Assembly (NCBI GenBank): GCA_019459485.1
Contig: JAIBEZ010000068.1
Location: forward strand, 1 to 52,144
Origin: Prolixibacteraceae bacterium
GTDB lineage: Bacteria > Bacteroidota > Bacteroidia > Bacteroidales > Prolixibacteraceae
Length of the DNA: 52,144 nt
Reading direction: 5' to 3'
Shown here: positions 1 to 52,144 of the stretch, piece after piece
Numbering within the stretch: the first letter of the stretch is position 1
Layout of the letters: the number at the start of each line of letters is the position of its first letter
Notes under the pieces: model-generated
What the model saw: the letters and a program-made list of their open reading frames with translations, nothing else
The model's database searches: none
What the model was told of the DNA's origin: nothing
Translations under genes and position numbers: made by a program

Positions 1-312
1 CTGACTAACTGCTTTACATCCGAAACCGTTTACTTGCCTCACAATATTGCCTACTTGCCTCCCAACATTGTCTAATCGACACATCAAATCGTCTAAACGC
101 CCTTCAACATTGGCTAATCGGCACATTAAACGAACAAATTGCCTGTTCACATTGATTAATCGTCGCATCAAATCAACGAATCGACACATGAAGTCTACAA
201 GTTGGCACGTGAAGTGGACAAGTTGGCACATGAAATCAATGAATCGACACATGAAACGAACAAATTGCCTGTTCACATTGATGAATCGCCGGGTAATATC
301 AATGTATCGCCT
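1..312. repeat. Degenerate 21-bp tandem repeats at left edge
   Basis: The stretch is built from diverged 21-bp units containing AATCGACACATGAAATC-like cores and CAAATTGCCTGTTCACATTG variants. Because 21 is a multiple of 3, frames stay open on both strands. The plus frame (47-337) reads as heptads such as NRHMKST. The minus frame is open from 312 to the window edge (104 codons) and reads as heptads such as CRFIDFM and RRLINVN, with a hydrophobic pattern closer to a real coiled coil; its first ATG is at 252-250. The minus frame could be the N-terminal end of a repeat protein continuing left of the window, or both frames could be by-products of a noncoding repeat. I cannot decide from this fragment. 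Confidence 0.6.
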
Positions 313-340
313 TTACAATTCAATATCTTCAACATAGAAG

Positions 341-494
341 CTGTTTAAATTTCCCGTAGGGAAAGTATGTGGGTAGAAAAGTTGTAGTTTCCATTCAAAG
401 TTTTGTCCCGTACGGGACAAAATATAGTTGCATATCATTCACTTTCTACCCACATTTTGTTCCTGATGGAACAATCGGATAAAATTTAAACAGT
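341..494. repeat. MITE/REP-like element, copy 1
   Basis: A 154-bp element bounded by perfect 12-bp inverted termini CTGTTTAAATTT (341-352) and AAATTTAAACAG (483-494). Inside are a second inverted pair, GTGGGTAGAAA (369-379) and TTTCTACCCAC (443-453), and a perfect 22-nt palindrome at 401-422 centred on CCCGTACGGG. A related copy lies at 51639-51793 in the same orientation. No coding capacity is visible, so it is best described as a non-autonomous palindromic repeat. Confidence 0.7.
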
Positions 495-537
495 TTCATA
501 GTTGCGGCAAGAAATCCTGAAAGGATTAAATCTCAAT

Positions 538-680
538 AACCATCCCGATAGATCGGGATGGATATGAATACGAGATGATTCCGAACCCTGAAAGGGTTCA
601 ATAATAATATATTAACATATATTAAACCCTTTCAGGGTTCGGAACTGGGTACTATCTCCTCCCCGAATTTCATTCGGGGC
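538..680. repeat. Cluster of three REP-like palindromes
   Basis: Three palindromes follow each other: CCATCCCGAT/ATCGGGATGG near 540-561; an 18-bp perfect inverted repeat with arms at 581-598 and 625-642 (core AACCCTGAAAGGGTT) around an AT-rich loop; and CCCCGAA/TTCGGGG at 661-679. The last two lie just downstream of the PCMD gene, read on the minus strand, and may also act as its terminator. No gene was seen between 313 and 766. Confidence 0.6.
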
Positions 681-766
681 TATTCACTTTTAACCACTTC
701 ATGGTTTAAGGTATTAAAACACAGGCCAGCAGGAAGAATAACGTATTCGTCAAAGGAATTTGAAGC

Positions 767-1756
767 TCAATATACAAACTCAATATTATCGACCCAGAAA
801 ACCGATTCAGGAGAACCCATGTACTGCACCCCCTGGTAGCTGGAGGTAAAATAAAAAATCAGATGAGTTGGAATATCACCGGCATCTCCCCAGCCTGTTT
901 CGACCAAAGTAACCATTTTGTTTTTCGAATTTTTCACATACACTTCGCCAACGCCCGGAATTAATCCCATTGTTTTCGCGTCGTAATCCGGTAAATCGGT
1001 AATGTTGCCATAGCTAACAGGGAATGTTGCACCGGTGATCCACTGATTGACAGTTCCGGTAAAAAACTGCCGGGCACCGCCTATTCTTGTTGCAAATACA
1101 TTCCCGTCTTTATCCTCCCGGCGCTTTTGAAGTATCAGGCAAAACTCAGCCTTGTCGGGCCCTTCAGCAGGATCAATGCTGTACACCGCTTTCACCCTTC
1201 GGTTGCCCACCTTGTATTTGTAATCAAATTTTACAGCCTTCGGTCTATTTGTAAACGGAACTCCCTGATTGACATTTTTCAAAGGATCATTTAAACCCCT
1301 GACCGGTTCAATCATATCGCCTGCGAACAAAGTACCGGCAATCAGAACTTCCACCTTTAGACCGGCAATATTGTCCTTCCGGATGGCAGTCTCCAAACGG
1401 CAGCAATATCCGTTCGCTCTTTTTTCAGGAAAAACCCTTGTGTTCCCGAGGTCAAGAACCATCTTCGAATAGATATTGGTGGTTCCCCACGGAGATTTGC
1501 TGTCTCTTAACTTCGTATCATAAAAGTCAGATTTGGGATCCACTTTTCCAACCCCAAATAGCTCAATGGTATTACCGCTTAACAATGAGGACTCCTTTAC
1601 TTTTCGGGCATACCAAAAATCGAGCGATGAATAGTTTAGCTGGCCAAGTTTATCGACATAAGGGCTTGGATTGTTTTGTGCAAAAGCGCCCATCCCGCAA
1701 ATTAGAACGATCAACACAATCCAACCGGTTTTTAGATACTTTGGAAATTCAGGCAT
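767..1756 (-). CDS. PCMD domain surface/secreted protein
   Basis: 329 aa starting at ATG 1756, with an N-terminal signal segment (hydrophobic WIVLIVLICGMGAFA followed by QNN). The rest resembles the PCMD family (putative carbohydrate metabolism domain, Pfam PF13201): LDFWYARKVKESSLLSGNTI near the start, the WGTTNIYSKM segment, an AGTLFAGDM segment, and the C-terminal FWVDNIEFVY that typically ends this jelly-roll-like fold. PCMD proteins are exported proteins of Bacteroidota often near glycan loci; the biochemical role is unknown. It has no lipobox and no T9SS tail. It is transcribed divergently from fucI with 464 bp between them. Family assignment is from remembered motifs; function is open. 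Confidence 0.7.
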   Translation of the reverse strand: MPEFPKYLKTGWIVLIVLICGMGAFAQNNPSPYVDKLGQLNYSSLDFWYARKVKESSLLSGNTIELFGVGKVDPKSDFYDTKLRDSKSPWGTTNIYSKMVLDLGNTRVFPEKRANGYCCRLETAIRKDNIAGLKVEVLIAGTLFAGDMIEPVRGLNDPLKNVNQGVPFTNRPKAVKFDYKYKVGNRRVKAVYSIDPAEGPDKAEFCLILQKRREDKDGNVFATRIGGARQFFTGTVNQWITGATFPVSYGNITDLPDYDAKTMGLIPGVGEVYVKNSKNKMVTLVETGWGDAGDIPTHLIFYFTSSYQGVQYMGSPESVFWVDNIEFVY

Positions 1757-2220
1757 GTAATTTTGTTATTTAACGTTTGGTGTGGGTAATTATTTCTCAA
1801 ATTCATTGGTGATTAATAAGGTTTAGGTTTGTGGGGAATAAATGTTCTACTAAGGTTTTTAAGACAAGAATAAGGTTCTTTTCGGATTAATAAGCCTATT
1901 ATGCGAACAATTAAATATTTTTATAGAGACAATTTAATATTTTGAAACCTTATTTTGAAAATCTCACCTTAGTAGAAATAGTAACCATAGAAATACAACC
2001 TTATTACCTTATTTAAAGAATAAAATGAAAGGTTCAATTCGCGAATAAAAGCTAATACCAATACTATCCGTTATTGGGTCCAAGGGATTCTCATTGAAGG
2101 CAACAAATTGGCTCTTTCTTAATAAAATCTGTTTCCCAACATTTTAATTTCTGAATAAAATGTACTTACTTAGCAGCACAGTACAGGACAACAAAAAACT
2201 TTAACTCAAATTATAAAAAA
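1757..2220. other. Intergenic region with CCTTAGTAG inverted repeat
   Basis: 464 bp between the divergent PCMD gene and fucI. It contains perfect 12-bp inverted arms TTCTACTAAGGT (1845-1856) and ACCTTAGTAGAA (1967-1978), with several AATAAGG/CCTTATT motifs inside and beside them. The same arms, in the form ACCTTAGTAG/CTACTAAGGT, occur at 50933-51051 and 51367-51488, and a single arm occurs near 47790, so this is a dispersed MITE-like family. The remaining AT-rich part (1980-2220) presumably carries the fucI promoter, but I saw no confident -7 box. Confidence 0.5.
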
Positions 2221-4008
2221 ATGACTCAAAACAGCAGATTGATTGGTCGTTTGCCCAAAGTTGGCATCCGGCCGGTGATTGACGGAAGAGAAATGGGCGT
2301 GCGCGAATCGCTCGAAGTGCAGACCATGAACATGGCCAGGGCTGCCGCTAAGTTTATCGAAGAAAACCTTCGGTTCCCAGGTGGCGAAAAAGTGGAATGC
2401 GTAATTGCAGATACTACCATTGGCGGTGTTGCCGATGCTGCCATGTGTGCCGATAAATTTGAAAAAGAAGGCGTTGGCGTTTCGCTGACCGTTACGCCTT
2501 GCTGGTGTTACGGAACCGAGGTGATGGACACTACCCCAATGTTACCAAAAGCTGTTTGGGGTTTCAACGGAACCGAGCGTCCGGGCGCTGTTTACCTGGC
2601 AGCCGCTCTGGCAGGGTATTCGCAAAAGGGACTTCCCGCTTTCGGAATCTATGGCCGCGATGTTCAGGATTCGGGCGATACCACTATTCCGGCTGACGTT
2701 CAGGAAAAATTGCTGCGCTTCGTAAAGGCTGCACTGGCTTCGGCACAAATGAAAGGCAAGTCGTATTTATCCATCGGCTATTCTTCGATGGGCATTGCCG
2801 GCTCAATGGTCGATCCTGATTTTTTTCAGGAATACCTTGGAATCCGCACTGAGTTTGTTGAATCGGTTGAGTTTTTACGCCGGATGGAACAGGGCATTTT
2901 CGATCAGGAAGAATACGCCAAAGCGCTGGCATGGACCAAAGCCAACTGTAAAGAAGGCGCCGATTTGAATTCTCCGGAGCTTCAGGCTAACCGCGAGCGG
3001 AAAGACTGGGAATGGGAAGTCGTTGTAAAAATGACACTGATTGCCCGCGATTTGATGATCGGGAATCCAAAACTAAAGGCGATGGGTTTTGGTGAAGAAG
3101 CAAAAGGCCGGAATGCCATTTTGGGCGGCTTCCAGGGACAACGTCAATGGACTGATTATTATCCAAACGCTGACTTTACCGAAGCCATCCTGAATTCTTC
3201 GTTCGACTGGAACGGTATTCGTCAGGCTTTTGTGTTTGCCACCGAAAACGACAGCTTGAATGGTGTTTCGATGTTGTTCGGCCACTTGCTGACCAACACA
3301 GCACAAATCTTCTCGGATGTTCGCACTTATTGGAGTCCCGACGCAGTTAAACGCGTAACCGGCAAAGAATTGACCGGAAAGGCAAGCGGCGGAATCATCC
3401 ACCTGATCAATTCAGGATCGACAACACTGGATGCAACTGCTCAACAAAAAGATGCCGACGGAAATCCGGTGATGAAACCTTTCTGGGAGATTACAGCCAA
3501 AGATATGAATGCCTGCCTCGAAAATACACAATGGCCACCTGCAAACAAAGGTTATTTCAGAGGCGGAGGTTACTCGTCGCTGTTTAAAACTGCTGGCGAA
3601 ATGCCGGTTACCATGTCGCGCATCAACCTTGTAAAAGGAATTGGCCCGGTTTTACAAATTGCCGAAGGCTGGACAGTTGAATTACCCGACGAAATTCACA
3701 CTGTTCTGGATAAACGTACCGATCCGACATGGCCAACTACCTGGTTTGTACCACGCCTGGCCGACAATGATGCGTTTAAAGATGTTTACAACGTAATGGC
3801 CAACTGGGGAGCCAACCACGGGGCAATTTCGTACGGACACATCGGAGCCGACCTGATTACGCTGGCATCGATTCTCCGCATTCCGGTAAACATGCACAAT
3901 GTAAGCGACGACCAGATTTTCAGGCCAAGTGCCTGGTCGGCTTTCGGAACAAACAAAGAAAGCGCTGATTACCGCGCCTGTGCCACATACGGCCCTTTGT
4001 ATAAATAA
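2221..4008 (+). CDS. fucI: L-fucose isomerase
   Basis: 595 aa, close to the about 591 aa of the enterobacterial enzyme, and alignable throughout ([58 protein letters not shown]-terminal YGPLYK). The three residues that bind metal and substrate in E. coli FucI (E337, D361, H528) correspond with a constant +5 offset to E342 (ATEND), D366 (SDVRTY) and H533 (GANHG). It interconverts L-fucose and L-fuculose in the cytoplasm using Mn2+, the first step of fucose catabolism. A GntR regulator follows, but no fuculokinase, aldolase or fucose permease lies in the window, so those genes must be elsewhere on this genome. ATG at 2221 follows an A-rich leader. Confidence 0.96.
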
Positions 4009-4129
4009 AAGTGCCTAAAGTGAGCTAAAGTTCGGAGTGCCTAAAGTTTAAAAATTGCTAACTTCGCAACACAAACAGATTAAAAGCCTGGATTGATATT
4101 CAATTCAGGCTTTTTACAAAATAAACCCG
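4009..4129 (+). terminator. fucI-fucR spacer with terminator hairpin
   Basis: Short direct repeats GTGCCTAAAGT occur at 4011-4021 and 4040-4050. A promoter-like TAACTTCG (4059-4066, one mismatch to TAnnTTTG) is followed by a hairpin with arms AAAAGCCTG (4082-4090) and CAGGCTTTT (4106-4114) and a T run. The hairpin can terminate fucI. If transcription also starts near 4072, the hairpin would sit in the fucR leader. Confidence 0.6.
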
Positions 4130-5125
4130 ATGGAAAAATTTGATTTTAAACTTGATGAAGGTTCGTCGCAAACCAAGTTGCAGCAATTGATTCATGCAGT
4201 CAGCGAAGCCATCAATCTGGGAATTCTGAAAGAAGGCGATTTTCTGCCCTCCGTGAATCAACTGAGCAAAGATGCCGGCATTTCGCGCGATACCATATTT
4301 AAAGCTTATTCGATTTTAAAGCAACGGAGTATCATTTCGTCCACTCCCACCAAAGGTTATTTTGTGGCCTCCGAATCGTACAAAGTATTTGTTCTGCTCG
4401 ACGATTTCAGCGGTTTCAAAGAACAATTGTACAAATCGTTCAGGGCAAACCTTCCCGATAATTATTCGGTTGACCTGCTGTTCCATCATTACAATCCTGA
4501 AGTTTTTAATCAACTTATATTGAGCAGCCTCGGTCGTTACAGTGTATATATCGTCATGAACATCGACAATAAAAACCTGGAGGAAGTGGTCAGGAAAATT
4601 GATCCGAAAAAGCTGCTCATACTGGATATGGGAAGTGATCCGAAAAATGAAATCTCCTATTTGACGCAGGATTTCAATCAGGCAGTGTACGATTGCCTGA
4701 ATTCAGGACTGGAACTTATTCAGAAATACAAGGAATTCATACTCGTTTTTCCCCAAAACACGCCGCATCCGGTTGAAACCATCGATGCATTTAATCGGTT
4801 TTGTGACCACAATCAGATCAATCACATGGTTCTGGATCAAATCGAGAACCGCGAAGTTCAGCCCGGCCAGGCCTATCTGGTGATCAAGGATTCCGATCTG
4901 GTTAAAATTGTAAAAGATTGCAAAAAGAATGCATACAAAATAGGCACTGAAGTTGGAATTATCTCCTACAACGACTCGCCGATGAAAGAGATTGTAGGTG
5001 CAGGAATCACCGTAATATCCACTGATTTTGTGCGGATGGGTAAAGATTGCGCCAATTTTATCGTCAGCAAAGAAAAGCTGACTGAAGTAATTCCAACCAA
5101 CTTAATTGTGCGGGGCTCATTGTAA
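4130..5125 (+). CDS. fucR: GntR-family regulator, FucR-like
   Basis: 331 aa. Residues 1-80 form a GntR winged helix-turn-helix (AINLGILKEGDFLPSVNQLSKDAGISRDTIFKAYSILKQ). The remainder is a periplasmic-binding-protein/LacI-like effector domain that ends in the type of segment seen in sugar sensors (IISYNDSPMKEIVGAGITVISTDFVRMGKDCANFI). A GntR-type FucR that represses fucose-use genes is known in Bacteroides; the position directly behind fucI and the domain layout suggest the same role here, with fucose as likely effector. The effector is inferred, not shown by the sequence. Confidence 0.82.
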   Translation: MEKFDFKLDEGSSQTKLQQLIHAVSEAINLGILKEGDFLPSVNQLSKDAGISRDTIFKAYSILKQRSIISSTPTKGYFVASESYKVFVLLDDFSGFKEQLYKSFRANLPDNYSVDLLFHHYNPEVFNQLILSSLGRYSVYIVMNIDNKNLEEVVRKIDPKKLLILDMGSDPKNEISYLTQDFNQAVYDCLNSGLELIQKYKEFILVFPQNTPHPVETIDAFNRFCDHNQINHMVLDQIENREVQPGQAYLVIKDSDLVKIVKDCKKNAYKIGTEVGIISYNDSPMKEIVGAGITVISTDFVRMGKDCANFIVSKEKLTEVIPTNLIVRGSL

Positions 5126-5218
5126 ACAAACATCTGAGGTGTGAATTATGTAACTATTTGTGGCAAATTGCGGCAATAGAAATGGATAAATCATCGTTCT
5201 TATAAAAAATATACAATT

Positions 5219-5797
5219 ATGAGAACTCTAACAATTTTTGGCCTGTTGGCACTATTTGCGTTGACAGGAAATGCTCAGGGAATTTTTGATGCAGGTTTAA
5301 AAGCGGGTATAAATACTTCAAAAATTTCGACATCGAAGGATAGTTATACCCCGGAAACAATTAACAATTACCAGTTTGGCGCTTTTGCCCGTATTAATAT
5401 GGGTTTCATTTACATTCAGCCTGAAGCCTATTTTAACTCTAAGGGTGGTGAGTACATCGACAAGCTTGACGCTTCAACTGTGAATTCGTTTAATATGAAA
5501 ACAATTGACGTTCCTGCTTTGCTTGGATTGAAAATCATCAATCAGGAAGCCTTCAACGTGCGCGTTATGGCGGGTCCTGTTTTTTCATTTGTGACTGATA
5601 AAAGCGCCAAAGGTCAATTTACAGAAGACAATCTGGAAAACAATTTCTTCGGTTGGCAGTATGGAGCAGGTGTCGATTTTTTATTCATGACACTCGATGT
5701 CAGAAAAGAAACTTATAGCAAAGACATCTATGCTTCTCCTGATTTCAATACGAAAAAGGGTAATTTCGTAGTAAGTCTGGGTATTAAGTTATTTTAA
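5219..5797 (+). CDS. Outer-membrane beta-barrel protein (porin-family fold)
   Basis: 192 aa with an N-terminal signal peptide (MRTLTIFGLLALFALTGNAQG), then alternating amphipathic strands and a terminal aromatic residue (SLGIKLF), typical of the small OMP_b-brl_2 barrels of Bacteroidota. A segment LKAGINTSKISTSKD opens the barrel and VRVMAGPVFSFVTD lies mid-barrel. No catalytic motif is seen. It ends 24 bp before the next secreted protein, so the two may be co-transcribed. Specific function is unknown. Confidence 0.8.
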   Translation: MRTLTIFGLLALFALTGNAQGIFDAGLKAGINTSKISTSKDSYTPETINNYQFGAFARINMGFIYIQPEAYFNSKGGEYIDKLDASTVNSFNMKTIDVPALLGLKIINQEAFNVRVMAGPVFSFVTDKSAKGQFTEDNLENNFFGWQYGAGVDFLFMTLDVRKETYSKDIYASPDFNTKKGNFVVSLGIKLF

Positions 5798-5821
5798 ACT
5801 TCAGATTCTTATCTTTACCGT

Positions 5822-6367
5822 ATGAAACGGTTAATTTTATCAATGATTTCCTTTTGTGCAGCGCTTTTTGTTTCTGCACAGGAGGAAATTTTTTCAGATA
5901 GTATTTCAGTTGAGCAGCAGGAGATCAAAATCAGGCAACCAATTATGGACCGAACTTTGAACTTTGATGAAACTGCTTTCCCCATCGAATTTGATTTGCT
6001 CGATGCTTCGATTTTTAACCAGCCTCTCCTACCCGATTACAACAAAAACCTCGATTTTATCAAGTATTTGAAACCATCAAAGACGACCGGTTTTTCTCAT
6101 TATACTGAAAGGTTCTCTTTCAACCCTGTTTTCCCTTATGGACATGTTTTTAACCAAAGCAGTTACCAGCTGAACAACCGGCTTTCTATTGGCGGAAACA
6201 GTTTTGGCGCAAGATCAGCTTTTGAACCACCAAAACTGAATTCCTCGATTCAGGATATGAGCATCAAAGGCGCCAGCATGTTCCTTCAATACAAAGTAAA
6301 CGACCGGTTTAAGGTACAAACCCGGGTAAGCATCTCCAATCGCCCTTCTACTCCGTGGGAGCCCTGA
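5822..6367 (+). CDS. Secreted/periplasmic hypothetical protein
   Basis: 181 aa with a clear signal peptide (MKRLILSMISFCAALFVSAQ). The mature part is rich in aromatic and Asn residues (LDFIKYLKPSKTTGFSHYTE, HVFNQSSYQLNNRLSIGG) and its last third looks like beta strands (SMFLQYKVNDRFKVQTRVSIS), possibly two or three barrel strands. I do not recognise the family. A TATCTTTA box at about 5809-5816 lies directly before the start, so it may have its own nearly leaderless transcript rather than depend on the upstream barrel gene. Confidence 0.7.
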   Translation: MKRLILSMISFCAALFVSAQEEIFSDSISVEQQEIKIRQPIMDRTLNFDETAFPIEFDLLDASIFNQPLLPDYNKNLDFIKYLKPSKTTGFSHYTERFSFNPVFPYGHVFNQSSYQLNNRLSIGGNSFGARSAFEPPKLNSSIQDMSIKGASMFLQYKVNDRFKVQTRVSISNRPSTPWEP

Positions 6368-6431
6368 TCCGGGTTTCAATTTCTCCGGAATTTTCTTTTT
6401 TGAATCACGCCGGATGAATCAACATTTCAAC

Positions 6432-6439
6432 TAAATTTG
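6432..6439 (+). promoter_or_regulatory. -7 element TAAATTTG
   Basis: Perfect match to the Bacteroidota TAnnTTTG -7 box. The in-frame TTG at 6437 lies inside this box, which argues for ATG 6464 as the true start of the downstream gene. Confidence 0.65.
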
Positions 6440-6463
6440 GAACCCTTTACACGGATTAATTCT

Positions 6464-7075
6464 ATGTTGAATAAAATCAAAAAAATTGAGCGGGTTTTCA
6501 AACAATTGGACAAGGAAACCGAAAGATTTGGCAAACAATCAAATCTTAAGTGTCTCACGAATTGCAACTTGTGCTGCCTGAAAAAGGATCTGGAAGCCAA
6601 TGTGCTTGAATTTCTTCCGCTTGCCTATTATTTGTATCAAAATAACCTTCACGAAGCCGCTTTGGATTTGATAGCTACCAATCCTGAACATTGCATTAAT
6701 CTGGCCGTGAGTCAGGTTCCGGGGCAAACTGCAGGTTGTTCCAATTACGACCATCGCGGCATGGTTTGCAGGCTTTTTGGTTTTTCAGGCATAAAGGATA
6801 AAAACTCGAAACTGGCGATTTACACCTGTTCTCACATGAAGAACGAATATCCGCAGGAGTTCAGAAGTGCCATGGAACACATTAATTCAGGCATGGAAAT
6901 CCCGATGGTTACCGATTTTTATTATCAGATCTACTTCCTCGACAGTCACATGGCCAACGATTACAATCCAATCAATGTGAGCATCCGAAAAGCCATTGAA
7001 AAAGTGGCCTATTATTTCGAAAACAAATCCGGAAGAGAAAATATTACCGTTCAGGTTATTCAGGATAAAAAATAA
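6464..7075 (+). CDS. YkgJ-family cysteine cluster protein
   Basis: 203 aa from ATG 6464; an in-frame TTG at 6437 overlaps a -7 promoter box and is rejected. The motif CLTNCNLCC near residue 30 and later Cys residues (AGCSNY, MVCRLFGF, IYTCSHM) form the Cys pattern of the YkgJ/CxxCxxCC family, thought to bind a metal or Fe-S cluster. The RGMVCRLFGF segment is typical. The family role is poorly defined. The gene ends 6 bp before arfB and they probably share a transcript. Confidence 0.78.
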   Translation: MLNKIKKIERVFKQLDKETERFGKQSNLKCLTNCNLCCLKKDLEANVLEFLPLAYYLYQNNLHEAALDLIATNPEHCINLAVSQVPGQTAGCSNYDHRGMVCRLFGFSGIKDKNSKLAIYTCSHMKNEYPQEFRSAMEHINSGMEIPMVTDFYYQIYFLDSHMANDYNPINVSIRKAIEKVAYYFENKSGRENITVQVIQDKK

Positions 7076-7081
7076 GGTTAA

Positions 7082-7498
7082 ATGTCAGAAGCAATTTTAA
7101 ATATTCCGGATCTATCAGCCGAATTTATTTTTCAGGCTTCGCGCAGCAGTGGCCCTGGCGGACAGAATGTTAACAAAGTAAATTCAAAAATTGAATTGCG
7201 TTTCAACATTCAAAATTCATCCATTTTAACCGACGATCAAAAGGAAATATTACTTTCAAAGCTGTCGTCCAAAATAAGTTTGGATGGATTCCTGATCGTT
7301 ATTTCGCAACGCGACCGTTCGCAGCTTGTTAACAAGGAAGATTCCATCAGGAAATTATATGAGCTGATTGAAAAGGCTTTGCGTCCGGTTAAACGCCGCA
7401 AAAGTACCCGTCCAACCCGCAGTTCGGTAGAAAAAAGGTTGGAGGGGAAACGAATAAAAGCCGACATCAAACAAAGCCGTCAAAAGCTGGATGATTAA
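7082..7498 (+). CDS. arfB: Alternative ribosome-rescue factor, peptidyl-tRNA hydrolase ArfB
   Basis: 138 aa, the size of E. coli YaeJ/ArfB. Residues 20-38 hold the release-factor signature SRSSGPGGQNVNKVNSK with the catalytic GGQ at about 26-28. The C-terminal tail (RPVKRRKSTRPTRSSVEKRL, then KADIKQSRQ) is the basic helix that ArfB inserts into the empty mRNA channel of stalled ribosomes. It therefore releases nascent chains from nonstop complexes without needing a stop codon. It lacks the codon-recognition domain of RF1/RF2, as expected. It lies between the Cys-cluster and GNAT genes with gaps of 6 and 9 bp. Confidence 0.93.
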   Translation: MSEAILNIPDLSAEFIFQASRSSGPGGQNVNKVNSKIELRFNIQNSSILTDDQKEILLSKLSSKISLDGFLIVISQRDRSQLVNKEDSIRKLYELIEKALRPVKRRKSTRPTRSSVEKRLEGKRIKADIKQSRQKLDD

Positions 7499-7507
7499 GT
7501 TTCGCAA

Positions 7508-8050
7508 ATGATAAAGTTAATTCCCGTTTCCAACTCCGATGATTTGAGCGATGATCTCAAACAGATTTATATCGGTTCGTTTCCTCCCGACGAAAGAAGG
7601 GATTGGCAGAAAATGAAGGAATTGCTCCAACATTCCAGTTTTATCCTGAACCAGGTGTTTGAAAATGAGGAATTAGTTGGACTGATCTCCCACTGGAATT
7701 TACCAAACTTTTTATTTATCGAGCATTTCGCAATTCTGCAATCGAAACGCGGAAAAGGAATTGGCAGTCGGGCTTTAAAACAGGTTATTGCAGAAAACTT
7801 AAAGACAATAATTATTGAAGTGGAAGAGCCAATTAGCGACGATGCCCGGCGTAGGATTGCTTTCTACGAAAGCGCAGGGTTTTCAGTTTGTGAAGGAATT
7901 TATCATCAGCCACCTTATTCTCCTGATAAAAATAAAGTTAAAATGCTGTTAATGAGTTTTCCTGAAAAGATTTTGCCGCCGGAATTTGATGAAATCAAAA
8001 CCCGGATTTACCGGGAAGTTTATCAACAGAAAGATTTGGAAACTTTTTAG
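7508..8050 (+). CDS. GNAT-family N-acetyltransferase
   Basis: 180 aa. The acetyl-CoA loop QSKRGKGIGSRALKQV (about residues 78-93) matches the R/Q-x-x-G-x-G/A motif, flanked by the usual strands (FLFIEHFAIL; TIIIEVEEP) and the RIAFYESAGF segment. The substrate cannot be told from sequence; the PPDERRDW start recalls small-molecule GNATs of Bacteroidota. It starts 9 bp after arfB and is the last gene of that set; a gap of 193 bp with a fresh promoter follows. Confidence 0.85.
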   Translation: MIKLIPVSNSDDLSDDLKQIYIGSFPPDERRDWQKMKELLQHSSFILNQVFENEELVGLISHWNLPNFLFIEHFAILQSKRGKGIGSRALKQVIAENLKTIIIEVEEPISDDARRRIAFYESAGFSVCEGIYHQPPYSPDKNKVKMLLMSFPEKILPPEFDEIKTRIYREVYQQKDLETF

Positions 8051-8197
8051 CGATGAAATCAGGGATTTACATTCAAAAACCATCAAAAATCATCAAATCC
8101 CAAATTTTTAGCAATGTCGATTTTAACGGTTTTACTTTCAGATGTTAACAAACAGGATGATTTTTTATAAGAATATTTAAAATTTAATCATTTTTTA

Positions 8198-8205
8198 TAC
8201 CTTTG
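8198..8205 (+). promoter_or_regulatory. -7 element TACCTTTG before Lrp gene
   Basis: Perfect TAnnTTTG match 38 bp upstream of the first Lrp gene, in an AT-rich stretch (8160-8200). No clear -33 TTTG was found. Confidence 0.6.
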
Positions 8206-8243
8206 ACTTTCAAATTTACAAACGACTGTTATAACCATACATT

Positions 8244-8723
8244 ATGAATGACTTGCATATTGAACCCCTGCCTAACATTGATGATCTGGACGAAAAGATC
8301 CTTAAACTGATCACTAAAAACGCCAGAATTCCATTTCTTGAAGTAGCCCGCGAATGTGGAGTTTCCGGAGCTGCAATTCACCAACGCGTTCAACGTTTGC
8401 TAAACCTTGGGGTCGTTTCGGGAAGCGAATTTTTGGTAAACCCTCAAAAGCTTGGTTATTTCACTTGCGCATACATGGGCATTTACCTGGAAAAGGCAAA
8501 ATACCACAAGACTGTTGTTGAAGAACTGGTAAAAATTCCGGAGATTGTCGAATGCCATTATACGACTGGGTCTTATGCGATTTTCATTAAAGTTCAGACC
8601 AAGACAAACAAGCACCTGAAAAAATTAATTGACGAAGATTTACAGGAAATTGAAGGAATTGCCAGGACGGAAACCTTTATTTCACTTGAAATGGAATTTA
8701 AACGTCAGGTTCCCATCAAATAA
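8244..8723 (+). CDS. Lrp/AsnC-family transcriptional regulator (first of pair)
   Basis: 159 aa. N-terminal helix-turn-helix (LDEKILKLITKNARIPFLEVARECGVSGAAIHQRVQRLLNLGVV), then the RAM/ligand-binding domain (TCAYMGIYLEKAKYHKTVVEELVKIPEIVECHYTTGSYAIFIKV). Lrp/AsnC proteins assemble as octamers or dimers and usually sense amino acids. The ligand here is unknown. A paralogue follows after 25 bp; the two share a DDLDEKIL/DDIDLRIL start, the HYTTG segment and the TETFISLE end. Confidence 0.92.
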   Translation: MNDLHIEPLPNIDDLDEKILKLITKNARIPFLEVARECGVSGAAIHQRVQRLLNLGVVSGSEFLVNPQKLGYFTCAYMGIYLEKAKYHKTVVEELVKIPEIVECHYTTGSYAIFIKVQTKTNKHLKKLIDEDLQEIEGIARTETFISLEMEFKRQVPIK

Positions 8724-8748
8724 ACGAAATCAATTAAAAAAATCTACC

Positions 8749-9213
8749 ATGACGTTAAGACATCAACTGGATGACATTGACCTGAGAATACTGGAAATCA
8801 TTTCAAAAAATGCGCGCATACCTTTTAAAGATGTTGCCGCAGACGTTGGAGTTTCGAGAGCAGCTGTGCACCAACGCGTAAACCGTATGATCGAACTGGA
8901 TGTAATTGTTGGTTCAGGCTATCACATCGATCCCAAAAAAATTGATTATAAAACCTGCACCTACATTGGTATTTTCCTCGAAAAAGGCAGTTTGTACTCA
9001 ACCGTAGCAGAACAACTCAAGACTATTCCTGAAATCGTTGAATGTCATTACACGACCGGGCAATACGCCATATTTGCAAAAGTATATGCCAAAGACAATG
9101 AGCATTTGAAAGATATTCTGAGCGATAAAATTCAGAAAATAGGAGGCATTGCCAGCACAGAAACATTTATTTCGCTTGATGAAACATTTAAGCGTGAAGT
9201 GCCGATATTTTAG
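8749..9213 (+). CDS. Lrp/AsnC-family transcriptional regulator (second of pair)
   Basis: 154 aa from ATG 8749. The same frame is open further upstream into the previous gene, but the HTH begins at LDDIDLRILEIISKNARIPF, so 8749 fits the family length. Domain order is HTH then RAM (CTYIGIFLEKGSLYSTVAEQLKTIPEIVECHYTTG). It is a tandem paralogue of the preceding gene, and the two may form hetero-oligomers or divide targets. Ligand unknown. Confidence 0.92.
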   Translation: MTLRHQLDDIDLRILEIISKNARIPFKDVAADVGVSRAAVHQRVNRMIELDVIVGSGYHIDPKKIDYKTCTYIGIFLEKGSLYSTVAEQLKTIPEIVECHYTTGQYAIFAKVYAKDNEHLKDILSDKIQKIGGIASTETFISLDETFKREVPIF

Positions 9214-9227
9214 GCTTCCTCTTCCCT

Positions 9228-9283
9228 GCCTTCGATAAGCTTTGCTACTCAGCAGCAGGACTTCGGACTTCCGTCTCCGGTCT
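9228..9283. repeat. Dispersed repeat (inverse of the 44930-45045 repeat)
   Basis: CCTTCGATAAGCTTTGCTACTCAG followed by CTTCCGTCTCCGGTC is the approximate reverse complement of the sequence around 44990-45045 (CTGAGTGCGAAGCGTATCGAAGG with CCGGAGACCGG). It sits between two converging genes and may have spread as a noncoding repeat. Confidence 0.5.
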
Positions 9284-9284
9284 T

Positions 9285-10364
9285 TTACTCCTGTTTAAAT
9301 GCAAATCCTCCGGGAGAGATTCCAACTTTAAATTCATCAATCAGTTTTCCGGAAGGGGAAAATCGCCGGACCAAGCCATTCTGAGCATGGTCAATCGCAT
9401 CGCCGACATATATTTCAGAATTCGATGGGTCGATGGCCAAACTATAAAAACCGCCATAAAAATTGGTGTTCGCTGAAATTATAAATGGTTGCTCCGGAAG
9501 TTTTTTATCAGATGCAGCCATTTTCCATACATGCCGGTTCAGGAACAGCAATGAATCTTTCCCTGCATTCAGGCAAAGACTCAGCGGATGTTCGCCCAAA
9601 GCGAATCGGAATGACCGCTCAATTTCACGGGTTTCTGCATCAATCTTTAACAATCCGGGCCTTTCATAACCGTACGGATTGCCGTCAAATCCGCCATCAG
9701 TTAATACCCAAATCTTATTATCCTTGTCAATCACCAAACTATTTGGCTGTTTGAATACTTCAATTGAGTCAACCAATTGGTCTGTATTTGTGTCGATTAC
9801 AAGTATTTTATTGTCGTACGACCAGCAATTGCTAAAAACCAGGTTTTTATACTGAATCATCTTTTCGGTAGGATGCTGGGGGAATTCTGATTTCGAATTA
9901 CTGACAGGAATTTCACCGGTTATCCGAAAAGTTGAAGGATCGAAAATGGAAATTTTCCGGGCATACAAATCGGTAATGTATGCTTTTTGCGAATTCACAA
10001 AATGTATGTATCTGGGCGAACTTAGTCCGGTGATACTTCCCTGGTATTCGGCGGTGCGGCTGTCAATTATATAAATTTTGCCTGAATTGTTTACCACAAC
10101 AAAACCCAGATTGTTCCAAATGCTCATTGATTGCGCCACATCGCCCAAAGGTGCGCCGTTTCGGGCCTGAAATACATGATTAACCACCCTTTTGGTCGCC
10201 GGATCATAAAATGACAACGACGCGTTGCCGTACATGAAATTCCCCTGATTGACGATGTAAACTCCCCGGTTACCTGTAAAGTCGAAAAACACAGTATCAA
10301 CGGGGCTTTCCGAACAAGAAAGAAGTCCCAATGCACAAATCAGTATGTAAAAAAGCTTTTTCAT
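9285..10364 (-). CDS. btuG: Surface B12-binding beta-propeller lipoprotein, BtuG-like (DUF5074/YncE-type)
   Basis: 359 aa from ATG 10364, whose ATGA overlaps the btuB stop codon. The N terminus MKKLFYILICALGLLSCSES is a lipoprotein signal with lipobox LLSC. The rest is a seven-bladed-propeller-like repeat protein (GVYIVNQGNFMYGNASLSFYD, KIYIIDSRTAE, RYIHFVNSQKAYITDLY, KIWVLTDGG, SEIYVGDAID) matching the DUF5074/YncE type. In gut Bacteroides BtuG caps BtuB on the cell surface and binds cobalamin very tightly; the B12 riboswitch and BtuB gene of this operon support that role here. Upstream in-frame codons inside btuB are judged not to be the start. Confidence 0.82.
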   Translation of the reverse strand: MKKLFYILICALGLLSCSESPVDTVFFDFTGNRGVYIVNQGNFMYGNASLSFYDPATKRVVNHVFQARNGAPLGDVAQSMSIWNNLGFVVVNNSGKIYIIDSRTAEYQGSITGLSSPRYIHFVNSQKAYITDLYARKISIFDPSTFRITGEIPVSNSKSEFPQHPTEKMIQYKNLVFSNCWSYDNKILVIDTNTDQLVDSIEVFKQPNSLVIDKDNKIWVLTDGGFDGNPYGYERPGLLKIDAETREIERSFRFALGEHPLSLCLNAGKDSLLFLNRHVWKMAASDKKLPEQPFIISANTNFYGGFYSLAIDPSNSEIYVGDAIDHAQNGLVRRFSPSGKLIDEFKVGISPGGFAFKQE

Positions 10365-12352
10365 TTTCTGCATTGTATTTGGACGGTCAGAGAATAATAT
10401 CTTCCAGGCATTGGACGCCATAAAATTGCCATGTAATCTTCATTGGTTAAATTTTCCACATTGAAAGAAACATCTGCCTGAATGCGATTCCAAACAAACC
10501 TCTTTCCCGCAGTCAAATTGAACAACCAATAGGAATTCAGCACCTTTTCGTAGTCCGATTCTACGTTGTTGCTCGAAGTGTATCGTTTTCCGGTAAAAGG
10601 CGCATTTATTTTCAGGTAATAATTCTTGAAATCAGCTTCAGCGAACATGTTTGCTTTGTGTTTTGGAATGTAAATCAATTGTTTACCCCGCGATTCATCC
10701 ACCGAAGGAACCGCGTCAATGTTCGAAGTAGCGGAGTGCGAATAATTACCGCGTAAATTAAACTGAATGGCATTCGCAGCCACTAATTGTCCCGAAACCT
10801 GAATTTCAGCGCCACGGGCAAAAACTTTCCTCAGGTTATTCGCCTCCCAGTAATAAGCTCCGCTGGCGGATGGCTGCCATACAATCCAGTCATCAATTAA
10901 AGAGGCAAATCCGGTAATCTGCCCCGAAAAAGTTGCGCTTCCCTCTTTCCCTTTATAGGCAAATGCCAGGTCACCAGAGAAACCATCTTCCGGCTTTAAT
11001 TCCGGATTGCCTCCGGGAAGCCAGTACAAATCATTCAGGCTGGGTTGGTGATAATTCCGTGAAAGGTTGAACTTGAGTGAACTCAGTTGCTTTTTGTCCA
11101 GCCAATATTCTGTTCCAATTGATGGAATAAAACCGATTAGCCGGCCATCATACATTTCGCTCCGGAATAAAAATGAAATTGCCCACTGCGGAAGTACCAT
11201 GATATGAGCCGAATTCAGCAATGAAAAAGCCAGTTGATCCTGATCGTAACCAGTTTTCTGAGCTTGATCAAACACAGAGACAGTATTGTAAGTGGTATTC
11301 AACGACCAGTTAAAATTTATGGTCTCCTTTGGTGTCCAGTCGTAGTTAAACTGATTGGTAAAACTCTGCTCTTTACTTCGGCTGTCGAAATTCACAAACT
11401 TTGCTTCTGTACTCGATCTGAAATAATTTAACCGGTTCATATTCAATCCTGCCATCCATTCTACTTTGCTTTTTTCTTTAATGTATTTCCAACTTAAAAC
11501 TGCCCGTAAATTCTGATCTTTTTGTGTCTCTTTCCTGACATCGCCTTCAAACGACATCAGCTGCGGAAGGTTACGATCGCTTTGATAAGCCCACAATTTG
11601 GCCGAAACCGACTGATTTTTAAACCGTGAATATACTTCCTGAAGTAAACCGGATTTGCTGTATTCAGCATTCTTTTGAACATCGTCGTGCATTGGCAAAA
11701 CTCCGTAATTGAAATATGGAAAATTATTTTGGCTGCGATCGGAGAAAAACCGTGTTTTTGACTGAATTTTGCCGTTTCCAAATCCAAGATTTAGATATTC
11801 TTTGTGGGTTGAAAAGCTTTCGAGCGTTTGAATATACCGAATGCTGAAACGATCTGTCCAGTCGGGTTTGTTGTTTATTAAAACACTTCCGCCCAATGCT
11901 CCTGAACCTGATTTTAAAGAACTTCCGCCATGTTGCAAACTTAAATCATCAATAAAATAGACGGGAAACAATGAAAAATCTACATCGCCTCGCATGGGCG
12001 AATTGAGTTTCATCCCGTTCCAGTAAACTTGTGTATGAGAAGGCGCTGTTCCACGAAACGAAGCTGTTGCTGTTGAGCCTCTTCCGTACGATTTAATAAA
12101 AACCGGAGAATAAGATGACAGCAGTTCTGAAACTGTTTGTGTTTTGAGCATTTGCAAAACCAATGTATCGATATGAGTCGTCATAGTTCCGGATTCTTCA
12201 ATCGCTTTCTCTCCAAAAACTTCCACTTCCTCAATTGAAATTGTATCGGTAAGCTTTTGAGCTTCAAGATTTAAAGTTGTCAGCAATAGAAACAGAATGG
12301 CAAAAACAGATTTGTCCAAAAACTTCCAATTCGCTCTTTTATAGTGATTCAC
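10361..12352 (-). CDS. btuB: TonB-dependent outer-membrane receptor, BtuB-like
   Basis: 663 aa with signal peptide (VFAILFLLLTTLNLEAQ). The plug domain shows SVSELL-type (TVSELLSSYSPVFIKSYG), ATASFRGTAPSHTQVYWNGMKLN and LQHGGSSLKSGSGALGGSVLI motifs, followed by a 22-strand-type barrel ending in an aromatic-rich strand. It should import cobalamin with TonB energy and pass it to periplasmic carriers not encoded here. The probable start is GTG 12352, 4 bp after the preceding stop. The SusC-type N-terminal CarboxypepD_reg domain is absent, which also favours a vitamin or metal-complex receptor over a glycan one. The cobalamin riboswitch upstream makes B12 or a related corrinoid the likely substrate. 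Confidence 0.88.
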   Translation of the reverse strand: MNHYKRANWKFLDKSVFAILFLLLTTLNLEAQKLTDTISIEEVEVFGEKAIEESGTMTTHIDTLVLQMLKTQTVSELLSSYSPVFIKSYGRGSTATASFRGTAPSHTQVYWNGMKLNSPMRGDVDFSLFPVYFIDDLSLQHGGSSLKSGSGALGGSVLINNKPDWTDRFSIRYIQTLESFSTHKEYLNLGFGNGKIQSKTRFFSDRSQNNFPYFNYGVLPMHDDVQKNAEYSKSGLLQEVYSRFKNQSVSAKLWAYQSDRNLPQLMSFEGDVRKETQKDQNLRAVLSWKYIKEKSKVEWMAGLNMNRLNYFRSSTEAKFVNFDSRSKEQSFTNQFNYDWTPKETINFNWSLNTTYNTVSVFDQAQKTGYDQDQLAFSLLNSAHIMVLPQWAISFLFRSEMYDGRLIGFIPSIGTEYWLDKKQLSSLKFNLSRNYHQPSLNDLYWLPGGNPELKPEDGFSGDLAFAYKGKEGSATFSGQITGFASLIDDWIVWQPSASGAYYWEANNLRKVFARGAEIQVSGQLVAANAIQFNLRGNYSHSATSNIDAVPSVDESRGKQLIYIPKHKANMFAEADFKNYYLKINAPFTGKRYTSSNNVESDYEKVLNSYWLFNLTAGKRFVWNRIQADVSFNVENLTNEDYMAILWRPMPGRYYSLTVQIQCRK

Positions 12353-12356
12353 GAAC

Positions 12357-14774
12357 TTACTGTTTGATTAATTTCTGCTGGAAAACCTGGCTTCCTGACT
12401 TAACTTTCAGAATATAAAACCCAGCAGGAAGATGAGACAAATCGATGCTTGCTTGAGAAAAGCCTTCAGAATAAACTATTCGCCCATGAAAATCAACAAT
12501 TTCGACAGAATTGATTGGTGTCAAACATTCTATCCGGAGCCAGTTTGTGAAAGGATTTGGGTAAACTTTACACGAAAGCCCATTCGCCAGATTGCCTTTA
12601 ATTCCGGTAGCGGAATCGACAAAGAGTTTTGAGGCATCAATGCCCGAAACAAACAGGTAATCACCAGCTTTATCTATAGTTAAAGCGAGCTTTCCGAATT
12701 CATCGGTTGTGTATGTTGTGCCGCTTTTGGTAGAATTTTGCAGTTCGATTTGAACAGTTTGATAAGCCAGAACTTCGGACGAATTGATCGAAACCGTCCG
12801 GTTCTGATTCATGGAACAAAAATAGTTCATCAACTGAAGATCAACAGTCTGATTCAGTTTTAAAGAATCAGATCCTGTTGTTAAATGTGCTACCGACCAA
12901 GGGATTTCGTTGTCGGCAATTTGATAAACCAATATTTCGTCGTTGTTGTTCACTTTAATTTTATCCAGTCCGGTCACAAATGGTTGTTGGTTGAGCATTA
13001 CCACCCACGTCTTGCGAAAAGCAGCAGAAGTTCGCGATCCGCCATACCCAAAATGATAAGCCGTTGATCCCTCCTCATTCTCAGGAATCCGCCATAAATA
13101 AAGCGCAGAACCGCCCTCTGCATCATCCCGAAATGCCCATTCATTTTCCAATTCGGTATGTTTGTAGAGGGCAGCCAATGCATGTGCCACTGAAACAAAG
13201 GAAGTATCTGTTAATTGATAGGATTTTTGCGCATTATCAACGTTGGAAGTTAAATCAATGGTTTCGACCCAGATTGAATGCCGCGGAACCAAAGTTTTTT
13301 CAGCAGTTTTAACCGCTATAAAAACCTTTTTCATTGCTGATTCAGGAATAACCTGAATTAGAACGGAATCAAGAAGTGACTCAATTTCAACCGACTCAAG
13401 ATACAACCAGCATTTGCCGGTTTGTTTTCCTTTGAGAAAATGAGTTCCATCAACCTGAATAAGTTCTGCGACCAATTCATTTTCAATCCTCCATTTCGGG
13501 GTAATTCCGGTCAAAATATTTCCATTCTGATCAGTCAATTTACCAGTCAGTTCAAGCCTATCATTTACCTTCACACTATTGGTTGTGAGCGTTATTAATG
13601 CTTTCCCGGCTGAGAATATTTCCAATTCTTTTTCTGCATAAATACCTGAATTTGATGCACGAAGGCGAACTTTCCCGTTTTGCAAAGCTTTCAACTTACC
13701 TTCTTCAATAACTGCCAATTCCGGATTGTTTATTGACCAGCTAATTGGAGCATTTTCGGCCCTTATTCCTGATTCAAAAAATACCGCATTTATGTCAATG
13801 CCCTCTCCTGCCATGATTTTTGGTGGTAGATCCTGAATAACAACCATCGATCGCGTTCCATTTACAGCGGCGGGCTCAACATCGCGGATACCGGTAATTT
13901 CAGTCGAAACTTCACCCAACCAACCGACCATTGCATTCATTCCGGTATAAATCCTGACAAAATGTATTTCATCCAGTTTTACATGATTCCCATCTTTGTC
14001 AACCGCCCAATCAATGTCAATGGCATCGCCGCCACTTCCTTCAATCGCAATCGTGTAAGGATTATCAGGTAATTTTTCGCTGGCCGAAATAACCGGCGTA
14101 TTGTCGGCATATCCGAATGCCCTGCGGGAAGAATTCACCACTCCCGGATTCGACAAATCAATTTGGCCCTTGAGTCGTGTTCCGCTCAGGATATATTTTT
14201 CCACTGCCACCGCCGGAAATAATTCAGCCTGAGGATAATAACTTTGAAGGTGAAAACTATTTACAGAAATCACTCCTGATTTCTCCTGATTATCAGTCCA
14301 GTAAATATCGGCTGCCGAATTTAAGCCGCTGTTTTTGTAGGTAATTTCATAGTTTGAAATAGTTGTGTTCCAATAATGATCACATCCTGCAATTTCGTAC
14401 CAGGTGTCATCAGGAAGTCCGTTTGTATTTTCATCCTTCATCACCTGAACGATTCCAGGCTCCGACCAGGTTGTCGTTGCATTTCCAAATACTGTAAAGT
14501 CAACTCCGTATGGATTATTTGGATCATTTTTAATTCCAGAAGAAAATTCAAGCACAATTGATCCGCCAAATGCGCCAAGGCTCACCACACCCCGATTGGT
14601 TCCGATAAGCGAAGTTGCCGCCGCAGGAGTACCAATAAATTCGGCATTGGTGTACTGTCCGGGAGCAGGTAAATAATCGGATACTCCGGTGGCAAATTGC
14701 CCCTGAACTTTCAGAATAATCAACACAAAAATGCTGATCAAGAATAATTTACGACTACTAAATAAGTGGCTCAT
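12357..14774 (-). CDS. Large T9SS-sorted surface protein of the B12 operon
   Basis: 805 aa from ATG 14774; an in-frame TTG at 14783 is possible but lies inside a hairpin. Signal peptide LFLISIFVLIILKVQGQ. Residues about 25-300 resemble a family of B12-locus cell-surface proteins (SLGAFGGSIVLEFSSGI, VDFTVFGNATTTWSEPGIVQVMKD, WYEIAGCDHYWNT). The middle has Ig-like strands (ISWSINNPELAVIEEGKLKA). The last 70 residues form a type A T9SS sorting domain (VYPNPFTNWLRIE...LPAGFYILKVKSG). It is the first gene after the cobalamin riboswitch, so I infer a surface-exposed accessory to B12 capture. Corrinoid binding is not shown by the sequence. Confidence 0.75.
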   Translation of the reverse strand: MSHLFSSRKLFLISIFVLIILKVQGQFATGVSDYLPAPGQYTNAEFIGTPAAATSLIGTNRGVVSLGAFGGSIVLEFSSGIKNDPNNPYGVDFTVFGNATTTWSEPGIVQVMKDENTNGLPDDTWYEIAGCDHYWNTTISNYEITYKNSGLNSAADIYWTDNQEKSGVISVNSFHLQSYYPQAELFPAVAVEKYILSGTRLKGQIDLSNPGVVNSSRRAFGYADNTPVISASEKLPDNPYTIAIEGSGGDAIDIDWAVDKDGNHVKLDEIHFVRIYTGMNAMVGWLGEVSTEITGIRDVEPAAVNGTRSMVVIQDLPPKIMAGEGIDINAVFFESGIRAENAPISWSINNPELAVIEEGKLKALQNGKVRLRASNSGIYAEKELEIFSAGKALITLTTNSVKVNDRLELTGKLTDQNGNILTGITPKWRIENELVAELIQVDGTHFLKGKQTGKCWLYLESVEIESLLDSVLIQVIPESAMKKVFIAVKTAEKTLVPRHSIWVETIDLTSNVDNAQKSYQLTDTSFVSVAHALAALYKHTELENEWAFRDDAEGGSALYLWRIPENEEGSTAYHFGYGGSRTSAAFRKTWVVMLNQQPFVTGLDKIKVNNNDEILVYQIADNEIPWSVAHLTTGSDSLKLNQTVDLQLMNYFCSMNQNRTVSINSSEVLAYQTVQIELQNSTKSGTTYTTDEFGKLALTIDKAGDYLFVSGIDASKLFVDSATGIKGNLANGLSCKVYPNPFTNWLRIECLTPINSVEIVDFHGRIVYSEGFSQASIDLSHLPAGFYILKVKSGSQVFQQKLIKQ

Positions 14775-14776
14775 TT

Positions 14777-14812
14777 GCTGCAAAAACTTAATTTTTTATT
14801 GGATTTTGCAGC
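14777..14812 (-). promoter_or_regulatory. Start-proximal hairpin, possible riboswitch expression platform
   Basis: Perfect 9-bp arms GCTGCAAAA (14777-14785) and TTTTGCAGC (14804-14812) form a hairpin ending 2 nt before ATG 14774 on the minus-strand transcript. In a phylum that rarely uses Shine-Dalgarno pairing, a stem against the start codon could control ribosome access. No U-rich terminator lies between riboswitch and gene, which is compatible with translational control. Confidence 0.5.
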
Positions 14813-14879
14813 TTTTCAGGATTGAAAAATGAAAAGGATACGGTTTTTTGCTTTTTCGCCGAAAGCTTCAAAATCCAGA

Positions 14880-15070
14880 CTCGAACAGGCAGGTCTTCTG
14901 ACTTATCCCCTTTTTAACCCCTTCCCGCCCCTCCCGATAGTTCTCGGGACGGACAGTGGTAAATCATTAAAAAGTTATACAGGACTTACAGCAGCGGGAA
15001 CTGTACAGGAATCATCCATTTTGAAGGATTCACCTGTTTCCCTTTTACATTCCGAAAATCGGAAACCTAT
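14880..15070 (-). ncRNA. Cobalamin (B12) riboswitch
   Basis: On the minus strand, in order: AAAAGGGAAACAGGTGAAT (about 15029-15047), the B12-box-like CCCGCTGCTGTAAG (about 14985-14998), and AGTCAGAAGACCTGCC (14889-14904). These are the conserved blocks of the cobalamin aptamer (AAGGGAA, GGTGAA, CCCGCxACTGTAA, GTCAGxAGACCTGCC) in the right order and spacing. An internal stem CCCGAT/ATCGGG variant is at 14933-14948. The plus-strand open frame 14829-15146 is an accident of this RNA. The element should repress the downstream B12 uptake operon when cobalamin is abundant. Confidence 0.92.
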
Positions 15071-15127
15071 TCGCCGACAAATGTACACAAAAGTTCGAAA
15101 CGGAGGAATTAATCTGGTAAAAGTGGT

Positions 15128-15135
15128 TATTTTTG
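15128..15135 (+). promoter_or_regulatory. -7 element TATTTTTG of phoH
   Basis: Perfect TAnnTTTG, 11 bp before ATG 15147, so the phoH message would have a leader of only a few nucleotides. It lies on the opposite strand from the riboswitch transcript, just upstream of it. Confidence 0.6.
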
Positions 15136-15146
15136 CCATGCATTAA

Positions 15147-16169
15147 ATGAGCAAATCATCTATGTTTGAAAAACTAATTCATCTTGAAGGAATTGATCCG
15201 CTGGAATTTTTCGGTGTGAACAATGCAAAAATGAACCTTATAAAATCCTTTTTCCCAAAATTGATTATTGTATATCGGGGTAACGATGTGATCCTCAAAG
15301 GCGATGATGAAGAGATTCTTCGGTTCGAGAAAAAATTTCATTTGATTTTGGATCACTACAATCAGTTCAACGTATTGCCTGATGATATTATCAATCAGGT
15401 ATTTATGAACGAAGATGGAAGCAATGATTCTTTCGAAGAAGAAAAAGACGCGCTCCTTTTCGGAATTAATGGAAAGGCTATCAGGGCAAGAACTCCGAAC
15501 CAAAAGGTGTTGGTTGATGCATGTAAAACTTCAGATCTCATTTTTGCTATCGGTCCGGCCGGAACAGGAAAAACATATACGGCAATTGCACTGGCTGTGA
15601 GGGCTTTGAAGAATCGCGAGATAAAGCGAATTATCCTTAGCCGACCTGCTGTAGAAGCAGGTGAGCGTCTTGGGTTTTTGCCCGGTGACCTGAAAGAAAA
15701 AATTGATCCGTATTTGCAGCCTTTGTATGACGCGCTTTTAGATATGATTCCCGCAAAAAAACTGGAAGAATTTATGAAGGATGGAATCATTCAAATTGCT
15801 CCACTGGCATTTATGCGCGGACGCACGCTCAGCAACGCATTTGTGATACTCGACGAAGCACAAAACACCACCGTCCTTCAGTTGAAAATGTTTCTCACCC
15901 GAATGGGGCTCAACACCAAATTTGTGGTTACAGGCGATGAAACACAAATCGATTTGCCATTCCACAGTCCTTCAGGATTGATACTTGCAAAAAAAATACT
16001 GAAAAACATTCCGAATATTTCATTTGTTCAGTTCGAAGTAAAAGACATTGTACGTCATAAACTGGTTCGCGATATTGTGGTTGCATACGAAAAACACCAT
16101 GCGCACGAAATTGCACGTCGGGAAAAGGAAAAAGAAAAAAACAAAACAGATAAAAACGAAGAAAAATGA
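15147..16169 (+). CDS. phoH: PhoH-family ATPase
   Basis: 340 aa. After an N-terminal region with a KH-like domain comes the P-loop GPAGTGKT (136-143) and the Walker B strand [12 protein letters not shown], plus [13 protein letters not shown] and the C-terminal [10 protein letters not shown] typical of PhoH/PhoL. The Lys/Glu-rich end ([17 protein letters not shown]) is a flexible tail. PhoH proteins are cytoplasmic ATPases implicated in RNA or ribosome metabolism; the precise role is uncertain. The stop overlaps the purC start by 4 bp (ATGA), indicating translational coupling. Confidence 0.93.
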
Positions 16170-17113
16170 ACAAAGCATTAACACGTACCGATTTTAATTT
16201 TGCCGGACAGAAAGACGTTTATCACGGAAAAGTGAGAGATGTTTACAACATCAACAACGAATATCTGGTGATGGTAGTTACTGATCGTATATCAGCTTTC
16301 GATGTTGTTTTACCTGAAGGAATTCCTTATAAAGGACAGGTATTGAACCAAATAGCTGCGAAATTCCTGGATGCCACCAGCGACATTGTTCCTAACTGGA
16401 AAGTTACGACTCCTGATCCAAATGTAACGGTGGGACATCATTGTGAACCATTCAAAGTAGAAATGGTCATTCGTGGTTATTTAACCGGACACGCATGGCG
16501 CGAATACCGCAGCGGAAAAAGAGTTTTATGCGGAGTGCCGATGCCCGATGGAATGGTTGAAAACCAGAAATTTCCGGAGCCAATTCTGACGCCAACTACC
16601 AAGGCATACGAAGGCCATGATGAAGATATTTCGAGAGAAGAAATTATTGATCAAGGCATTGTGAGTAAAGAAGATTACGAAAAGCTTGAAAGTTATACAC
16701 GTGAAGTATTTCGGCGCGGAACCGTAATTGCCGCCGAAAAAGGTCTAATTCTGGTGGATACCAAATATGAGTTTGGGAAAAAAGACGGGAAAATCTATTT
16801 GATTGACGAAATTCATACGCCAGATTCATCGCGTTACTTTTATGAAGAAGGTTACGAAGATCGTTTGGCCAAAGGCGAAAATCAAAAGCAACTTTCGAAA
16901 GAATTCGTTCGCCAGTGGCTGATCGAAAATGGGTTTCAGGGAAAAGAAGGTCAGGTTGTTCCTGAAATGAGCCTGGAGTTTGTTCAATCGGTTTCCGAAA
17001 GGTATATCGAGCTTTTCGAGAGCATTACCGGCGATTCATTTGTCAAATCTGAATTGGAAAATATTCAGGACCGCATTGAAAACAATATCAATAAATTCCT
17101 GAAAAGCTTATAA
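16166..17113 (+). CDS. purC: Phosphoribosylaminoimidazole-succinocarboxamide synthase (SAICAR synthetase)
   Basis: 315 aa, the longer form of the enzyme. Key segments: [36 protein letters not shown], the signature [20 protein letters not shown], and [14 protein letters not shown]. It joins CAIR and aspartate using ATP in the eighth step of purine synthesis. Translationally coupled to phoH, an unusual partner that places a nucleotide-synthesis gene with an RNA-associated ATPase. A hairpin follows at once. Confidence 0.96.
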
Positions 17114-17119
17114 AAAGCA

Positions 17120-17153
17120 GGAAGGCTGCCTCCGATTTGAGAAGCAGCCTTCC
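17120..17153. terminator. Terminator hairpin after purC
   Basis: Perfect 10-bp arms GGAAGGCTGC (17120-17129) and GCAGCCTTCC (17144-17153), lying between convergent genes; the following T run is interrupted (TTATATT). Confidence 0.7.
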
Positions 17154-17183
17154 TTATATTAAGATGAATGATTGATTTAATTT

Positions 17184-17795
17184 TTAAAATCTGACAGAGA
17201 AGTTTACCTGAAACGGTGAAGGAACAATTACATATCCTCTTGGTGAATAGCTGAAATACAAATCTCCGTTTCTGTAATATGCTTGTCCGTGTGCATAAAC
17301 TCTCTCACACCTGAAGGGCAAATCCCTGAAATAAACCTGACGTGGAGGTTCAACAACGTAGTAACCAACTCCTCTGCGATAGCTGTAAAAATTATTTCCT
17401 GAATAATAGTAATTTCCGCGAGAATGTTTGAAAACTACAGGATTATGATCGAACCTCTGGTAAACCTTTCCATACTTTGGATGGTTTATGTAGTTTTTAT
17501 GGAAATAATTCTTCTTTTTCGAATTGTGATCACTGTACGCATAATTTCCATTCTTTTTTCCGGAATTGTATCTTGCGTAATCTTTCCCATCTCCGAATCG
17601 TGAGTCATTTCCATATTTCTTATCATATTTTTGTACCGAACGGTCTGTTTTACGGTACTCCTTGCGGTCGCTGTTTTTATCTGATTTCTTGTTATTCCAG
17701 TTATTTTGAGCAGTTACTTCAACCGAAGCAGCCATCAAGGCTAATGAAAAAAATGCAACCGGAAAAATTTGCCTTATTGAGTTAATGGTTTTCAT
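17184..17795 (-). CDS. Secreted Tyr/Lys/Asn-rich protein, DUF6515-like
   Basis: 203 aa. A signal segment (FPVAFFSLALMAASVEVTAQ) leads into a low-complexity Lys/Asp/Tyr region (about 30-115) and a C-terminal part with tyrosine-rich beta hairpins (GNYYYSGNNFYSYRRGVGYYVV, AYYRNGDLYFSYSPRGYVIV). This pattern of paired YYY...GYVVV units recalls DUF6515 proteins; I am unsure of the family. Probably periplasmic or surface located. It is a single gene transcribed against purC. Confidence 0.62.
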   Translation of the reverse strand: MKTINSIRQIFPVAFFSLALMAASVEVTAQNNWNNKKSDKNSDRKEYRKTDRSVQKYDKKYGNDSRFGDGKDYARYNSGKKNGNYAYSDHNSKKKNYFHKNYINHPKYGKVYQRFDHNPVVFKHSRGNYYYSGNNFYSYRRGVGYYVVEPPRQVYFRDLPFRCERVYAHGQAYYRNGDLYFSYSPRGYVIVPSPFQVNFSVRF

Positions 17796-17901
17796 GGCGT
17801 CTGTATTTAAAAGGTTAAAAAATATTTTTTTTCGAACGTTACCGGTAATTTGATCTGGTTAAAACAAAGCTTATGCCAAAGTTTTCCTTTTAAAATAATG
17901 C

Positions 17902-17909
17902 TATTTTTG
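17902..17909 (+). promoter_or_regulatory. -7 element TATTTTTG of ruvX
   Basis: Perfect TAnnTTTG 18 bp before the GTG start at 17927, giving a leader of about 12 nt. Confidence 0.6.
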
Positions 17910-17926
17910 CAGCAAAATTTAAAACT

Positions 17927-18349
17927 GTGGGGCGAATATTAGCTATTGATTACGGGAAAAAACGTGTTGGAATTGCAGTAACCGATCCGCTTCAGATTAT
18001 TGCGAACCGGCTGACAACTGTTCCCACTCACGAAATATGGGTGTTCTTGAAAGAGTACTTTTCAAAGAAAAATGTCGAAAAAGTGATCGTTGGGTATCCG
18101 ATGCAAATGAACAATCAACCCTCCGAAGCCGTTAAGTACATCAATCCGTTTTTACGAAAGTTTCAAAAGGATTATCCCGATATGCTTCTGGAACAGGTAG
18201 ATGAAAGATTTACTTCGAAAATGGCATTTCAAACAATGATTGATGCCGGGTTGAAAAAGAAAGACCGGCAAAACAAAGAAACGATTGACGCAGTGAGTGC
18301 AACAATTATTTTACAAAGTTATTTAGAAAGACAAAATTATAACAGATGA
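17927..18349 (+). CDS. ruvX: Putative pre-16S rRNA nuclease / Holliday junction resolvase-like YqgF
   Basis: 140 aa starting with GTG. RNase H-like fold motifs: ILAIDYGKKRVGIAVTDP with the first catalytic Asp, VIVGYPMQMN, and LEQVDERFTSKMA, then DAVSATIILQSYL with the last acidic residue. YqgF/RuvX is implicated in 16S rRNA 5'-end maturation in E. coli. The stop overlaps the def start by 4 bp, so the two translation-related genes are coupled. Confidence 0.92.
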   Translation: MGRILAIDYGKKRVGIAVTDPLQIIANRLTTVPTHEIWVFLKEYFSKKNVEKVIVGYPMQMNNQPSEAVKYINPFLRKFQKDYPDMLLEQVDERFTSKMAFQTMIDAGLKKKDRQNKETIDAVSATIILQSYLERQNYNR

Positions 18350-18897
18350 TTTATCCGGTGACCGTATTTGGCGATCCTGTGCTAAGAAAGAAAGCAGTGC
18401 CAATTACAGAAGATTTTGAGGATTTAAAAGGATTCATACAGAACATGTTCGAGACAATGTACACTTCTGATGGAGTTGGTTTGGCCGCCCCACAGGTAGG
18501 GCAATCGGTACGGATTTTTGTTCTGGATACAACAACCGATGAAGAAGACGAACCTGTCGGTATAAAAAGGGCATTTATAAATCCTGAAATAGTTGAAAAA
18601 TACGGAGACGAATGGTCAATGAACGAAGGATGCCTGAGCGTACCTGAAATCAGGGAAGATGTTCTCCGTCCGGAATCGGTTGTATTAAAATACCATGATG
18701 AAAATATGGTTGAACACGAAGAAACTTTCAACGGTTTTACGGCAAGGGTTATTCAACACGAGTACGATCACCTGGAAGGCATTATGTTTGTTGACTATTT
18801 GAACCCTTTGAAAAAGCGAATTCTGAAAAGTAAATTATTGGCGATATCAAAAGGCAAAGTTATCCCCAAGTACAGGATTAAAATTCCGGGAAAATAA
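18346..18897 (+). CDS. def: Peptide deformylase
   Basis: 183 aa with all three motifs: GVGLAAPQVG (44-53), EGCLSVP with metal ligand C96, and QHEYDHLEG with H138, E139 and H142. It removes the N-formyl group from nascent proteins in the cytoplasm. The insert DTTTDEEDEPVGIK between motifs 1 and 2 is acidic but within the range for Bacteroidota enzymes. Coupled to ruvX; a 122-bp gap precedes comEC. Confidence 0.97.
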   Translation: MIYPVTVFGDPVLRKKAVPITEDFEDLKGFIQNMFETMYTSDGVGLAAPQVGQSVRIFVLDTTTDEEDEPVGIKRAFINPEIVEKYGDEWSMNEGCLSVPEIREDVLRPESVVLKYHDENMVEHEETFNGFTARVIQHEYDHLEGIMFVDYLNPLKKRILKSKLLAISKGKVIPKYRIKIPGK

Positions 18898-19019
18898 AAT
18901 GATCGTTTCATGCGTGAAATACATGGTTTGAGGCCTGAAAAACGACCATTCGACACAATTGTTCCTGAAAATACAAACCAAACATAAGCCTTTGACGTAA
19001 TCGGTGAAAATAACTAAAA

Positions 19020-21041
19020 ATGCCGGTTACAAGAAGTTTTTTCCAGAGAATTCCATTTATCCGGATTGCCAGTCTTTTTTTGATTGGCGTCCTGATCAAT
19101 CATTACCTCAATTTTGACTTGCAATGGATGGGAATTGTTGTAACCATCCTGCTTTCAATACTGATTTTCCTTTGGCATAACTCCAACTTTTCGGCTGTAA
19201 AAACGCAAAATTACTTGTTGTCGCTGTGCATACTCATTTCCGGAGTATTCTACCCAAAAAGAGTTACAGAAAAACATTCGCTGAAATTTGATCAGAAAGA
19301 CTATTATCTTGCTGAAATTTGCCAAAAGCCGGCTGAAAAAGCCAGAACATATCAAACAATTTTACGGATACAAAGTAGGTTGCTACCAAAACCCGAAAAA
19401 GTAATTGCCTATTTCAGCAAAGAAAGTTTTGATACCACACTTGTTACGGGCGATCAGATTGTTTTGCTTGCCAGACCGCAGGAAATAAAAAACATGGGCA
19501 ATCCTTTTGAGTTTGATTACCGTAAAATGATGTCCAACAAAGGAATCTATTATTCATTGTACTTGACACCAGAAGCCTACCATAAAACCGGCATCAAAAT
19601 AAATAGGATAAAATATCTGGCAGAGAAAGTGCGCGACAAACTGATAGCACTTTTGTCTGCGACCAAAATCGAAAAAGAAGAACGTTCAGTTATTTCAGCC
19701 CTAACGCTTGGCTACCGAACCGAATTAGATCCCGAAACAATGGATTATTTTGTAAATACCGGTACTATTCATGTACTTTCGGTTTCTGGACTTCATGTAG
19801 CATTGATCTTCTTTATTCTTAGCTTTTTGCTTTCGGGAATCAACAAAGGCAAAGTTGGAACTTTAATTTATCCGGCTATCATGATTCTATTTCTCTGGAT
19901 CTATTCATTCATTACCGGCTTTTCGCCATCTGTTCAAAGATCTACCGTAATGTTTACGTTTGTGATCATTGGCAGCACACTTCGGCGACCCGTAAACATT
20001 TACAACTCGTTATCGGCTTCAGCATTGGTTTTGATTTTGCTCGATACAAATGTTTTGTTTGATATTGGCTTTCAGCTTTCATATCTGGCCGTTTTCGGAA
20101 TTGTTTTGCTTCAACCGCCAATGGCTGAACTTATTCAGTTAAAAAACAAAATCCTGAAATGGTTATGGACAATGTTTACGGTTTCAATAGCTGCCCAACT
20201 TATCACTTTTCCCCTTTCAATACTGTATTTTAACCAATTTCCGAATTTATTCTGGCTAAGTAACTATTTTGTAATTCCCGGAACAACAATCCTCATTTGG
20301 TTATCATTCGGATTCTTTGTTTTATACCCAATTCCTGCAATAGCCAACATACTGGCTGAGTTAATACAATTTATAACCGATTTAATGTTGAGATTGTTAA
20401 AGTGGATGAGTGAATTGCCTTATGCAGTGAGCGAAGGAATTCTTTACAGTCAAGTACAAACATGGATTCTCTATGGATTGATTGCCGCATTTGTTATTTA
20501 CGGATTCACAAAAAATAAAACATGGCTGTTTGGCGGACTCGTGCTTTTAATTACTTTCCAAATCAATGCTTTATGGACAAAATCCGATTTATTCAATCAA
20601 AAAACCGTTTATGTATATAATTCTAAAAACACTTTGATTCATTTAATCAATAATCGCAGCAATTACGTTTTGTCATACGGACAAAATTCAATTACTGATC
20701 AGGAAATGAATATGATACAAAATGTTTGCAATCATTTGAAAATTGAAAAACCGAAGTTTATAAAACCCGTTACCATGAATAAATTTGAATCTTCTGATTT
20801 GAAAATTAACGACCAAACAATCAATTTTCTGAATTGCAGGATCGACATGACGGACAAACTAAAATTTAATATTCAAAGCCCTGATTTAGTGAATTTCAGA
20901 ATTAATAATCCGGAATTAGCCAGTATAAAAATCACAAACACAATACTTCCTGGTGAAAATTTGAGCCTAAAAAAAAGTCAGCTATATTCAATTGAGGTTG
21001 TTTCAAAATTCAAAGAGGTTGTTTGTTTGAACTTGAATTAA
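19020..21041 (+). CDS. comEC: ComEC/Rec2-family membrane protein
   Basis: 673 aa. An N-terminal pair of membrane segments and an OB/DUF4131 region precede the Competence domain, which has about ten hydrophobic segments and the signature STGTIHVLSVSGLHVALIFF-like stretch (TGTIHVLSVSGLHVALIFF) and FSPSVQRSTVMF. In transforming bacteria it carries single-stranded DNA across the inner membrane. The C-terminal about 150 residues lack the HxHxDH motif of the metallo-beta-lactamase domain found in many ComEC proteins. No other competence genes are in the window, so DNA uptake is not established. Confidence 0.88.
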   Translation: MPVTRSFFQRIPFIRIASLFLIGVLINHYLNFDLQWMGIVVTILLSILIFLWHNSNFSAVKTQNYLLSLCILISGVFYPKRVTEKHSLKFDQKDYYLAEICQKPAEKARTYQTILRIQSRLLPKPEKVIAYFSKESFDTTLVTGDQIVLLARPQEIKNMGNPFEFDYRKMMSNKGIYYSLYLTPEAYHKTGIKINRIKYLAEKVRDKLIALLSATKIEKEERSVISALTLGYRTELDPETMDYFVNTGTIHVLSVSGLHVALIFFILSFLLSGINKGKVGTLIYPAIMILFLWIYSFITGFSPSVQRSTVMFTFVIIGSTLRRPVNIYNSLSASALVLILLDTNVLFDIGFQLSYLAVFGIVLLQPPMAELIQLKNKILKWLWTMFTVSIAAQLITFPLSILYFNQFPNLFWLSNYFVIPGTTILIWLSFGFFVLYPIPAIANILAELIQFITDLMLRLLKWMSELPYAVSEGILYSQVQTWILYGLIAAFVIYGFTKNKTWLFGGLVLLITFQINALWTKSDLFNQKTVYVYNSKNTLIHLINNRSNYVLSYGQNSITDQEMNMIQNVCNHLKIEKPKFIKPVTMNKFESSDLKINDQTINFLNCRIDMTDKLKFNIQSPDLVNFRINNPELASIKITNTILPGENLSLKKSQLYSIEVVSKFKEVVCLNLN

Positions 21042-21104
21042 ATCAACGATAAATGATTTACGGCTTTTAAGCTAATTGCATAATGAAAACAGATTTATTT
21101 AGTG

Positions 21105-21112
21105 TAATTTTG
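21105..21112 (+). promoter_or_regulatory. -7 element TAATTTTG of trkA
   Basis: Perfect TAnnTTTG 32 bp before ATG 21144. Confidence 0.6.
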
Positions 21113-21143
21113 CCAGCTTAAATAATAGATCGAATTACAGAGA

Positions 21144-22478
21144 ATGAAAATTGTAATTGCAGGAGCAGGAGAAGTTGGAACACACCTTGCCAGAATGTTA
21201 AGCAGGGTAAACCACGATATCATTTTGATTGATGAAGATCCCGAAAAGCTTCAACGTATTTCAAGTCAGGTTGACTTAATGGCCATGACCGGTTATGCAA
21301 ATTCCTTCAGGGACTTGCAGGATGCCGGTGTTTCAAAAGCAGATTTATTTATTGCGGTTACTCCGTTTGAAGACCGAAATGTTTTTGCGTGTATAATTGC
21401 AAAAGATTTAGGCGCAAAACGAACGGTAGCAAGGGTGAACAATGGTGAATTCCTGACTGAAAAAAATCGGGAACGAATTACACGCTATGGCATTGATGAA
21501 GTAATTTATCCTGAAAACCTGGCTGCAAAAGAAATCGTAAATTCGATTAAACAAGTTGGCACCCGCGAAATGATTGAATTTTCAGGAGGCAAACTTATTT
21601 TAATGGGCATTAAGATACGAAAGAATGCACCCATTGTAAATAAATCGCTTGAAGACATTTCCCACATTAACAAAGATATACTTGCGGTGGCGATCAATCG
21701 CGGACCAAATGTTATTATACCGCATGGGAAGGATATTATACAAAGTGAGGATATTGTATTTTTCATAACCACGAAAATCAATCAGAATTTGATACTCGAG
21801 ATTTCAGGAAAGGAAATTTTCGAAGTTAAGAATATCATGATTGTCGGAGGTAGCCGAATTGCACAAAAAGCTGCCGAAAAACTTGGAGATCAATATAATA
21901 TTAAGATAATTGAAGCCGATCGGGATCGTAGTATAAAGGTTGCCGGAAAACTTGGAAATGCGCTGGTAATTAATGGCGACGGCCGAAATCTGGAATTACT
22001 GAAAGAAGAATCGCTGGAAAAGATGGATGCATTTGTTGCTGTTACCGGAAACTCAGAAACGAATATTCTTTCGTGTCACCTTGCAAAATCATACGGTGTG
22101 CGGCGTACGGTGGCCGAAATTGAAAATACCGACTTCTTAACCATGGCTGAAGGAATGGGAATTGGCAGCATTATTAATAAAAAATTACTTGCAGCAAGTT
22201 ATATTTATAAATATACTGTTGGAACATCTGTTTCTCATGTAAAATGTTTAACCGCCTCTGATGCCGAAGTTTTTGAATTCAAAATAAAAACGGAATCCAA
22301 AATCACACAAAAACCGATCTCGCAAATTGACTTTCCTGAAGATATAATTATCGGCGGAATTGTTCGTGGAAATGTCGGATTTGTTGCGAATGGCGATACT
22401 CAAATAAAGGTTGGCGACTTGGTTATTGTATTAACTAAAACTTCCTCTATACATAAACTGGAGAAGTTCTTCAAGTAA
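21144..22478 (+). CDS. trkA: Trk K+ uptake system NAD-binding subunit
   Basis: 444 aa with two RCK units. Each begins with a Rossmann strand: MKIVIAGAGEVGTHLARML (1-19) and NIMIVGGSRIAQKAAEKL (about 231). Each is followed by a TrkA-C domain (about 140-220 and 365-444). It gates the TrkH channel from the cytoplasm in response to nucleotides. TrkH follows 20 bp later. The full double-RCK length matches E. coli TrkA. Confidence 0.96.
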   Translation: MKIVIAGAGEVGTHLARMLSRVNHDIILIDEDPEKLQRISSQVDLMAMTGYANSFRDLQDAGVSKADLFIAVTPFEDRNVFACIIAKDLGAKRTVARVNNGEFLTEKNRERITRYGIDEVIYPENLAAKEIVNSIKQVGTREMIEFSGGKLILMGIKIRKNAPIVNKSLEDISHINKDILAVAINRGPNVIIPHGKDIIQSEDIVFFITTKINQNLILEISGKEIFEVKNIMIVGGSRIAQKAAEKLGDQYNIKIIEADRDRSIKVAGKLGNALVINGDGRNLELLKEESLEKMDAFVAVTGNSETNILSCHLAKSYGVRRTVAEIENTDFLTMAEGMGIGSIINKKLLAASYIYKYTVGTSVSHVKCLTASDAEVFEFKIKTESKITQKPISQIDFPEDIIIGGIVRGNVGFVANGDTQIKVGDLVIVLTKTSSIHKLEKFFK

Positions 22479-22497
22479 AATTCAAGAGATTTTTGAA

Positions 22498-23946
22498 ATG
22501 CTAAATTTTAAATTCATTACACGAATACTTGGATTTCTTCTGGTTGTGGAAGGTTTGGCAATGCTGATTGCTGCTTTGGTGGCAACCATCTATAGTGGGC
22601 CGGATATCAAGCCTTTGTTACTTTCAACGCTAATAACTTCCGGAACTGGGTTGATAATTTTGGCTCTTACCCGTAAAGCCAGGAAAGAAATAGGAAAAAG
22701 GGAAGGATTTATCATTGTAACCCTTGTTTGGGTGCTATTTTCCTTTTTTGGCAGTTTACCTTTTATTTTAAGCAATTCTATTCCCGATCTGACCAATGCT
22801 TTTTTCGAAACCATGTCGGGTTTCACTACTACCGGATCTTCAATTCTAAACGATATTGAATCATTGCCACATGGAATTCTTTTCTGGAGAAGTATGACCC
22901 AATGGCTTGGAGGAATGGGTATTATTGTACTTAGTCTTGCGATTTTACCTATTTTTGGCATAGGCGGAATGCAACTTTTCTCAGCTGAAGTTCCCGGGCC
23001 TGTTGCTGACAAACTTAGTCCCAGAATTCAATCAACCGCAAAAAGTCTGTGGCAGATATATCTGCTTTTTACTGTTTTGGAAACAATATTTTTGTGGATC
23101 GGGGGAATGACTCTTTTTGATGCAATCAACCATTCCTTTACTACCATGGCAACAGGAGGTTATTCTACCAAACAGGCAAGTATTGCCTATTGGTCTTCTC
23201 CTTTTATCGAATATGTCATTATCGTCTTTACGATTATTGCCGGGATGAACTTTTCAATTTCCTTTCTTTTCCTTACCGGAAAATTCCAAAAAGCAGTTAA
23301 AGATGAAGAACTTAGATATTATCTGTTTTTTATTGCTGCTTTTACCCTGATTATCTTTGCAGGTCTGCTGGTAACCACTAATCTGGGCATCGAACAGTCC
23401 TTTCGGGATGCATTATTTCAGGTTGTAACGATTATTTCAACAACTGGGTATGCAACCGTAGATTATATGCATTGGATACCCTTTTTAACAATCGTATTGT
23501 TTGCCGTATTCTTTTTCGGTGGAAGTGCAGGATCAACAGGAGGAGGATTAAAAATAATGCGGATTGTGCTGTTGTTAAAAAACAGTTATTACGAACTTCG
23601 ACGACTAATCCATCCCAATGCCATAGTACCAGTTCGATTTAACAACAAGCCTGTTTCAGAGCAGATTATAATAAATGTACTGGCATTTTTCATGTTCTAT
23701 TTTGTGATTTTCCTTGTAAGTTCTGTGCTTTTAATGCTTGTGGTACCCGATTTACCATCATCAATGGGAGCAGTTGCAACTTCGTTGGGAAATATTGGTC
23801 CCGGGTTGGGATTATATGGCCCGGCTGAAAACTTCAGCACCCTTCATCCGGCTGGCAAATGGTTCCTGAGTTTTTTGATGTTAATTGGCCGTCTGGAATT
23901 ATTTACTGTATTGGTACTGTTTTCTCCTGCTTTCTGGAAAAAATAA
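22498..23946 (+). CDS. trkH: Trk K+ uptake system membrane channel subunit
   Basis: 482 aa, four pore-loop repeats of the SKT superfamily with filter segments MSGFTTTGSSIL, FTTMATGGYSTK, TIISTTGYATVDY and ATSLGNIGPGLGLYG. Each filter has the expected central Gly. WLGGMGIIVLSLAILPIFG near residue 140 and GGSAGSTGGGLKIMRIV near 345 are conserved TrkH segments. It conducts K+ under TrkA control. It meets the minus-strand yciO-like gene tail to tail with 1 bp between them. Confidence 0.96.
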   Translation: MLNFKFITRILGFLLVVEGLAMLIAALVATIYSGPDIKPLLLSTLITSGTGLIILALTRKARKEIGKREGFIIVTLVWVLFSFFGSLPFILSNSIPDLTNAFFETMSGFTTTGSSILNDIESLPHGILFWRSMTQWLGGMGIIVLSLAILPIFGIGGMQLFSAEVPGPVADKLSPRIQSTAKSLWQIYLLFTVLETIFLWIGGMTLFDAINHSFTTMATGGYSTKQASIAYWSSPFIEYVIIVFTIIAGMNFSISFLFLTGKFQKAVKDEELRYYLFFIAAFTLIIFAGLLVTTNLGIEQSFRDALFQVVTIISTTGYATVDYMHWIPFLTIVLFAVFFFGGSAGSTGGGLKIMRIVLLLKNSYYELRRLIHPNAIVPVRFNNKPVSEQIIINVLAFFMFYFVIFLVSSVLLMLVVPDLPSSMGAVATSLGNIGPGLGLYGPAENFSTLHPAGKWFLSFLMLIGRLELFTVLVLFSPAFWKK

Positions 23947-23947
23947 A

Positions 23948-24562
23948 CTAATCTTCAAAAATACCTTTTCCCTGCCTTACAACTACCGGAACATCTTCGG
24001 TGCAATCAACAATTGTTGACGGAATATTATGACCATATCCGCCATCAATAACCAGATCTGCTATATCTTTAAATTTCTCGTGGATCAATTCAGGATCGGT
24101 CGAATATTCCAGAATATCGTCCTCGTCGTGTATCGAGGTTGACATGATGGGATTTCCAAGTACACGTACAATTTCCAAAACAATCGGGCTGTCGGGTATT
24201 CTGACTCCAACTGTTCGCTTTTTGCCCTTGAAATATTTGGGAACATTGCTATTTGCATTTAATATAAATGTAAATGGTCCGGGCAGGTATTTTTTCAATA
24301 ATTTAAATACCTGATTGGATATCGGTTTTGAAAAATCAGCCAATTGACTTAAATCGATACAGATAAAGGAGAAATTCGATTTTTCAACTTTTACATTTTT
24401 AAACCGTGCAACCTTTTCAACTGCCTTTGCATTTGTAATGTCGCACCCAAGCCCGTAAACCGTATCAGTCGGATATATAATTAATCCCCCATTTTTCAAA
24501 ACATCAACCACCAAGCTAATTTCCTTTGGGTTGGGGTTTTCCGGATAGATTTTTATTAGCAT
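23948..24562 (-). CDS. YciO-type YrdC/Sua5-domain protein
   Basis: 204 aa, a single YrdC domain. The N-terminal GGLIIYPTDTVYGLGCD and VGVRIPDSPI are family motifs. The late motif reads MSTSIHDED, as in E. coli YciO, rather than the SAN of TsaC/TsaC2. The enzyme class makes threonylcarbamoyl-AMP for tRNA t6A37, and YciO has been reported to be a much weaker or divergent member. If no other TsaC exists in this genome it may carry that function; that cannot be judged here. It is divergent from mnmD. Confidence 0.85.
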   Translation of the reverse strand: MLIKIYPENPNPKEISLVVDVLKNGGLIIYPTDTVYGLGCDITNAKAVEKVARFKNVKVEKSNFSFICIDLSQLADFSKPISNQVFKLLKKYLPGPFTFILNANSNVPKYFKGKKRTVGVRIPDSPIVLEIVRVLGNPIMSTSIHDEDDILEYSTDPELIHEKFKDIADLVIDGGYGHNIPSTIVDCTEDVPVVVRQGKGIFED

Positions 24563-24631
24563 TTAAACCTCCAATTTTACTTAAGGCCGTAAATTTAACT
24601 ATTTTCGCGTTCTTTCAATTATTCATTTTTT

Positions 24632-25300
24632 ATGGAACGAGTATTAATGATCACTGAAGATGGCTCTCACACCATTTTTATTCCTGAAATGGACGAGCAC
24701 TATCATTCGGTTCATGGAGCCATTCAGGAATCGTTGCATATTTACATTGAACAGGGACTGCTGCAAACAACAAAAAATGAAGTTTCAGTTCTTGAAGTTG
24801 GTTTTGGAACCGGACTAAATGCCTATCTTACTTATTGTTATTCGCAAAAGAGAAATATTTCGGTGAATTACTGCTGTCTGGAAAAGTATCCTTTGAATGA
24901 ATCAGAATACTCAATTTTAAATTATCCGACTGAAATTTTTCCTGAATATTCACCCATATTTAGCAAGATGCACAAATCTGACTGGGGTGAGACAATTGAA
25001 ATTGCGGAAAGATTCAAATTAAAAAAAAATCAAGCCGACCTGTTGACTTTTCAGTTTGATGAGACGCCTCAATTCGATCTTGTTTATTACGATGCTTTTG
25101 CTCCGGGGAAGCAACCCGAAATGTGGACAGATCAGCTATTGCACAAAGTTGCCGCAACAGTAAAAGCCGATGGAATTTTAGTTACATACTGCGCTAAAGG
25201 TGCGGTACGACGGTCTTTGGCAGATGCCGGCTTTTCAATGGAACGAATTCCTGGCCCTACTGGTAAAAAAGAAATTCTGAGAGGGAAAAAGACCTTTTAA
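24632..25300 (+). CDS. mnmD: tRNA 5-methylaminomethyl-2-thiouridine methyltransferase (MnmD/DUF752)
   Basis: 222 aa, corresponding to the methyltransferase half of MnmC without the FAD oxidase half. Motifs: LEVGFGTGLNAYLTY (SAM binding), FDLVYYDAFAPGKQPEMWT and LVTYCAKGAVRRSLADAGF, then GKKEILRG. It performs the last methylation of mnm5s2U34 in tRNA. A possible TATTTTCG -7 box lies at about 24600. Stand-alone MnmD is known in bacteria without a fused MnmC. Confidence 0.92.
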   Translation: MERVLMITEDGSHTIFIPEMDEHYHSVHGAIQESLHIYIEQGLLQTTKNEVSVLEVGFGTGLNAYLTYCYSQKRNISVNYCCLEKYPLNESEYSILNYPTEIFPEYSPIFSKMHKSDWGETIEIAERFKLKKNQADLLTFQFDETPQFDLVYYDAFAPGKQPEMWTDQLLHKVAATVKADGILVTYCAKGAVRRSLADAGFSMERIPGPTGKKEILRGKKTF

Positions 25301-25359
25301 GCTATTCTATGGTAATAAAAATTACCCTATATTCGTAGCCTGAAAATCAAAGGGAAATA

Positions 25360-25971
25360 ATGGCTGATAATCAGTTCGAAGGCAAGTTGGAAGAGTTCTC
25401 CTATGCATTGGGTTTATCTATATCATCAAACTTATTGCAATCCGGAGTAAAAAATATTGATGCCCTGCAATTTTTGGCAGGACTTCAGGATACTTTTGCC
25501 GGAAACAAGCCTAAAATACCGATGGACGAAGCCAGTATGATATTACAGGAATTTATGACTGCCAATAACGAGTCTGAAGCTTTAAAAAACCTGGAAGAAG
25601 GATATATGTTCCTTTCGAAAAACATTGAGAAAAAAGGGGTATTTGAAACTGAGTCCGGATTGCAGTACAAAATACTGAAAGAAGGATATGGTAGCTTTCC
25701 GACACTTGATGACGAAGTAAAATGCCATTATCATGGAACATTGCTTGATGGAACTGTATTTGACAGTTCTGTTGAACGACGCCAGCCGGCGGTTTTCCCG
25801 GTAAACGGAGTCATTCAGGGTTGGGTCGAAGCGCTTCAGTTAATGCCTGTTGGCGCAAAATGGCAGCTTTATATTCCTTCTGAACTTGCTTACGCTGCAG
25901 AAGGTGCCGGTGGATTAATCGGACCAAATGCAACCCTTATTTTTGATGTGGAATTATTGGAAATTGTTTAA
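25360..25971 (+). CDS. FKBP-type peptidyl-prolyl isomerase, cytoplasmic
   Basis: 203 aa, no signal peptide. An N-terminal FKBP_N helical dimerisation region (FSYALGLSISSNLLQSGV) precedes the FKBP domain (about 105-203: KCHYHGTLLDGTVFDSSVER, FPVNGVIQGWVEALQLMPVG, LIFDVELLEI). The aromatic pocket residues of active FKBPs (Y, F-D, W, F) are present. Followed 24 bp later by a lipoprotein paralogue, likely one operon. Confidence 0.9.
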   Translation: MADNQFEGKLEEFSYALGLSISSNLLQSGVKNIDALQFLAGLQDTFAGNKPKIPMDEASMILQEFMTANNESEALKNLEEGYMFLSKNIEKKGVFETESGLQYKILKEGYGSFPTLDDEVKCHYHGTLLDGTVFDSSVERRQPAVFPVNGVIQGWVEALQLMPVGAKWQLYIPSELAYAAEGAGGLIGPNATLIFDVELLEIV

Positions 25972-25995
25972 TAATTAAATATAAAAAAAAAGAAC

Positions 25996-26706
25996 ATGAA
26001 ATTAAGAGTATTTATTTATGCTTCTGCACTTGTATTGTCTGTAGGAGTAGCAGGATGTCAGAATTCGGGAATTAAAGGTGACACCAAGCTTGCCAACAAC
26101 AACGATTCGGTAAGTTATGCATTGGGTGTACTTATTGGCGAAAACAACAAACAACAGATGAAAGAGGCACCTGGCGTGGATCAGCTTAACAAAGACATCA
26201 TAATTGCTGCCTTCCAAAAAGCATTTAAAGGTGATTCTGTTCAGATCAAAGCGGACAATGCCAACGGAATGATTCAGGCATATTTCACTGAAATTGCGAA
26301 AGTAGAAGCTGATAAAAACATTAAGGCAGGCGAAGAATTTCTTGCTGCTAATGGAAGCAAATCAGGTGTTGTAACCCTGCCAAGTGGTCTGCAATATGAA
26401 ATCATTACAGCTGGAACAGGACCAAAACCAACTCCTGCTGATCAGGTAAAATGTCATTATCATGGAACTACCATTGACGGCAAAGTATTTGACAGTTCAG
26501 TTGATCGTGGAGAACCTGCAGTATTCCCAGTTGGAAATGTTATCCCAGGTTGGACAGAAGCATTGCAATTAATGCCTGTTGGTTCAAAATGGAAACTATT
26601 CATCCCTGCTGCCCTTGCTTATGGCGAAAGAGGAGCCGGTGCTGAGATCAAACCAAATTCAACACTTATTTTTGAAGTTGAGTTGTTGGAAATTGTTAAA
26701 ATATAA
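25996..26706 (+). CDS. FKBP-type peptidyl-prolyl isomerase, lipoprotein
   Basis: 236 aa. The N terminus LRVFIYASALVLSVGVAGCQN is a lipoprotein signal with lipobox VAGC, so the enzyme is predicted to be anchored in an envelope membrane. FKBP_N helices (about 35-120) are followed by the catalytic domain (KCHYHGTTIDGKVFDSSVDR, VIPGWTEALQLMPVG, LIFEVELLEIV). It is nearly collinear with the preceding cytoplasmic FKBP, so the pair arose by duplication and was split by compartment. A strong terminator follows. Confidence 0.92.
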   Translation: MKLRVFIYASALVLSVGVAGCQNSGIKGDTKLANNNDSVSYALGVLIGENNKQQMKEAPGVDQLNKDIIIAAFQKAFKGDSVQIKADNANGMIQAYFTEIAKVEADKNIKAGEEFLAANGSKSGVVTLPSGLQYEIITAGTGPKPTPADQVKCHYHGTTIDGKVFDSSVDRGEPAVFPVGNVIPGWTEALQLMPVGSKWKLFIPAALAYGERGAGAEIKPNSTLIFEVELLEIVKI

Positions 26707-26722
26707 TATTTAACACATCTGG

Positions 26723-26762
26723 AAAAGCACTCTTGCAAAAGTCTGCAAGAGTGCTTTTTTTA
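26723..26762 (+). terminator. Rho-independent terminator after FKBP pair
   Basis: Perfect 14-bp arms AAAAGCACTCTTGC (26723-26736) and GCAAGAGTGCTTTT (26745-26758) with an 8-nt loop and a T tract. Confidence 0.9.
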
Positions 26763-26788
26763 TTACTGATAAGCTAAACATACAAACA

Positions 26789-27163
26789 ATGAGCATACAA
26801 GTAAAAGGAACAGTGATTCAGATTTTGAAACCTGAATCAGGAGTAAGTAAAGCTGGCAAAGAATGGAAAAAGCAGGAGTTTGTTATTGAAACAAATGAGC
26901 AATTCCCCAAAAAGGTGTGTTTTACGCTATTTGGCGACAAAAGCTCCCTACTCGATGGAATTACTGAAGGCGCAGAAGTTGAAGTCTTTTTCTCGGTTGA
27001 ATCGCGCGATTTTAACGGGAAATGGTTTCACAACATCAATGCATGGAAAATTGAATCTGCAACTACAGCTTCCGGGTCAAAAAGCTATCCTCCTGAATTT
27101 TCGACCGGTGATATTCCCCCTCCGGAACAAGGTGATGACAATGGCAACGATTTACCGTTCTAA
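26789..27163 (+). CDS. DUF3127 protein with SSB-like acidic tail
   Basis: 124 aa. Residues 1-90 are a small beta-rich domain of the DUF3127 type (VKGTVIQILKPESGVSKAGKEW, FVIETNEQFPKKVCFTLFGD, VEVFFSVESRDFNGKWFHN), which resembles an OB fold. A Pro/Ser-rich linker leads to the end DDNGNDLPF. This closely mimics the C-terminal acidic tail (DDDIPF) by which SSB recruits repair and replication proteins. A nucleic-acid-binding role with SSB-like partner recruitment is therefore a reasonable inference, unproven. Confidence 0.8.
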   Translation: MSIQVKGTVIQILKPESGVSKAGKEWKKQEFVIETNEQFPKKVCFTLFGDKSSLLDGITEGAEVEVFFSVESRDFNGKWFHNINAWKIESATTASGSKSYPPEFSTGDIPPPEQGDDNGNDLPF

Positions 27164-27166
27164 ACT

Positions 27167-27202
27167 AAAAAGGCAACATTCTGAACTGAGTGTTGCCTTT
27201 TT
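27167..27202. terminator. Bidirectional terminator
   Basis: Perfect 12-bp arms AAAAAGGCAACA (27167-27178) and TGTTGCCTTTTT (27191-27202) between the convergent DUF3127 and response-regulator genes; A and T runs on both sides serve either strand. Confidence 0.85.
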
Positions 27203-27239
27203 AATTTTTGTGCATTAAATACCGCGTAGTAGAAACAAG

Positions 27240-28322
27240 CTAAATTTCTATCAACCTGTTTTTTAGTGCGAATATAATTACTTCAATCATATTACTTGAT
27301 CCGGATTTCTCCATCATCTTTGTACGGTATTTTTCAACGGTACGATCCGAGATAGATAGTCTATCAGCAATAATTTTAATTGGTAATCCTTCCATCGATA
27401 AGCAAAGCACTTCATTTTCCCTTTTTGTAAAAAATGTATTGTTTTGGTTTTTAATGTTTAGCGTTTTCTGTTTAAAAATGTTGGTAATCTTTTCGCCTAA
27501 TGACTCAGAAATCCTTACGTTTTCACGTTTGAGCAAATTATTCACCTCATCAGCATAATCATAAGTTCCGATTGACACTGTAGTCTTTGCCAATGTGGTA
27601 AACATGCCAATATAGAGCTTATGGTCCGAAAATTTCTTGATTTCTGAAACTACCATGCTCATTTGTATTTCTTCACCATCGTATGCAGTAATTGTAACTT
27701 CATCATTAAAGATTTCGCTTTTATCTGAAAGGTAATTCTGGATATTTGCCTTTAAGTCCTTAATAGATTGTTCATCAATAAATTTTTCAATTAATGTTCC
27801 ATACGGTTGATTTCCATTGTTAACAATGAGCTTTTTGAATGCAGGGTTTGCATGAATTACCTTAGTGCCGTCGAATAAAAAAAGACCAATTGGTGAAAGA
27901 TTAAATAACCTGTTAAATTCCCGATCTGCTTCCTCTCTTATTATCCTGAATTTTTCAAGTCGTTTTTCGATTGATTTAATTAAATCGTCGTTGCGGAAAG
28001 GCTTTACCAAATAATCATCAGCGCCAAGCGACATTCCAAACCGAATATCGTCCAATTCAGAGCTTCCTGTCAAAAATACAAATGGAGTTCTATTTAGGAT
28101 TGAACTTTCCTCCAATACTTTGAAAACCTGGTAACCATCAATTGGATCCATACCAATATCGCAAAGTATCAAATCAGGATTGTATTCGAATGCTCTTTGA
28201 ATTCCGGAAGCGCCATTATTTGTAAAACAAACATCATATCCGCTGAAACTTAGAATGTGTTGAATTGTATTCCCCAATTCCTGATCATCTTCAATAACCA
28301 GTATTTTTTGCTGAAATTTCAT
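27240..28322 (-). CDS. Response regulator: receiver + PAS + LuxR-type HTH
   Basis: 360 aa from ATG 28322; an extension of 34 hydrophobic residues upstream in the same frame is not credible as protein. Receiver domain 4-120 with acidic pocket E11-D12-D13 and phospho-acceptor D55 (LILCDIGMD), switch T (FVFLTGSS) and K (YLVKPF). A PAS-like domain follows (about 130-250: NLSPIGLFLFDGTKVIHANPAF). The LuxR/FixJ HTH is at about 295-358 (TKRENEVLCLSMEGLPIKIIADRLSISDRTVEKYRTKMMEKS). No histidine kinase is adjacent, so it is an orphan whose PAS may sense an intracellular cue. Next to lptD, but no shared promoter is seen. Confidence 0.9.
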   Translation of the reverse strand: MKFQQKILVIEDDQELGNTIQHILSFSGYDVCFTNNGASGIQRAFEYNPDLILCDIGMDPIDGYQVFKVLEESSILNRTPFVFLTGSSELDDIRFGMSLGADDYLVKPFRNDDLIKSIEKRLEKFRIIREEADREFNRLFNLSPIGLFLFDGTKVIHANPAFKKLIVNNGNQPYGTLIEKFIDEQSIKDLKANIQNYLSDKSEIFNDEVTITAYDGEEIQMSMVVSEIKKFSDHKLYIGMFTTLAKTTVSIGTYDYADEVNNLLKRENVRISESLGEKITNIFKQKTLNIKNQNNTFFTKRENEVLCLSMEGLPIKIIADRLSISDRTVEKYRTKMMEKSGSSNMIEVIIFALKNRLIEI

Positions 28323-28504
28323 TTTAAATACGTTAGTTGTCTGGTTGTTTGTAAAACATAAAATTTTCCAGAATAAGAATAAATCAATTTGACAAACAAA
28401 CTGCATAAATATATCACAAAACATTCAGTTTTCAATATATTTCAGACAAAAAAAACAGAAATAAATTAGAATTGTTTAGAAAAAGTAAATCCGGTTCGGA
28501 TAAA

Positions 28505-31126
28505 CTAATTGTCCCTCCAGGAACTCTGTTTGCTGATTTTGAGGTCGCGTAGCATGGCAGAACTTGCCGAAAGATTAAAGCTGTAACTTTTACGCTCGCC
28601 AAAAGGAACGAAGCTAAACGACATACTCCAGCAATGCAGGGTGCGGCTTACATTGACGGTGGTAAATGAAAATTTCATTGCCTGAATATCGAAATTGGTA
28701 TTCATATCCATGTTCCATTTTTCGGTTAAGTTTAATCGTCCGCCAAAATTTAAACTTTGCATTATTTTCTTCGCTTTTTCATCCTTCGGATTGAACGAAT
28801 TCGTATAATAAAACGAGTAATCGAAACGAAAACTCCATGGAATATTAAAATCAACATATTGGGAGTACGATCCGGGAAGAGCCTTGTCTTCGTCAATTAG
28901 CTCTTTATTTTCCTCTGCTTCCTTTTTGCCCTTTTTCGATTCAAAATTCATCCCGAACGATAAATTGGCATTGGTCAACCTTCCGAGTTTATTAAGGCCT
29001 TTCAGGTGATTCCATACATATTCATCGTAGATTTTTCCTTCCTTATCTATCATGTACGGATTCAAATTCGCACCCATGTTCACACTTACACCCTTGATTG
29101 TTGTACGCGCCGAGATGGAAACCGGAGTGAGTTTCATCGAATCGGCAATCATATTATAGGATGCATTCATTCCCAGATTATCAATGATCTTCACTTTTTT
29201 AAATACGGGCTTATTGTCATCTGTTTTTGTAGTATCGTTAACTTCCAGCACCTTTGCTTCAAGGTTTTGGCTTAAACTGAAACTCATCGCTCCGCTTTCG
29301 CCCCTTCCGGTATAACCAAAAACGCCTTTCTCGAAATGTGAATAATACTGGGGTCTGCCGCTTGCATCTATATAGGAATCCCAGAACCTGAATTTTTTCT
29401 GTCCAAAATCAGGCGTATAACTAAAACTTACCGATGGGGTTATTTTATGCCTGATGGCTTTAATTTTCGAATTAGGGTTTCGCATTATATACATCCCGTA
29501 AATATTGGTAGAAGAACTCAGGCTGTATGAATATTCATAATTTCTTCTGAAACCATAAATTGTATCAACAAGCACATGTTCCGGCGCTCCGGGAATCGGG
29601 TTATTGTAGGTTGGATCGTAGGTTTTATTTACATAGTTGGTGTACCAGCGTTCAGAATAATTAAAACTTGGGCTCAAATTAATGTACTTCATTAAATTAA
29701 AAGATGGCAATGAAATCGGGATTGAATGTCGTACCCCGTTTTGCCAGTCGCGAACCAGCGATTTATGAAGAATTTCCTTTTCCTTCGAGGTAATTGAGTT
29801 TTTCAAACTACCGGAATAGCTGAAACTGATCTTTTCGTACCACTTTACCGGCCCTATCCTGCTTTTAATCTTAAACGGATTAACTTTCGACATATTCAAA
29901 GTCATTTCAGGTAAACTTAAGGAAATGGTCGTATCGCGTGAATTTTGCGAATGGCGCAAGTTCATCGACATGTTGAAAGGAGTGTTTTCGAACCTTTTTG
30001 AATAGGAAATACTCGACGATTTTTGGGTTTGCAGGTACGACCTTACTGTTAGTGAATTTTCCTTGTCAAAAGAGCTGGTTGATAAATTGACATTGGCCGA
30101 AAATGTGCGGTTCGGATTTGCCTTTGAATCCTGAGAATGCGACCACATTAAACTAAAACCCTTGGTAGTTCTTGCATCTGGCAGAGGTTCCTCTGAGTAT
30201 TTATTGAGGTTATAACTGAAATCCAAACTTCCGCTGTATCTGTATCTGACTTTGTAATTGCTATGTAACTTGCTGGCCCAGGAGCCTTTTGAATAAATAT
30301 CACCACGAACAGAGAGGTCAAAAAACTCATTGGCCGCCCAGTAATAACCACCCTCGCGAAGGAAAAAGCCGCGGCTTTGTTCTTCGCCATAAGTTGGTAT
30401 CAGTATTCCCGAAGTATAGGTAGTTGAATTCGGGAAATACCCAAAAGGCAACATAGGGAAGTAAATCGGAAAATCCTCGAGCACCAAATAGGCAGGACCG
30501 GTTATTATCTTCTCATTCGAAATTACCTTTGCCTTGGTCATGCGAAGATAAAAATGCGGATGATCGGCATCGCACGTTGTATATTTCCCTTTCCGAAGTA
30601 TAAACTCATCTTTGCTAATTTTTTTGGTCAGCTCGCTGTGTACAAAACCATCGCCCTGCGAAGTCTTTACTTCAGTAATATAACCCTTTTGAGTTTCAAA
30701 GTTATACCGCAATGTTTTTGATTCAAACTCTTCATCTCCATCTTTAAAAACAGGATTTCCAACTTTTGTTCCGGTTGAGTCGGGCAAACCTTCAGCATAA
30801 ACTTCCTTATTAACAAGGTCGAGCATAATGTAATCAGCTTTAAGCTCAATGCTTTGATAATTTACCACTCCCCCTTTGTACATGAAAACTTTCTGGTTTT
30901 CAAAATCGGCAATGGTCGAATCAACAGCAGAATATGTAATTGTTGCTTCAAGTACCGGCTTGGCTATTGAATCACTTGCAGTTTTAAATGGTGTAATTAT
31001 TGTAGAATCACTCAGAACTGTCAATGATGCATCAGGAATCGTATCAGATCGCTGAATTAGCTGACCAAACGAAGAGATGGCAACTAAAAATAATATATTT
31101 GTTAGAAGATTTTTAATCAAAACCAC
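28505..31126 (-). CDS. lptD: LPS-assembly outer-membrane protein LptD
   Basis: About 873 aa if started at GTG 31126 (TTG 31120 is also possible). The open frame continues to 31201, but a minus-strand -7 box at 31164-31171 means those codons are not transcribed. Signal peptide IKNLLTNILFLVAISSFGQ. An OstA/LptD N-terminal jelly-roll (VDSTIADFENQKVFMYKGGVVNYQSIELKADYIMLD, KEVYAEGLPDSTG) precedes the long barrel (PTYGEEQSRGFFLREGGYYWA) with many aromatic strands. It inserts LPS into the outer leaflet. It lacks recognisable disulfide-pair spacing of the E. coli protein, as usual in Bacteroidota. Confidence 0.88.
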   Translation of the reverse strand: MVLIKNLLTNILFLVAISSFGQLIQRSDTIPDASLTVLSDSTIITPFKTASDSIAKPVLEATITYSAVDSTIADFENQKVFMYKGGVVNYQSIELKADYIMLDLVNKEVYAEGLPDSTGTKVGNPVFKDGDEEFESKTLRYNFETQKGYITEVKTSQGDGFVHSELTKKISKDEFILRKGKYTTCDADHPHFYLRMTKAKVISNEKIITGPAYLVLEDFPIYFPMLPFGYFPNSTTYTSGILIPTYGEEQSRGFFLREGGYYWAANEFFDLSVRGDIYSKGSWASKLHSNYKVRYRYSGSLDFSYNLNKYSEEPLPDARTTKGFSLMWSHSQDSKANPNRTFSANVNLSTSSFDKENSLTVRSYLQTQKSSSISYSKRFENTPFNMSMNLRHSQNSRDTTISLSLPEMTLNMSKVNPFKIKSRIGPVKWYEKISFSYSGSLKNSITSKEKEILHKSLVRDWQNGVRHSIPISLPSFNLMKYINLSPSFNYSERWYTNYVNKTYDPTYNNPIPGAPEHVLVDTIYGFRRNYEYSYSLSSSTNIYGMYIMRNPNSKIKAIRHKITPSVSFSYTPDFGQKKFRFWDSYIDASGRPQYYSHFEKGVFGYTGRGESGAMSFSLSQNLEAKVLEVNDTTKTDDNKPVFKKVKIIDNLGMNASYNMIADSMKLTPVSISARTTIKGVSVNMGANLNPYMIDKEGKIYDEYVWNHLKGLNKLGRLTNANLSFGMNFESKKGKKEAEENKELIDEDKALPGSYSQYVDFNIPWSFRFDYSFYYTNSFNPKDEKAKKIMQSLNFGGRLNLTEKWNMDMNTNFDIQAMKFSFTTVNVSRTLHCWSMSFSFVPFGERKSYSFNLSASSAMLRDLKISKQSSWRDN

Positions 31127-31163
31127 AGTGTATAAAATAAACGCACAAGCGCTGATTGGATTG

Positions 31164-31171
31164 CAAAAATA
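31164..31171 (-). promoter_or_regulatory. -7 element TATTTTTG of lptD
   Basis: CAAAAATA on the plus strand, a perfect TAnnTTTG on the minus strand. Transcription would start near 31157, excluding upstream in-frame codons. Confidence 0.6.
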
Positions 31172-31223
31172 TAAATAAGGCCTATACCTAAACGTGAACA
31201 AACGTAAAATAATTTTAAATTTC

Positions 31224-31231
31224 TATTTTTG
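31224..31231 (+). promoter_or_regulatory. -7 element TATTTTTG of amidase gene
   Basis: Perfect TAnnTTTG whose final G is the first base of the apparent GTG start at 31231. The coding start must be further down, at ATG 31252. It forms a divergent pair with the lptD box about 55 bp away. Confidence 0.65.
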
Positions 31232-31251
31232 TGAAGAAATATATCCGTATT

Positions 31252-32478
31252 ATGAATAATTTAAACTATTCGAAGCCATTACTGGCGTTAATATTCTGTC
31301 TTTTTATTGCAGTAAATTCCCATTCTATAGCTTCAGCTAATAAAAGCACAAAACAATTGGTAGTAGTAATCGATCCGGGGCATGGAGGAAAAGATCCGGG
31401 AGCTGTAAATAGAAGCATTCGCGAAAAGGACATCGTTTTAGGAATCGGGCTTAAATTAGGGAAACTGATCAACGAGAATCACCCCGATGTGAAAGTTATT
31501 TATACCCGTAGTACCGATGTTTTTGTTCCTTTGATTGAACGATCGCGAATTGCAAACAAAAATAAAGCCGATCTGTTTATTTCGCTTCATGCCAATGCTT
31601 GCAGCACACCTGCAACCAGAGGCACGGAAACATTTTTCTTAGGGCCTTCCCGCTCTGACGATAACCTTGAAGTAGCAAAAAAAGAGAACTCGGTGATTTT
31701 ACTTGAAGAAGACTACAAAGAGACATATGAAGGATTTGATCCAAATTCAGCCGAATCATACATTATGTTTGAATTGATGCAGAATACATATCTTGATCTA
31801 AGCTTATTTTTAGCCGATGCTATTCAGCAGCAATTCAGATCAAAGATTGAATCACCCAATCGTGGAGTCAAACAAGCCGGGTTTCTCGTGCTCAGACAGT
31901 CGTCGATGCCCAGTGTATTGGTCGAAGCAGGTTTTTTGAGCAATACAAACGAAGCCAATTACCTGAATAGTGATTCAGGACAACGAAATGTCGCACTTTC
32001 GATAGTTGAAGCTTTCAGGAAATTTAAGGACAAAACTACAGGTTCTTCAAATACCAAATCTCCTGTAATTACTGCAAAAAATGAAAAGAAACAGGAAGTT
32101 GCACAACAAGAAGTTCGTGCCGAGAATAAAACGAAGGCGGAAGTTATTGCCCAAGCAGTAACCGAGGAGAAAAACATTCCGGAAAAAGAGAAAACAATAA
32201 ATACTCCTGATACAACTGCAAAGGTAAAAGCAACAGAAAACAGCATTTATTACAGCGTTCAGATTGGAGCAAACACGACTCCGATTGATCCGGTTGCCTC
32301 AAATTTTAAGGGATTAAAAAACGTAAGAAGGGAGAAAACAGATAAATATTACCGGTATTATTTAGGCAATGAAAGTACAATTGAAAAAATATCGGTTGAA
32401 TTAAAGCAAATCAAACAGAAATTTCCACAGGCATTTATCGTTTCTTTTGTTAATGGCCAGCGTGTTCCCCTAAATTAG
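31252..32478 (+). CDS. N-acetylmuramoyl-L-alanine amidase with C-terminal SPOR-like module
   Basis: 408 aa from ATG 31252. Signal segment LLALIFCLFIAVNSHSIASA. Amidase_3 domain (about 40-260) with Zn ligands in VIDPGHGGKDPG and ISLHANA, the Glu in IREKDIV, and the catalytic Glu in VLVEAGFLSN. A Lys/Glu-rich linker (about 270-330) precedes a C-terminal about 75-residue module (YYSVQIGANTTPIDP, FKGLKNVRRE, YYRYYLGNES, FPQAFIVSFVNGQRV) like a SPOR peptidoglycan-binding domain. It cuts the amide bond between MurNAc and the stem peptide in cell separation. The neighbour MCE protein carries a similar tail. Confidence 0.92.
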   Translation: MNNLNYSKPLLALIFCLFIAVNSHSIASANKSTKQLVVVIDPGHGGKDPGAVNRSIREKDIVLGIGLKLGKLINENHPDVKVIYTRSTDVFVPLIERSRIANKNKADLFISLHANACSTPATRGTETFFLGPSRSDDNLEVAKKENSVILLEEDYKETYEGFDPNSAESYIMFELMQNTYLDLSLFLADAIQQQFRSKIESPNRGVKQAGFLVLRQSSMPSVLVEAGFLSNTNEANYLNSDSGQRNVALSIVEAFRKFKDKTTGSSNTKSPVITAKNEKKQEVAQQEVRAENKTKAEVIAQAVTEEKNIPEKEKTINTPDTTAKVKATENSIYYSVQIGANTTPIDPVASNFKGLKNVRREKTDKYYRYYLGNESTIEKISVELKQIKQKFPQAFIVSFVNGQRVPLN

Positions 32479-32521
32479 TTCGAAATAACAGGCACCCAAA
32501 ATCCGATTCGGAAATAATTCA

Positions 32522-32553
32522 TTTGGTTTACTGGCGAATGCTGTTTAGCTTTG
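32522..32553 (+). promoter_or_regulatory. Promoter of MCE gene (TTTG-N20-TAGCTTTG)
   Basis: TTTG at 32522-32525, a 20-nt spacer and TAGCTTTG at 32546-32553, a full match to the Bacteroidota vegetative promoter. An in-frame TTG at 32551 falls inside it and is not the start. Confidence 0.75.
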
Positions 32554-32580
32554 TATAAGAAAACAGTAACTACAAAGAAA

Positions 32581-33834
32581 ATGATTAAAATTTCTAAATA
32601 TTCAAAATTGGGTTTTTTGGTTATTGCATGTTTGGCAATTCTGGTATGGGGAATCAATTTTTTAAAAGGAATTGACATCCTGAAGAAAAACACCAATTAC
32701 TACGTAATTTATAACAAAATTGATGGATTACTCCCATCTGGTGCGGTGACCATCAATGGATATCAGGTTGGTCAGGTTTCAGAAATTAAATTTCTTAGCG
32801 ATTATTCAGGAAGGTTGATCGCAACTCTTTCGCTTCAGGAAGATTTTAAAATTGCCAAGGGTTCAACCGCAAAAATAGTTTCGAGCGATATTATGGGAAC
32901 AAAATCAATTAAACTCGAGATTGTCCATACTGCTGCCCAATATTACAACGAATACGATACTATTCCCGGTGATACTGAAAGCGATTTAAAAGAACAGGTG
33001 AGTATGCAGGTATTGCCACTGAAGAAAAAAGCGGAAGAATTAATTGCTTCACTTGATTCAGCAATTACCGTGGTAACCTACGTTTTCAACGAACGCACCC
33101 GTGAAAATCTTGCTGAAAGCTTTGAAAATATAAACCGCACAATTGCAAATATCGAGGCATCTTCGAATGAATTGAAGGTTATAATGGGTAGCGGCAGAAT
33201 CAATTCTATAGTTGAAAACCTCGACAGCATTACGGGTAAGATCAACAATAATTCAGGCAAAATTACAAACATCATCCATAATCTTTCATCACTGTCCGAT
33301 TCACTTGCCAAACTGAATATTAGTCCGGTATTTGAAGAAATAAGTTCATCTGTGGCTGGTATAAATGCGATTATTCAAAAACTGAATACAACCGAAAGTT
33401 CTGCAGGACTTTTATTAAACGATCCGGTTTTGTATCAAAATCTGAATAATCTGACAGGAAGCCTGGACATGTTATTGAAAGATATCCGGATCAATCCAAA
33501 ACGATACGTACATTTCGCAGCATTCAACATTGGGAAAGATGTCTATATTACTGCAAAGCCAGCCCAATCTGACGAAAAAGACAAGGTAATTTACAAGGTA
33601 TTTCTGATTTCGAGTCCTGCACGTCTATCAACCGAATCCGTTTTTTTTAAAGGGCTTGGTCCGATTGAAGAAATAAAGCTAAGCGAAACCTACAATTATA
33701 TGGCTGGAAAATCAATCAGTTTCGAAGAAATTTCCAAACTTCTAGATACTGCCAGAATTAATTTTCCGAATGCAAATTTGGTAGCATTTAAAAATGGAAG
33801 AAAGATAAAATTGGAAAAAGCTTTGAAAAATTAG
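32581..33834 (+). CDS. MCE/MlaD-family lipid-transport protein with SPOR-like tail
   Basis: 417 aa from ATG 32581. One N-terminal membrane anchor (LGFLVIACLAILVWGINFL), an MCE domain (about 35-115: YYVIYNKIDGLLPSGAVTIN, GYQVGQVSEIKF, GSTAKIVSSDIMGTKSIKLE), then a helical coiled region (about 140-300) as in MlaD/PqiB needle proteins. The last about 85 residues (VIYKVFLISSPARLSTES, FKGLGPIEEIKLSE, YNYMAGKSIS, FPNANLVAFKNGRKIKLE) resemble the C-terminal module of the amidase next door. MCE proteins bind lipids between inner and outer membrane; the ATPase and permease partners are not adjacent. Confidence 0.87.
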   Translation: MIKISKYSKLGFLVIACLAILVWGINFLKGIDILKKNTNYYVIYNKIDGLLPSGAVTINGYQVGQVSEIKFLSDYSGRLIATLSLQEDFKIAKGSTAKIVSSDIMGTKSIKLEIVHTAAQYYNEYDTIPGDTESDLKEQVSMQVLPLKKKAEELIASLDSAITVVTYVFNERTRENLAESFENINRTIANIEASSNELKVIMGSGRINSIVENLDSITGKINNNSGKITNIIHNLSSLSDSLAKLNISPVFEEISSSVAGINAIIQKLNTTESSAGLLLNDPVLYQNLNNLTGSLDMLLKDIRINPKRYVHFAAFNIGKDVYITAKPAQSDEKDKVIYKVFLISSPARLSTESVFFKGLGPIEEIKLSETYNYMAGKSISFEEISKLLDTARINFPNANLVAFKNGRKIKLEKALKN

Positions 33835-34131
33835 GTATTTATTTGCCTATCTATAATTTATATTATTGTAAATCATTCCGTAAGCCTTTACTGGCACCAA
33901 CATACGCATAATAAATATTCAATAAGTTGACTATCAGCAAATTAGAATAATTACAAAAATATTAATTTTTTTTCATTTTTTAAATGCCTGAGTTATAAAG
34001 TAGTTATCTAATTTTCGTAAAAGTCAATAGCAAAACCATTTTTTTTATACTTTTTTTTTCACAAAATTTGTTTCAGGGAAATAAATCTAGGGAATACAGT
34101 TTTGTCAAATCTTTTAATATCCGGCTCCAAA
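33835..34131 (+). other. AT-rich leader before dnaA
   Basis: 297 bp with long T runs at 33960-34075 (TTTTTTTTCATTTTTT, CATTTTTTTTATACTTTTTT). It holds the dnaA promoter in all likelihood, but no clean TAnnTTTG was found. I found no cluster of DnaA boxes (TTATCCACA), so an origin here is not supported. Confidence 0.4.
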
Positions 34132-35562
34132 ATGATTAATGATCATCGTTTGGTTTGGGATCGTTGTCTATCAGTCATTCGAGACAATGTTCCAGGCATT
34201 AGCTTTAAAACTTGGTTTGAGCCAATCGTTCCAGTAAATCTGGATGAAGAAGTTCTAACCATCCAGGTACCAAGTCCATTTTTTTATGAATATCTGGAAG
34301 AACAGTACATTGATTTGTTGAGGAAAACCCTGCGTAAAGAAGTTGGACAGGGAGCCAAACTGGAATATGTAGTGGTTATGGGAAACAACCAAAGCAATTC
34401 GCAGCCATACACGGTTAAATATCCAACGAGCAATAACAGCAAAATTCAGAATAAACCGATGAGCATTCCGCTTAAAAACGACGGAAAGCAATCGATCAGG
34501 AATCCTTTTATTATTCCGGGAATTCAAAAAATTCAGATTGATCCGCAATTGAGGCTCGATAATACTTTTGATAATTTTGTTGAAGGTGAATGCAACCGGT
34601 TGGCACGGAGCGCAGGTTATGCTGTTTCGCAAAATCCAGGGGGAACTGCCTTTAATCCGCTGATGATCTATGGCAATTCGGGTCTTGGGAAAACCCATTT
34701 GGCCCATGCAATTGGTATTGAAGTAAAGGAAAGCCATCCGGATAAAGTGGTACTTTATGTGAATGCCAATAAATTTCAAACACAGTTTACAGAAGCAACA
34801 CGAAACAATAACCGAAACGATTTTCTGAATTTCTATCAGATGATTGATGTGCTGATTCTGGACGATGTTCATGAATTTGCAGGTAAGGAAAAAACACAGG
34901 AAACATTCTTTCATATTTTCAATCATTTGCACCAAAGCGGCAAGCAGTTGATTTTAACTTCCGACAAACCACCGATTGAACTAAAAGGACTCGAACAACG
35001 ACTTCTTTCAAGATTTAAATGGGGTTTAACAGCAGATTTACAGCAACCCAGTTTCGAGACCCGAATGGACATCCTGAAACGGAAGATCTACAAGGACGGA
35101 ATCGAAATATCAAATGAAGTTTTGGAATACATTGCTTCGCACATCAGCAACAATATCAGGGAACTGGAAGGTGCTTTGGTTTCATTGCTTGCACAGTCAA
35201 CGCTCAACAAAAAAGAAATCACCATCGAGCTTGCCAGCGAAATGATCAATAAGCTGGTGAAAAATTCGAAGAGAGAATTGTCGATCGATTACATTACAAA
35301 AGTTGTTTGCGATTATTTCAACATGCCGGTTGACTCGCTTCAGGCCAAAACCCGCAAACGTGAAGTCGTTCAGGCACGGCAACTCGCCATGTATTTTTCG
35401 AAAAACATGACCAAATCGTCGCTCGCTTCCATCGGTTCGCAAATCGGGAACAAGGATCACGCAACAGTACTTCATGCCTGTAAAACAGTGAATAACCTGA
35501 AAGAAACCGATAAAAATTTCAAGCTTTGTGTGGACGAAATTGAAAGAAAACTGAAATTATAA
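34132..35562 (+). CDS. dnaA: Chromosomal replication initiator DnaA
   Basis: 476 aa from ATG 34132; the frame extends to a TTG at 34102, but the family begins at about HRLVWDRCLSVIRDNVPG. Domain I 1-90 (FKTWFEPIVPV), linker, AAA+ domain with Walker A GNSGLGKTHL and Walker B VLILDDVHEF, sensor II region, and domain IV ending in the DNA-binding signature IGNKDHATVLHACKTV. It opens the replication origin. A terminator follows immediately, so it is transcribed alone. Confidence 0.98.
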   Translation: MINDHRLVWDRCLSVIRDNVPGISFKTWFEPIVPVNLDEEVLTIQVPSPFFYEYLEEQYIDLLRKTLRKEVGQGAKLEYVVVMGNNQSNSQPYTVKYPTSNNSKIQNKPMSIPLKNDGKQSIRNPFIIPGIQKIQIDPQLRLDNTFDNFVEGECNRLARSAGYAVSQNPGGTAFNPLMIYGNSGLGKTHLAHAIGIEVKESHPDKVVLYVNANKFQTQFTEATRNNNRNDFLNFYQMIDVLILDDVHEFAGKEKTQETFFHIFNHLHQSGKQLILTSDKPPIELKGLEQRLLSRFKWGLTADLQQPSFETRMDILKRKIYKDGIEISNEVLEYIASHISNNIRELEGALVSLLAQSTLNKKEITIELASEMINKLVKNSKRELSIDYITKVVCDYFNMPVDSLQAKTRKREVVQARQLAMYFSKNMTKSSLASIGSQIGNKDHATVLHACKTVNNLKETDKNFKLCVDEIERKLKL

Positions 35563-35568
35563 AATATC

Positions 35569-35597
35569 AAAAGCAGGTCACTTCGATCTGCTTTTTT
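35569..35597 (+). terminator. Rho-independent terminator of dnaA
   Basis: Arms AAAAGCAG (35569-35576) and CTGCTTTT (35588-35595) with a T run through 35597. An in-frame TTG for the next gene lies in the T run and is rejected as a start. Confidence 0.82.
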
Positions 35598-35619
35598 GTT
35601 GCCAGCAAATCCGGGTACA

Positions 35620-36480
35620 ATGATTTATCTTTTACTGAGCATTCTCTCCTCCTCCATTATTTTTATCACTTTTAAACTTTCTGAAAGGTTTAAAACAAAC
35701 CTGATAAAACTGATCACAGTAAATTATCTGGTTGCAACCATTTTGGGATTCGCCTTTAATCAACACACCGTTTCATTTGGAATTCTCACCTCAAAATGGT
35801 TTCCATTCGCACTGGTAATCGGATTTTCCTTTATTTTAATGTTTTTCCTGATAGGATACTCCACCCGAAAATCAGGAGTAGCAGTCACAACCATTGCCAG
35901 CAAAATGTCGATGGTCTTTCCTGTGCTATTTTCAATGCTTTATTTTTCTGAAAAATCCAGCGTGTTAAAAATTTCAGGATTGGTATTGGCTGCTGTTGCT
36001 GTGTTTCTGAGCAGTTACCGACCAATTAATAAAAATAAGGGATTTCTGCTGTTTCTGCTTCCCATTTTAATATTCATAGGTTCAGGAATAACGGATTCCA
36101 TTGTAAAATATGCTCAATCCAATTACATTCCCAACAATATCAGCTTGCTTTTTTCTGCAGTTGTATTTTCCACAGCGTTGGTTTTAGGCCTCATTTACAA
36201 CCTGGCCAAGCATAAATCAATTTCAGCAGGCTTCAGCTTAGCTGAAATTATTGGAGGAACCATTCTGGGCACTGCAAATTTCGGCTCCCTTTATTTCTTT
36301 ATTTTGGCACTGAATAACAGTAAATTAGACAGTTCAATTGTATTCGGGCTAAACAATATTTGTATCGTATTGCTTTCGGTTGTAATCGGATCAGTTATCT
36401 TTAAAGAAAAACTCACAAAAGTTAATTTTGCTGGAATTATTCTGGCATTGATAGCCATTCTGGTATTAATGATCTACTGA
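35620..36480 (+). CDS. EamA/DMT-superfamily transporter
   Basis: 286 aa from ATG 35620. Ten hydrophobic segments in two five-helix halves, the second ending with ALNNSKLDSSIVFGLNNICIVLLSVVIGSVIFKEKLTKVNFAGIILALIAILVLMIY, where the KEKLT turn before the last helix is typical of EamA. Inner-membrane drug/metabolite carriers of this family move varied small solutes; the substrate cannot be told. The stop overlaps the next start (TGATG), so yigZ is translationally coupled. Confidence 0.83.
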   Translation: MIYLLLSILSSSIIFITFKLSERFKTNLIKLITVNYLVATILGFAFNQHTVSFGILTSKWFPFALVIGFSFILMFFLIGYSTRKSGVAVTTIASKMSMVFPVLFSMLYFSEKSSVLKISGLVLAAVAVFLSSYRPINKNKGFLLFLLPILIFIGSGITDSIVKYAQSNYIPNNISLLFSAVVFSTALVLGLIYNLAKHKSISAGFSLAEIIGGTILGTANFGSLYFFILALNNSKLDSSIVFGLNNICIVLLSVVIGSVIFKEKLTKVNFAGIILALIAILVLMIY

Positions 36481-37079
36481 TGGAAGACACTTATAAAACA
36501 ATTGAAAAACCTTCGGAAGGATTGTTCAAGGACAAAGGGAGCAAGTTCATTTCCTTTGCATTTCCTGTAAATTCCGAAGAGGAAATCAAAGAGATTGTAC
36601 AGTCCATAAAGAAGGAGCACCATTCTGCCCGACACCATTGTTATGCGTGGAGATTGGGCGCCGACCAATTGCATTTCAGGGCCAACGACGACGGAGAACC
36701 GTCCTCCACTGCGGGCAAGCCAATTTTAGGACAAATTCAGAGTTTCGACCTGACCAACATCCTGATTGTGGTTGTCAGGTATTTCGGTGGAACACTTCTG
36801 GGCGTTTCCGGATTGATCAATGCTTACAGAAGTGCAGCGTTGGATGCAATCAATCAGGCTGAAATTGTGGAGAAACTGGTGGAGAAATGGCTGTTGGTCG
36901 AATTTGATTACGGAGCGATGAACGAAGTAATGAAAATTTTCAAGGATGAAAAGCTTCCACAGATTGATCCCCTGTTCGATCTGAAATGCAAAATTAAAAC
37001 ACATATCAGAATCAGTGAGTTAAACCGGATTGAAGAGGCGCTGATAAATATTGAGGGAGTTAAGGTTGCTTACATTTAA
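36480..37079 (+). CDS. yigZ: YigZ/IMPACT-family protein
   Basis: 199 aa. The UPF0029 N-terminal domain carries the family signature (HHCYAWRLG, then RANDDGEPSSTAGKPIL) and VVVRYFGGTLLGVSGLINAYRSAA; the C-terminal about 70 residues form the DUF1949 ferredoxin-like domain. Role uncertain; eukaryotic IMPACT modulates the translation-control kinase GCN2, while bacterial roles are open. Coupled to the EamA gene. Confidence 0.93.
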   Translation: MEDTYKTIEKPSEGLFKDKGSKFISFAFPVNSEEEIKEIVQSIKKEHHSARHHCYAWRLGADQLHFRANDDGEPSSTAGKPILGQIQSFDLTNILIVVVRYFGGTLLGVSGLINAYRSAALDAINQAEIVEKLVEKWLLVEFDYGAMNEVMKIFKDEKLPQIDPLFDLKCKIKTHIRISELNRIEEALINIEGVKVAYI

Positions 37080-37150
37080 AAGGAAGGTGGTTGTTAATAA
37101 CCTTTTCATAACAATTGAATGCCACATGCGAATAACTTATAAAAACAAGT

Positions 37151-37158
37151 TAATTTTG
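37151..37158 (+). promoter_or_regulatory. -7 element TAATTTTG of pyrBI leader
   Basis: Perfect TAnnTTTG about 8 bp before the ATG of the leader ORF at 37166 and 222 bp before pyrB. The 5' leader of pyrB would therefore be over 200 nt. Confidence 0.6.
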
Positions 37159-37165
37159 GATTTTA

Positions 37166-37411
37166 ATGAAACACCTGATAAAACAATATTATCACTTCTT
37201 CGGTGAAATTATTCGCCCCGAAAAAGTATTTCCAGTTTCCCTGAATTGTTTTCATCAGTCAAACGATTTGACACATTTCTTATTATTCCCGGAATTTCCC
37301 ATTCCACTAAAAACCAACAGAGAAGCTATTTCTGTTGGTTTTTTTTTGCTTCATACACACTTAAAAATCAACACGCAAAATGAAGAAGAACGATTTAATT
37401 TCAATTACTGA
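37166..37411 (+). CDS. Candidate pyrBI leader peptide (pyrL-like)
   Basis: 81 codons, starting 8 bp after a -7 box, running through a terminator hairpin (37309-37347) and ending 31 bp inside pyrB. The protein has no recognisable domain and is Phe-rich where the DNA is T-rich ([11 protein letters not shown] is read across the T run). In E. coli, pyrL has the same arrangement: a short ORF that ends near pyrB and through whose translation ribosomes disrupt the attenuator at low UTP. A pause-type hairpin (GTCAAA CGA TTTGAC, 37258-37272) followed by a T-rich run lies upstream of the terminator. Whether the ORF is translated is unknown; it may be chance. Confidence 0.4.
37309..37347 (+). terminator. 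Terminator/attenuator before pyrB
   Basis: Perfect 10-bp arms AACCAACAGA (37312-37321) and TCTGTTGGTT (37331-37340) followed by seven more T. It ends 33 bp before ATG 37380. It may simply end the EamA-yigZ transcript; with the promoter at 37151 it could also act as a pyrBI attenuator. Confidence 0.75.
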
Positions 37412-38291
37412 TTATTCAAAAGAAGACTATCTGCACATTTTGGAACTTGCAGCCGATTTTGAAAAAAATCCAAACCAGAGACTACTTGAAGGCAAGGTAG
37501 TCGCTTCTTTGTTTTTTGAACCTTCCACCCGCACCCGGTTGAGTTTCGAGACTGCCATCAACCGTTTGGGTGGCCGTATTATTGGCTTTTCTGATGCAGG
37601 CTCATCAAGTGTTTCGAAAGGAGAAACATTGCACGATACGATCCGAATGGTAAGCAATTACGTCGATCTTATTGTGATGCGCCATCATTTAGAGGGGAGC
37701 GCAAGGTATGCAGCCGAAGTGGCGGATGTTCCGGTCATCAATGCCGGCGACGGAGCCAACCAGCACCCAACCCAAACCCTGCTCGACATGTATTCAATCC
37801 TGAAAACCCAGGGAACGCTCGACAACATCAACATTTTCATGATTGGTGACCTGAAATACGGTCGCACCGTTCATTCGTTACTTATGGCGCTTTCTGAATT
37901 CGAAAAACCAATTTTCAATTTCATTGCTCCTGAAGAACTGGCCATGCCCGAAGAATACAAATTATTCCTGAAAGAAAAGGGTATCCGGTTTTTCGAGCAC
38001 ACCGAGATCAACGAAAACATCAATCATGCTGACATTATTTATATGACACGGGTTCAGAAAGAACGGTTTATGGATCCGATCGAATACGAAAAAGTAAAAA
38101 ATGTGTACATTCTGAGAAACAACATGTTGAATGACACCAAACCCAACATGCGCATCCTTCATCCGCTTCCAAGGATCAACGAAATTCATCCCGATGTTGA
38201 CAAAAACGAAAAAGCATACTATTTTACACAAGCCAAAAACGGCGTTTATACCCGTCAGGCAATCATAGCACATATCCTCAACCTTAAATAA
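37380..38291 (+). CDS. pyrB: Aspartate carbamoyltransferase catalytic subunit
   Basis: 303 aa. Carbamoyl-phosphate loop [15 protein letters not shown], the [19 protein letters not shown] segment, and the HPLPR active-site motif are intact. It makes carbamoyl-aspartate in pyrimidine synthesis. The adjacent pyrI shows it works in the allosteric dodecamer class B type. Start ATG 37380 follows an A-rich stretch; the leader ORF overlaps its first 31 bp. Confidence 0.97.
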
Positions 38292-38299
38292 ATACAGCC

Positions 38300-38770
38300 A
38301 TGAGCGATAGTTTAAAAAAGAAACTAAAACTGAAAGTCAGTGCAATCAACGATGGCACTGTAATCGATCACATTCCTTCTGAAAATCTGTTCAAGGTAAT
38401 ATCCATTCTGGGGCTCGAAAAAGTGAAATCTCAAATTACGTTTGGATTTAACTTCGAAAGCGAAAAAATGGGCAGCAAAGCCATCATAAAAGTATCGGAT
38501 GTATTTTTTGAAGACGACGAAATCAACAAAATTTCGCTGATTGCCCGCAATGCCAAGCTAAACATCATTCGCGACTACGAAGTTGTGGAGAAGCGGGTAG
38601 TTGAAGTTCCGGACAAAGTAATTGGCATCGTGAAATGTTTTAATCCGAAGTGCATTACCAACAACGAAGAAATTACCACCTATTTCAATGTAATTTCAAA
38701 AAACCCGCTCGACCTGAAGTGTAAATACTGTGAGAAAATTACCCACGAACACCAAATGGTGATAAAATAA
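38300..38770 (+). CDS. pyrI: Aspartate carbamoyltransferase regulatory subunit
   Basis: 156 aa. N-terminal allosteric domain (LKVSAINDGTVIDHIPSENLFKVISILGL) binds nucleotide effectors; the C-terminal zinc domain has the four Cys in C-x4-C (CFNPKC) and C-x2-C (CKYC) that contact PyrB. It lies 8 bp after pyrB. Its presence predicts CTP feedback inhibition. Confidence 0.96.
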   Translation: MSDSLKKKLKLKVSAINDGTVIDHIPSENLFKVISILGLEKVKSQITFGFNFESEKMGSKAIIKVSDVFFEDDEINKISLIARNAKLNIIRDYEVVEKRVVEVPDKVIGIVKCFNPKCITNNEEITTYFNVISKNPLDLKCKYCEKITHEHQMVIK

Positions 38771-38777
38771 GAATCGA

Positions 38778-39233
38778 ATGACAACAACAAATTTTACTGA
38801 AGTATTCCAAAAAATAGCAGCATTGGTTAAAATCAATCCTGAAGATCTACTGCTCCGAATCTGCGAACTTCTGAAACAGGAAGTTTACCATTACGACTGG
38901 GTGGGTTTCTACATTCTTGATCAGGAAAGAAACGAACTTGTTTTAGGACCTTTTGTAGGAAAACCAACCCAGCACACCCGCATCGCGGTTGGAAAAGGCA
39001 TTTGCGGACAGGTAGCCGAAAGCGGCCAGACGATGGTTGTTCAGGACGTCACACAGGTTGAAAATTACATTTCATGCGGCCTCGATGTGCAATCCGAAAT
39101 TGTTGTTCCTGTTATGAAAGACGGAAAGTTTGTGGCCGAGCTCGATATCGACAGCCACTCTCCCGCTCCTTTTACTCCGGCCGACAGCGAGTTTTTGGCC
39201 AAAGTGTGCGATCTGCTGAAAGATCATTTTTAG
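38778..39233 (+). CDS. GAF-domain protein, free methionine-R-sulfoxide reductase-like
   Basis: 151 aa, a single GAF domain. WVGFYILD, LVLGPFVGKPTQHTRIAVGKGICGQVA and ISCGLDVQSEIVVPV match the fRMsr family. Two of the three redox Cys are present (in GKGICG and YISCG), but the first (family consensus x-C-x-R-I after the GPF loop) is His here (QHTRI). The catalytic Cys is one of the two kept, so some activity is possible with altered recycling. It follows pyrI by 7 bp. Confidence 0.82.
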   Translation: MTTTNFTEVFQKIAALVKINPEDLLLRICELLKQEVYHYDWVGFYILDQERNELVLGPFVGKPTQHTRIAVGKGICGQVAESGQTMVVQDVTQVENYISCGLDVQSEIVVPVMKDGKFVAELDIDSHSPAPFTPADSEFLAKVCDLLKDHF

Positions 39234-39302
39234 AGATCAAAATTAACTTACTAAAATATTTAATCTGAATTAGGGAAAAGTCCTCTTTTGGTTTGTTAAA
39301 AT

Positions 39303-39354
39303 AGTGTAATTTGCGGAAATCAGTAATTCCGTGAATTACACTGTTTGTTTTTTG
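39303..39354 (+). terminator. Terminator after fRMsr-like gene
   Basis: Perfect 9-bp arms AGTGTAATT (39303-39311) and AATTACACT (39334-39342), then GTTTGTTTTTT. The in-frame TTG at 39345 sits in this T run. Confidence 0.75.
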
Positions 39355-39398
39355 GTACCTGCACAATGCAAATCAGGTCAAACATCAAGACTGTTAGA

Positions 39399-40043
39399 AT
39401 GAACGAAATATTCGAAATACTTTTCCATACCAACCAGGCTCTTTATGCAATTGTTTCTGAAAATGTGACTGAAGCATACCTTGTATTGTTCCTGATAATT
39501 TTTCTTGAAACAGGACTGATCGTTTTTCCATTCCTGCCGGGTGATGGATTGCTCTTCTCGGCCGGAGTTATTGCGGCTTCGTCGCAGCTTAATATCGTCA
39601 TTCTGGTTCCGATTTTAATCATTGCCGCCATTGTGGGAAATTACTTTAATTATGGCATTGGCAAACTGATTGGTAACAAGATTGAACACAGCCCCAACCG
39701 GTTTGTGCAGAAATACCTGGTGAAATCGATTATTGAAACCCGCAAATTCTACCACAAACACGGAAAAAAATCCATCATCATTGGCCGCTTTTTTCCTGTA
39801 ATCAGAACCTATATCCCGTTTTTGGCAGGTACGGTAAAATTTGACTACCCGATGTTTGGAAAATATACCGTCATTGGTTCCGTTATTTGGGTTCCGTTCT
39901 TTACTCTGTCTGGTTTTTTCCTTGGAGAAATCCCATGGATCAGAAATAATTTCGAACTTATTTTTCTGGGCTTGATAGTCGTTACACTTATCCCCTTCTT
40001 CTACACGGCCATAAAGATGTTTCTGATAAAAAAGAAAGTCTGA
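39399..40043 (+). CDS. DedA-family membrane protein
   Basis: 214 aa from ATG 39399, chosen because DedA proteins begin a few residues before the first helix pair; ATG 39366 is an alternative. Motifs: FLIIFLETGLIVFPFLPGDGLLFSAG, GKKSIIIGRFFPVIRTYIPFLAGTVKFDY with the conserved Arg pair region. The family includes polyprenyl-phosphate and phospholipid scramblase-like transporters of the inner membrane. Confidence 0.88.
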   Translation: MNEIFEILFHTNQALYAIVSENVTEAYLVLFLIIFLETGLIVFPFLPGDGLLFSAGVIAASSQLNIVILVPILIIAAIVGNYFNYGIGKLIGNKIEHSPNRFVQKYLVKSIIETRKFYHKHGKKSIIIGRFFPVIRTYIPFLAGTVKFDYPMFGKYTVIGSVIWVPFFTLSGFFLGEIPWIRNNFELIFLGLIVVTLIPFFYTAIKMFLIKKKV

Positions 40044-40085
40044 CAAAAGGGGCAATTGCAACAACAATGCCTATTTATTCGTCAA

Positions 40086-40120
40086 AAAAACTATTTTTGG
40101 AACTCCTTAAAATAGTTTTT
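40086..40120 (+). promoter_or_regulatory. Promoter overlapped by 12-bp palindrome, before permease
   Basis: -7 box TATTTTTG (40092-40099) lies in the left arm of a perfect inverted repeat AAAAACTATTTT (40086-40097) / AAAATAGTTTTT (40109-40120) that ends directly at ATG 40121. It may be an operator, or a weak AT-rich terminator of dedA. Confidence 0.55.
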
Positions 40121-41635
40121 ATGACGAAATTATTTGCCACAAAACCAATCTCTCAATTACTCACTGAGTCGAAATCGGAACAAGGACTAAGGCGGACCTT
40201 GAGCGCAACCAACCTAACCACGCTTGGCGTTGGGGCAGTTATTGGCGCCGGAATATTTGTTCTTACTGGTCAGGCTGCAGCTCAATATGCCGGCCCGGCA
40301 ATTGTCATTTCGTTCCTTATTTCAGGCTTTGCCTGTCTGCTGGCTGGTTTGTGTTATGCCGAATTCGCCTCGATGATCCCAATTTCTGGAAGTGCATATA
40401 CCTACGCCTACGCAACCATGGGCGAATTTATTGCATGGATAATTGGCTGGGACTTAATTCTGGAATACCTGTTTGCAGCCTCCACCGTCGCTGTCGGATG
40501 GTCGGGTTATGTGGTAAGCTTTCTGAGAGATTTCGGTATCATGATCCCTGCCCAGTTCACGGCAGCCTACGGATCTGTTTTGGTTGACATTCCGCAGATT
40601 GGCTGGAAAATTCTGACTCCTGAACTTACAAAAAATCTTGCGGATTCAGGAATTCTCACCGAAAACCTTCCCCACCTATCGGCCATTTTAAATTTACCCG
40701 CCATGTTCATTGTAGCCGCAGTTACAATATTGCTGCTTGTCGGGATCCGCGAATCGGCAAAATTCAATAACCTGATGGTTGTTATAAAAGTATTTGTCAT
40801 TCTTCTGTTCATTGGGATCGGGGCTTTTTTTATTAACAAAGCCAACTGGCAACCTTTCATTCCTGAAAATACAGGCGAATGGGGACATTATGGCTGGAGC
40901 GGTATTTTTCGCGGTGCAGCAGTGATTTTCTTTGCCTACATTGGTTTCGACGCAGTTTCGACAGCCGCACAGGAAGCTAAAAATCCACAAAGAGACATGC
41001 CCATCGGAATATTGGGATCACTCGGGATTTCAACAATTTTATACATACTGGTAGCCATAGTATTAACCGGAATTGTGAGTTACACGTTATTAAATGTTTC
41101 CGATCCGATAGCCGTTGGCGTTGATGCAATGGGGTCAGGTCTTTTCTGGTTAAGACCCATTATAAAAATAGCCGCAATTGCAGGATTGAGTTCCGTTATT
41201 CTCGTTTTACTGATGGGACAGCCGCGTATTTTCTATTCAATGTCGAAAGACGGATTGTTACCGCCTGTTTTTTCGAAAATCCATCCGCGATTTAAGACTC
41301 CTTATGCCAGCACACTGATTACCGGTTCCATTGCATTGATTCTGGCAGGCATACTTCCGATTAATATTCTCGGCGAATTGGTTTCAATCGGCACCCTTCT
41401 GGCGTTTGCAATCGTATGCGTAGGTATTATTATTCTGAGAGTAAAAAGACCTGACATTAAAAGATCATTCAAAACTCCGTTTTCGCCTTATGTACCACTT
41501 TTGGGTGCTGGTATATGCGTTGCGCAAATGCTTTCACTGCCATGGGAAACATGGGCCCGGTTAGTTGTTTGGATGGCATTGGGGATAGTCATTTATTTCA
41601 CTTATGGTATAAAAAGAAGTAAACTCCGCCAATAA
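40121..41635 (+). CDS. APC-superfamily amino-acid permease (CAT-like)
   Basis: 504 aa from ATG 40121; in-frame codons from 40067 lie upstream of the -7 box. Twelve or more membrane segments; first helix LGVGAVIGAGIFVLTGQAAAQYAGPAIVISF with the APC GAGIF unwound motif, then CYAEFASMIPISGSAYTYAYATMGEFIAWIIGWDLILEY. This is the pattern of the cationic amino-acid transporter group (YfnA-like). Substrate not determinable. Confidence 0.88.
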   Translation: MTKLFATKPISQLLTESKSEQGLRRTLSATNLTTLGVGAVIGAGIFVLTGQAAAQYAGPAIVISFLISGFACLLAGLCYAEFASMIPISGSAYTYAYATMGEFIAWIIGWDLILEYLFAASTVAVGWSGYVVSFLRDFGIMIPAQFTAAYGSVLVDIPQIGWKILTPELTKNLADSGILTENLPHLSAILNLPAMFIVAAVTILLLVGIRESAKFNNLMVVIKVFVILLFIGIGAFFINKANWQPFIPENTGEWGHYGWSGIFRGAAVIFFAYIGFDAVSTAAQEAKNPQRDMPIGILGSLGISTILYILVAIVLTGIVSYTLLNVSDPIAVGVDAMGSGLFWLRPIIKIAAIAGLSSVILVLLMGQPRIFYSMSKDGLLPPVFSKIHPRFKTPYASTLITGSIALILAGILPINILGELVSIGTLLAFAIVCVGIIILRVKRPDIKRSFKTPFSPYVPLLGAGICVAQMLSLPWETWARLVVWMALGIVIYFTYGIKRSKLRQ

Positions 41636-41658
41636 ATTCGTTTGTATAAGTACACAAA

Positions 41659-41768
41659 AAAAGGAGTGAATTCCTTCACCCCTTTTCTTACAAAACCAAA
41701 CTTATTTTTCTATGAAAAAAAATGTAACCCTTACTCCTATTGCATGGATCAAAGATAGTACTGAATAA
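41659..41768 (+). repeat. Hairpin + MKKN-type micro-ORF module, copy 1
   Basis: Hairpin with arms AAAAGGAGTGAA (41659-41670) / TTCACCCCTTTT (41675-41686, one mismatch), then TTCTTAC, AACCAAAC, TATTTTTCTATGAAAAAAAA. ATG 41712 opens an 18-codon frame (MKKNVTLTPIAWIKDSTE, stop 41766-41768). The hairpin can terminate the permease. A second copy of the same layout is at 41826-41889. Confidence 0.55.
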
Positions 41769-41825
41769 AGTTAATGCATCTGAACCAACGTTAAAGAAGC
41801 TTAATTCTGAAATATTGGCACAAAA

Positions 41826-41889
41826 AAAAGGATGGCCCCAACCATCCTTTTCTTACCTAACCAAACCTATTTCTATGAAAAAAAACTAA
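41826..41889 (+). repeat. Hairpin + MKKN-type micro-ORF module, copy 2
   Basis: Hairpin arms AAAAGGATGG (41826-41835) / CCATCCTTTT (41842-41851), then TCTTACCTAACCAAACC, TATTTCTATGAAAAAAAAC and a stop, i.e. a 4-codon frame MKKN. Flanks match copy 1 while the stems differ but stay paired. The rest of 41890-42201 is AT-rich and holds the ppdK promoter. Confidence 0.55.
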
Positions 41890-42004
41890 TGCTCTATTGC
41901 TTATCTCTAATTACGGTACAAATATAGTATGACAATCAGTTAACTTCTTCAAACGATCGTTAAGTATTGTTAAGATTTTCTCAAATTAAAGTTTGTTAAG
42001 TTTT

Positions 42005-42033
42005 TTTGCTTCATCAATGAATGTATATATTTG
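42005..42033 (+). promoter_or_regulatory. Promoter of ppdK (TTTG-N17-TATATTTG)
   Basis: TTTG 42005-42008 and perfect -7 TATATTTG 42026-42033; the leader would be about 160 nt. Confidence 0.6.
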
Positions 42034-42201
42034 TATTCGTCTGCGATGCAAAACAATTTGAAAACTTATTCGTTTGCGTAGGGGGTTCAACGAAACCAAA
42101 AAAGAGGTAAATAACTAAAAAATTACAACAAACAGAGCTGTCAATTTTCACTTAATAACAACTGAAAAATTTAATATCTATAATCTATAAATTTCAAATC
42201 T

Positions 42202-44925
42202 ATGACAAAGTACGTTTACACGTTTGGAAATGGTGCAGCTGAAGGTAAAGCTGACATGAAAAACCTGCTTGGAGGCAAAGGTGCAAACCTTGCTGAAATG
42301 AACCTTATCGGCGTTCCGGTTCCGCCAGGATTCACCATCACTACTGAAGTATGTGCCATTTACAATAAACTGGGTCGTGAAAAAGTGATTGAACTTCTTA
42401 AAGCCGACGTAGAGGCTGCCATCGCTCAGGTGGAAAGTCAAACAGGAGGAAAATTCGGAGACGCTTCAAATCCGCTTTTGGTTTCGGTACGTTCAGGTGC
42501 ACGCGCTTCAATGCCAGGTATGATGGATACCATTCTGAACCTCGGACTGAACGACACCGTTGTGGAAGGAATGGCGAAAAAAACCGGAAACCCACGTTTC
42601 GTCTGGGATAGCTACCGCCGTTTTATCCAGATGTACGGAGATGTTGTTCTCGACTTAAAACCAACATCAAAAACCGACATCGACCCGTTCGAAGAAATTC
42701 TGGAAGAAGTAAAACACGAAAAAGGTGTGATCAACGACAACGAGCTTTCCGTTGATGCACTGAAAGAATTGGTAACAAAATTCAAGGCTGCGGTTAAAAT
42801 CAAAACCGGTCACGATTTTCCTGAAGATTCTTACGAGCAGCTTTGGGGCGCCGTGAGCGCTGTATTCAACAGCTGGATGAACGACCGCGCCATTTATTAC
42901 CGTCAGTTAAACCAGATTCCTGAAGAATGGGGAACAGCCGTTAACGTGCAGGCAATGGTATTCGGAAATATGGGACTTTCATCAGGAACCGGTGTTTGTT
43001 TTAGCCGTGATGCCGGAACCGGAGAAAATATATTCAATGGTGAATACCTGATCAATGCACAGGGCGAAGATGTTGTTGCCGGTATTCGTACTCCACAGCA
43101 AATTACGCTTGAAGGTTCAAAACGCTGGGCTGTATTGGCCGGTGTGACTGAAGAAGACCGTGCGGCCAATTATCCTTCCCTGGAAGAAGCGATGCCACAG
43201 ATGTACCATGAATTGTTCACCATCCAGAAAAAACTTGATACTTACTTCAAGGACATGCAGGACATGGAGTTCACCATTCAGGAAGGTAAAATGTGGATGC
43301 TGCAAACCCGAAACGGAAAACGTACCGGCGCTGCAATGGTTCAAATTGCCATCGACATGCTGAAAGAAGGTTTACTCGATGAAAAAACTGCTTTGCTCCG
43401 CGTTGAACCCAATAAATTAGACGAGCTTCTACACCCTGTTTTCGATAAAAAAGCGATTAAAGCGGCCAAAGTTCTGGCAAAAGGTTTACCTGCCTCTCCG
43501 GGAGCAGCAACCGGCCAGATCGTTTTCTTTGCCGACGAGGCCGAAGAATGGGTTGCACAGGGCAAAAACGTTGTGTTGGTTCGTATCGAAACTTCTCCTG
43601 AAGACCTTCGTGGTATGAACGTTGCCAAAGGTATTCTGACTGCCCGTGGCGGTATGACTTCCCACGCTGCCGTTGTGGCTCGTGGAATGGGCAAATGCTG
43701 CGTTTCGGGTGCAGGTGCTCTTCAGATTGATTACAAGCTGCGTACCATGACCGTTGGCGGAAAAATTTTCAGTGAAGGCGATTTCATCTCTTTGAACGGT
43801 ACTTCCGGCGAAGTTTACGAAGGTAAAATTGCTACCATCGATCCTGAATTGAGCGGTTACTTTGGCGAACTGATGGAAATCGCTGATAAATACAAACGGA
43901 TGTCGATTCGTACCAATGCAGATACGCCAAAAGATGCACAGATTGCCCGCAATTTCGGAGCTCAGGGAATTGGCCTGACCCGTACCGAACACATGTTCTT
44001 CGAAGGCGACCGCATCAAAGCAATGCGCGAAATGATTTTGGCCGACGATGTTGCCGGACGCGAAAAAGCGCTGGAAAAACTGTTGCCAATGCAGCGCAGC
44101 GACTTCGAAGGAATTTTTGAAGCGATGGCCGGTTACGGTGTTACCATTCGTTTGCTCGATCCGCCTTTGCACGAATTTGTTCCTCACGAAGAAGCCAACC
44201 AGCTTGTCATGGCCAAAGAAATGGGCATTTCTGTTGAACAGGTAAAACACAAAGTAGAATCGCTGCACGAGTTTAACCCAATGTTGGGACACCGTGGCTG
44301 CCGTTTGGGTATTACTTATCCTGAAATTACAGCCATGCAGGCCCGCGCTATCATCGAAGCTGCCATGAACCTGAAAGCAAAAGGTGTTGACGCCCGTCCT
44401 GAAATAATGGTTCCATTGGTTGGTACAGTTGCTGAGTTGAAAAACCAGACTGAAATCATCCGCGCCACTGCCGAAAAGGTGTTTGCTGAAATGGGCGACC
44501 GCATCGACTACCAGGTGGGTACAATGATCGAAATTCCACGTGCTGCCTTGACAGCCGACCATATTGCTGCCGAGGCTGATTTCTTCTCATTCGGAACCAA
44601 TGATTTGACCCAGATGACTTTGGGTTATTCGCGCGACGATGCAGGGAAGTTCTTACCCGATTATCTGAACCGCGGTATCCTGAAACAGGACCCATTCCAG
44701 GTGATTGACCAAAACGGTGTTGGACTTTTAATGGAAATCGGTGTAACCCGTGGAAGAATGACCAAACCGAACCTCAAAATTGGTATTTGCGGCGAGCATG
44801 GCGGCGAACCAAGTTCGGTTGAATTCTGCGATGGATTGGGAATGAACTACGTAAGCTGTTCGCCTTACCGCGTGCCGATTGCACGTTTGGCAGCTGCACA
44901 GGCAAATATCAGACACAGCAAGTAA
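42202..44925 (+). CDS. ppdK: Pyruvate, phosphate dikinase
   Basis: 907 aa. N-terminal ATP-grasp domain ([44 protein letters not shown]), the swivelling phospho-His domain with H488 in [21 protein letters not shown], and the C-terminal TIM barrel ([26 protein letters not shown]) with the catalytic Cys863 in [12 protein letters not shown]. It interconverts pyruvate, ATP and phosphate with PEP, AMP and PPi in the cytoplasm. Codon use is very regular (many Asp GAC, Arg CGT), fitting high expression, and explains a long antisense open frame. Confidence 0.98.
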
Positions 44926-44929
44926 AAAG

Positions 44930-45045
44930 TCCGGAGACCGGAGATCGAAGACCGGAGACCGGAGTCCGGAGACCGGAGACCGGAGACCGGAAGACTCGCT
45001 TCCTGAGTGCGAAGCGTATCGAAGGGAGAAATCCGGAGACCGGAG
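44930..45045. repeat. CCGGAGA 7-bp tandem repeat
   Basis: Seven-base unit CCGGAGA repeated with small changes from 44930 to 44992 and again at 45032-45045, broken by CTGAGTGCGAAGCGTATCGAAGG. A reverse-oriented relative lies at 9228-9283. Confidence 0.7.
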
Positions 45046-45053
45046 TTAAAAAT

Positions 45054-45087
45054 AAAGGGGAATCATCCGAAAGGGTGGTTCCCTTTT
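45054..45087 (+). terminator. Terminator after ppdK (repeated hairpin type)
   Basis: AAAGGGGAATCATCC, loop GAAA, GGGTGGTTCCCTTTT. The same hairpin, GGGAATCATCC..GGGTGGTTC, is at 50278-50314, and a truncated one is near 50448. Confidence 0.7.
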
Positions 45088-45135
45088 GCTTTGGGGTGAA
45101 TATGTGTACAACAAATATTTTTTGAATAAAAATGC

Positions 45136-45172
45136 ATATTTATTGATATTCAATAAATATTTACTATTTTTG
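45136..45172 (+). promoter_or_regulatory. Operator palindrome and promoter of DUF2975/HTH pair
   Basis: Perfect 11-bp inverted repeat ATATTTATTGA (45136-45146) / TCAATAAATAT (45150-45160) with a 3-bp centre. It spans the -33 TTG (45143-45145), and a perfect -7 TATTTTTG (45165-45172) follows 19 bp later. This fits binding by the dimeric XRE regulator encoded downstream (autoregulation, inferred). Confidence 0.7.
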
Positions 45173-45198
45173 AGATTTAATTTAAACATTAAGCAATC

Positions 45199-45735
45199 AT
45201 GGAAAAAAGAAACAACTTCGTATTTAAAGCCCTGCACATTATTGCGTGGATCATCTTTGTTGGCTTGAGCATTGACGCAGGAGGTTTGATAGTCAATTTT
45301 ATTTTCAGTCTCTACAAACCTGAATTTGTCCAAAACCTATATCAAAAGTTGGACTTAAGTCAAATGTATCATCTTAATGAATGGGTGTTTTTCGGTGTGT
45401 ATGGTTTTATCCTGGTCATCGCGATTTTGAAAGCGCACCTATTTTATATTGTCATCCTGCTAATTAGCAAACTTAATTTGTTAAAACCATTCAACAACGA
45501 AGTTGCCGGTCGGATTAAAAATATTAGTTACTACACGCTTTCCATAGGACTCATCAGTTACATGGCTCAAGAAACTACCAAAAATTTACCGCATTATGGA
45601 TTTGAAACCGACATCCTAAACCAGTTTTGGGCCGACAGTCAGGCATGGATTTTAATGGCTGGTGTAATCTATGTTATTGCAACTATTTTTTCAAGAGGAG
45701 TTGAAATCCAAAATGAAAACGATTTAACTGTTTAA
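45199..45735 (+). CDS. DUF2975 membrane protein
   Basis: 178 aa with four hydrophobic segments (ALHIIAWIIFVGLSIDAGGLIVNFIF; WVFFGVYGFILVIAILKAHLFYIVILLI; SYYTLSIGLISYMAQ; WILMAGVIYVIATIFSRGVEIQNENDLTV). The last segment with RGVEIQNENDLTV is the typical DUF2975 ending. DUF2975 proteins sit next to a small YozG-like HTH regulator, as here 3 bp later. Function unknown; a membrane sensor or target of the regulator is an inference. Confidence 0.88.
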   Translation: MEKRNNFVFKALHIIAWIIFVGLSIDAGGLIVNFIFSLYKPEFVQNLYQKLDLSQMYHLNEWVFFGVYGFILVIAILKAHLFYIVILLISKLNLLKPFNNEVAGRIKNISYYTLSIGLISYMAQETTKNLPHYGFETDILNQFWADSQAWILMAGVIYVIATIFSRGVEIQNENDLTV

Positions 45736-45738
45736 GCC

Positions 45739-45954
45739 ATGCCAATCATTGTAAACTTAGATGTAATGATGGCGAAGCGAAAGATGTCATTGAATGAGCT
45801 ATCTGAAAAAGTTGAATTAACTTTGTCTAATCTTTCTATTCTGAAAACAGGAAAAGCAAAAGCAATCAGGTTTACCACCCTGGAAGCCATTTGCAATGCA
45901 TTGGACTGTCAGCCGGGTGACATTCTGGAATACAGGGAAGATGAGAGAAAATAA
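45739..45954 (+). CDS. XRE/YozG-family HTH regulator
   Basis: 71 aa, almost entirely a Cro/CI-type HTH: VNLDVMMAKRKMSLNELSEKVELTLSNLSILKTGKAKAIRFTTLEAICNALDCQPGDILEY. No effector domain. Together with the DUF2975 gene it forms a two-gene operon controlled by the palindrome upstream. Confidence 0.9.
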   Translation: MPIIVNLDVMMAKRKMSLNELSEKVELTLSNLSILKTGKAKAIRFTTLEAICNALDCQPGDILEYREDERK

Positions 45955-45959
45955 CGAAC

Positions 45960-46120
45960 CGCTAGTGTCATGTCAACGTACTCTTGTTGCAAGGTCATTG
46001 GTAACTTGTTTCGGCATCTCTTCGTTGATGAGACCCTGAAACAAGTTCAGGGTAACGATCCTTCGACAGCATAACGTTGACACAATACCAGCAGTGGTAG
46101 ATCAAAAATGGCGGTTCAAT
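45960..46120. repeat. Palindromic CTTGTTTC-type repeat
   Basis: Contains GTAACTTGTTTCGGCATC and ACCCTGAA-ACAAG-TTCAGGGT. Related palindromes CCCCGAACTTGTTTCGGGG and TGCCGAAACAAGTTCGGCA are at about 47826-47882. Noncoding dispersed repeats. Confidence 0.5.
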
Positions 46121-46147
46121 GATTCATAACAACTTAAGCAAACCTAT

Positions 46148-46540
46148 ATGAACGCAGAAATTCAAACTTACAACAACAGGCAACTTACGGTTGACAAGGA
46201 GATTTGCGACCTGCTCGCAACGACAATTGACAGCGAACTGACTGAAGCGGAAAGCAAGATCTGGCACGCGCATCCGGTTTGGTTTTTAGACGGTAATCCA
46301 ATTGTTGGTTACAGCAAACAGAAAGCAGGCTTGCGTTTGATGTTTTGGAGCGGAGCAAGTTTTGAAGAAGAAAAATTAAATGTAAGGGGCGTAAAATTTA
46401 AAGACGCTTCTGTTTTGTACACTACCGTTGAACAAATCAATACAAATGACCTTGAACGCTGGCTGAAAAAATCAAGAGAAATTCAATGGGACTATAAAAA
46501 CATAGTGAAAAGAAAAGGTGTTTTAGAAAGGTTGAAATAA
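46148..46540 (+). CDS. DUF1801-family protein
   Basis: 130 aa. The fold core IDSELTEAESKIWHAHPVWFLDGNPIVGYSKQKAGLRLMFWSG and the C-terminal LERWLKKSREIQWDYKNIVKRKG agree with DUF1801/YdhG-like small proteins (one relative is an iron-chaperone-like protein). No signal or membrane segments. Stands alone among repeats. Confidence 0.78.
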   Translation: MNAEIQTYNNRQLTVDKEICDLLATTIDSELTEAESKIWHAHPVWFLDGNPIVGYSKQKAGLRLMFWSGASFEEEKLNVRGVKFKDASVLYTTVEQINTNDLERWLKKSREIQWDYKNIVKRKGVLERLK

Positions 46541-46578
46541 CGGATAGTTTGGGTAAAGTATTCATTTGTCTTTTTAAA

Positions 46579-46766
46579 CGGAATTATCGGTTTATTGGTT
46601 ATGAATAGCCCTGACCTTTAGGTCCGGGGAAAATGAGAAACAGACAAATCCCGGCTTTAGCCGAAATAATTAGATGTTTAGGCTAAAGCCAAAATATGGA
46701 TTATTCATCTTTCAACGGCATAAATGCCGTTGCTATTCATATCAACCATATATCCGATATATTCCG
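46579..46766. mobile_element. MITE-like element, copy A (188 bp)
   Basis: Termini CGGAATTATCGG (46579-46590) and CCGATATATTCCG (46754-46766) are imperfect inverted repeats. Inside are ATGAATAGC / GCTATTCAT arms (46601-46609, 46732-46740) and three hairpins: GACC TTTA GGTC, GGCTTTAGCC..GGCTAAAGCC, and AACGGCA TAAA TGCCGTT. Copy B is at 50735-50921. No coding capacity. Confidence 0.65.
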
Positions 46767-47085
46767 ATTTGAAATTAAAGAAATGCTCAATTACGTTCCT
46801 GAATAAAATCCGTTAGCTGTTTGATCCTGAGCTGTCAGAAAGCGGCAGAGCCGCAAAATATTTGTAGCAAAAGAGATTGATAAATGCTGATGAGGTGCAG
46901 CGCACCGGAATAATACAAATAATAGGTGCCTATATTTCGGTGCTCCGCACCTTTTGCATGTCTTGGATCATTTATACTACAAGTTGTTAAAGCTTTCCCA
47001 AAGTTTATTTAAACTTAAAATAAACTTTGGGAAAGCTTATTCATAAGAAAACAATTTGAAAGACTAACTTAAAAAAAATGAAAAC
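46767..47085. repeat. REP palindromes and AAGCTTTCCC hairpin
   Basis: 319 bp without a gene. It contains GCGGCAGAGCCGC and a reversed pair of GGTGC-rich palindromes (GGTGCAGCGCACC near 46896; GGTGCTCCGCACC near 46940). It ends with a 21-bp perfect hairpin with arms 46990-47010 and 47018-47038 (core AAGCTTTCCCAAAG). The latter belongs to the same family as the array at 50226-50590. Confidence 0.55.
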
Positions 47086-47451
47086 ATGAATACTTCCGAC
47101 ACACACAATCAGCGTATGGCGAAAATGACCTTCGCCTTGGTCTATCCCATGTATCTGGAAAAAGTGGAGAAGAAAGGCAGAACGAAAGAAGAACTGCATC
47201 AGGTAATTGAGTGGTTAACCGGCTTTGATGAAAAAAAGCTTCAGGAACTCATTGAAGAAAAGGTAACTTTTGAAATATTCTTTCAGAAGGCAACAATCAA
47301 CCCCAATGCTCACCTCATTACCGGTTTAATTTGTGGGTATCGGGTGGAAGAAATCGAAAACCCGTTAACGCAGCAGGTGAGGTATTTGGACAAGTTGGTG
47401 GATGAATTGGCGAAAGGTCGCAAGATGGAGAAGATTTTGCGTGTTGTGTAG
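47086..47451 (+). CDS. DUF2200-family protein
   Basis: 121 aa matching DUF2200 nearly end to end: MAKMTFALVYPMYLEKVEKKGRTKEELHQVIEWLTGF, FEIFFQKATINPNAHLITGLICGYRVEEIENPLTQQVRYLDKLVDELAKGRKMEKILR. No known enzyme motif; cytoplasmic. It stands alone among repeats, and the accessory setting suggests recent acquisition but codon use gives no firm sign. Confidence 0.85.
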   Translation: MNTSDTHNQRMAKMTFALVYPMYLEKVEKKGRTKEELHQVIEWLTGFDEKKLQELIEEKVTFEIFFQKATINPNAHLITGLICGYRVEEIENPLTQQVRYLDKLVDELAKGRKMEKILRVV

Positions 47452-47963
47452 CGACTGACGAATATCAGTAATGAGAATAAAATAATGGTGCATTGGAATT
47501 TGTGCTTCAAGTTATAGGAAAACATGAAGCACGAATCAACCCAACTAACACTGAAAAACATCATCGTTTTGTCCTCAAGCCGGACTGGCTCTTCCTTTTC
47601 CATTCGATGAAAAGGAAGCAAAAATCTTGTCAAAACGAACCCTCCGCCGGGCGTTTTGACGGCCCTCGCACCCGCTTCGAATGAGGCATAACTCAAACTA
47701 AGGGATAGCTCTCCCCACAACTATTCAATTGATCCGCCTCACCATATAAGGCAATAAGGTTGTGGCCTGTGAGCAAGGATTTTCTACTAAGGTTTTGTTA
47801 ACTCTATTTTGTCGAGTCCCAGTCACCCCGAACTTGTTTCGGGGCCCCATCACCGAAGGGATGCCGAAACAAGTTCGGCATGACGCTGAAAATCAACCCT
47901 ATTTGAACTTCGGAAAATGTGAATTTATAGTCAGAATAAACCCGGGATATTCTGTAAAATAAA
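47452..47963. repeat. Repeat-rich noncoding stretch
   Basis: Contains TTCCTTTTC/GAAAAGGAA near 47592-47618, a GGGCGTTTTGACGG-type motif, a single TTCTACTAAGGTT arm near 47790, and two CTTGTTTCGG palindromes (47826-47882). No supportable gene; short open frames here lie over the repeats. Confidence 0.45.
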
Positions 47964-47995
47964 TTTGATTAGTTGTTTTAAATATCATAACTTTG
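47964..47995 (+). promoter_or_regulatory. Promoter of VIT/T9SS gene (TTTG-N20-TAACTTTG)
   Basis: TTTG 47964-47967, a 20-nt spacer, TAACTTTG 47988-47995. The in-frame TTG at 47993 is inside it. The leader to ATG 48107 is about 105 nt. Confidence 0.75.
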
Positions 47996-48106
47996 GTTGG
48001 CCGAAGAGAAAAAGTCTATAAAGTATATGGATTTTCAATGCCTGAACCTTGCATTGAAACAGCTCTTCCGGAGTTGCATACAAAAAAAACCAAAATTACT
48101 GCCATT

Positions 48107-50221
48107 ATGAAAACACTAGTTCTATGGTGCATTCTGCTTGCATCGGTAATCAATTTGTTTGGGAGTGGGTACAATCAGTTAACTGTCGGCGATCCGAGAA
48201 ACTCCTGGTGGACAAATCAGGGTACGATTGACGAGGCCTTACTGACCGTTCAGCCAAAAGGTTTATTCATGGAATACGGACTCTTTCTGACATTCTCCTC
48301 CAAAGGTTCGAACTGGACGAAATCCACCGACACCGTGGAAGTGGCTCTGAGATTTGAACTTCCGGAGAATGCAATCATTCACGATTCATGGTTGTGGATA
48401 GAAGATTCAATTGTTCAGGCTGAAATACTGGACCGATGGACCGCTACAGCCATTTACGAAAACATCGTTCGGAGAAGACGCGATCCCTCACTCCTACTGA
48501 AACAGTCAGCCACACAGTATGAATTGCGGATTTTTCCGATGGCCGGAAATCAAACCCGGAAAGTGAAAATCACCTATCTGATGCCTGCAACCTGGAACAA
48601 GAGCAATGTCATTTCGGCACTACCAACCGAAATTATCAATACCTCACTCACAAAACCCACGAATTTTCCGATTCTCACCTGGACCGATTCTACCTGGGTT
48701 AATCCTCAAATCATGAACAATCCTGAAATCGCCTTTGCAGCCAAAAGCAATACTGCCAATGGCGAACATTTCGAAGCAAACATACCCGCTTCAAAATATA
48801 CCCGGAGTCTCGCTATCGGATTCGATTCGCCGCTCGAAAACGGATTATACCTTTCCGGAGTTAAACAGGGCAATGAAGGGATTTACCAGCTTGCGATATT
48901 TCCCGATCAGCTTTTTGATGCCGGGGTGACCAAAAAGGCAGCCTTTCTGATCGACTATGATGAATCGAACACCAACATCAGTTCAAAGGAGCTGATGAAC
49001 ACCGTAAAAAATGAAATGCTGATGAATTTAAGCAGTACCGATTCGTTCAATATCCTGTGTTCGAACCTGGCGGTAACGCAATTCAGCAACAAGTGGGTGG
49101 TTGCAACGAAAGCAAACATTGAGGAAGCTTTTACCAGCTTAAATAATCCATTGTCGAGCTACAGCAACCTGAGCGCGCTTTTGGTAAAAGGGATTGAATT
49201 TGTGAAACAAAGCGGCCATGACGGGAAAATAATCCTGATATCGAATGCCGATCAATACGGGGATTTTCAGCTCGCGAACAGGCTAACGAACGACCTGATG
49301 AAATTGATGAATCCAAAAATACCGATTCATATTTCAGATTACCAAACCATCGACCCTAAGTATTATTACCATGATGGCCAGTCCTATTTCGGAAACGACT
49401 ATTTTTATTCAACGTTGTCGCGATTGACCCTCGGTTCTTATCATGCCGTGCGAAATAACCTAAGTATTTCTGAAGCTGTTTCTTCGTCGATGAAATACCT
49501 GGGTGGCGCAATTAATTCGTTCGATCTGCATACCAGTTTAAAAAGCGGCTTTTGTCACAGCAGATATACAATGCCCGACGGAGGCAATACCGCTTACGTG
49601 GACAATGCCATCCTTCAGGTTGGTAAATTTAAAGGCGAATTCCCCTTCCTGATCGAGATTTCGGGCGAGTACAACAACAAAATATTCTCGAATTTACTGG
49701 AAGTAACAAAACCTGTCAGTGCCACCGATACCATTTCTGAAACAATGTGGACCGGCCAGTACATCAAAAAGCTTGAATCGGGAAACCAAAGCAATGACAT
49801 CATCAGCGAAATTGTGTTTTCGAGTTTAAACATGCGGGTTTTATCGAAATACACTTCGTTTTTGTGCGTGGAAGATACCAGTATGATTTGCAGTAATTGT
49901 GCACAACAGCAACCAGTTGTAACTGAAGTTAAAGAACCGATGGCCGATCAGGATCCTATAATCGTTTATCCAAATCCGTTTGTCGAAAAGCTTAGCATCG
50001 AAATAACCTGCTCCGATCCTGAAGCGGTTACCGGCTTATCGGTTGTTGATGTAACCGGTTCGGTGATCTATGAGTTTTCGACGGAAGGATTCGTAAACGG
50101 AAAGAATGTGGTGACCTGGAATGGCACATCCAGCAGAGGAGAACGCGTAAAACCCGGCGTTTACCTGATCGTGTATAAAACCGCAGGCTTCTCAAAGACC
50201 ATCAAAGTAGTACGGAAATAA
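48107..50221 (+). CDS. VIT-domain surface protein with degenerate VWA and T9SS sorting tail
   Basis: 704 aa from ATG 48107, chosen because the signal peptide LVLWCILLASVINLFG begins there; earlier ATG 48038 has no signal. A VIT domain (about 55-180: VEVALRFELPENAIIHDSWLWIEDSIVQAEILDRWTATAIYENIVRRRRDPSLL, FPMAGNQTRKVKITY) is followed by a VWA-like domain (about 260-420) whose metal site is degenerate (DYDES instead of DxSxS). A CSNC pair precedes a type A T9SS sorting domain (about 620-704: YPNPFVEKLSIEI, GVYLIVYKTAGFSKTIKVV). Likely exported across the outer membrane; ligand unknown. Confidence 0.83.
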   Translation: MKTLVLWCILLASVINLFGSGYNQLTVGDPRNSWWTNQGTIDEALLTVQPKGLFMEYGLFLTFSSKGSNWTKSTDTVEVALRFELPENAIIHDSWLWIEDSIVQAEILDRWTATAIYENIVRRRRDPSLLLKQSATQYELRIFPMAGNQTRKVKITYLMPATWNKSNVISALPTEIINTSLTKPTNFPILTWTDSTWVNPQIMNNPEIAFAAKSNTANGEHFEANIPASKYTRSLAIGFDSPLENGLYLSGVKQGNEGIYQLAIFPDQLFDAGVTKKAAFLIDYDESNTNISSKELMNTVKNEMLMNLSSTDSFNILCSNLAVTQFSNKWVVATKANIEEAFTSLNNPLSSYSNLSALLVKGIEFVKQSGHDGKIILISNADQYGDFQLANRLTNDLMKLMNPKIPIHISDYQTIDPKYYYHDGQSYFGNDYFYSTLSRLTLGSYHAVRNNLSISEAVSSSMKYLGGAINSFDLHTSLKSGFCHSRYTMPDGGNTAYVDNAILQVGKFKGEFPFLIEISGEYNNKIFSNLLEVTKPVSATDTISETMWTGQYIKKLESGNQSNDIISEIVFSSLNMRVLSKYTSFLCVEDTSMICSNCAQQQPVVTEVKEPMADQDPIIVYPNPFVEKLSIEITCSDPEAVTGLSVVDVTGSVIYEFSTEGFVNGKNVVTWNGTSSRGERVKPGVYLIVYKTAGFSKTIKVVRK

Positions 50222-50225
50222 TTGC

Positions 50226-50590
50226 CATGAGAGCTTTTCCAAAGTTTTTTTTAGTTTAAAAGGAAAGCTTAACGCATGTAAAAGGGAATCATCCGAATGG
50301 GTGGTTCTCTTTTGTCATGAGAGCTTTCCCAAAGTTTTTCTCAATTTAAAATAAACTTTGGGAAAGCTTTTTCTCAATTTAAAATGAACTTTGGGAAAGC
50401 TTTAACACACAGTTTAAAATGAACTTTGGGAAAGCTTAACGTATATAAAAGGGAATCATCCGAAATTGCTATGAGAGCTTTCCCAAAGTTTTCTCAATCT
50501 AAAATAAACTTTGGGAAAGTTTTTTCTCAATCTAAAATAAACCTTGGGAAAGCTTTTTCTCAATTTAAAATAAACTTTGGGAAAGCTTTA
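50226..50590. repeat. Array of AAGCTTTCCCAAAG repeats (33-bp period)
   Basis: Six direct copies of CTTTGGGAAAGCT/AGT (near 50356, 50389, 50424, 50509, 50542, 50575) separated by TTCTCAATTTAAAATAAA-like linkers give a 33-bp period; three inverted copies (near 50231, 50321, 50475) begin ATGAGAGCTTTCCC. GGGAATCATCC hairpins separate the blocks. The plus-strand frame 50426-50764 with repeated SQSKINFGKAF is an artefact of the 33-bp period. Confidence 0.7.
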
Positions 50591-50680
50591 GTTCATAAAT
50601 TGCAACATTTAAGCTACAAATATCAACGGTGCTCTGCACCTAAAAAAGGCCTGCTTTGCTTTACCCATACAAAACGTATA

Positions 50681-51232
50681 GAACCTTTTTTTTTAAACCT
50701 CCTGAAGTCTGTTTTGAAAAACCTTATTCCTTTTCGGAATGATCGGTTTATTGGATATGAATAGCACAGACCTTTAGGTCTGTGGAAAATGAGAAACAGA
50801 CGAATCCCGGCTTTAGCCGAAATAATTAGATGTTTAGGCTAAAGCCGGAATAAGGATTATTCATCTTTCAACGGCATAAATGCCGTTGCTATTCAAATCA
50901 ACCATATATACGATAATTCTGTTCATTTTTTTACCTTAGTAGCCCGGGCAAAGCCAACGATTCAATACCTTATTCACCTTATTCCATTGTATCTTCAAAA
51001 AATAAGGTAAATAAGGTTTATGTATTTGTCTGTATCTTCAGCTACTAAGGTTGAATAAAAGAAAAAATAAGGTTGGGAAAACAAAACCTACGGCCCTGTT
51101 CTGAACACAGATGAATCCCATCGGGATGGTAAATGTTGTAACCCGGGATTAAAATCCCGGGAAATGAATACATAAAGGCGATAATGAAACCCGTCCGCAT
51201 GAAATCCTCTTTCAGGGCAAAAATCCTCTTTT
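50681..51232. repeat. Long direct repeat, copy 1 (carries MITE copy B)
   Basis: Excluding the insert at 50735-50921, this matches 51303-51632: GAACCTTTTT, AACCTnCTGAAGTCTG, CCTTATTC, then ACCTTAGTAG (50933-50942) to CTACTAAGGT (51042-51051), GGTTGGGAAAACAAAACC, CCCATCGGGATGG, CCCGGGAT/ATCCCGGG and GAAACCCGTCCGC. The latter two pairs are palindromes. No gene. A GCCTGC/GCAGGC hairpin at about 51236-51257 follows. Confidence 0.7.
50735..50921. mobile_element. MITE-like element, copy B (187 bp)
   Basis: Termini CGGAATGATCGG (50735-50746) and CGATAATTCTG (50911-50921), with the same internal layout as copy A. The first hairpin reads CACAGACC TTTA GGTCTGTG, where copy A has CCCTGACC TTTA GGTCCGGG: bases differ but pairing is kept. 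It lies inside the direct repeat 50681-51232, whose other copy (51303-51632) lacks it. Confidence 0.65.
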
Positions 51233-51302
51233 CCGACGCCTGCCAGCCGCAGGCAGGTAACAGAATCCGGCTCCAAAAAAGCAATTGAATTAAGAGAGAG
51301 AT

Positions 51303-51632
51303 GAACCTTTTTTTTTTTGTTTAAAACCTGCTGAAGTCTGTTTAAAAAACCTTATTCTTTTTTTTCACCTTAGTAGCCCGGGCAATACAACCTACAGTAC
51401 AATACCTTATTCACCTTATTCCATTGTATCTTCAAATAATCAGGTAAATAAGGTTTATGTATTTATCTGTATCTTCAGCTACTAAGGTTGAATAAAAGAA
51501 AAAATAAGGTTGGGAAAACAAAACCTACGGCCCTGTTCTGCACACAGATGAATCCCATCGGGATGGTAAATGTTGTAACCCGGGATTTTAATCCCGGGAA
51601 TAAAGGCGATAATGAAACCCGTCCGCGTGAAA
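51303..51632. repeat. Long direct repeat, copy 2 (empty of MITE)
   Basis: Same order of blocks as copy 1 with about 90 % visible identity over the common part. ACCTTAGTAG is at 51367-51376 and CTACTAAGGT at 51479-51488. CCTTATTC is joined directly to a T run and ACCTTAGTAG, giving the presumed empty site near 51350-51366. Confidence 0.7.
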
Positions 51633-51638
51633 TCCTTT

Positions 51639-51793
51639 CAACAGTTTCCAATTTCCCTCAGGCAAAAAATATGGGTAGAAAAAGAACACTTATCGACTCG
51701 TTTTGTCCCGTAAGGGACAAAAGATCCTCTAAAATCATAATTTTTCTACCCACATTTTGTTCCTATCGGAACAAAAAAATAAAATTTAAACAG
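51639..51793. repeat. MITE/REP-like element, copy 2
   Basis: Related to 341-494: GGGTAGAAAA / TTTTTCTACCCAC arms, a central TTTTGTCCCGTAAGGGACAA palindrome (51701-51720), TTTTGTTCCTATCGGAACAA, and the right terminus AAATTTAAACAG (51782-51793). The left terminus is degenerate. Confidence 0.65.
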
Positions 51794-51874
51794 TTTCTTA
51801 AAAAATTCAAAAAAATTATCAAATAATACAATAATTTATTCCATAAGATTTTGTAAATTAGTTTGCAAATTTAG

Positions 51875-51994
51875 ATGATCACTCGAGTTAAACTATTCTC
51901 CCATTTTATTCCAGAGAAAATCTATCCAAAATGCCGGCAGTTTCACTTCAAATTTATATTGATTGATGCGCTGAATCTGTTCCTTCTTTATTGA
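51875..51994 (+). other. Small ORF, 39 codons, uncertain
   Basis: ATG 51875 to TGA 51994 reads MITRVKLFSHFIPEKIYPKC and continues with Phe/Leu-rich residues. No domain recognised and no clean promoter. It may be a gene remnant next to the tandem repeat, or chance. Confidence 0.2.
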
Positions 51995-52022
51995 AAAAGG
52001 CTGAATAACAGGCTATAAATAC

Positions 52023-52144
52023 GATGTGAAAGTCAATTAAAGGACTCTGACAACGCATTCAAGAGATGTGAAAGTCAATTAAAGGACTCTGACAACGCAT
52101 TCAAGGGATGTGAAAGTCAATTAAAGAACTCTGACAACGCATTC
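52023..52144. repeat. 42-bp tandem repeat, truncated by window end
   Basis: Units begin at 52023, 52065 and 52107, each GATGTGAAAGTCAATTAAAG plus GACTCTGACAACGCATTCAA and two bases, with only two or three differences. There are no spacers, so it is not a CRISPR. One plus frame is open through all units (CESQLKDSDNAFKR, 14 residues per unit), but an in-frame stop at 52016 precedes it with no ATG. Confidence 0.75.

Follow-up and report, generated by a model that had tools for sequence, protein, structure and literature searches.

A probable translation-dependent attenuator with a covarying start-locking helix ahead of pyrBI in Bacteroidota

The pyrBI operon in a contig of a Prolixibacteraceae bacterium (assembly GCA_019459485.1, JAIBEZ010000068.1; the whole stretch of 52,144 nucleotides that was analysed is called the window here) is preceded by a leader which, judged by comparison with its relatives, appears to be a real and conserved attenuator of pyrBI in Bacteroidota. 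The reading we favour, as a somewhat better than even proposition, is that of a translation-dependent transcription attenuator in which a long-range helix, P1, locks the start of a leader ORF. The near-leaderless start of this ORF and the start-locking helix are additions to the earlier sequence-only reading of this DNA, and the covarying lock is a new element of pyrBI attenuation. No description of pyrB attenuation of this kind in Bacteroidota was among the matches listed by a search of the open literature.

All elements of the leader lie on the plus strand. A sequence scan locates the −7 promoter box TAATTTTG at 37151–37158. The leader ORF of 81 codons has its ATG at 37166 and ends at 37411, so that its last 32 nt are shared with the beginning of pyrB (37380–38291), which encodes the aspartate carbamoyltransferase catalytic chain. 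An intrinsic terminator, the attenuator, spans 37309–37347; its stem, AAAAACCAACAGA..UUUCUGUUGGUUUUU, occupies 37309–37343 and is followed by a T run. A perfect −7 box, an 81-codon ORF starting 8 bp past it and running into pyrB, and a strong terminator had all been described by the sequence-only reading, and all are present. The next ORF call, 38300–38770, we take from reading the sequence to be pyrI, the regulatory chain. The operon (to 38770) lies downstream of a gene at 34102–35562 which, again from reading the sequence, is presumably dnaA-like; in Draconibacterium orientale (L081) pyrB also sits no more than a few kb from position 1 of the chromosome record. The same assembly holds a second pyrB (C16:8973–9881; protein 94% identical) with its own complete leader and a 71-aa ORF (leader in L131), which is either a second copy or a sign of a mixed assembly. 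Elsewhere in the window, a Cobalamin riboswitch (Rfam RF00174, 94.4 bits) is found at 14871–15085 on the minus strand.

In Flavobacterium psychrophilum the TAnnTTTG box is located at −12 to −5 (available text of PMC9723704), and the start in the window is therefore predicted near 37163, which would make the ORF almost leaderless. We infer that transcription starts at about 37163, 0–5 nt before the leader AUG. Such starts are uncommon in the phylum: 5′ UTRs shorter than 10 nt make up about 3.7% according to the accessible part of PMC7366714, and that of PMC9723704 gives 5.5% leaderless. No other perfect TAnnTTTG was found on the plus strand in the 420 nt upstream of pyrB. The segment TGTTAATAACCTTTTCATAAC at 37092–37112, some 40–60 nt upstream of the −7 box, is by eye similar in many members of the genus and is possibly an upstream promoter or operator element. 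A different possibility is that UTP exerts its effect when transcription begins, through slippage on the first UUUU (in the window, ATTTTAATG), leaving the attenuator secondary. Many leaders do have a T run past the box, and slippage is known at E. coli pyrBI and carAB (PMC6245113, from the text available); many other leaders, however, carry no T run there (aacc-ATGATG, for example), and we regard this explanation as very improbable.

The conservation of the leader ORF was examined upstream of related pyrB genes. A total of 110 pyrB loci gave 85 distinct upstream regions, and 20 more came from further genomes; in named records, many of the window's closest relatives are labelled Prolixibacteraceae and single ones, for example, Chitinophaga or Odoribacter. 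L015 and L042 were dropped as no pyrB ATG was found in them, and L048, L070 and L091 as less than 300 nt was available upstream; L070 still entered the P1 set described below. For L111–L130 only the initial part of pyrB entered the identity measurement, and thus L119 (terminator-stem and box/ORF counts) and L122 (terminator-stem count) stand in the groups of at least 76% identity, though each is about 70% identical over the whole protein. L082 and L111 are the same sequence as read.

Loci were picked by a terminator with a perfect box 80–200 nt before it, ORFs being ignored, which gave 47 loci with 53 boxes. An ATG lies 10–19 nt past the box in 47 of the 53 cases, against 7.6 expected from shuffles, and from 41 of these 47 the frame is open to the terminator (5.9 expected). 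The disruptions of the frame in relatives that the sequence-only reading had named as counter-evidence were thus not seen. With a slightly wider window for the ATG, its frame is open in 42/48 and the other two frames in 1/48 and 5/48; the commonest offsets of the ATG are 15 (23/48) and 12 (16/48). This selection left out 16 loci that have the terminator and lack a perfect box, seven of which (L006, L007, L012, L016, L041, L054 and L058) show an ATG and an ORF of 60–65 aa behind a box with one mismatch. In the set of 63 regions with pyrB identity of at least 76% and at least 300 nt upstream, 56 combine a box of at most one mismatch with an ATG and an ORF that extends at least to −75, the exceptions being L029, L082, L084, L111, L112, L113 and L119. 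The conserved ATG and open frame argue that the leader ORF is very probably translated, and nearly leaderless. A much simpler explanation would be an ordinary terminator of the upstream gene followed by a chance ORF, with the pyrB promoter placed after the terminator. An intergenic terminator alone is commonplace, yet the ATG and frame counts, the helix statistics given below and the lack of any perfect promoter box between terminator and pyrB leave this next to no probability; the sequence-only reading had also named a transcription start between 37347 and 37380 as counter-evidence, and the box scan gave no sign of one.

The leader peptide itself appears to matter little. Its sequence drifts and the frame that reads the terminator varies between species, as expected if translation itself counts and the peptide does not. 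In family members with a perfect box the ORF is 41–98 aa long, save for the first ATG of L067 (2 aa) and the second box of L057 (20 aa). Phe is the commonest residue (11.7%); Asp (2.0%), Arg (6.9%) and Trp (0.3%) are among the rest, and in the 41 leaders counted no residue of a regulated amino acid is enriched. A protein function for the leader ORF was considered and rejected, there being no Pfam match at E 0.1. Taking the longest ATG per box (n = 47), the ORF stops short of the stem in 5 and ends inside the stem in 3, between the stem and −3 in 10, within −3 to +6 of the pyrB start in 21 and beyond this in 8; an end at +32, as in the window, is found in 5/47. The +32 overlap is thus one of several end points, and translational coupling of the leader ORF to pyrB by overlap is possible.

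For the RNA that runs from 37160 to the end of the terminator, the fold is better than that of every one of 200 dinucleotide shuffles (z = −5.1); for 37160 to 37411, z is −4.2 against shuffles. The terminator stem CCRAY..RTTGGY is present in 46 of the 64 regions whose identity is about 76% or higher, and in 4 of the 38 with lower identity; apart from the two pyrB copies, the one place in this genome with the stem motif is a 397-aa ORF, which contains it once. Independently of the frame in which it is read, the ACCAACA/UGUUGGU stem (37309–37343) is often kept, both across the family and in a small number of others. This conserved stem sequence is outside what an attenuator with a start lock explains. 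It could instead be that the leader senses a protein or small ligand through P1 and the hairpin P2 (below) or through this stem, translation being one input only. The conservation of P1 and P2, the keeping of the stem sequence where frames differ, and the existence of a conserved carA leader lacking a conserved ORF all favour such a sensor. The conserved frame shows, on the other hand, that translation matters, and no Rfam family, riboswitch or PyrR-type, reaches the gathering score in the leader region; we consider this possibility distinctly improbable. Rfam matches below the cut-off were taken as chance.

The hairpin P2 (GGUGAAAUUAUUCGCC, 37202–37217), pause-like in character, lies inside P1. 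It covaries across the family (z = −8.4 and −5.4), and within the genus two-sided changes are seen in two of its six pairs. When P2 and the terminator are taken together in the genus, the covariation score beats 500/500 shuffles, the number of pairs with a two-sided change is matched by 73/500 and that of pair types by 494/500. On the 3′ side of P2 an A-rich spacer leads into a pyrimidine-rich tract, UUUCCAGUUUCCC (37229–37241), 12–24 nt past the hairpin, which we propose as the pause site. The spacing between P2 and the tract resembles that of hairpin-stabilised pauses. The fraction of U peaks at 0.55–0.56 at 12–13 nt past P2 (55 leaders), UUUU is found no further than 23 nt from P2 in only 19 of 41 representatives, and the leader as a whole shows no enrichment in U (33% U, 32% A). 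The covariation of P2 and the U peak would be consistent with pausing of RNA polymerase in the tract after P2; the UUUU count and the overall U content speak against it. The sequence-only reading had instead placed a pause hairpin, with a T-rich run, at 37258–37290. Its small hairpin is indeed present at 37258–37272 and is only weakly kept in the genus: it is identical in 5 of 19 sequences, 4 have fewer than four pairs, and the rest carry other hairpins. Testing each leader's own strands against those of other leaders gave z = −0.5 to −2.5 for this hairpin, against −8.4 for P2, and P2 is the better candidate.

In most leaders of the family the 5′ end of the RNA, usually with the start codon, can pair with a segment 80–120 nt downstream; this is P1. 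In the window the best register pairs 37175–37187, beginning 9 nt past the A of the ATG, with 37245–37258, the latter strand resting on the pairing and covariation tests; by eye, a shorter register pairs 37166–37173, AUG included. The 5′ strand of each leader was paired with its own 3′ region and with that of every other leader, after leaders shorter than 120 nt had been removed (63 to 55). Own pairing was better with z = −8.0 for the 55 leaders, and after thinning at 80, 70 and 62% identity z was −7.1, −6.2 and −5.4 for 41, 33 and 22 leaders. None of 20,000 permutations in each set was as good as own pairing; since the pairing was first spotted by eye and the windows were set afterwards, the argument rests not on p-values but on control windows of the same leaders, which gave z = −1.5 to +0.8. 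If the AUG is left out and only the codons after it are used, z is −3.5 and −3.2 for 15 nt and −2.9 and −2.5 for 9 nt. Compensating pairs can be seen in GATGCAACG with CGTTGCATC (L085), GCGTTTAAA with TTTAAACGC (L072), ATGATGAAAC with GTTTCATCAT (L061) and CGCTTAATCGA with TCGATTAAGCG (L087). The energies of P1 in single leaders are often unremarkable against shuffles.

When the RNA ends at the terminator, the minimum-energy fold contains both P1 and the terminator in the window and in 31 of 36 representatives. In the minimum-energy fold of the read-through RNA (37160–37411) P1 is absent and its 3′ strand pairs the beginning of pyrB, 37242–37253 lying opposite about 37385–37397 in the first codons; in this folding model such pairing could affect translation of pyrB. 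The same kind of modelling gives the start region a mean accessibility of 0.57 in RNA of 70 nt and of 0.37 once 110 nt have been made. A loss greater than 0.2 is predicted for 21 of 41 representatives and a rise by that much for two; with the 3′ part shuffled, 20% of sequences also lose accessibility. For the window the values are 0.88 at 70 nt, 0.70 at 110 and 0.58 at 145, and its own start lock is weak by this model.

The strongest competitor is the plain logic of E. coli pyrL with no lock at all, in which the ribosome only follows the polymerase closely and P1 serves the stability of the RNA or limits peptide synthesis on terminated RNA. Conservation of the frame alone suffices for it, and in the window itself P1 does little to hide the start codon, no start-codon base being paired in its best duplex. 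Against it, the covariation of P1 involves the start region, and at least two start-codon bases are paired in the best duplex of 36 of the 41 representatives. We judge it unlikely, though worth keeping in mind.

The attenuator with a start lock, which we prefer, would operate as follows. Transcription would begin 0–5 nt upstream of the leader AUG; the polymerase would make the AUG, then P2, and would then pause in the pyrimidine-rich tract. While it is held there, the second strand of P1, which hides the start, would still be unmade. At low UTP the pause would be long, a ribosome would load on the free 5′ AUG and, translating behind the polymerase, would cover the terminator, and pyrBI would be made. 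At high UTP the polymerase would move on, the second strand of P1 would pair with the 5′ end, usually including the AUG, ribosome loading would be blocked, the terminator would fold and transcription would stop. Comparison among relatives supports the translated frame, P1, P2 and the terminator, and the order in which they occur; what we infer is where transcription starts, that the polymerase pauses, that UTP is the signal and that loading and locking race each other. A lock that closes the entry site right after the pause would turn a short pause into a sharp on/off choice. If the reading is right, translation-coupled attenuation of pyrBI would extend to another phylum and near-leaderless initiation would be tied to it.

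The leader is frequent in the window's family (the 56 of 63 regions above) and, by eye, sporadic in other families of Bacteroidales (L090/L174, L184, L188, L189/L116, L094, L100 and L102). A class-wide survey was of little use, since beyond the order the top match is a distant PyrB, for the most part 33–43% identical. The carA leader of this genome (L191 1313–1480) and of related ones (L196–L218) has a nearly invariant terminator around ATGCGTTTGCCCTACAGCCGTAGCCAAACGCATTTTTTTT and no conserved ORF. Of 22 carA loci in the window's family that have sufficient upstream sequence, only 10 have box and ATG together, although the terminator is conserved; since the ATG is often missing, carA was kept as a negative control. 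Its leader is a candidate non-coding attenuator of carAB in the family. The pyrE and uraA genes of the same genome were checked by eye for the pyrBI design, and neither showed it.

Clues to leader-peptide attenuation in Bacteroidota are given in the available text of PMC9723704 and PMC7366714; the cases described there concern amino-acid operons or a hypothetical gene, and the main text of PMC7366714 has no match to "pyrB". The leader of Sinorhizobium meliloti trpL offers a parallel in that its RNA starts at the AUG of a leaderless leader peptide (accessible text of PMC7298713). It differs in working by Trp codons and alternative hairpins, whereas the pyrBI leader has no standout regulated residue; trp/his-type runs of regulated-amino-acid codons were not found in the 41 leaders. 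An antiterminator of the trp/his type would be exclusive with the terminator; P1, the helix examined in this respect, stands beside the terminator in the 31 of 36 folds mentioned above.

The closest likeness is to E. coli pyrL–pyrBI, in which, under limiting UTP, pauses on a U-rich template let the coupled ribosome prevent the terminator from forming (PMC10135430 and PMC5021804, from the text available). Both have a leader ORF running through an intrinsic terminator, a hairpin followed by a pyrimidine tract and an ORF end near the start of pyrB. They differ in that E. coli pyrL has a Shine-Dalgarno-like GGGAGG site and an ORF of 44 aa, whereas the ORF of the window's family is near-leaderless and has 41–98 aa, and in that the 33% U of the family leader compares with 49% given for pyrL in the available text of PMC10135430. 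Covariation backs the start-locking helix in the window's family, whereas for E. coli and four relatives there is only a predicted fold of this topology. When the pyrL leaders of E. coli, Klebsiella, Proteus, Photobacterium and Aeromonas (L163, L226–L229) were folded, each of the five had its Shine-Dalgarno or AUG region paired to the tract that follows the middle hairpin, and the GGGAGG region of E. coli is modelled as fully paired once the RNA reaches 90 nt. Among 120 permutations, own pairing takes rank 2 and two control windows take ranks 64 and 119. A purine-rich entry site and a pyrimidine-rich tract pair easily, and three of the five leaders are unremarkable against shuffles (E. coli, 47/500); the lock in pyrL is therefore a lead, and these folding models are suggestive only of a P1-like topology shared by the gamma-proteobacterial leaders. 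No statement of a Shine-Dalgarno lock in pyrL was among the matches listed by the literature search or in the accessible parts of PMC10135430 and PMC4824070. It is tempting, if rather doubtful, to see pyrBI attenuation in Bacteroidota and gamma-proteobacteria alike as a race in which the pause precedes the strand that locks the ribosome-entry site, UTP being read as loading time. Under this reading E. coli pyrL would have the same lock, formed by the Shine-Dalgarno site with the tract after the pause hairpin, and the start-lock reading thereby yields a direct prediction for mutants of E. coli K-12.
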